Shown: piece by piece, positions 1-26,051 of the stretch
Layout: each line of letters opens with the position of its first letter
How positions within the stretch are numbered: the first letter of the stretch is position 1
IMG/VR virus record: IMGVR_UViG_3300042508_000666
Coordinates: 1 to 26,051 of that record
Length of the DNA: 26,051 nt
Direction: 5' to 3' (one strand)
From: a virus
Position numbers and translations under genes: made by a program
The notes under the pieces: model-generated
Databases searched by the model: none
Seen by the model: the letters and a program-made list of their open reading frames with translations, nothing else
What the model was told of the DNA's origin: nothing

Positions 1-2
1 TC

Positions 3-749
3 AACCTGGACCGATACCAGATCGGCCTCACCACATTCACAAGCGCTGACAATTTTGATCCCAAGGTTCAAGAATCCGAGCGAATCAGTTTTAGAAACGC
101 AGTCAGAAAAGTTCCAAACCTCGCAGTCGCCCGCGTCACCGAATCCAGCGGGCTCTACGGGGGAACGCTGGAGCCGACTTTCGATGTCGAATTCAGCGTC
201 CAGCGCGATGCCAAGATCGATTCGCAAAACTACCTTGAGCCAACCATCCGAGAAGCCCTCGCCATCGCAGACCGACGCGGGCAGATCGATGTGCTCACAT
301 CGCTCGTTGTAGATATCGATCACCCAAACGCACGGCCCATGGTCGAGATTGGTTTTAAATCACCGGCCAAGCCCGCCGAGATAGACGCCGTCGTCGAAGC
401 ATTCAAAGCAAACGGCATCGACGGCTTCACTATAGCAAAAAACGAACGCGGCGATGTGCTCGGGCTTCGCTCCCAGTATGTGCCAGAAATCTCTGCCCGC
501 TATGACACGCTGGACCATTTGGATCCTGCAAAATTTGTGCAGAATTCAGTTGCTTGGAATAACAACTCGCGAGCAGCACTTGCACAAATTCAAAATATCG
601 ACAATGTTAGTTACAGAAAGGAAGGATATGTCTCCTCTGCAATCTATGGAAAAGAAGAATACCGAACCGTCAACCCCGTTGACCTTCGCCGAAGCAATGC
701 GGCAAATGAACTGGGGCGCCGGAGATCGATCCTTAGCCCCGGATCCTAA
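3..749 (+). CDS. 3' end of a large phage protein of unknown function (5' partial)
   Basis: An open frame enters from the left edge (reading begins at base 3) and runs without a stop for 248 codons to the stop at 747-749, so this is the C-terminal part of a longer protein. An internal GTG at 291 is unlikely to be the real start because the upstream codons look equally protein-like. I see no catalytic motif, signal peptide or membrane segment. The segment is soluble, charged and mixed alpha/beta in character, and its tail is polar with a run NNNSR near codon 190. Its place at the end of a rightward transcript, next to a terminator and the integrase, suggests the last late gene of a circular phage map. 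Very long polyvalent or virion-ejected proteins often sit there. That assignment is inference; function unknown. Confidence 0.75.
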   Translation, partial: NLDRYQIGLTTFTSADNFDPKVQESERISFRNAVRKVPNLAVARVTESSGLYGGTLEPTFDVEFSVQRDAKIDSQNYLEPTIREALAIADRRGQIDVLTSLVVDIDHPNARPMVEIGFKSPAKPAEIDAVVEAFKANGIDGFTIAKNERGDVLGLRSQYVPEISARYDTLDHLDPAKFVQNSVAWNNNSRAALAQIQNIDNVSYRKEGYVSSAIYGKEEYRTVNPVDLRRSNAANELGRRRSILSPGS

Positions 750-849
750 GACCGACCGCGTCTTTATCACCACCACAGGCACCACCGATCCAAATTGGGA
801 GCCTGGTGAGGAAGATTGGAAACGCCTCGCGGAGCTTTTTCGCGGGTAG
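628..849 (+). CDS. small hypothetical protein, overlapping the upstream gene
   Basis: 73 codons from ATG 628 to the stop at 847-849. A clear purine-rich ribosome site, AAGGAAGGA (618-626), lies just upstream. The gene overlaps the end of the preceding gene by 122 nt in another frame, which is long for a phage overlap. The protein is acidic, with no membrane segment. It starts with a polar stretch, has a central FAEAMRQMNWGAG segment, and ends with EPGEEDWKRLAELF, a plausible amphipathic helix. I do not recognise the family. An intrinsic terminator follows 20 nt after the stop, so it closes the rightward transcript. The strong ribosome site supports it; the long overlap keeps the confidence moderate. 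Confidence 0.6.
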   Translation: MSPLQSMEKKNTEPSTPLTFAEAMRQMNWGAGDRSLAPDPKTDRVFITTTGTTDPNWEPGEEDWKRLAELFRG

Positions 850-869
850 AAACATTTTAACCCAACCCA

Positions 870-900
870 ACGCCCCGAGCCAAAAGCCGGGGCGTTTTTT
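870..900 (+). terminator. intrinsic terminator between the convergent late operon and integrase
   Basis: ACGCCCCG (870-877) pairs with CGGGGCGT (888-895), with a further GC/GC pairing inside and a short CAAAA loop, followed by six T residues (895-900). It ends the rightward transcript coming from the left edge. The T-run overlaps the stop codon of the leftward integrase gene. In the leftward direction the stem is followed by TTGGGTTGGGTT, a weaker tail, so it may also act on integrase mRNA. Confidence 0.88.
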
Positions 901-1894
901 ATAACCCCCAAAACCTCTCCGCCTCCGCTTGCCGGACTGCCCGAGCATAGGTTTTGTTCACCATCTGCGGCGACGAGTGCCCAAGGAAAAACGCCGTCTT
1001 CCCCGCATCCTGCCACATTGCCAAGTGCATCGAGGCCGCTGTGTGGCGCAAACAATTCTGCGGCCACTCTTCCCATCCCATTTCCTCAGCCAATGCCGTG
1101 CGTGAACGCTTGATGGAACTTTCCTCCAGGCAGTCCCATTTCTTCGGCAGATGCCGAGTCAATGCCGGCAAGATCGGCACATAGCGCTTCCTCGGCACCG
1201 GATCAGTGGACTTGATCCTTGGCACTAAAATCTCTGTCGCCTCCACATGGTCAGGCACACAGCCCGCCACCTCGCTCATCCGCATCCCTCCAAAGACCCC
1301 CAGCACCAACCAAGCCCGCAGCCGGTCATCCTCCACCGTCAACTCCAGCAGCCGCTTCACATCCGAGACCGCCAACAAGTGATGCTGCGCCGTCTTCCTC
1401 GGCACCTCCGCCTTCAACACCGGCGACTTCTCGATGTAGTCGTAACGAACAAGCCAATTAAAAAACAACCGCAGGTAAACATAGCCCTGCGCCCGCGTCG
1501 TCCCGCTCCATCCCTTCCGGCCGAGGAACGCATCAATCGTGCGTGCCGACACCGCCCCCAAGTCCAGACAGCCAAACTTCTCGGCAAACTCATCCAACCA
1601 CCATTTCACCAACCGCAGGTGATTTCCCCGCAGAGTCCCTTGCCTCGCCGCCAAGAAATCCTTTATCCCCTTCGACACCGTCATCCCCTTCGCATTCTTA
1701 AAAGAATCCGTCCCCTGCCGGGACAACTGCTCCAAGGTATGCTGCCGAGCCTGCTCCGCCTCCCCCCAGCTCGCAAAAAAACGCCGCTCCACCTTCCCCC
1801 CAATCCGCCGCCTCAACCGCCAAACTTTTTTTCCCCTTAAAACGAACTCCGTCACCGTCACCGACACACTTTCCGTCTCAATATGTTTTTTCAT
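899..1894 (-). CDS. int: phage tyrosine recombinase (integrase)
   Basis: 331 aa. It catalyses site-specific integration and excision between phage attP and a bacterial tRNA attachment site. Residues 1-70 form a short basic, strand-rich arm-binding-like region, 72-160 the SAM-like core-binding domain, and 172-331 the catalytic domain. Catalytic residues visible: R205 in GGMRMSEV, K228 in the PRIKSTDP hairpin, R283 in LRHTAAS, H306 in FLGHSS and nucleophile Y316 in KTYARAV. The position that is usually His in the HxxR box is Asn280 (N-C-L-R), a tolerated substitution in some phage integrases. The gene reads leftward with its start next to the attP region. Repeats TGTTGCCAC lie only 12 nt upstream of the start, so integrase may regulate its own promoter. 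The downstream terminator separates it from the convergent operon. Confidence 0.95.
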   Translation of the reverse strand: MKKHIETESVSVTVTEFVLRGKKVWRLRRRIGGKVERRFFASWGEAEQARQHTLEQLSRQGTDSFKNAKGMTVSKGIKDFLAARQGTLRGNHLRLVKWWLDEFAEKFGCLDLGAVSARTIDAFLGRKGWSGTTRAQGYVYLRLFFNWLVRYDYIEKSPVLKAEVPRKTAQHHLLAVSDVKRLLELTVEDDRLRAWLVLGVFGGMRMSEVAGCVPDHVEATEILVPRIKSTDPVPRKRYVPILPALTRHLPKKWDCLEESSIKRSRTALAEEMGWEEWPQNCLRHTAASMHLAMWQDAGKTAFFLGHSSPQMVNKTYARAVRQAEAERFWGL

Positions 1895-1905
1895 GTTGCT
1901 CTATC

Positions 1906-2146
1906 TGTTGCCACCGTTGCCATGGAAAAGCAATTTTTAAGAAACAAGTGGCAACAAGTAGCACCAACCAACAACACGACCAAAAACCCCGCAGACCCAG
2001 TAAAAAAGCACCTCTCCAGCCGTATCACCTTGATAAAAAGAGAGAGCCGACGACGGGATTTGAACCCGTGACCTATCGATTACGAATCGTGTTTTCTGCC
2101 ATTGGTTAGCAATAGGTTATGGCGTGTGTTGCCACACTGTTGCCAC
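1906..2146. repeat. integrase arm-type repeats TGTTGCCAC
   Basis: Perfect copies at 1906-1914, 2127-2135 and 2138-2146, a perfect inverted copy (GTGGCAACA) at 1948-1956, and a 7/9 copy at 1915-1923. Spacing of adjacent copies is 9 bp on the left and 11 bp on the right, about one helical turn. The pattern fits binding sites for the integrase N-terminal arm-binding domain or for an accessory excision protein. The assignment to integrase is inferred from position. Confidence 0.72.
2044..2090 (-). other. attP core: 3' half of tRNA-Thr(CGT)
   Basis: Read on the minus strand, this 47-bp segment contains an anticodon loop TTCGTAA (anticodon CGT, threonine), a variable region, a T-arm with GGTTCAAATCC in the loop, and the 3' acceptor strand CGTCGGC with discriminator T and no encoded CCA. 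Upstream, where the 5' half of a tRNA would be, no GCCGACG acceptor strand and no proper D-arm are present, and the anticodon stem can form only three pairs. It is therefore not a functional tRNA. It is the piece a phage carries to restore the host tRNA 3' end on integration. The predicted bacterial attB is a tRNA-Thr(CGT) gene. Confidence 0.85.
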
Positions 2147-2154
2147 GGCAGGCG

Positions 2155-2553
2155 TTATTTTTGCGAGAGGGTGAGGGGTTTGGGGTTGGGGTAGAGGTGG
2201 GCGTGGGGGTGGATGAAGGCGACTTTTTGCGGGGGGGTGGAGGTGGTGAAAAAATGTTGTTCCTGGGAGGTGCCGTCCCAGAAGCGGGCTCGGATGATTT
2301 GGACGGGGTTGCCGTTGAGGGGCCAGCCTCCTTGGTAGCAGCGCTTGAGTTCGACGACGCAGGGGGTGATGCCGACGACATCGCCGTTGAGGTCGATCAT
2401 GGCGCCGTAGGGGAGGGTGTGGATTTCGACGGTGCGGTCGCTGTGCTTGGCTTCCCAGGCGCGTTTGCTGGCCTCGAGGTCGATGGTGCTGCTGGGGGTG
2501 GCGCAGCCGCTGAGGAGTAGGGCGAAAGCGAGGAGCAGCGGAGCGGTTTTCAT
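2155..2553 (-). CDS. small lipoprotein with PEGA-like domain
   Basis: 132 aa from ATG 2553. I prefer this start over an upstream in-frame one because it directly begins a lipoprotein signal peptide: MKTAPLLLAFALLLSGC, hydrophobic core and lipobox LSGC with Cys17 as the lipid-anchored residue. The mature part has a polar linker and then a strand-rich segment with YGAMIDLNGDVVGITPCVV, which resembles the PEGA carbohydrate/surface-associated fold (P-x-GA-x-V-x-x-NG-x-x-x-G-x-TP). The start codon overlaps the stop of the upstream membrane-protein gene (ATGA), indicating translational coupling. It lies in the leftward, lysogeny-side transcript with a DNA-binding regulator, so it is a candidate lysogenic-conversion or superinfection-exclusion factor. 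That role is inference. Confidence 0.82.
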   Translation of the reverse strand: MKTAPLLLAFALLLSGCATPSSTIDLEASKRAWEAKHSDRTVEIHTLPYGAMIDLNGDVVGITPCVVELKRCYQGGWPLNGNPVQIIRARFWDGTSQEQHFFTTSTPPQKVAFIHPHAHLYPNPKPLTLSQK

Positions 2554-2828
2554 TTTTGTTTTTCTAAAAGGGCGTCGTATTCTTTTTGGTGCCGCTCTTG
2601 TCTTTCTTTTCGATACCAATCGAATTCTGAATAGTAGATTTCTTCCTCAAGATCGCTGCGGAGTTTTTGGTTTTTTTGCAGTAGGGGCTGGATGACAAAT
2701 AATGCGAGCAGGCTGGAGGCGGTCAGGAGACCTTGCAGGAAATGGAGGGCAGTGCTCGAACTGCCGACGGTAAAGAAGAGAAGGCCGATGGGGGCTATGG
2801 CGAGGAGGAGGATGGTGGTTTTTTTCAT
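2550..2828 (-). CDS. two-helix membrane protein
   Basis: 92 aa from ATG 2828, chosen because it opens a signal-anchor-like sequence MKKTTILLLAIAPIGLLFF. A longer in-frame extension to 2903 would add a basic, non-protein-like stretch overlapping the regulator gene. Two hydrophobic segments are visible at about residues 4-22 and 32-50. They are followed by a long, highly charged amphipathic or coiled-coil tail (about 52-92; rich in E, K, R, Q and Y). The likely topology is a short helical hairpin with a cytoplasmic tail. It is the middle gene of the leftward RHH / membrane protein / lipoprotein operon and overlaps the lipoprotein start by 4 nt. Together the two could form an envelope complex expressed by the prophage. 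No family recognised. Confidence 0.75.
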   Translation of the reverse strand: MKKTTILLLAIAPIGLLFFTVGSSSTALHFLQGLLTASSLLALFVIQPLLQKNQKLRSDLEEEIYYSEFDWYRKERQERHQKEYDALLEKQK

Positions 2829-2835
2829 GGCGAGG

Positions 2836-3168
2836 TCAGGTCGATGACTTGCGCCGTCCAGCCTTCTGGTAGCGGGCCGTCGTAGCTGTTGATAATCCAC
2901 CATCTAAGGTCTCGGTGGAGGGCCGGATCAATATGTTCTGGGGCGTATGGGGGTCTTCATTGAGCCGGTAGCGTGGCATGTCGGGCATGGCTTGGCCGAG
3001 TTCTTCGCGCTTTTTCATTTCATCAATCGCATCCGCAATGATGGCGCTTACAGAGGTTTTCATGCGGCGGTCTTTAGCGTTGAGAGTGGCCTCTTTTTCT
3101 TTGACCCAAGACGCGAGGTCTGGCGGCAGTGTGATGGTGATTCGAGAGAATTTTTCTTTGGCGCTCAT
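2836..3168 (-). CDS. ribbon-helix-helix transcriptional regulator (leftward)
   Basis: 110 aa. The N-terminus has the CopG/Arc/MetJ-type plan: a beta strand FSRITITLP (about residues 6-14) that would insert into the DNA major groove, helix A (PDLASWVKEKEATLN) and helix B (KTSVSAIIADAIDEMKKRE). The C-terminal third is polar, rich in P, T and S, and probably disordered. RHH proteins bind as dimers to short inverted or tandem half-sites. Such half-sites (GATATGATC) lie directly at this gene's start codon and in front of the divergent RHH gene. It is the first gene of the leftward operon with the membrane protein and lipoprotein. Probable lysogeny regulator and autoregulator (inference). Confidence 0.82.
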   Translation of the reverse strand: MSAKEKFSRITITLPPDLASWVKEKEATLNAKDRRMKTSVSAIIADAIDEMKKREELGQAMPDMPRYRLNEDPHTPQNILIRPSTETLDGGLSTATTARYQKAGRRKSST

Positions 3169-3345
3169 ATCATATCAGTAACACCGGATATGAAAAAAGC
3201 AAACGACGAGTAAAATTTATTTTCGCCCGCAATCCCAGTGTTCATGGGCGTGTCAAGAGTTTTTTTGATGTGGGGTGATCTACTTATTGACCCGTTTTCG
3301 GAATTTTTCTTGCACGCTGATATGATCGATCATATCGATATGATC
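3169..3345. promoter_or_regulatory. divergent operator/promoter region with GATATGATC half-sites
   Basis: The intergenic region between two divergent RHH genes. On the right is a perfect 18-bp palindrome GATATGATCGATCATATC (3319-3336), immediately followed by a third half-site GATATGATC (3337-3345) that ends one base before the ATG at 3347. On the left, the half-site GATATGAT on the minus strand (3169-3176) abuts the ATG at 3168, and a partial copy GGATATGA lies at 3186-3193. RHH repressors bind such tandem half-sites. A possible rightward promoter is TTGCAC (3310-3315), 17 bp, TATCGA (3333-3338), overlapping the operators; this promoter call is weak. The middle (about 3195-3310) is AT-rich without clear structure. 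Confidence 0.75.
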
Positions 3346-3346
3346 C

Positions 3347-3520
3347 ATGCACACTGCATACGAGAGAACGAGCGTAAGTCTTCCTTCAAACCTCATGGAG
3401 TATCTGAAGGAAAAAAGTGAAGTGCTTGGCACACCTGTCAGCAGACTGATTGCGGGAGCCCTTCGGGAAAAGATGGCCAGCGAGGCCAAAACCAAAAGCA
3501 AGGGGAGGGCGTCGAAATGA
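3347..3520 (+). CDS. small ribbon-helix-helix protein (rightward)
   Basis: 57 aa, ATG 3347 to TGA 3518-3520. The pattern is a complete short RHH domain: strand ERTSVSLP, helix A (SNLMEYLKEKSEVLG), turn TP, helix B (VSRLIAGALREKMAS) and a basic C-terminal tail of about 14 residues rich in K, R and S. The length is typical of Arc/CopG-type repressors. A downstream ATG at 3395 would delete the DNA-binding strand, so 3347 is preferred although no Shine-Dalgarno is visible: the start sits directly after an operator half-site, suggesting a very short or leaderless mRNA. The stop overlaps the next start (ATGA at 3517). It is probably the Cro- or Arc-like counterpart of the leftward RHH regulator (inference). 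Confidence 0.82.
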   Translation: MHTAYERTSVSLPSNLMEYLKEKSEVLGTPVSRLIAGALREKMASEAKTKSKGRASK

Positions 3521-3717
3521 TCACCATCGATGAGGCGGCTGCGGAGCTTCGTTTGGCTCCGTTCACGGTCAGGAAGTATGCCCGACTGAATATCATCCCG
3601 GCGACGAAGGTCGGGCGGTCTTGGATGTTCGACAATGCGGAGACGCTGAAGGTGGCACTCCAGGTCAAAGGGGGAAACAAACTTCAGCAGGCTCGCCTGC
3701 GGGGGAGGATCCAATGA
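3517..3717 (+). CDS. excisionase-like helix-turn-helix protein
   Basis: 66 aa. The N-terminal 45 residues match the HTH_17/excisionase (MerR-like winged helix) pattern: ITIDEAAAELRLAPFTVRKYAR (recognition helix), IIPATKVGRSWMF (wing) and a short helix NAETLKVAL. The C-terminus is basic (QARLRGR). This small protein type often serves as a recombination directionality factor (Xis) or as an early transcription regulator. Its position right after the divergent control region and about 1.4 kb from int/attP fits an excisionase expressed with the lytic transcript. It overlaps both neighbours by 4 nt. Xis versus regulator cannot be decided from sequence alone. Confidence 0.78.
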   Translation: MITIDEAAAELRLAPFTVRKYARLNIIPATKVGRSWMFDNAETLKVALQVKGGNKLQQARLRGRIQ

Positions 3718-3866
3718 AGGCGCCGCGACTCTACCTCTGTGAAGGCTATGACCCGCTCTTTGGGCCGGTGCGGCACATGATCAAGGCATGCGGGTTTAGC
3801 GATGCTCGGACGAAATTTTACCACCTGCATGGCATTCAAGCCCTGCATGTCTCGCTGGAGAGATAA
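3714..3866 (+). CDS. tiny hypothetical protein (50 aa)
   Basis: ATG 3714 overlaps the stop of the HTH gene (ATGA) and has a strong ribosome site GGGGGAGGA at 3701-3709. The frame is open further upstream, but that part is antisense-like filler inside the HTH gene, so the coupled start is used. The protein has an N-terminal LYLCEGYDPLFGP segment and a mixed C-terminal part with two Cys and several His residues (HMIKACGF, HLHGIQALH), which could bind metal. There is no membrane segment. Family not recognised. It belongs to the early small-protein chain. Confidence 0.65.
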   Translation: MKAPRLYLCEGYDPLFGPVRHMIKACGFSDARTKFYHLHGIQALHVSLER

Positions 3867-3871
3867 TTTTT

Positions 3872-3997
3872 ATGGAACACGAAGTCATAATTAGACAACT
3901 GCAGTTCGCGTGGGAGTTTTTCCGCGCTATCGGCCCAGCCGTTGTGCTGGGGGTCGCAACCTACTGGGTCACCACATGGGGGGAGAAGGCACGATGA
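3872..3997 (+). CDS. tiny single-pass membrane protein (41 aa)
   Basis: ATG 3872 to TGA 3995-3997. The protein has a short acidic/polar N-terminus (MEHEVIIRQLQ), one hydrophobic stretch FFRAIGPAVVLGVATYWV (about residues 16-33), and a short charged end WGEKAR. This is the pattern of a single membrane helix. The stop overlaps the start of the next gene (ATGA). The preceding bases TAATTTTT give no clear ribosome site. Possible roles for such phage micro-proteins are inner-membrane modulation or host inhibition; nothing in the sequence selects one. Confidence 0.55.
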   Translation: MEHEVIIRQLQFAWEFFRAIGPAVVLGVATYWVTTWGEKAR

Positions 3998-4251
3998 GCG
4001 CTTTTTATGTCACCGACACTGAGGCCCGAAAAATCGGCATGCTTGACATGTTTGGCCCCTACGAGACCCGTGCGGCTGCGGAGGCTTTTATCCGCAACGA
4101 TTTTGCGAACTGGTGGGAAGAGTCAGAAACACCGCTAAAAGATCGGGATGAATCTGCATGTGGGAGTTATCAGATTCTCGAACTGGTGGCCGAGGTGAGG
4201 CCGGTCGGCACTGCGGCGCTCAAGGTGAAACTGGTGGAGGAGAAGAAATGA
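3994..4251 (+). CDS. hypothetical early protein (85 aa)
   Basis: ATG 3994 is coupled to the upstream stop and has GGGGGGAGAAGG in front of it. The protein is soluble and acidic. An aromatic-rich central part (AFIRNDFANWWEESE) is followed by a strand-like segment (YQILELVAEV, TAALKVKLV) ending in EEKK. The order resembles small phage proteins that carry a short alpha/beta domain, but I do not recognise a family. It sits in the run of ATGA-linked small genes upstream of the recombination module. Confidence 0.7.
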   Translation: MSAFYVTDTEARKIGMLDMFGPYETRAAAEAFIRNDFANWWEESETPLKDRDESACGSYQILELVAEVRPVGTAALKVKLVEEKK

Positions 4252-4445
4252 GCGCTTGGATAAATGTTGAAGCCGCTCTGCCCGACGATGGTGAGGCGGT
4301 CATCATTCACACGCTGGGTGGCGAGGTTTGGACTGGATTCATTGATGGCGATGTCTGGCGCAATGTCGCAGGGGAACGCATCCACGAAGAGGAGCCGGTT
4401 TTGCATTGGAGGCCGTTCCCTGACCCACCGGAGGGAGCGAAATGA
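4248..4445 (+). CDS. DUF551-like protein
   Basis: 65 aa, ATG 4248 overlapping the upstream stop, with GGAGGAGAAGAA as ribosome site. The layout W-I-x-V near the N-terminus, ALPDDGEAVIIHT, then GEVWTGFIDGDVWRN, and the C-terminal HWRPFPDPPEG matches the DUF551 family, small proteins common in phage early regions that start with a W-I-x-V...LP-x-x-G pattern and end in HW-x-P-x-P-x-P. The biochemical function of DUF551 is unknown to me. The resemblance is from memory of the motif layout, not a search. Confidence 0.78.
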   Translation: MSAWINVEAALPDDGEAVIIHTLGGEVWTGFIDGDVWRNVAGERIHEEEPVLHWRPFPDPPEGAK

Positions 4446-4633
4446 AAACCAGCGAGGACCTTTCAACAATCTCTCACATGGCCACTTTTGGCGGCCGCTT
4501 TGCTCAGGCTCTGGCGCAGGCTGCGCTGGCTGCGGATGACGAGAATCTTTCGCTGATCAAAACCACTTGGCCTGGGCTGTGGGAAAAATACGCAAATTGG
4601 CTTAAGCGGGTTGAGAAGGAGGAGAAGAAATGA
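4442..4633 (+). CDS. hypothetical early protein (63 aa)
   Basis: ATG 4442 overlaps the stop of the DUF551-like gene, with GGAGGGAGCGAA as ribosome site. The protein is helical and Ala-rich in the middle (FAQALAQAALAADDENLSLI). It contains a TWPGLWEKYANWLKR segment and ends in a KEEKK tail. Similar short all-alpha proteins with a tryptophan-rich second helix occur in phage early operons. No function can be assigned. It is coupled to both neighbours by ATGA overlaps. Confidence 0.68.
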   Translation: MKTSEDLSTISHMATFGGRFAQALAQAALAADDENLSLIKTTWPGLWEKYANWLKRVEKEEKK

Positions 4634-4779
4634 GTGTGACCCTGGGGATATCTATCGCGCTGCTGACGCTGGGTTCGTGCTTTGCGAGCTACTGCTTGGG
4701 CCGCGAGTCGATGCGCTCAGATATACGGGATTTCCATGAGCGGCGGCGCCGCTGGGAAGAATTTGACGACGAGGACTAA
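4630..4779 (+). CDS. small membrane-anchored protein (49 aa)
   Basis: ATG 4630 is coupled to the previous stop, with GGAGGAGAAGAA upstream, and the gene ends at TAA 4777-4779. An N-terminal hydrophobic segment VTLGISIALLTLGSCFASYCLG (about residues 3-24) is followed by a strongly charged Arg/Asp/Glu tail (RRRRWEEFDDED). It therefore looks like a single-helix membrane anchor with a cytoplasmic charged tail. It is the last member of the early small-protein chain before the Sak4-like gene. Unknown family. Confidence 0.62.
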   Translation: MSVTLGISIALLTLGSCFASYCLGRESMRSDIRDFHERRRRWEEFDDED

Positions 4780-4783
4780 TTTT

Positions 4784-5716
4784 ATGAAACTGAACATAAC
4801 AACAGGAAAACTACAGCGGGCCCAGCGGGTCTGCGTTTATGGGGTGGAATCCGTGGGCAAAACCACGCTGGCCGCCAAGATGCCGCAGCCGGTCTTTCTC
4901 GATGTGGAGAAGGGGACGGCGCACTTGGATGTGCCTCGCCAGGAGATCGGGACTTGGGCGGAGCTGCTGGAGGTGGTGCGGGAGCTGGCTTCGGGGAGCT
5001 ATGGCTACAAGACGGTGGTGCTGGATTCCATCGACTGGGCGGAGCGCCTGTGTATCGAGGACTTGAAGGCGGAGAAGAAGATCAAGTCGCTGGAGGAGAT
5101 TCCATATGGAAAGGGCTTTACGATGGCCTCGGAGCGGATGGCTCGTTTTCTGAACGATCTGGACCGGCTCATCGATGCGGGGATCCATGTGGTGCTGATC
5201 GGTCATGCACAAGTCAAGCGGGTGGAGCCGCCTGATCAAGTGCAAGCCTACGACCGCTATGAGTTGAAGCTGATCAAGCAGACGGGGCCACTGGTGAAGG
5301 AGTGGGTGGATCACCTTTTCTTTCTCAATTTCAAGACACGGATCGTGGAGTCGGAATCTGGCAAAGCCAAGGGCCGAGGCGGCAAGGAGCGGGTGCTGTA
5401 TACGACGCATACCGCAGCCTACGACGCCAAGACTCGCTCGGATCTGGCGGATGAGTTGCCTCTGGACTACGCGAGCATCTCCTCGCTTTTCGGGCCGGTG
5501 AAGACTCCGGTGGCGGCTGCGGTTCAAGCCTATGCGGCGGCTCAACCTTTGGAGACCTACCTCGAACCTCATGAGCAGGCTGTGAATGCCTGGCTCTTGG
5601 CGAAGGGCAAGATCACCGAGGGGCAGACTTGGCGGGATATGCCGCCTGCGCTGCGCGACCAGGTATCGGCAAGGCCGGAGGATTTCCTCCAAGCGGTGGC
5701 GAAAGCGGCTGCGTGA
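4784..5716 (+). CDS. Sak4-like RecA-type ATPase (phage recombination)
   Basis: 310 aa from ATG 4784, a start that immediately precedes the conserved domain. An upstream in-frame start would run through the previous gene. The Walker A motif GVESVGKT lies at 20-27, and a hydrophobic strand ending in acids, VVLDSID (78-84), is the Walker B. The ATPase core continues with VVLIGHAQVKR, where RecA-like folds carry the sensor strand. The C-terminal 90 residues are Ala/Pro-rich with a helical tail. This is the AAA_24 or phage nucleotide-binding protein family that includes Sak4-type single-strand annealing partners. Phage Sak4 proteins act with an SSB in DNA repair and recombination. The nearby Cas4-like nuclease and DDIPF-tailed SSB-like gene strengthen this reading. 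Confidence 0.83.
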   Translation: MKLNITTGKLQRAQRVCVYGVESVGKTTLAAKMPQPVFLDVEKGTAHLDVPRQEIGTWAELLEVVRELASGSYGYKTVVLDSIDWAERLCIEDLKAEKKIKSLEEIPYGKGFTMASERMARFLNDLDRLIDAGIHVVLIGHAQVKRVEPPDQVQAYDRYELKLIKQTGPLVKEWVDHLFFLNFKTRIVESESGKAKGRGGKERVLYTTHTAAYDAKTRSDLADELPLDYASISSLFGPVKTPVAAAVQAYAAAQPLETYLEPHEQAVNAWLLAKGKITEGQTWRDMPPALRDQVSARPEDFLQAVAKAAA

Positions 5717-5976
5717 GCGTCGAGCGCACATGTCGCGAGGTGCTGGGGGAGGATGTTGGGTTGTTTCAGCTCAAAATCTCCCCCGATGGGGGGATCCAAC
5801 GCCGCCTGCGTTACGAGACCTACTCGCACAGCGACATTCGCGCCTTAGGCCCCTACCTCTCGGTCTCGAGCTGCGATGAGATCAACGCCGCCTGCGACAG
5901 GTTTCTGGCCTCCCGAGGAAAAAAGACAGGAAGAGATTACGCAAAACACATCAACAAAAAGCATTATGACATCTAA
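5713..5976 (+). CDS. hypothetical protein in recombination operon (87 aa)
   Basis: A GTG start at 5713 overlaps the stop of the ATPase gene (GTGA). No ATG lies early in the frame. The protein reads SVERTCREVLGEDVGLFQLKISPDGG, then a beta-rich segment, and ends in a basic helix (RGKKTGRDYAKHINKKHYDI). There are no membrane segments. It overlaps the nuclease start by 11 nt, so the three genes form one translation-coupled set. The basic tail could contact DNA, but I recognise no family. Confidence 0.68.
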   Translation: MSVERTCREVLGEDVGLFQLKISPDGGIQRRLRYETYSHSDIRALGPYLSVSSCDEINAACDRFLASRGKKTGRDYAKHINKKHYDI

Positions 5977-6991
5977 TATCAGACACAGCATGCTGCCGAA
6001 GCTGGCGGCTTGCCCGAAATACACACCGAAGCCGGGGGATGCGGGTCCAGCGGCCCAGCGGGGCACGGTGATGGACGAGGCTTTTCGATTGGGGTTGCAG
6101 GGCGACCGCTCGAAAATCGACGCGCTGCCGGCGGAGGACCGCCCAGCCGTGGAGTGGGCGGTCGCCCTTATGGAGGACTACAAGCGGACGGGCACCATCG
6201 AGGCTCGGGAGGAATACTTGGGTATGCATACTCCAGGCATCGCCCATGTCGGCACGGCCGATGCGCTCTGCGAGAAGCTCGGCTGGGTGGCAGATTTGAA
6301 GACGGGGTCTGTGCGCGGATACATGGAACAGGTCGCAGCCTACTGCTACGCCATGATGCACAAGAACTTTGAGCAGGACTACGCTGCGCATGTGCTCTAC
6401 TGCGACCACCAAGTGGTAAAGAGCTACCGATTCACGCTGGAGCAGGCGAAGCAGATGGTGGAGCGCATTATTGCCGAGGTGAATGACCCCGCAGCGGAGC
6501 CTCGGGCGTCGGAATACTGCGGCTGGTGTGCGAATCACGATTCGTGCCCTGCCGTTGTGAAGCCGGTGGAGCAGGGCTTGGCGGTGATCGCCGAGGGAGT
6601 CCAGACCCTGCCAGCGATGTTGGAGCGGGTGCTGGAGTCGCCGGAAACTTTGGGGCTTTTTGTAAGCCAATGGAAGGCAGTCGAAAAAGCCATCGCGGAA
6701 CCTGCTCTCGATGCACTCAAATCGATGCTCGAGGACGGCCGCGAGGTGGATGGCTGGAAGCTCACCGAGGTGAAGGGCCGCGAATACTTTGACGCCGAGG
6801 GCATCCTCTGGGTGGCGAGGGAAACCAACGCGCCGGTCGAGTCCATCATCCTGGCGATGGGTGGAAAGATGTCCGGCAAAGCCTACCGCGAATGGGCGGC
6901 TCAACTGGGCCGCGAACCACTGAACGCGCATGTGCGCACAGGCTCGACGAGCAAACAACTTCGCCAGGTCAAAGTCACCAAGAGCAAATAA
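5966..6991 (+). CDS. PD-(D/E)XK nuclease, Cas4/AddB-like with probable Fe-S cluster
   Basis: 341 aa from ATG 5966, chosen because the longer frame overlaps the previous gene with non-conserved sequence. The nuclease motif is visible: D99 in HVGTAD and D110-L-K112 in WVADLKTG. Four cysteines stand where Fe-S nucleases carry them: C16 near the N-terminus, then C185-x2-C188-x5-C194 downstream of the nuclease motif (YCGWCANHDSC). The split 1+3 arrangement is known from AddB and Cas4 enzymes. The family is the RecB-like exonuclease superfamily; phage members process DNA ends for recombination. The gene follows the Sak4-like ATPase and precedes the SSB-like gene. The C-terminal 130 residues look helical and carry no motif I can name. 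The metal cluster is inference from the spacing. Confidence 0.85.
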   Translation: MTSNIRHSMLPKLAACPKYTPKPGDAGPAAQRGTVMDEAFRLGLQGDRSKIDALPAEDRPAVEWAVALMEDYKRTGTIEAREEYLGMHTPGIAHVGTADALCEKLGWVADLKTGSVRGYMEQVAAYCYAMMHKNFEQDYAAHVLYCDHQVVKSYRFTLEQAKQMVERIIAEVNDPAAEPRASEYCGWCANHDSCPAVVKPVEQGLAVIAEGVQTLPAMLERVLESPETLGLFVSQWKAVEKAIAEPALDALKSMLEDGREVDGWKLTEVKGREYFDAEGILWVARETNAPVESIILAMGGKMSGKAYREWAAQLGREPLNAHVRTGSTSKQLRQVKVTKSK

Positions 6992-7075
6992 TTTCCTCGC
7001 CCGGTTGGTGTATACCGACGGCAGGGGCAAAGGGGGGCTGCGCAATCCCAAAAAACGCAGACCAATCAATACATT

Positions 7076-7582
7076 ATGCCTATATATACAGCAAAAAAAC
7101 CAGAAGCGCCGCAGAGCGGCAACAAATACCATGTCGAGCCGGGCGTCTACCGTTGTGAAGTTTTCACAGCAGAGGAGAAGACCAGCAAGCCGAAGCCGGA
7201 CGGCTCGGGGAACAACCCGATGATCGAGTTGACTCTCAAGGTCATGCTGCCGGATGGCAAGACAGGGCCGGAGATCCGCGACTACCTTGTTTTCACCGCA
7301 AAAAGCGGATGGAAGATCGACGCCTTCCGTGCCTCCTCGGGCGAGGCGGTGCTCGAGGGCGATGCCGAACTCACGGCGGAATCCTGCGAAGGCCGCGAGG
7401 TGGTGGCCATGATCGGCGACAAGCCGGGCGACAAGGAAGGCATCTTCTGGAACACCATCGAATACTACCTCCACGGCGAAGAGCGTGCCGAGTTCCTCTC
7501 GGGCAAGTCGGTAGCTCGACCTGTGGCCAAGCCTGCGGTGAAACCTGCGGCAGTCGCTGACGGAGACGACATCCCGTTCTGA
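7076..7582 (+). CDS. single-stranded DNA-binding-like protein
   Basis: 168 aa. The body is strand-rich with a basic N-terminal start, a segment YRCEVFTAEEKTSKPKPDG, and a core of alternating beta strands (MIELTLKVML, IRDYLVFT). The linker is Ala/Pro/Lys-rich (VAKPAVKPAAVA), and the protein ends in ADGDDIPF. The acidic tip D-D-I-P-F is the hallmark of bacterial and phage SSB proteins and binds partner enzymes. The body is closer to the DUF669-like or phage-type binding proteins than to classical SSB, but this is a judgement by eye. It probably coats single-stranded DNA for the Sak4-like ATPase, nuclease and helicase encoded around it. An 84-nt spacer without obvious features lies upstream. Confidence 0.75.
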   Translation: MPIYTAKKPEAPQSGNKYHVEPGVYRCEVFTAEEKTSKPKPDGSGNNPMIELTLKVMLPDGKTGPEIRDYLVFTAKSGWKIDAFRASSGEAVLEGDAELTAESCEGREVVAMIGDKPGDKEGIFWNTIEYYLHGEERAEFLSGKSVARPVAKPAVKPAAVADGDDIPF

Positions 7583-7585
7583 TCA

Positions 7586-7813
7586 ATGAGAGGCGTTCTG
7601 GAATTCGATCTGCCGCAGGACCAAGCAGAGATGCGCTACGCCCAATCAGGGCTCGACGCTCTGCTGGTGATTCACGACCTCGACCAGGAGTGCCGGAGCG
7701 CCCTCAAGCACGGCGCCGGCGCTTTTGCGGGGATGGATGAGAAGACCATCGAGCATATTCGCGGGTGGTTGGCTGGAGCATCCCTCCGCCGCAACCTGCC
7801 GGAGTTGGAATGA
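7586..7813 (+). CDS. small phage replication-region protein (75 aa)
   Basis: ATG 7586 lies 3 nt after the SSB-like gene and the stop overlaps the next start (ATGA at 7810). The pattern EFDLPQDQAEMRYAQSGLDALLVIHDLDQECRSALKHG...WLAGASLR matches a small family often found in phage DNA-metabolism clusters. It has an LPxDxxE start, then a helix with [IL]-x-x-[LI]-D-x-x-[CL]-R-x-x-[LA]-K-H/Y-G, and an acidic helix near the end. Its biochemical role is not known to me. Its place between the SSB-like and resolvase genes suggests DNA-replication support. Confidence 0.72.
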   Translation: MRGVLEFDLPQDQAEMRYAQSGLDALLVIHDLDQECRSALKHGAGAFAGMDEKTIEHIRGWLAGASLRRNLPELE

Positions 7814-8244
7814 GATTATTTATAGGAATAGACCCCGGCATCAACGGCGGCATCGCGTTCATCCCAAGCACCGGAGACCCTTGGGCGCACAAGATGCCTG
7901 AGACGGACAAGGATTTGATGGAGCTCCTGCGGGATTCCATCAACATCGCCACGCCGAAAGCGCTCATCGAGCTGGTCCATTCCTCGCCGCAAATGGGTGT
8001 CAAGTCGGCGTTTACTTTTGGTGAGGGCTACGGCCGTTTGCAGATGGCACTGACGGCGCTTGGCATCCCCTACGAGCGCATCAGGCCCGCCATGTGGCAG
8101 AAGGCAATGGGCTGCCTCACCAAAGGAGACAAGAATGTCTCGAAGAGCAGGGCACAGGAGCTTTTCCCCTCCATAAAGGTCACGCATGCCATTGCAGATG
8201 CTCTCCTCATAGCCGAGCACAACCGCAGAACGGCGAAGGAATAG
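7810..8244 (+). CDS. RuvC-like Holliday-junction resolvase
   Basis: 144 aa from ATG 7810 (overlapping the previous stop; an upstream in-frame start has no ribosome site). The RNase H-like fold is visible: the first strand has D8 in IGIDPG, the second E54 in ALIELVHSS, and the C-terminal helix H126 and D130 in HAIADALLIAEH. These four acidic or His positions are the metal-binding set of the RuvC family. Length is near the usual for RuvC (about 150-170 aa), slightly short. It cuts four-way junctions and branched DNA formed in recombination and packaging. The stop lies 2 nt before the dual-frame methyltransferase locus. Confidence 0.85.
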   Translation: MRLFIGIDPGINGGIAFIPSTGDPWAHKMPETDKDLMELLRDSINIATPKALIELVHSSPQMGVKSAFTFGEGYGRLQMALTALGIPYERIRPAMWQKAMGCLTKGDKNVSKSRAQELFPSIKVTHAIADALLIAEHNRRTAKE

Positions 8245-8246
8245 AA

Positions 8247-9869
8247 ATGTGGATACTACCAAAACAATTACACACCTCGGACTTTGTGCCGGATACGGCG
8301 GCATTGAGCTTGGACTCCACCGAGTTATCCGAAATCTGCGCACGGTCGCTCTTTGTGAGATCGAAGCCTTCGCCTGCGCGAACTTGGTCGCAAAAATGGA
8401 AGCGGGACTCATGGACTGCGCTCCTATATGGACGAATCTTAAATCCTTCCCATGGGCAGAGTTTCGTGACCGCGTGGACATCCTCACTGGGGGCTATCCC
8501 TGCCAACCATTCAGCGCAGCCGGAAAGCGCCTCGGCACAGACGACCCTCGCCACCTCTGGCCTTTTATCGCAGACGGAATTCGGATTCTGCGACCCCGAC
8601 TATGCTTCTTTGAGAATGTCGAAGGACACATCAGCCTCGGACTCCGAGAAGTCATTGGAGAGCTGGAATCAATCGGTTACAAAGCGGCGTGGGGAATATT
8701 CAGCGCGGCTGAAGTCGGCGCACCGCACCAGCGCAAGCGGGTGTTCATCCTGGCCATCTCCAATAGCCTCGGAGGTGCGGCAGGGCTTCCAAGATCGCTC
8801 GCGTGGAATGAAGGGGTCGCAGGAGTCGCTGACCACGGTGGTGGTGAAGGATGCGGCGAATTGGCCGACGCCAGCAGCGTCAAACAACGAGCAACCGGAT
8901 TATCGTCAGCACGCATATGTGGATGCCGGATTCAAGAGCAAGAACGAATACAGCATCAATCTTCCAACTGCGGTGGCGGGAGTCTTGAAGTATGGCCAAG
9001 CCGCCCCGGCCAACCCCAGCACGGATGGGAGCCGCCAAGGGTTGTGGCCAACGATCACCGCTCACACGCCAGACATGGAGAGCAGCGGCCCGAACGGGAA
9101 CTCGGGGACTTATCTGGCGGGTGCGGTGAAGGCAGAGGAGAACTGGGTGACTCCACGCACCAGCGGGACATCAACGAGACCGAACAAGACCACTCCGAGG
9201 CAGGGGTTGACACTGATCGAGCAAGCGAGGGAGCAGGAGAAGTTGTGGCGAACTCCGTCCGTAGCAGAGGAGAAGAACCAGAACACTTCAACGCAAATCT
9301 ACCTTCAGAACCAAGTAGGGGCGACTCCGAAGGCGTGGGCAACGCCGATAATGGGCGACTCGCATCTGGCATCGACGCCGGAAGTAGCACAGAAGCGGAT
9401 CGAGGAGGGCAAAGTGACATTGAGCAGGCAGATAGCGGCGCAATGGGCAACGCCAAACACGATGGATTGTCTTCCGAGCAGATCATACGAAGCGATGAAG
9501 CGACAAGCCACGAATGGGCAAAGAAAGAATCGCACCAAGCCAGGCAACTTGAGGGAGCAGATCGACCCATTGATGTGCCAAGCATACAAGGATGCGCAAG
9601 CGCAAGCGAATCAATGGGGCACACCAACAGCACGCGACCACAAGAGCGGCAGGGGCAACGAGGAGCGGGAATACAAGGAATTGACTCCGATGGTGGAGAG
9701 GACGCAGACGGGAAAATTAAACCCGCGTTGGGTCGAGACGCTGATGGGTCTGCCGGTTGGCTGGGTTATGCCGAGCTGCAAGTCTCCTGTGACAATCGAA
9801 CCGACGAACTACGCCTGCTCGGCAACGGAGTCGTGCCTGCCACAGCCGAGCGAGCTTTTCGCGTTTTAA
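8247..9869 (+). CDS. overprinted ORF: W-x-[TS]-P repeat protein (540 aa)
   Basis: A second frame, open from ATG 8247 (2 nt before the methyltransferase GTG) to the stop at 9867-9869, shares the same ribosome site AAGGA. It has 540 codons. The N-terminal third is rich in S, T, W and R, with SKPSPARTWSQKWKRDSWTA at codons about 33-52. From codon 169 on, eight units start with W-x-[TS]-P at codons 169, 206, 267, 300, 334, 364, 400 and 457. Each is followed, 15-45 residues later, by a hydrophobic helix-like stretch. The end has LNPRWVETLMGLPVGW. I recall closely similar W-P-T-P/LNPxWVE protein sequences in phage genomes near cytosine methyltransferases, but I cannot search. It may be a real overprinted protein, a conserved shadow of the methyltransferase, or the true recognition region joined by frameshifting. 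Confidence 0.5.
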   Translation: MWILPKQLHTSDFVPDTAALSLDSTELSEICARSLFVRSKPSPARTWSQKWKRDSWTALLYGRILNPSHGQSFVTAWTSSLGAIPANHSAQPESASAQTTLATSGLLSQTEFGFCDPDYASLRMSKDTSASDSEKSLESWNQSVTKRRGEYSARLKSAHRTSASGCSSWPSPIASEVRQGFQDRSRGMKGSQESLTTVVVKDAANWPTPAASNNEQPDYRQHAYVDAGFKSKNEYSINLPTAVAGVLKYGQAAPANPSTDGSRQGLWPTITAHTPDMESSGPNGNSGTYLAGAVKAEENWVTPRTSGTSTRPNKTTPRQGLTLIEQAREQEKLWRTPSVAEEKNQNTSTQIYLQNQVGATPKAWATPIMGDSHLASTPEVAQKRIEEGKVTLSRQIAAQWATPNTMDCLPSRSYEAMKRQATNGQRKNRTKPGNLREQIDPLMCQAYKDAQAQANQWGTPTARDHKSGRGNEEREYKELTPMVERTQTGKLNPRWVETLMGLPVGWVMPSCKSPVTIEPTNYACSATESCLPQPSELFAF

Positions 9870-9886
9870 TAGAAGAACTTATTTAA
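8249..9886 (+). CDS. DNA cytosine-C5 methyltransferase
   Basis: 545 aa from GTG 8249, with ribosome site AAGGA at 8236-8240. It transfers a methyl group from S-adenosylmethionine to C5 of cytosine, for example to protect phage DNA from restriction. Motifs in order: SAM-binding GLCAGYGGIELG (11-22); an acidic CEIEAFA segment (36-42); the catalytic PCQPFS (84-89, nucleophile C85); ENV (122-124); QRKR (161-164); and, far downstream, GNGVVP (525-530) in the last helix region. The interval of about 350 residues between QRKR and GNGVVP is much longer than usual, low in complexity, polar and built of degenerate units such as ELADAS, VVANDH, ELGDST and SMGHTN. The target-recognition region should lie there. 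The gene overlaps almost all of another ORF (8247-9869) and shares 1 nt with the next gene. Confidence 0.9.
   Translation: MDTTKTITHLGLCAGYGGIELGLHRVIRNLRTVALCEIEAFACANLVAKMEAGLMDCAPIWTNLKSFPWAEFRDRVDILTGGYPCQPFSAAGKRLGTDDPRHLWPFIADGIRILRPRLCFFENVEGHISLGLREVIGELESIGYKAAWGIFSAAEVGAPHQRKRVFILAISNSLGGAAGLPRSLAWNEGVAGVADHGGGEGCGELADASSVKQRATGLSSARICGCRIQEQERIQHQSSNCGGGSLEVWPSRPGQPQHGWEPPRVVANDHRSHARHGEQRPERELGDLSGGCGEGRGELGDSTHQRDINETEQDHSEAGVDTDRASEGAGEVVANSVRSRGEEPEHFNANLPSEPSRGDSEGVGNADNGRLASGIDAGSSTEADRGGQSDIEQADSGAMGNAKHDGLSSEQIIRSDEATSHEWAKKESHQARQLEGADRPIDVPSIQGCASASESMGHTNSTRPQERQGQRGAGIQGIDSDGGEDADGKIKPALGRDADGSAGWLGYAELQVSCDNRTDELRLLGNGVVPATAERAFRVLIEELI
8751..9626 (+). repeat. eight dual-frame repeat units in the methyltransferase locus
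   Basis: TGG codons of the second frame stand at 8751, 8862, 9045, 9144, 9246, 9336, 9444 and 9615. Gaps are 111, 183, 99, 102, 90, 108 and 171 nt, all multiples of 3. The core DNA is [TC]TGG-[CG]N-[AG]-C-[GT]-CC, for example TTGGCCGACGCCA at 8861-8873. In frame 8249 the same DNA reads LADA, VVAND, ELGDS, VVANS, GVGNA, AMGNA and SMGHT; in frame 8247 it reads WPTP, WPTI, WVTP, WRTP, WATP, WATP and WGTP. Register between the two frames never changes across the array. Confidence 0.85.
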
Positions 9887-11394
9887 TGCAATACCCCGAA
9901 AAAGAGAGCGCCGTCGTCGGCTATATTAGTGTGGCTGGCTTCGCCGGCGTGCCGAAGTCGGCTGTGGTCGAGCCGGAGGCATTCAGCTCAACACTGAATG
10001 GGCTCTACTACGCCGCTGCGCACCGGCTCCACCACGCTGGCAAGGCTGTAGTCGGCACGACGCTCATCGAAGCCATTGAGCGGGAGCCGTATTGGCTGAG
10101 GCTCGCCGAGACCGAGGCGAAGGCCGCTGGCATGGTGTCGTGGCAGGATGGTGTGGTGCTGGCGGACACTTCGTTGGCATTCAACCCAGCGGGCGGTGCC
10201 ATCATTGCCGAATACTTGGCCGACATTTCCTCAGCCTCGAACCACCGCAAAGCAACCCGAATAGGCCGGAATCTGGCAGATGGCAGCATGCCTGTGGCTG
10301 AAGCGCTCGAGGAACTGAAACTCCTGGCGAAGCCGAAGTCGGCCATGGTGGGCGTGGAGATGCATACCTTTGAGCAACTCTGGGAATACAAGGCCGAGGA
10401 TGATTCCAGCACGCTGGTGGGGAACCGCTGGCTGTGCCGTGGCGGCCAGCTCCTACTCCTCGGGCAGTCGGGCATTGGCAAATCCTCCTACACACTCCAG
10501 CAGGCGATGACCTGGGCGCTGGGCATGCCGTTCTTTGGCATGAAGCCCAAGCACAAGCTCAAGTGCCTGATCGTCCAAGCTGAGAACGATATGGGCGACA
10601 TGGCCGAGGTAGTGCAAGGCGTGATGTCCTATGTCGTCGCGCAAAGTAAGATGACGCAGCGCGAGGCGGTGGATATCCTGCGGGAGAATGTGATCGTGGC
10701 TCGGGTCACAGCACAGACCGGCGAAGCATTCATCGAGGTGATCCGCGAGCTCATCGTCAAGCACGGTCCGTTTGACCTGGTCTATGGGGATCCGCTGCTG
10801 TCATTCATCGGCGACGACATTTCCCAGCAGGCTGTGGCCAGTCACTTCCTGCGCGAGCTGTGCAACCCGCTGGCCTTCGAGCATGGCTTCGCATGGGTAT
10901 GGAGCCACCACACCGGCAAGCCACAATCGGACAGCAAGAGCCGGGCGCATTGGAATGCGAATGACTACGCATACATCGGCCTCGGCTCATCGGAGCTAAC
11001 AAACTGGGCACGCGCCATCTGTGTGCTCCAGACGACGAAGCATGAAGGAATCTTCAAGGTTCTCCTGGCGAAGCGTGGCAACCGCGCCGCTGTTGTAGAC
11101 GAACACGGCCACCCGACCACGGACATCATCATCAAGCACGCTGACAAGGGACTGCACTGGGAAGTCGCAGAACTCCCCGAGGAAACCCAAGAAGAGGGCA
11201 AGCCACAAGGTAAGTCCGGCAGGCCGTCCGCCCTCACCGCCGTGCAAGAACTCGAGATCGTGACCATGCACGCCAAATGGCCAGAGAACAGCCGGGGGTT
11301 CTATTCCACCGCTATGAGCAAATACAAGGTCTCTCACGACACCATCAAGCGGGTCTTAAACAAGCACACTCACCCACAGAAAGCCGCCGCATAG
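9886..11394 (+). CDS. RepA/DnaB-like replicative ATPase
   Basis: 502 aa, start sharing one base with the methyltransferase stop (TAATG). Residues 1-150 resemble the helical DnaB N-terminal domain (ESAVVGYIS...LYYAAAHRLHHAGKAVVG). The ATPase core follows: Walker A GQSGIGKS at 193-200, VQAEND near 230-235, Walker B VYGDPLLS with D302, and a helicase-like SHHTGK segment after it. The last 70 residues form a probable winged-helix DNA-binding tail (ALTAVQELEIVTMHA...YKVSHDTIKRVL). This is the plan of AAA_25/RepA-type hexameric ATPases used by phages and plasmids as replicative helicases or loaders. The iteron cluster begins about 15 nt after the stop, so the protein probably acts at that origin. 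Confidence 0.82.
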   Translation: MQYPEKESAVVGYISVAGFAGVPKSAVVEPEAFSSTLNGLYYAAAHRLHHAGKAVVGTTLIEAIEREPYWLRLAETEAKAAGMVSWQDGVVLADTSLAFNPAGGAIIAEYLADISSASNHRKATRIGRNLADGSMPVAEALEELKLLAKPKSAMVGVEMHTFEQLWEYKAEDDSSTLVGNRWLCRGGQLLLLGQSGIGKSSYTLQQAMTWALGMPFFGMKPKHKLKCLIVQAENDMGDMAEVVQGVMSYVVAQSKMTQREAVDILRENVIVARVTAQTGEAFIEVIRELIVKHGPFDLVYGDPLLSFIGDDISQQAVASHFLRELCNPLAFEHGFAWVWSHHTGKPQSDSKSRAHWNANDYAYIGLGSSELTNWARAICVLQTTKHEGIFKVLLAKRGNRAAVVDEHGHPTTDIIIKHADKGLHWEVAELPEETQEEGKPQGKSGRPSALTAVQELEIVTMHAKWPENSRGFYSTAMSKYKVSHDTIKRVLNKHTHPQKAAA

Positions 11395-11408
11395 ATATGT
11401 TTTTACTA

Positions 11409-11584
11409 CCTCCGCAAAACCTCCGCAAAACCTCCGCAATATTCCAATTCTGCGGAGCATGGATGACCTCCGCAAAATTACCTCCGCAAAATCCCCCTAA
11501 GAAGGGGGGATTGTTTTGCGGAGGAGTAATTTTTCGGAGGGGTCATTTCCAACCATCGAAATCCGCAAAATAGATTATGCGGAG
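11409..11584. repeat. iteron-like CCTCCGCAAAA cluster, candidate replication origin
   Basis: Two perfect direct copies of CCTCCGCAAAA (11409-11419, 11420-11430) and a third with one change (11431-11441) are tandem with an 11-bp period. Two more perfect copies lie at 11467-11477 and 11481-11491, and a perfect inverted copy TTTTGCGGAGG at 11514-11524. Partial copies TGCGGAG (11451-11457), ATCCGCAAAA (11561-11570) and ATGCGGAG (11577-11584) flank these. The last also serves as ribosome site of the next gene. Position right behind the helicase-like gene fits a phage origin with iterons. An alternative is a transcriptional operator array. Confidence 0.75.
11481..11524. other. large hairpin inside the iteron cluster
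   Basis: The fifth iteron (11481-11491) and the inverted copy (11514-11524) form an 11-bp stem. Inside it TCCCCC (11492-11497) pairs with GGGGGA (11505-11510), leaving a loop of 7 bases (TAAGAAG) and a 3-base bulge. The inner stem followed by TTGTTTT could also act as a terminator for the helicase transcript in the plus direction. The outer iteron stem suggests instead, or in addition, a cruciform used in origin melting. Confidence 0.7.
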
Positions 11585-11591
11585 CAACCAC

Positions 11592-11849
11592 ATGAACACC
11601 CCCAAAAAACAACACGACCCATACATCGGCTGCCAAGCATGCGGCCGCGAATGGCAAGACCACCCAGGCATCACCCACACCTGCCGACTCGCCACCGATC
11701 TGGCGACCTACCTCCGCTGGGCCCTCGATCATGTCGAGCCGCCCGAATACTCCCGCGACATCGGCGAGCAGGAAGTCTACTGGCAATCCGTCGAGGAAGC
11801 CCGCCGACTCGTCGTCGAGGCCAGCAATTGGAAAGCACGCACCCTATGA
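11592..11849 (+). CDS. hypothetical protein with CxxC (85 aa)
   Basis: ATG 11592, with GGAG at 11581-11584 spaced 7 nt; the earlier in-frame ATG at 11577 lacks a ribosome site. Near the N-terminus GCQACGREWQDHPGITHTC carries C-x2-C...H...C, a possible single zinc site. The remainder is helical and acidic (DLATYLRWALDHVEPPEY, VEEARRLVVEASNW). It overlaps the probable small-terminase start (ATGA). Many phage morphogenesis operons begin with such small metal-binding proteins. Function unknown. Confidence 0.7.
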   Translation: MNTPKKQHDPYIGCQACGREWQDHPGITHTCRLATDLATYLRWALDHVEPPEYSRDIGEQEVYWQSVEEARRLVVEASNWKARTL

Positions 11850-12634
11850 AACCGAAACGCCCAGCCAAACCCGAAACAAAGCACAGCATCGCCACCAAGC
11901 TGGCCACCGAATTCCAAGTCAGCGTCCAGACGGCCACCCAGTGGTTCGATGCCGGTTGCCCCATGGATTACGAGGAGGCGGTGCAATGGAAGCTCCAGAG
12001 GCGAGCACAGGCCGCGATTAAGTCCGAGCAAGGGTCACAGCCCAACAAGCTGGAAAAAGCCCTGCAACAGGCCGCAGCGTGCGAAGAAACGGTCAACTGG
12101 GATGCCATGTCAACCCAGTTCCGCCAGATGTGCGATATCGTCGCCGAGTTCTTTCTGATGGGCATGACGGTCACAACCATCAATACCAAGCTCGGTGTCG
12201 CCGTGCCTGTCATCAACCGCATCATCGCTAACCATCCAGACACCAAAGAGAAGGAAGCTCAAGCCCGCACCAATCGCCTCCGAGAGATCGCCAGGCTGTC
12301 ATCCGATGCACTCGTTGACATGCTCGGCAACCCTACGCAACTCGCCAAGATGAAGCCCGCCGAACTCAACTTCATTCTCGGCACCGCTCAAGACAAGCTC
12401 AGAGACTCCGAAGGTGGAGCGCAGCTAACCATCAGCATTCACAACAAGATCAATGCTTTGTCATTTGAAGAGTTGATTAACAGCATCCCCAAACAAGTCG
12501 ACGCCATCGATGGCGAATATGAGTTCGAGACGCCGTCGGGAACCAGTAGCAGTGTGAGCGCCGCCGTTTCAAAACCTCCGCTCAGTCTCAATAAGAGCAC
12601 CGAAAACGAGCCCAAATCTGACGCGTCCGAGTAA
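11846..12634 (+). CDS. probable small terminase subunit
   Basis: 262 aa from ATG 11846; an upstream extension of 110 codons is Arg/Pro/His-rich and overlaps the previous gene, so it is rejected. Two helix-turn-helix segments are visible. An N-terminal one (about 14-38, IATKLATEFQVSVQTATQWFDAGCP) resembles the Nu1/phage TerS type, and a second is near 101-130 (EFFLMGMTVTTINTKLGVAVPVINRIIANHP). A helical oligomerisation-like part (about 135-190) and a polar S/T/P-rich tail follow. A DNA-binding protein about 0.8 kb upstream of the large terminase fits TerS, which selects the packaging start. An alternative is a general early regulator. Confidence 0.6.
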   Translation: MKPKRPAKPETKHSIATKLATEFQVSVQTATQWFDAGCPMDYEEAVQWKLQRRAQAAIKSEQGSQPNKLEKALQQAAACEETVNWDAMSTQFRQMCDIVAEFFLMGMTVTTINTKLGVAVPVINRIIANHPDTKEKEAQARTNRLREIARLSSDALVDMLGNPTQLAKMKPAELNFILGTAQDKLRDSEGGAQLTISIHNKINALSFEELINSIPKQVDAIDGEYEFETPSGTSSSVSAAVSKPPLSLNKSTENEPKSDASE

Positions 12635-12779
12635 GTCACTGCAAATCAACCCAAGTCAACTATCTATTCTAGGTGTTATCAGAAGTTATCAACCAATAAT
12701 CGCCCGACAGGGGGGGGAGGGGGGTCGGTCCGCTGACTCCGCAAAATTACCCCCACTCGTCCAGCCCCCGAAAAATTTT
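12635..12779. other. gene-free G-rich spacer next to the probable TerS gene
   Basis: 145 bases without a gene. It contains a direct repeat GTTATCAGAAGTTATCAA (12675-12692). A guanine tract follows with eight G (12710-12717), one A and six G (12719-12724), bracketed by CCGAC (12704-12708) and GTCGG (12724-12728). Finally there is an outlying iteron copy CTCCGCAAAATTACC at 12737-12751, identical over 15 bases to 11468-11482. It could carry the packaging (cos or pac) site or a second helicase site; neither is shown by the sequence itself. Confidence 0.55.
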
Positions 12780-13058
12780 ATGAAAAAACAGCAACCTAAC
12801 AAGCAAGAAACGAAACAAGATCAACCACCTGCCCTGCCTGAGTGGCCGAGGATGGGCAAGGCCGCGCCTGGGAGACAGCCGCAGAACCCCCGTGTGTTGC
12901 GGGTAGACCTCGACGGCGAGGTGGTGAATGTGCAAGTGCGGTCGAATACCTTCTACCGGGCGAACGAGCCGGTCTTGGTGGGAGTGGACGCCGGCGGAGC
13001 GTTGGTAGCGGTGAAGCCGAAGACGAACCCGCTGTTGCACGGGGGGTATGAGGGATGA
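12780..13058 (+). CDS. hypothetical protein (92 aa)
   Basis: ATG 12780; the upstream bases CCCGAAAAATTTT give no Shine-Dalgarno. The N-terminal 40 residues are polar, Gln/Lys/Pro-rich and probably disordered. Then RVLRVDLDGEVVNVQVRSN and PVLVGVDAGGALVAVKPK form a compact strand-rich segment of alternating hydrophobic and charged residues, suggesting a small beta domain. The end GGYEG overlaps the next start (ATGA at 13055). No family is recognised. It is part of the small-gene set between TerS and TerL. Confidence 0.65.
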   Translation: MKKQQPNKQETKQDQPPALPEWPRMGKAAPGRQPQNPRVLRVDLDGEVVNVQVRSNTFYRANEPVLVGVDAGGALVAVKPKTNPLLHGGYEG

Positions 13059-13237
13059 GCGCCGAAAAGCACAGCCAGATGCTCGGCCAGATAGCTTGCT
13101 TGGTTGAGGAGTTTTGCACCGCAGAAGAGACCACGCTCCAAGGAGTGGCGCATCTCTTGGCCAGGTATTTCGACCTGCGAGCCAAGCAGGCATGGGACTT
13201 CGTTGATCAGTTAAAGGAGGAGGCCAGCGATGAGTGA
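13055..13237 (+). CDS. hypothetical helical protein (60 aa)
   Basis: ATG 13055 is coupled to the preceding stop. The protein is nearly all helix: KHSQMLGQIACLVEEFCTAEE, TLQGVAHLLARYFDLRAKQAWDFVDQLKEEAS. It has two Cys and no membrane segment. The stop overlaps the next start by 8 nt. Its size and coupling resemble small phage packaging-region proteins, but no family can be named. Confidence 0.62.
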   Translation: MSAEKHSQMLGQIACLVEEFCTAEETTLQGVAHLLARYFDLRAKQAWDFVDQLKEEASDE

Positions 13238-13478
13238 CACGCCTGAGACGGATGCGCTGTATGCGCAAATGCTGGCCGAGAACCCCGGCAACTTCATTCA
13301 CCTTGAGGAGTTTTTGGAACTGGCTTGCCGACTGGAGCGGGAGAGGAATGAGGCGCTGATGGATCGTGCCTCTGGAGACATTGCCACCATGACGCGCAAC
13401 CACTACGAGCGCCTTATCAAAGAGCGCGACGAGGCAATACAGAGAGCCAGCGACCTCGCCCTTGGGGTAAAAGTATGA
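13230..13478 (+). CDS. hypothetical coiled-coil protein (82 aa)
   Basis: ATG 13230 preceded by a strong ribosome site AAAGGAGG (13213-13220). The N-terminus PETDALYAQMLAENPGNFIHLEEFLELACRLERERNEAL matches the small phage helical proteins that carry the phrase CRxLExERDEAL. The rest is an acidic or basic heptad-like coiled coil (NHYERLIKERDEAIQRASDLALG). It overlaps the large-terminase start (ATGA at 13475). Role unknown; the tight coupling suggests co-expression with terminase. Confidence 0.68.
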   Translation: MSDTPETDALYAQMLAENPGNFIHLEEFLELACRLERERNEALMDRASGDIATMTRNHYERLIKERDEAIQRASDLALGVKV

Positions 13479-15085
13479 CATTCACTCAAACCGCCCACCC
13501 GCTGCTGCCATTTATCCCGCCGGAGCTTTTCGTTTCCGACTTCGAGGCAGCGAAGGCCCTCTTGGCCGAGCGCGAGCGCCGCATTCTGTTGGAAAAAGAG
13601 GATCCGATTCGCTACGGCTACGAGCCCGAGCACTGGACCAAGGCCGAAAAGATCGCCAAGCGCTACCGCGACCTCTTGGTGCTGGGCGGCAACCGCTCCG
13701 GCAAGTCCACTTGGGCGGGGAAAATGGTCGTCCGCACGCTGCTCGAGAAGCCCGCGAGCCGCGTGTGGTGCTTCCAGACCACGAATGACAACTCCATCTC
13801 CATGCAGCAGCCGATTGTGTGGAATTTCATGCCCGCCGAGCTGCGAACGGCCAAGCGCAGCAAGATCACCAACATTTCCTACACTCAAAAGAACGGTTTT
13901 TCCGAAAATACCGCCGTTCTTCCCAATAAATCGCAGGTCTGGTTCCGAAATTACGCCCAGGACATCACGACAATCGAAGGTGGAGAAATCGATCTCGCCT
14001 GGTGCGACGAATTAGTGCCCCTCGACTGGCTCGAAACCATCCGATTCCGCCTTCTCGACCGAAATGGCATCCTCCTTGTGACATTTACGCCGATTGAAGG
14101 TTATAGTCCCACGGTAAAAAACTACCTCCAGGGCGCCAAGACGCTCGAGGAGTGCGATGCCGAGCTTTTGCCGAGAAAAAGCGGCAAGGGATTTGAAAAA
14201 GTCCCCGTCGTGCAGGAATGCGTCACCCGGCACGCCGGCATCATCTATTTTCAGACGAAAAACAACCCGTGGGCAGGCTACGGCCGCATGAAGACCGAGC
14301 TCGCCAAGCAGCCCCGCGAAAAAATCCTCTGCCGCGCCTACGGCGTCCCCGTCAAGGCCGCCGCCACACGCTTCCCCCGCTTCCGCGAGTCGGTGCATGT
14401 CGTCAAGGCCGACCAGATTCCGAAGGAAGGCACGAACTACCTCTTCTGCGACCCGGCGGGCGGGAAAAACTGGTTCATGCTCTGGATCCGCATCGACGCC
14501 GCCGAGCGGGCGTGGGTCTACCGCGAGTGGCCGCAGACCGATACCTACATCGAGGGCGTCGGCTACGCCGGGCCGTGGGCGATCAGCAGCGGCAAGAAAG
14601 CCGACGGCGAAGCCGGTGAGGGGCAGAAATCCTTCGGCTTCGGCCTGCTCGCCTACAAGGCCGAGATCGAACGCATGGAAGCCCTCGACGGGGTCAAGAT
14701 TTTTGAGCGCTGGATAGACTCAAGGTATGCGAACACCACCGTCGCCGGCACCCGCGAGCAATCCACCACCCTTCTCGAGGAGCTCGAGGATGTCGGCATG
14801 TCCTTCCGATCCTGCCCTGGCGAGAACATCGAAGAAGGCGTCGGCCTCATCAACAACGCATTGTTTTATGACGAAGAAGCACCCATCGACCACACCAACG
14901 CGCCTCGGCTCTACATATCCGAGTGCTGCACCAACACCATCTGGGCCCTCAAGGAGTGGACCGGATCCGACGGCCAGAAAGGCGCCAGCAAAGACCCCAT
15001 CGACTGCCTTAGATACTTACTCACCTCAGGAGTCGGCAATGTGGAAGGAGGGCGGCTCCATGTTACCGGAGGAGGTGCCTATTAA
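13475..15085 (+). CDS. terL: large terminase subunit (packaging ATPase-nuclease)
   Basis: 536 aa. This motor pumps DNA into the procapsid and cuts the concatemer. The N-terminal ATPase has Walker A GGNRSGKST at 71-79 and a Walker B strand IDLAWCDE at 172-179, followed by a coupling-like LLVTFTP at 200-206. The C-terminal RNase H-like nuclease has D326 in LFCDPAGG and the late acidic pair D507/D510 in SKDPIDCLRYL; D415 in ERWIDSR is a candidate third ligand. Length is normal for TerL (about 450-600). It overlaps the coiled-coil gene upstream, and the next small gene starts within its last codons. Confidence 0.95.
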   Translation: MTFTQTAHPLLPFIPPELFVSDFEAAKALLAERERRILLEKEDPIRYGYEPEHWTKAEKIAKRYRDLLVLGGNRSGKSTWAGKMVVRTLLEKPASRVWCFQTTNDNSISMQQPIVWNFMPAELRTAKRSKITNISYTQKNGFSENTAVLPNKSQVWFRNYAQDITTIEGGEIDLAWCDELVPLDWLETIRFRLLDRNGILLVTFTPIEGYSPTVKNYLQGAKTLEECDAELLPRKSGKGFEKVPVVQECVTRHAGIIYFQTKNNPWAGYGRMKTELAKQPREKILCRAYGVPVKAAATRFPRFRESVHVVKADQIPKEGTNYLFCDPAGGKNWFMLWIRIDAAERAWVYREWPQTDTYIEGVGYAGPWAISSGKKADGEAGEGQKSFGFGLLAYKAEIERMEALDGVKIFERWIDSRYANTTVAGTREQSTTLLEELEDVGMSFRSCPGENIEEGVGLINNALFYDEEAPIDHTNAPRLYISECCTNTIWALKEWTGSDGQKGASKDPIDCLRYLLTSGVGNVEGGRLHVTGGGAY

Positions 15086-15251
15086 ACGCCGCACGCTCCG
15101 CAAGCGCGATGTCATGGACCTCCTCGGCATTTCGGAGCGCACCTACAAGACCTACATCGAAGTCGGCCTCCTGCACCCGCTCCCCGCGCCCCGGCAGAAA
15201 CGCCACACCTTTTCACTCGCAGCCATCATCAAAAAATTCCAACTCGCCTGA
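15060..15251 (+). CDS. MerR-like small helix-turn-helix protein
   Basis: 63 aa from ATG 15060, with ribosome site AAGGAGG at 15044-15050; a start at 15039 is also possible and has AGGAG upstream. It begins inside the last codons of TerL. The pattern RTLRKRDVMDLLGISERTYKTYIEVGLLHPL, then KRHTFSLAAIIKKF, is a winged-helix of the MerR/HTH_17 kind (turn plus recognition helix, wing with R-H-x-F, short third helix). Unlike the excisionase-like protein it sits in the packaging block. It may regulate late transcription or assist terminase. Confidence is lower for the function than for the gene. Confidence 0.72.
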   Translation: MLPEEVPIKRRTLRKRDVMDLLGISERTYKTYIEVGLLHPLPAPRQKRHTFSLAAIIKKFQLA

Positions 15252-15255
15252 CCCT

Positions 15256-15537
15256 ATGATCACCCTAAAAAAAACCACCCGCTACATGCTGCCAGACCGG
15301 CTCGACGACGACGACATGCGCACTGCGCTGTGCATGCCCGGCAGCAAGCCGCTCGTCGCGCAGGCCGTCCTGCAAGTCCTCCGCGACCATATCGATGACG
15401 CCACCGAATTGGTCGGCAGCATCAAGACCGCCACCGAGCACGGCCAGCTCGCCCACTGCGCCGGAGCCCTCGACGCCCTGCGCGGCTTTGAGTCCGACCT
15501 CCTCCAGCGCATTGACGAAGCGAGCAAGAAGATGTAG
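15256..15537 (+). CDS. hypothetical helical protein (93 aa)
   Basis: ATG 15256 lies 4 nt after the HTH gene; an in-frame ORF upstream is the shadow of that gene. The protein has a short strand (MITLKKTTRYML), then two or three helices: LVAQAVLQVLRDHIDDATELVGSI, LAHCAGALDALRGFESDLLQRIDEA. A few conserved-looking acids (DDDD near 17) stand in the loop before the first helix. Its size and helical character resemble small phage proteins between terminase and the head genes. I do not recognise the family. The operon ends with a strong terminator about 100 nt downstream. Confidence 0.68.
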   Translation: MITLKKTTRYMLPDRLDDDDMRTALCMPGSKPLVAQAVLQVLRDHIDDATELVGSIKTATEHGQLAHCAGALDALRGFESDLLQRIDEASKKM

Positions 15538-15636
15538 AAAACTTTCGGCGGTCATTGAGGGCATGCCGTCTCGCCGTTCCCAGTGGGTAAGCGAGGCGAC
15601 CATGAGCGACCTGAGCCGTCGGACCTTTTTCAGCCC
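15538..15636 (+). ncRNA. structured untranslated segment ahead of the terminator (tentative)
   Basis: No ORF is convincing here. The segment can fold: CTCGC / GCGAG enclosing CCCA / TGGG around the 15575-15595 area, and a CGAC / GTCG stem near 15608-15622. It lies between the last packaging gene and the 15637 terminator, so it may be a 3' UTR structure or a small RNA processed from the transcript end. I find no match to a known riboswitch or ribozyme core. Treat as tentative. Confidence 0.3.
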
Positions 15637-15674
15637 AGCGAACCGTTAAGCAATCCTTAGCGGTTCGCTTTTTT
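15637..15674 (+). terminator. strong intrinsic terminator after the packaging genes
   Basis: A 14-pair stem: AGCGAACCGTTAAG (15637-15650) pairs with CTTAGCGGTTCGCT (15656-15669), with one G-T wobble and a 5-base loop CAATC, followed by six T (15669-15674). It closes the replication/packaging transcript and implies a separate promoter for the structural genes between 15675 and 15818. I could not identify that promoter; the stretch holds a palindrome CAGAATTCTG (15736-15745) and nothing else clear. Confidence 0.93.
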
Positions 15675-15818
15675 CTGCCGTTATAGGTCGGTCGATGCCT
15701 GTTTCTGCCGCTCTGGGTGCGGCACCGTAGATTTCCAGAATTCTGTCGTCATTCTGAATTTCAACGAGCCCCTGTGCCGCTCGCCCCAGAAGGCACTGAC
15801 CCACTTGGTTGGATTACC

Positions 15819-16841
15819 ATGACGACAGACACACAAGACACCCCAATGACGCTCTCCGACATTGCAGCCGAAATCGGCTTCGATCTCGAGGAGATAACCC
15901 CGCAGGAACAACCCGCCGCCGAGGAGACCGAAGCCGCGCCAGAAGCGCAGCCAGAGGCCACCGAGACGGAGGACGCCTCAGCGGAAAGCGATCTTTCACA
16001 GGATACCGACAAAGAAACTGAAGACGACAGCGACGCCGAGTCCGAAGAGGACAAAGACGACGCCGAGCCGGAAGAGGAAAAGAACCCCGTCCCCGAGAAG
16101 CTCCTCAAGCGCATTGACAAGATAACGGCCAAACGCCGCGAAGCTGAAGAACGCGCCGAGACCCTCGAGAGCGAGGTCAGCGAGCTGCGAGCCAAACTCG
16201 ACGCCACCGTTCCCATCCAAGTTACACCCACCGCGAGCGACCCGCTCGCCGATGTGGAAACGCCCGAGCAACTCGAAGACCGAGTTGCCACCGCGAAGAA
16301 AATCCGCGCTTGGGCAATCAAAAATTTGGAAGGCGGCACCGTCCAGAATGCCGCCGGCGAGGATGTCTACTACGAGCCATCCCAGGTTCGTGAATACCTC
16401 GCCACCGCCGACGAGCTCCTCACCGAGCACGCCCCCAAGCGGAAGGAATGGATCTCGCACCGCAGCATGGTCCTCAACGAAGCCAAGGCCGTCTACCCGG
16501 CCCTCTTCAAGGCAGGCACCCAAGAGCACGAAAGCCTCTTGGCCACCATTAAAGCCCATCCCTACCTCAAGAATCTCCCTCAACTTGAGATGATCGTGGG
16601 AGACGCGATGGAAGGCATGAAGCTCCGCTTCGCCCGTGCCGAGGCCGCCCAGAAAAAAGCCGCAGCGTCCAAGACCGAGTCGAAATCCCCCGTGAAAGCC
16701 AGCAACCCGCCCAGCCCTGCAAAAGGTGCCCGAGTGCCCGCCCAAGACATAGCGAACCGCGAAGGAGCAAAAAACCTGTTCTCTCGAGGATCCTCGCTCA
16801 AGACCGACGACATCGCAGCGTTCCTTGAAGGAGCGCTCTAA
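15819..16841 (+). CDS. putative capsid scaffolding protein
   Basis: 340 aa from ATG 15819 (a second in-frame ATG lies at 15846). The first 90 residues are extremely acidic and Ala/Glu-rich, with runs such as ESEEDKDDAEPEEE. A basic coiled coil follows (KLLKRIDKITAKRREAEERAETLESEVSELRAKL). The middle is helical (about 150-270), and the C-terminus has a Lys/Ala/Ser-rich linker (KAAASKTESKSPVKASNPPSPAKG) plus a short helical tail (SLKTDDIAAFLEGAL). Acidic N-terminus, coiled coil and a position directly ahead of the major capsid gene are the usual marks of phage scaffolding proteins. The 280 bases upstream hold the terminator and must contain its promoter. Confidence 0.78.
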   Translation: MTTDTQDTPMTLSDIAAEIGFDLEEITPQEQPAAEETEAAPEAQPEATETEDASAESDLSQDTDKETEDDSDAESEEDKDDAEPEEEKNPVPEKLLKRIDKITAKRREAEERAETLESEVSELRAKLDATVPIQVTPTASDPLADVETPEQLEDRVATAKKIRAWAIKNLEGGTVQNAAGEDVYYEPSQVREYLATADELLTEHAPKRKEWISHRSMVLNEAKAVYPALFKAGTQEHESLLATIKAHPYLKNLPQLEMIVGDAMEGMKLRFARAEAAQKKAAASKTESKSPVKASNPPSPAKGARVPAQDIANREGAKNLFSRGSSLKTDDIAAFLEGAL

Positions 16842-16879
16842 CCCCCCCAAATCCAAACCAACACCCCCCCCCTTAACAT

Positions 16880-17896
16880 ATGCCCGCAACACTCATCACC
16901 TCCCAAACTGGCATCCGCCAAGACCTCAGCGACCTCATCGCAGTCGTGGACGCAAAATCATGCCCCGTCGTCTCCATGGCGAAAAAGGGCTCAGAACCCA
17001 TCAACCCCCTGACACAGTGGCAAGCTGACGCCTTCGGCGCTCCAACACTCGCCGGTGTGCTCTCCAACTCGGATGTTTCCGCTTCCGACTTTGAAGACCA
17101 AGCCGCAAACCGCGTGCTCCTCTCGGCCCGCATTCAGAAGTATCGGCGCGTCCCGAGTGTAGATGATCTTGCAAATACCGTTTCTGAGGTAGCAGGAATC
17201 GGCAAAAAGAAAGAAATGGCCCGCGCCGTCAGCAAGAGCCTCGAGATGCTCAAGCGCGACATGGAAGCCACCTTCTGCTCGGACCAAGAGTCCCGCGAGC
17301 AATCCGGCTCCAACGCCTACCTCACCCGTGGCCTCGGCAAGTGGATCCAAAACGGCGCTCAGTCCGACCTCCCCGTCAACGCCAACTACCGCACGCCCAC
17401 CGGCTCGATCAACGCGACCGCCACAGCGAGCCTCACTGAAAACAACATCCAGGACATGCTCCAGAGCATCTACTCCCAGACCGGCAAGGTTTCGACCTAC
17501 AGCCTCGTCTGCGGACCGACGCTCAAGCGTCAGTTCACATCCTTCACCCGCACCCAGTTCGCTTCGACGAATGTCGCCAGCGCGATCCGCGTGTTGAACC
17601 AGAAGGACGAGAACAAAATCGTTTCGACGGTGGATATCTTCGAGGGCGACTTCGGCACTCTCGAGCTCATCCCATCGCTCTTCCTGGCCGCTGACGCGAC
17701 CACCAACGCAGCCGCTGTGCAAAACGGCCGTGGCTATGTCCTCGATATGGACATGGTCGAGCTCCGCTACAACCGCAAGCCCCGCTTCCAAGAACTGGAA
17801 GACCGTGGCGGTGGCCCACGCGGCATCGTAGACGCGATCTGCGCTTTGTGCGTCAAGAGCCCTCTGGCTCTCGGCAAGTTCGCACCGACAGCCTAA
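16880..17896 (+). CDS. SU10-type major capsid protein
   Basis: 338 aa, ATG 16880 preceded by a C-run and TTAACAT but no Shine-Dalgarno. The segments I recognise are: an N-terminal LITSQTGIRQDLSDLIAVVD; a middle RVPSVDDLANTVSEVAGIGKKKEMARAV; a late DIFEGDFGTLELIPSLFL; YVLDMDMVELRYNRKPRFQELEDRGGGPRG; and the final KSPLALGKFAPT. The DFGTLEL...MVELRY...L-x-D-x-GGGPRG order is that of the SU10/DUF5309 major capsid family of short-tailed phages, which adopts the HK97 fold. It forms the icosahedral shell. A strong stem-loop follows the stop and may lower expression of the genes downstream. Confidence 0.88.
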   Translation: MPATLITSQTGIRQDLSDLIAVVDAKSCPVVSMAKKGSEPINPLTQWQADAFGAPTLAGVLSNSDVSASDFEDQAANRVLLSARIQKYRRVPSVDDLANTVSEVAGIGKKKEMARAVSKSLEMLKRDMEATFCSDQESREQSGSNAYLTRGLGKWIQNGAQSDLPVNANYRTPTGSINATATASLTENNIQDMLQSIYSQTGKVSTYSLVCGPTLKRQFTSFTRTQFASTNVASAIRVLNQKDENKIVSTVDIFEGDFGTLELIPSLFLAADATTNAAAVQNGRGYVLDMDMVELRYNRKPRFQELEDRGGGPRGIVDAICALCVKSPLALGKFAPTA

Positions 17897-17906
17897 TCCA
17901 GCCTCC

Positions 17907-17985
17907 CCCGCATAGGCCCTACGGAGGGGCGCTCACCACCCTCCAGATAAACCCTGAGCGCCCCTCCCAATGCGGGACAATTTTC
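17907..17985 (+). terminator. bipartite hairpin / partial terminator after the capsid gene
   Basis: Two nested stems. The outer is CCCGCAT (17907-17913) with ATGCGGG (17970-17976). The inner is GGAGGGGCGCTCA (17923-17935) with TGAGCGCCCCTCC (17955-17967), 13 perfect pairs with a 19-base loop. The outer stem is followed by ACAATTTTCT, a short U-tract. It lies between the capsid gene and the hypothetical/portal genes. A leaky terminator or 3'-end stabiliser is the natural reading, giving far more capsid than portal mRNA. Confidence 0.78.
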
Positions 17986-17988
17986 TAA

Positions 17989-18321
17989 ATGTCCGACCTC
18001 GCAGTAGAACTCGAAGCCGATCTTGGTGACCTCGCCCCGCTGGTCACTGAGGAACTCCGCACCGGCTGGCACGCCAGCATGGTCAACGCCGAGATGCGCC
18101 AGCAGCGCATCAAAGCCGCCAGCGACCGCATCGCCGCAGCCCGCAGCACGGTGGACGGCATCGGCCAGCACACAATGAGTGTCGATTTCGACAGCTACAT
18201 CTACTGGAACAACCTCTACCCCGGTTGCTGGAAGGACAAAGGATTCCGCGAGGAATTCAAAAAAGCCAACCCCCACACCGTCGTCACCACCACCGCCAAG
18301 CCGACCATCGTCGTCCAATGA
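17989..18321 (+). CDS. hypothetical head-region protein (110 aa)
   Basis: ATG 17989, 13 bases after the hairpin. It has an acidic N-terminus (LAVELEADLGDLAPLVTEEL). A helical Ala/Arg-rich part follows (MRQQRIKAASDRIAAARST), then an aromatic segment (SVDFDSYIYWNNLYPGCWKDKGFREEF) and a Thr-rich end. It overlaps the portal start (ATGA at 18318). The position between capsid and portal is where podoviral head-completion or minor head proteins occur, but no family is recognised. Confidence 0.72.
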   Translation: MSDLAVELEADLGDLAPLVTEELRTGWHASMVNAEMRQQRIKAASDRIAAARSTVDGIGQHTMSVDFDSYIYWNNLYPGCWKDKGFREEFKKANPHTVVTTTAKPTIVVQ

Positions 18322-20399
18322 AATCCTCGGACATCTCAGAAATCATCGGCCTCGTCGAAGAAGCGGAAACCGACGCCGCCAACTACTGGTCGCGGAAAAA
18401 TCTCAACTACAACCAGCGATTCTGCCTCTGGCCAGGGCAAGACGACACAGGCCGCAAATACTCGTCGAACCTCGGCAAGCAAGCCTTCCCCTGGGATGGC
18501 GCCTCCGACTCCCGAATCCGCCTTTCCGACATGCTCATCAACGAGCGTGTGCGGTTGATGAAAAACTCCTTCACCCGCGCCCGTCTTGCTGTGATGCCCA
18601 CCGAGACGACCGACATCATGGCCGGCCGCAAAGTCGAGACCGTCATCCAGTGGCTCCTCAACTCCCACTGCGCCGCCATGACGAAGCGCGAGGTCGAACT
18701 CGCCGCAAACATCCGCGAGACCTACGGCCTCGCCGTCATGGGCGTCTTCTGGCGCCGCACCACTCGCAACGAAAAACTCACTTTCACGCTCGAGTCTCTC
18801 CAGATGCAATACATGGAGACCGGCGAGCCCCAGCTCGCCCTCATCATCGAGGCCATCCTCGATCCCACGCAGGAAGAAGCCGTCGCCCGCGAGATGGATC
18901 TCCTGCTCCCCGGCCAAGGCACCGCTGCCAATGTCCGCAAGCTCCGCGAGACCGGAGCGTTTGAATACGACTCGCCCTACATCTTTGAGAACCTCCCCGA
19001 CTGGCAGGCTTACGAGCCCTGGGAGGACATCATTTTCCCTCCATCGACCTACGACCTCCAGCGGGCACCCTTCATCGCCTGCCGTGAACTCCTCCGCGAA
19101 GACGAACTCCGCGAGCGCGAAGTCACCGAAGACTACGACCCCCGCTGGATCGAAGAGGCCGTGAAGCACAAAGGCATCTCCCGCCGCACCGGCCGCAACA
19201 TGTATCGCATCACCGATACATTCCTGCTCTCCGACGACCGCGACATGATCGAGGTCTGGCGCGTTTACCAGAAAAAGTGGAACGAAAAGATCGGCGCCAT
19301 GGAGGTCTGGTGCACCCACATCCAGCCCAGCGTGGTGGACCGTGTCGCCAAGTCCGAGGCGATGGGCTACGAGCACGGCCAATATCCCTTCATCGAACTC
19401 CCGCTTGAGCGCACCAGCCGCCCGCTCATCGAGGCCCGAGGCGTGCCAGAGCTCGTCGCCACCCAGCAGAGCGAAATCAAAGTGCAGCGCGACTACCGCA
19501 GCGACCGCGCATCGCTCACCATTCTCCCCCCGCTCAAAGTCCCCGCCAATCGAGGCAAGATGGAAATTGTCCTCGGCCCCGCCAAGCAGCTCCCAGAGCG
19601 TCGCCCCGGCGAATTCCAATGGATGGCCCCACCTGTGAATGACATGGGCACCATCGAAATCGAAGCCGCCACCCGTCGCGATGTGGATGAGTATTTCGGC
19701 ATTCCCCGCGCCGACATGGCCCCGCAGCGGGCACTCCTCGCCCAACAGGATTTGGTCGATACCTGGCTCGCCGACATGGCCCTGATCCTCGGCCAGACCT
19801 TCCAGCTTTGTCAGCAATACCTCGACGATATCCAATTCGTCCGCGTCGCCGGCGGACTGCCTACACCCTTCCGCGCCAGCCGCCAGGATATCCAGGGCAA
19901 ATACGACCTCCGCCTCGACTTCGACGCCCGCACACTCGACTCCGAGGCGCTCAAGATCAAGCTGCAAGGGCTCACCCAGCTCATCCCCCTCGACACGCAA
20001 GGCGTCATCGACCGCGCCGGTCTCGTCAAATTCCTCTTCGGCTCCATCGACCCCAATCTCTCCGAGCTCCTCATCCGCGACGCCGAAGCCGCCTCTCAGC
20101 AAGAAATCGACGACGAGCAAGTCCAGTTCACCAAAATCGCCGCAGGCACCGAGCCGCCTCTCAAAGGCGAAGGCCAAAACTTCCAGCTCCGTTTGCAGAC
20201 GCTGCAAAACATCATCCAGAGCAACCCGGCAATCCAGCAGCGCCTGCAACAAGACCAAATCTTCGCCGCCATGCTCAACGCCCGGATGGAGTCATTTAGC
20301 TTCCAAGTCCAACAACAGCAAAACGCGCAAATCGGCCGCGTCGGCGCCCAGCCGGGCCTCCAGAAAGTCGCCGAAGAAATGCAAGGAGGCCCGCAGTGA
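18318..20399 (+). CDS. portal protein
   Basis: 693 aa from ATG 18318, coupled to the upstream stop; the longer in-frame extension overlaps the previous gene and is basic filler. Size, place and pattern fit a podoviral portal, the dodecameric ring at the head vertex. The N-terminal region is helical, with FPWDGASDSRIRLSDMLINERVRLMKNSF (P-W-x-G-A-S-x-x-R), typical of the SU10/P22-like portal families. A strand-rich centre (DYRSDRASLTILPPLKVPA) follows, then a helical C-terminal region (AASQQEIDDEQVQFTKI) with a Gln-rich tail (QQRLQQDQIF, QVQQQQNAQIG). Portal lies after the capsid gene here, which is less usual. The stop overlaps a GTG start of the next gene. Confidence 0.85.
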   Translation: MKSSDISEIIGLVEEAETDAANYWSRKNLNYNQRFCLWPGQDDTGRKYSSNLGKQAFPWDGASDSRIRLSDMLINERVRLMKNSFTRARLAVMPTETTDIMAGRKVETVIQWLLNSHCAAMTKREVELAANIRETYGLAVMGVFWRRTTRNEKLTFTLESLQMQYMETGEPQLALIIEAILDPTQEEAVAREMDLLLPGQGTAANVRKLRETGAFEYDSPYIFENLPDWQAYEPWEDIIFPPSTYDLQRAPFIACRELLREDELREREVTEDYDPRWIEEAVKHKGISRRTGRNMYRITDTFLLSDDRDMIEVWRVYQKKWNEKIGAMEVWCTHIQPSVVDRVAKSEAMGYEHGQYPFIELPLERTSRPLIEARGVPELVATQQSEIKVQRDYRSDRASLTILPPLKVPANRGKMEIVLGPAKQLPERRPGEFQWMAPPVNDMGTIEIEAATRRDVDEYFGIPRADMAPQRALLAQQDLVDTWLADMALILGQTFQLCQQYLDDIQFVRVAGGLPTPFRASRQDIQGKYDLRLDFDARTLDSEALKIKLQGLTQLIPLDTQGVIDRAGLVKFLFGSIDPNLSELLIRDAEAASQQEIDDEQVQFTKIAAGTEPPLKGEGQNFQLRLQTLQNIIQSNPAIQQRLQQDQIFAAMLNARMESFSFQVQQQQNAQIGRVGAQPGLQKVAEEMQGGPQ

Positions 20400-21343
20400 A
20401 ATCCATCCCCTACAAAAAAGTCCGCGATGGCGTGATCTCCCGCATGGGCATCGACCCCGCGCAGCCGCTCATGGCCTCGCAGGCCACGGCGCTGGCGGAG
20501 TATTTGACGACCGCTGCCGCGACGGCTTGGACATTCTTCGATTGGCCCGAGGTTTATTTGACCGAGGCCCGCACGCCGGTGGGCGAGGGCTACGCGCCGG
20601 GGCTTTATACCTACGAGAGCGATTATGTCGGCACGACATCATACATTGGCCGTGCCTTGCAGGGCTCGCAATTTGCGGACCCAGTATGGCGCATCAAGCG
20701 CGTCACCACGACCGCTGCGGGTGATTTGCTGAATATCGATACCGCTGTCGATGTCGCGTGGAACGACCGCACGACCGCGACCTACATTGAGACGAGCACG
20801 AATGCGCCTGCGGAGGAGTTCATCCCCTACATCCCGCTGCTGGCTCCAGGCCAGAAGGCCATCGGCAATGTGCTGAAAATTTATGACATCAAGCCCGACG
20901 AAGGCCGCATCACGCTCTCGCTGGATTTCGTCGTCACCGAAGACCGCATCCTCATCACCGATACGGACTACATCTCCGGCCAAGTCTGGGTCGAGTTCTC
21001 ACTGCCTCAGCCAAAATTCACCAGCACCGCGTTCAACTCCTCCACCGCTTACGCAGCGGGCGACCTCGTTTACTACAACACGACCGGCGATTGCTACGAG
21101 GCCATCGCTGACACCACCGGCAATCTCCCGACGAATGAGGAGTTCTGGCTACGCCACCGCATCCCGGCATTCCTCGCGGACTACCTTAAGTTCTACGCCC
21201 TCGCCGAAACGCTTTCCGAGGACGGCCAGATGGACAAGGCCAACTACCAGTTCTCCCGCGCCGAAGGCATCCTGCAACAGCGCATGGACGATGCGTGGCT
21301 GCGCAAAGGCGAGGTGCGCCGCTACAGCGCCAGCTTCCAATAA
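20396..21343 (+). CDS. probable neck / head-tail adaptor protein with carbohydrate-binding-like module
   Basis: 315 aa from GTG 20396, overlapping the portal stop (GTGA). N-terminal residues 1-60 are helical (DGVISRMGIDPAQP..., ATALAEYLTTAAATAWTFFDWPEV), the kind of fold seen in adaptor or connector proteins placed right after portal. Residues 60-210 are strand-rich. Residues about 214-254 (FNSSTAYAAGDLVYYNTTGDCYEAIADTTG...FW) match the CBM5/12-like chitin/carbohydrate-binding pattern (Y-x-x-GD-x-V-x-Y...Y-x-A...W). A helical end follows. The insert may mediate surface contact or just be a beta-rich building block. Confidence 0.68.
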   Translation: MKSIPYKKVRDGVISRMGIDPAQPLMASQATALAEYLTTAAATAWTFFDWPEVYLTEARTPVGEGYAPGLYTYESDYVGTTSYIGRALQGSQFADPVWRIKRVTTTAAGDLLNIDTAVDVAWNDRTTATYIETSTNAPAEEFIPYIPLLAPGQKAIGNVLKIYDIKPDEGRITLSLDFVVTEDRILITDTDYISGQVWVEFSLPQPKFTSTAFNSSTAYAAGDLVYYNTTGDCYEAIADTTGNLPTNEEFWLRHRIPAFLADYLKFYALAETLSEDGQMDKANYQFSRAEGILQQRMDDAWLRKGEVRRYSASFQ

Positions 21344-21383
21344 CACCCCCCTTGACACCCTTCACCATAATTAAATTAACGAC

Positions 21384-21680
21384 ATGAGTAACCCCACAAT
21401 TCAGATCGCCGCTCGCAACACCGCTGGCATTGTCCAGCCCGTCCAAGCCACACCAGATGGGGCTCTGCGGGTGAGCACAGGTTTTCCGACTCCCGCTTAT
21501 ACGAAGTATGAAAATGTTCGTTTCACATCCCCCGCGACGAACAACACGAACTATGTGGAGTTCACCTTCAGCGGCACCTCGGTAGCCCGAATCGTGAATA
21601 CCTATTTCGGAGCCAACCCCCCCACAGCAGACAACGCCGAACTCCGTAGCGCCGAGATTAAATTCCCGCCCTATACCTAA
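21384..21680 (+). CDS. hypothetical tail-region protein (98 aa)
   Basis: ATG 21384; the leader is AT-rich (CATAATTAAATTAACGAC) without a Shine-Dalgarno. The sequence is beta-like: IQIAARNTAGIVQPVQATPDGALRVSTG, then VRFTSPATNNTNYVEFTFSGTSVARIVNTYFG. It is likely a small virion or tail-associated protein. A TTGACA box at 21352-21357 stands in front, but no good -10 lies at the expected distance. The stop overlaps the next start (TAATG at 21678-21682). Confidence 0.65.
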   Translation: MSNPTIQIAARNTAGIVQPVQATPDGALRVSTGFPTPAYTKYENVRFTSPATNNTNYVEFTFSGTSVARIVNTYFGANPPTADNAELRSAEIKFPPYT

Positions 21681-21946
21681 TGTCGCAGGTTTTTTTCAAT
21701 CCCCTTTCCGGCGCGGCGCAGAATATCGCCATGCCTCAGCTCGATTCCTCGGGCCAACTTTCTGGCGATCTCATTCCGAGCGACTTCGACGATGTGCAGC
21801 GCTTTGAAAATCTCGCTGCCTTCCCAGCCAATGGCGTCGTAGCTCGCATCTATTTTGCCGCCGACAGCAACCTCCCATACCGATGGGACCCGCCCACACT
21901 TTCCTACCAGCCCATCGTCGCCGATTCGGACGGCGGTGAGTTTTAG
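21680..21946 (+). CDS. hypothetical tail-associated protein (88 aa)
   Basis: ATG 21680 shares a base with the previous stop. It has an N-terminal FFNPLSGAAQNIAMPQLDSSGQLSGDLIPSDF and a short strand-rich second half (VVARIYFAADSNLPYRWDPPTLSYQPIVAD). Such small proteins next to tail fibre genes often resemble the common N-terminal segments of fibre proteins (FNPLxGxxxxI). A 40-base A/C-rich gap with no ribosome site follows before the fibre gene. Function inferred from place only. Confidence 0.65.
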   Translation: MSQVFFNPLSGAAQNIAMPQLDSSGQLSGDLIPSDFDDVQRFENLAAFPANGVVARIYFAADSNLPYRWDPPTLSYQPIVADSDGGEF

Positions 21947-21986
21947 GCAACCCCCGCAGTAACAACCCCCCAAAACATAAAATAAT

Positions 21987-23075
21987 ATGCCCTCAAATAT
22001 TCGCATCAAACGCCGCTTGACCGGCGCAGCCGGAGCCCCAGCCAGCCTGCTCGCAGGTGAGCCAGCCTGGAATAAAGTAAACGAGGTCCTCTATCTCGGT
22101 TCCGAAAATTCCATCGACGCAGTGGCAGGCCGTGGCGCAGTCGTCATGCTCGACGGCGCACAGACCGTTGCAGGCGTCAAAACCTTCTCCGACACCATCA
22201 CTGGTTCCGTCTCTGGCAACGCAGGCACAGCCACTGCGCTTCAAACTGCCCGCGACATCTCGCTCACTGGCGATGTCACAGGCACAGCTTCTGCCTTCAA
22301 CGGCTCGGCCAACGCCTCCATCTCCGCCACCCTGGCCAATAGCGGCGTCTCAGCAGGCACGCACACCAAAGTCACCGTGGACGCCAAAGGCCGCGTCACC
22401 GTTGGTGCAAACCTCGAAGCCAGCGACATCCCATCGCTCACCGCGTCCAAAGTCTCCGACTTTGACACCCAGGTCCGCTCCAGCCGCCTCGACCAAATGG
22501 CCGCGCCAACTGCGTCCGTTTCGCTCAACAGCCAAAAGATCACCGGCCTCGCCGAGCCCTCGGCCTCCAGCGACGCATCCACCAAAGGCTATGTGGACAC
22601 CGCAGTCAGCAACCTCGTTGACGGCGCTCCCGACCTCCTCAACACGCTGAATGAAATCGCCGCCGCGATTGCCGATGACGCGAACTATGCGACGACCGTG
22701 ACCACTGCCCTGGGCACAAAATTGGTCAAGTCCAGCAACCTCAGCGACCTCACCGACGCCTCGGCCGCCCGCACAAACCTCGGACTCGCCATTGGAACCA
22801 ATGTCCAGGCTTACGACGGCACACTCGCCGCCCTCGCAGGAGTCACCGTAGCCGCCGACAAGGTTATCTACGCCACCGGCGCGGATCAGTTCAGCACTGC
22901 TGACCTCTCCAGCTACGGCCGCAGCCTCATCGACGACGCCTCCGCCTCCGATGCCCGCACTACGCTCGGCCTCGGCAGCATCGCCACACAAGCCGCCAAC
23001 AATGTCGCCATCACCGGCGGCAGCATCAGCGGCGTCACCATCGACGACATCACCGTCGATGGAGGAACTTTCTAA
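21987..23075 (+). CDS. tail fibre protein
   Basis: 362 aa, ATG 21987 after AAAACATAAAATAAT, no Shine-Dalgarno. The N-terminus [34 protein letters not shown] matches the short virion-anchor modules found on podoviral fibres. The body is low-complexity, Ala/Ser/Thr/Asn-rich. Its motifs are typical of fibre shafts: [43 protein letters not shown], and [19 protein letters not shown]. The repeated (N/S)-x-I-T-GG-x-I-x-G style end is common in trimeric phage fibres. It probably binds the host surface together with the downstream spike. Confidence 0.85.
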
Positions 23076-23099
23076 AGTTCCCCTCCCTCCCCACAGCGG

Positions 23100-23121
23100 T
23101 GGCGCGGTTCATGCCGCGCCA
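23100..23121. other. GC-rich hairpin between fibre genes
   Basis: TGGCGCGG (23100-23107) pairs with CCGCGCCA (23114-23121) around loop TTCATG, a perfect 8-pair stem. There is no T-run after it, so it is not a proven terminator; 19 bases later the CTTAAAA repeat begins. It may stabilise the end of the fibre mRNA. Confidence 0.6.
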
Positions 23122-23140
23122 TCGCTCCACGGGCCCCTTT

Positions 23141-23168
23141 CTTAAAACTTAATCCTTAAAACTTAAAA
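23141..23168 (+). repeat. 7-bp tandem repeat CTTAAAA, first copy of a dispersed element
   Basis: Four units of 7 bp: CTTAAAA, CTTAATC, CTTAAAA, CTTAAAA, then CTTCCC and the start of the next gene. The same four-unit block, with one base changed in the second unit, stands at 25902-25929 ahead of another start codon. It lies just upstream of ATG 23176. It may be a late promoter-like or regulatory element, or a translation enhancer in place of a ribosome site. Confidence 0.8.
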
Positions 23169-23175
23169 CTTCCCA

Positions 23176-23544
23176 ATGGCCACGGTCATAAAACTCCTGC
23201 GAAGCACGGTTCCCGGCCGAGTGCCCACCGCCGCGCAAGTGGCGCAGGGTCAACTCGCCCTCAACCTCCCCGACCGCCGCCTCTACAGCAAAGACCACAA
23301 CAACGAAGTTTTCCGCATAGCCCGCCCCCGCGACCCAAGCGACTACCAGCTCCTGCACGCTGCGGACGGCAACCACCTCTACCTCGGCCGCCTCGCCTGG
23401 GCAGACTTCCCCGCCTCCGGCCCCGCCGAGGACTCCACTGCCTGGACCATCTACAAAATTTCCACCAACTCCGCAGGCGATGTCGTCTCGGAGCAATCCG
23501 CAGTCGGGCAGTGGTCGAACAAAACCAACCTCCAATTTTCCTAA
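23176..23544 (+). CDS. tail-associated protein with fibre-anchor N-terminus (122 aa)
   Basis: ATG 23176 directly after the CTTAAAA block; no Shine-Dalgarno. The start VIKLLRSTVPGRVPTAAQVAQGQLALNLPDRRLYSKD matches the common phage fibre-anchor segment (I-x-L-L-R-S...PG-x-x-P-T-x-x-Q-L-x-x-G-x-L-A-L-N-x-x-D-x-x-L-Y). The rest, with WTIYKISTNSAGDVVSEQS and VGQWSNKTNLQF, appears to be a short beta-rich domain. It is probably a small structural subunit or virion adaptor of the spike system. No enzymatic motif. Confidence 0.75.
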   Translation: MATVIKLLRSTVPGRVPTAAQVAQGQLALNLPDRRLYSKDHNNEVFRIARPRDPSDYQLLHAADGNHLYLGRLAWADFPASGPAEDSTAWTIYKISTNSAGDVVSEQSAVGQWSNKTNLQFS

Positions 23545-23564
23545 ACCTCAAAAATCCAAACACC

Positions 23565-23849
23565 ATGAACGCTACCAACCCAATCGAAATCAACGGAATC
23601 CAATACCCAAAATATTCTTTAGACCTCTCCATATCGGGCCGATACTTAGCCGATGGTTCCAGCGATGCATCCATCGCAGCCCGTTTCATCCCTACTCGAT
23701 TAGTCGAAGACGGCGAGCCAGAGCAGGCTCAAGAGCATTCCGTGAACCTCGCCCTCGGTAGCCTCTCCGGCTCCGACGAGCCAACACTCACCGCCGTCGC
23801 CGAAATCAGCGCAGCACTTCAGAAATTTATCATCTCGAAAGGACTCTAA
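23565..23849 (+). CDS. hypothetical virion-associated protein (94 aa)
   Basis: ATG 23565; an earlier in-frame start would run through the previous gene. The leader CTCAAAAATCCAAACACC has no ribosome site. The sequence is NATNPIEINGIQYPKYSLDLSISGRYLADGSSDASIAARFIP, then a short acidic helix EQAQEHSVNLALGSLSG, and a helical C-terminus with AVAEISAALQKFIISKGL. No motif. The order of neighbours suggests a spike-assembly partner. The start of the spike gene follows 3 nt after the stop. Confidence 0.68.
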   Translation: MNATNPIEINGIQYPKYSLDLSISGRYLADGSSDASIAARFIPTRLVEDGEPEQAQEHSVNLALGSLSGSDEPTLTAVAEISAALQKFIISKGL

Positions 23850-23852
23850 AAA

Positions 23853-25718
23853 ATGGCTCTCATCGTATCTGCCGCCACCGGCAATTTTAACGCAACAGCA
23901 ACATGGGTCGGCGGCGTCGTGCCAACCATTGGCGACGAAGCCCAAGCGGCAAACGGCCACACCGTCACCATTACCGCCAACACAACCTGCGACATGGTTA
24001 GCAATGCAGGCACGGGGACATTCGTCATAAATAGCGGCGTCATTCTTACTGCAAATGTGCAGAACAAAGCGTCCACAAACAATATCCCATGCATTGGGTA
24101 TTCTGGAACAGGAGCCAGCCCACGGATCGTTGGTAACTTGACTGGTGGCACAGCCTATTACCGCTCTGCTGTCTTAAATGCCGGTTCTGGCTCGATTGAA
24201 ATCCAAGGAAATTGTGTTGGGGGAAATGACGCTCCAGCCGTGTTGAACACAGGCGCTGGGACAATTACTATTTCGGGAAATTTGACTGGGGGGACAGGAG
24301 GAAATGGGCATGCTGTGTTGAATAATCTAAACGGCTCGATTATTGTCACATCCGGCAATGTCATTGGCGGTGCTGTCTCAGCGATTAACAATGCTTCAGG
24401 CGGCTCTGTCACGGTAAATGGCAATGTCACTGGAGGCACAGCGGCAGGCTCTGCGGGCGTGCGAAATGCATCGACCTCAACAGCCGTCACCATCACCGGA
24501 ACATGCACCGGAGGAACTAACGCAACAGCCAGCGGCATCATCAATGTCTTAACCGGAAGCGTCACGCTGAACGGAAGCTCTATCGGCGGCACTGGAACAA
24601 GTGCAGGGCCGGGAGTTCAAAACTCCTCAACCGGAAATGTGTTTGTAACCCGCGCAGTCGGGAATGGGTTTGGCCCCGGCTCGACCGGCATCAGCGCAGC
24701 AGTCGGTGTGGCTAACGCTGGCCTCGGCATTGTTGAAATTGAAGCTCTCGAATACGGCACACGCGGCCAATCGCCAACAAGCGGCACAGGCATCCGCCTC
24801 AAAAAAGCCAACACCAATGTCGCTGTGTTCAACTTCTGCGACACCGCAGGCGCTAAGACACTCATCGACGCCACGCAAAACGCCGCCATGCCAGCCGCCA
24901 GCAATGTCCGCAGCGGCGTGAGCTACGCATCGGGAGCACTAACAGGCTCATGCGCCGTGCCTGCCGCATCATCGGTGGCGTTTGGTGTGCCAGTGGACAA
25001 CACTTCCGGCACAGCAGTGCTAACGCCAGCCGCGATACGCGCCGAACTCGCAACTGAGCTTGAACGCATAGACACGACCATATCCAGCAGGCTTTCGCCA
25101 TCAGGAACGCTCGCCACGGTCACCACATTGACCAACGCGCCAACCGTGCCAACAGCAGCAGAGATCGCCGCCGCTGTCGAAGGTTCACTCCTCAACGAAG
25201 CCGACGGCCAAGCCGTGCTCAACGCCATCGTCGGCGCAATCGGCAACCAGAACCTCTCGGAAGTCTCGCTCGTCGCCGCAATCCGCAGCGACCTTGAGCG
25301 CAGCGGAGGCAAGCTGGACAGCATCCCCACCACAGCCGCACCGACAGCCGCTCAGAACGCCACCGCAGTCTGGGGAGCTTCGGCCAAGGTCATCACAGGT
25401 GGCGTTGTCGATACCCTCACCAACGCGCCCGCCAGCGTCACGCCGAGCGACATCTGGTCGCACTCAGCACGCACACTGACCAGCGCAAGCGGACCGACAG
25501 CCATCGAGATCCGCCAGGAGATGGACAGCAACTCCACCAAACTGGCCAACCTCGACAGCACAGTGTCCAGCCGCCTTGCGGGCAGCGCCTACACAGCGCC
25601 ATCAAACAGCGACATCGCGGCCATAAAGGGCAAAACCGACCTCCTCGAAACCACCCGTTTGGCGCAGTGCTCGACCGTTGCAACGACAGGAGCGCAACTG
25701 GCTGCCGCCCTCAGCTAA
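23853..25718 (+). CDS. tail spike with beta-solenoid-like repeats
   Basis: 621 aa. Residues 1-85 form an anchor-like start (IVSAATGNFNATATWVGGVVPTIGD). Residues about 89-280 contain seven to eight imperfect repeats of 22-27 residues, each with a GN-[LVC]-x-GG turn followed by AVLN/INN/RN, for example GNLTGGTAYY, GNCVGGNDAP, GNVIGGAVSA, GNVTGGTAAG and GTCTGGTNAT. That spacing fits a right-handed beta-solenoid, used in phage spikes for polysaccharide binding. Residues about 330-420 have the phage tail phrase MPAASNVRSGVSYASGALTGSCAV...GVPVDNTSGTAV, then an Ala/Thr/Ser-rich helical end (GKLDSI, IRQEMDSNSTKLANLDSTVSSRL). No catalytic site is visible. It probably recognises the host surface. Confidence 0.85.
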   Translation: MALIVSAATGNFNATATWVGGVVPTIGDEAQAANGHTVTITANTTCDMVSNAGTGTFVINSGVILTANVQNKASTNNIPCIGYSGTGASPRIVGNLTGGTAYYRSAVLNAGSGSIEIQGNCVGGNDAPAVLNTGAGTITISGNLTGGTGGNGHAVLNNLNGSIIVTSGNVIGGAVSAINNASGGSVTVNGNVTGGTAAGSAGVRNASTSTAVTITGTCTGGTNATASGIINVLTGSVTLNGSSIGGTGTSAGPGVQNSSTGNVFVTRAVGNGFGPGSTGISAAVGVANAGLGIVEIEALEYGTRGQSPTSGTGIRLKKANTNVAVFNFCDTAGAKTLIDATQNAAMPAASNVRSGVSYASGALTGSCAVPAASSVAFGVPVDNTSGTAVLTPAAIRAELATELERIDTTISSRLSPSGTLATVTTLTNAPTVPTAAEIAAAVEGSLLNEADGQAVLNAIVGAIGNQNLSEVSLVAAIRSDLERSGGKLDSIPTTAAPTAAQNATAVWGASAKVITGGVVDTLTNAPASVTPSDIWSHSARTLTSASGPTAIEIRQEMDSNSTKLANLDSTVSSRLAGSAYTAPSNSDIAAIKGKTDLLETTRLAQCSTVATTGAQLAAALS

Positions 25719-25720
25719 CC

Positions 25721-25906
25721 ATGGACACGCACCAAGCCAGCGCCTCGATCACCGGCCTGCTCGCTACGGCGACGGGCCTCACGGTCTCCATGCTGCCGGA
25801 GCTGGAAGCGTGGCTGCGTGTGGCCTCGCTCGTCATCGGCTGCCTCGTCGGCCTGGCCTCCCTCTACGCCATCCTCAGAAAGAAGTCCCCGCCCCACGAC
25901 CCTTAA
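25721..25906 (+). CDS. holin-like small membrane protein (61 aa)
   Basis: ATG 25721, 2 nt after the spike stop; an in-frame upstream start overlaps the spike end. Two hydrophobic segments are visible (ITGLLATATGLTVSMLP and WLRVASLVIGCLVGLASLYAIL) and a basic tail (RKKSPPHDP). This is the usual plan of a class II holin or of a small phage membrane protein. It stands next to a second membrane-protein gene at the right edge, as lysis cassettes do. The lysin gene itself is not in the window. Confidence 0.7.
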   Translation: MDTHQASASITGLLATATGLTVSMLPELEAWLRVASLVIGCLVGLASLYAILRKKSPPHDP

Positions 25907-25929
25907 AACTTAATTCTTAAAACTTAAAA
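25902..25929 (+). repeat. 7-bp tandem repeat CTTAAAA, second copy of the dispersed element
   Basis: Units CTTAAAA, CTTAATT, CTTAAAA, CTTAAAA. The first unit overlaps the stop codon of the holin-like gene and the block is followed by a C-rich run and the ATG at 25944. It matches 23141-23168 in unit order and phase, differing only in the last base of unit two. Confidence 0.8.
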
Positions 25930-25943
25930 CTCCCTCCCCCCCC

Positions 25944-26051
25944 ATGAATAAATTCCTCTCGCACTTAAAACAACCGTCCACATTTCGCGGTTTGGCCGTG
26001 CTCGGCGGCCTCGCTGGTTTGAGCCTTTCGCCCCAGCCTTGGGAAGCCATC
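25944..26051 (+). CDS. membrane protein, 3' partial (runs off the right edge)
   Basis: 36 codons are seen from ATG 25944 to the window end. The leader is a long C-run without ribosome site. The start MNKFLSHLKQPSTFRGLAVLGGLAGLSLSPQPWEAI has a short basic beginning and a hydrophobic segment (about 14-31), so at least one membrane helix is expected. It may form a holin or antiholin pair with the preceding gene. Length and end are unknown. Confidence 0.68.
   Translation, partial: MNKFLSHLKQPSTFRGLAVLGGLAGLSLSPQPWEAI

Follow-up and report, generated by a model that had tools for sequence, protein, structure and literature searches.

A probable attP with a tRNA-Thr(CGT) core in a temperate phage of Verrucomicrobiota

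A segment of a tRNA gene lying between repeated 9-mers, next to a gene for an integrase, raises the question of whether a phage carries there its own attachment site, or whether the sequence is the border of a prophage or the remnant of a tRNA gene. We addressed this question in a linear IMG/VR contig of 26,051 bases (the whole of IMGVR_UViG_3300042508_000666, positions 1 to 26,051), hereafter referred to as the window. Comparisons with related viral contigs and bacterial genomes indicate that positions 1894-2146 very probably form a complete attP in its unintegrated state, belonging to a temperate phage of Verrucomicrobiota that targets the tRNA-Thr(CGT) gene of the host (table 1). The site is of the canonical type centred on the anticodon. 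Its arrangement is well known, and the finding of an attP, while correct, is ordinary in kind; what we add is the host group, a little-studied one, and a set of informative natural variants.

Table 1. Position and strand of the features in and around the predicted attP, with the basis of each assignment.
Feature	Position	Strand	Basis
Phage ORF of unassigned function, downstream of int and convergent with it	3..749	+	92-95% identical in L006 and L014 at the same place
int, tyrosine integrase, 331 aa	899..1894	-	PHROG integrase, E 8.8e-33; conserved residues; N-terminal fold; Foldseek
Degenerate arm-type site AGAGCAACA, abutting the int start codon (base 1894 shared)	1894..1902	-	Repeat comparison
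Arm-type site GTGGCAACA, int-proximal (P) arm	1906..1914	-	Repeat count
Degenerate arm-type site ATGGCAACG, int-proximal (P) arm	1915..1923	-	Kept in L002, L003 and the G001 prophage
Inverted arm-type copy, GTGGCAACA on +	1948..1956	+	Shared with L002; altered by mutation in L003; not in other lineages
attP core, 3' half of tRNA-Thr(CGT)	2044..2089	-	46/46 match to G310 tRNA; T-stem covariation over 9 alleles
Arm-type site GTGGCAACA, distal (P') arm, -43 from core	2127..2135	-	-41/-43 position kept in relatives
Arm-type site GTGGCAACA (tRNA orientation), distal (P') arm, -54 from core	2138..2146	-	-52/-54 position kept in relatives
PEGA-like lipoprotein ORF beside the P' arm	2155..2619	-	PEGA, E 0.0034, under the Pfam cut-off; start codon uncertain

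Integrase, arm repeats and flanking genes

The gene beside the site had been called int from the sequence alone, and its product is indeed a tyrosine integrase by its match to the PHROG integrase family, its Pfam match being under the cut-off (22.7 vs 27.1 bits). Residues R205, K228, R283 and H306 and the nucleophile Y316 are invariant among 17 aligned family members. The first catalytic His of the HxxR motif is replaced by N280, an Asn in all 17 of these proteins (NCLRHT), so that int has the remaining five residues of the RKHRHY set but not the full set. An Asn in the place of this His does not by itself exclude recombinase activity.

In the AlphaFold model of int, strands at residues 11-19, 22-31 and 34-40 are followed by a helix at 43-62, mostly with pLDDT of about 80-90, and we are confident that the domain predicted there (residues 11-62) has the three-strand plus helix (beta3-alpha) architecture of arm-binding domains. 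A Foldseek search with the model ranked the Int proteins of Tn1549 and lambda at the top, the catalytic half being modelled at low confidence (mean pLDDT 62, pTM 0.43). Among named phages we found no good integrase match, the best one showing 33% identity over 44%.

Four copies of the 9-mer TGTTGCCAC are present in the window, all of them within 1906-2146: on the plus strand at 1906-1914, 2127-2135 and 2138-2146, and inverted at 1948-1956. When the region was shuffled 2000 times with its dinucleotides preserved, a single shuffle contained any 9-mer four times. In the orientation of the tRNA, direct repeats are found at -54 and -43 on one side of the core and at +169, +178 and +190 on the other, with the inverted copy at +133. 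The arm repeats had been described as symmetric in the initial annotation; copies do lie on both sides, but as direct repeats on one short and one long arm. The function of the inverted copy is doubtful, given its absence outside the lineage formed by the window, L002 and L003. The spacing of the repeats is conserved: relatives have two copies at -52/-54 and -41/-43 (L005 shows the nearer one only) and, between +146 and +190, a further two or three, up against the start of int. With arms, core and int all present, the complete attP layout proposed from the sequence holds. Elsewhere in the window, the densest 9-mer repeat is CCTCCGCAA, found six times within the 256 bases of 11265-11520.

Left of int, where host genes would mark the border of a prophage, lies instead the gene at 3-749, truncated by the left edge of the contig. 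The same gene adjoins int in the phages L006 and L014, with 92-95% protein identity, so that no host border exists on this side. On the other side of att, homologs of the lipoprotein gene are found in L002, L003, L006, L007 and L014, and also at the attR of the prophage in the bacterial genome G001 described below (38% identity), where the gene would be the terminal one of the prophage and possibly expressed in lysogens.

Two near relatives, G003 (40,363 bp) and G004 (41,850 bp), have phage genes on both sides of att. They are circularly permuted with respect to each other, each being continuous across the end of the other within about 1 kb, and the genome is therefore circular or circularly permuted, with a size of about 40-42 kb. 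The record, in which no terminal repeat was detected along its 26,051 bases, is a fragment of this genome, roughly 15 kb of which lies outside the window. The suggestion of a circular or free genome is supported by these two relatives; the window itself, a linear fragment, does not show circularity.

Two identical prophages arranged in tandem in the same tRNA gene would give a junction that reads exactly as an attP, and a linear record such as this might be a piece of such an integrated array, or contain an attL or attR border. We consider this very improbable. A single circular map of about 40-42 kb, given by G003 and G004, accommodates the sequence left and right of att without any host DNA, and a tandem junction was rejected; moreover, the true border found in G001 has a complete tRNA on the int side, whereas the window does not. 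The initial annotation, in which the site was not a prophage border, is therefore supported.

The record is a mosaic in relation to these phages. Left of about position 1000 its DNA is mostly 88-100% identical to that of L006 and L014; beyond about 1100 it resembles G003 and G004 instead (mostly 85-100% identity), the switch being placed inside the 3' end of int. The region 8094-9886 contains a pair of long, overlapping ORFs in different frames, one of 591 aa and the other coding for a DNA methyltransferase of 545 aa, which exceeds the 327 aa of its family by a long insert. Neither G003 nor G004 has the stretch 8236-9881.

The tRNA core and its bacterial counterparts

On the minus strand, the core (2044-2089) reads CGATTCGTAATCGATAGGTCACGGGTTCAAATCCCGTCGTCGGCTC and runs from the anticodon stem and loop through the T-arm and the 3' strand of the acceptor stem to the discriminator T, after which comes a single additional base but no CCA. 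The anticodon loop TTCGTAA is at 2086-2080, with the anticodon CGT at 2084-2082. Neither ARAGORN nor Rfam detected a complete tRNA in the window, as expected with only half a gene present. The tRNA-Thr(CGT) 3' half recognized in the initial annotation is thus confirmed, but not the 47-bp length assigned to it (2044-2090): base 2090 mismatches the bacterial tRNA gene, which leaves an exact core of 46 bp.

Viral contigs yielded 24 relatives of the integrase, and for 23 of them DNA upstream of int is included. All 23 carry the same tRNA half with the same anticodon end point, 180-201 bp before int. Among the nine core alleles, the T-stem is paired in 100% of cells, with A-U/G-C exchanges at two pairs, and the covariation score was reached by none of 500 shuffles. 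Such covariation is expected if each phage half must function within a host tRNA.

A scan of bacterial and archaeal genomes for the integrase family matched two genomes, G001 (a MAG named Chthoniobacter flavus) and G002 (a Terrimicrobiaceae MAG). Both belong, together with G310, to one family (26 genomes) of the Verrucomicrobiota. The hosts of the phage are very probably Terrimicrobiaceae-like Verrucomicrobiota. The tRNA-Thr(CGT) gene of G310 is uninterrupted and identical to the core of the window at 46 of 46 positions; it is flanked by rfbA-like and lpxB-like genes (named by visual inspection of the sequence). The predicted target, a bacterial tRNA-Thr(CGT) gene sharing the core, was thus found in an empty state.

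The occupied state is represented by the prophage of G001, a relative whose attL and attR are on two contigs of the same MAG. Contig C94 contains attL: a glycosidase-like gene of the host comes first, then an intact tRNA-Thr(CGT), the P-arm repeats and an int 76% identical to that of the window, beginning about 150 bp downstream of the tRNA. In attR, on contig C4, a phage lipoprotein gene is followed by P'-arm repeats, the tRNA 3' half and a host gene. C94 is colinear with the window left of the core (int side) and C4 with the window right of it, the prophage making up about 6.5 kb of the first contig and 31.6 kb of the second. The common repeat of attL and attR, 48 bp long and with identical alleles in both, begins its block of identity at the 5' anticodon stem. 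The search for a prophage with matching attL and attR was therefore also successful, and in this relative integration has rebuilt an intact tRNA and displaced the 3' fragment.

In 17 other genomes, no integrase of the family was detected within about 1.5 kb downstream of tRNA-Thr(CGT) (in G404, only 27 bases could be covered). The neighbours of the gene in these genomes were compared with the two host flanks of G001, and none of the 17 had them in common; the empty site is thus that of other species. A discriminator T is present in all 18 host tRNA-Thr(CGT) genes, directly followed by CCA in four. The predicted lack of an encoded CCA accordingly fits this core, G310 and G001, but does not hold throughout the host group.

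A decayed gene would be conceivable in a window with no detectable complete tRNA, and the tRNA piece might then be a relic with no function, or belong to a tRNA gene of the phage itself, rather than a recombination core. This is hardly credible and was rejected, because the same half with the same end point is kept at nearly the same distance from int (180-201 bp) in 23 relatives, its T-stem covaries, and in G001 it forms the attL/attR repeat. Integration might instead break the host tRNA, to be replaced by one encoded by the phage, as in the tRNA-dependent lysogeny known for some mycobacteriophages targeting host tRNA genes, which combine a core of ~10 bp with a phage tRNA gene (PMC10865867), but this has next to no probability here and was likewise rejected, with a core of 46 bp, no tRNA gene within the 26 kb of the window and a rebuilt tRNA in G001. 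With the tRNA half taken as the core of an attP, a matched set of attP, attB, attL and attR is now available for a family of uncultivated Verrucomicrobiota phages, and its host group and integration site can be named.

Variation of arm repeats, N-terminal domains and T-arms

Four types of arm repeats were found in the family (GTGGCAAC, GTGGCACC, GACGCAAC and GTGCCAAC), while the tRNA target is unchanged. The window, L002, L003 and L005 have GTGGCAAC, L004 has GTGGCACC, the L006 and L016 types have GACGCAAC, and in the L009 types the repeat is G(T/A)GCCAAC. Integrases with the same repeat are on average 86% identical (minimum 58) in the N-terminal domain, against 38% for those with different repeats; the corresponding values for the catalytic domain are 83% and 73%.

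Two phages separate the link between repeat and N-terminal domain from simple ancestry. The catalytic domain of L005 is equally distant from all others (62-67%), yet its repeat and N-terminal domain are those of the window group (58-60% identity, compared with 51% to L004 and 31-38% to the rest). In L006, the catalytic half is like that of the window (84%, and 100% at the C-terminus), whereas the N-terminal part and the repeats are of the L016 type. As an exception, the N-terminal domain of L004 is 77% identical to that of the window, yet one base of the repeat is changed. The association is what an exchangeable module for arm specificity would produce, though it is a correlation seen in a small number of lineages.

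In the GACGCAAC-type phages (L006 4534-4573, L016 9962-10001 and L083), the arm repeats fall within the reading frame of int and appear in the protein as MDATDAT..., the P-arm sites of the L006 and L016 types falling in the first int codons. The same bases would there serve as protein code and probable binding site.

Variation is also found within the core. Over int and the flank upstream of it, G003 and G004 are mostly 85-100% identical to the window, yet they have GTATGCGGGTTCGATTCCCGC where the window has AGGTCACGGGTTCAAATCCCGT; the different T-arm of the two closest relatives, noted in L002 and L003 (window 2050-2075), has a 4-base variable loop. No host with this T-arm allele was found in 26 genomes of the family, 147 of the order and 288 of the phylum. 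It may have come from a host outside the sample or by conversion from another tRNA. Its absence from the genomes searched counts against the attP reading, as do the Asn in the HxxR motif and the fact that the integrated example is a relative split over two contigs.

We lean slightly towards the view that arm repeats and N-terminal domain were swapped jointly on a constant tRNA-Thr(CGT) core, and that the T-arm half was also replaced between the window and G003/G004. If so, nature would have provided in these phages a series of swaps in arm specificity at a constant target. The set comprises more than 20 relatives, in which the target is fixed and four types of arm repeat go with types of N-terminal domain; it may be of use in decoding how the arm-binding domains of integrases read DNA.

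Proposed mechanism and comparison with known systems

The standard mechanism of tRNA attP sites accounts for everything seen. The N-terminal domain of the integrase would bind the GTGGCAACA arm sites, and its core-binding and catalytic domains would bind the anticodon stem-loop of the tRNA half, with the anticodon stem providing the core sites and strand exchange probably occurring in the anticodon loop. By recombination of attP with the anticodon region of the single tRNA-Thr(CGT) gene of the host, the phage-borne 3' half would complete the tRNA next to int, giving attL, and the original 3' half would be displaced to the other end, giving attR. A scan of 1850-2200 found no sigma-70-like promoter. 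Since P-arm sites abut the start codon of int, negative autoregulation is likely, with int repressed by its own product through these sites.

Tyrosine integrase sites with 3' tRNA fragments, including anticodon-centred ones (Islander subsite A), have been described in phages and islands (PMC4383910; Williams 2002, as cited in PMC4383910). The present site resembles them in the 3' tRNA fragment adjacent to int, the rebuilding of the tRNA on integration and an attP of about 250 bp, and differs in its target, the tRNA-Thr(CGT) of Verrucomicrobiota. In the literature, we found nothing on Verrucomicrobiota prophages at tRNA-Thr, on such a phage-target pair or on swaps of arm domains.

Common cores of 30-45 bp are known from mycobacteriophage attP sites, such as that of Boilgate at tRNA-Lys (PMC10865867). 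The likeness to such sites includes a core of 43-46 bp that spans the 3' half of a tRNA present in one copy, flanking arm-type sites to the left and right, and a tRNA rebuilt at attL; the integrases of mycobacteriophages are only partially similar, with about 32% identity over 44% of the protein. In KplE1 intS, as here, the tRNA precedes int in the same orientation and arm sites of att overlap the int start. Negative autoregulation was shown for tRNA-int pairs in such an orientation (the STI arrangement; PMC2951348), whereas for the present int it is only suggested by the position of the sites.

With lambda Int, our integrase shares the predicted N-terminal beta3-alpha arm-binding domain, and it may share the core-binding and catalytic domains. 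The lambda attP has a short P' arm, a long P arm and arm sites about 10 bp apart, and the same geometry is found here. The differences from lambda are an arm sequence of its own, a tRNA core and an Asn in the place of the first catalytic His.
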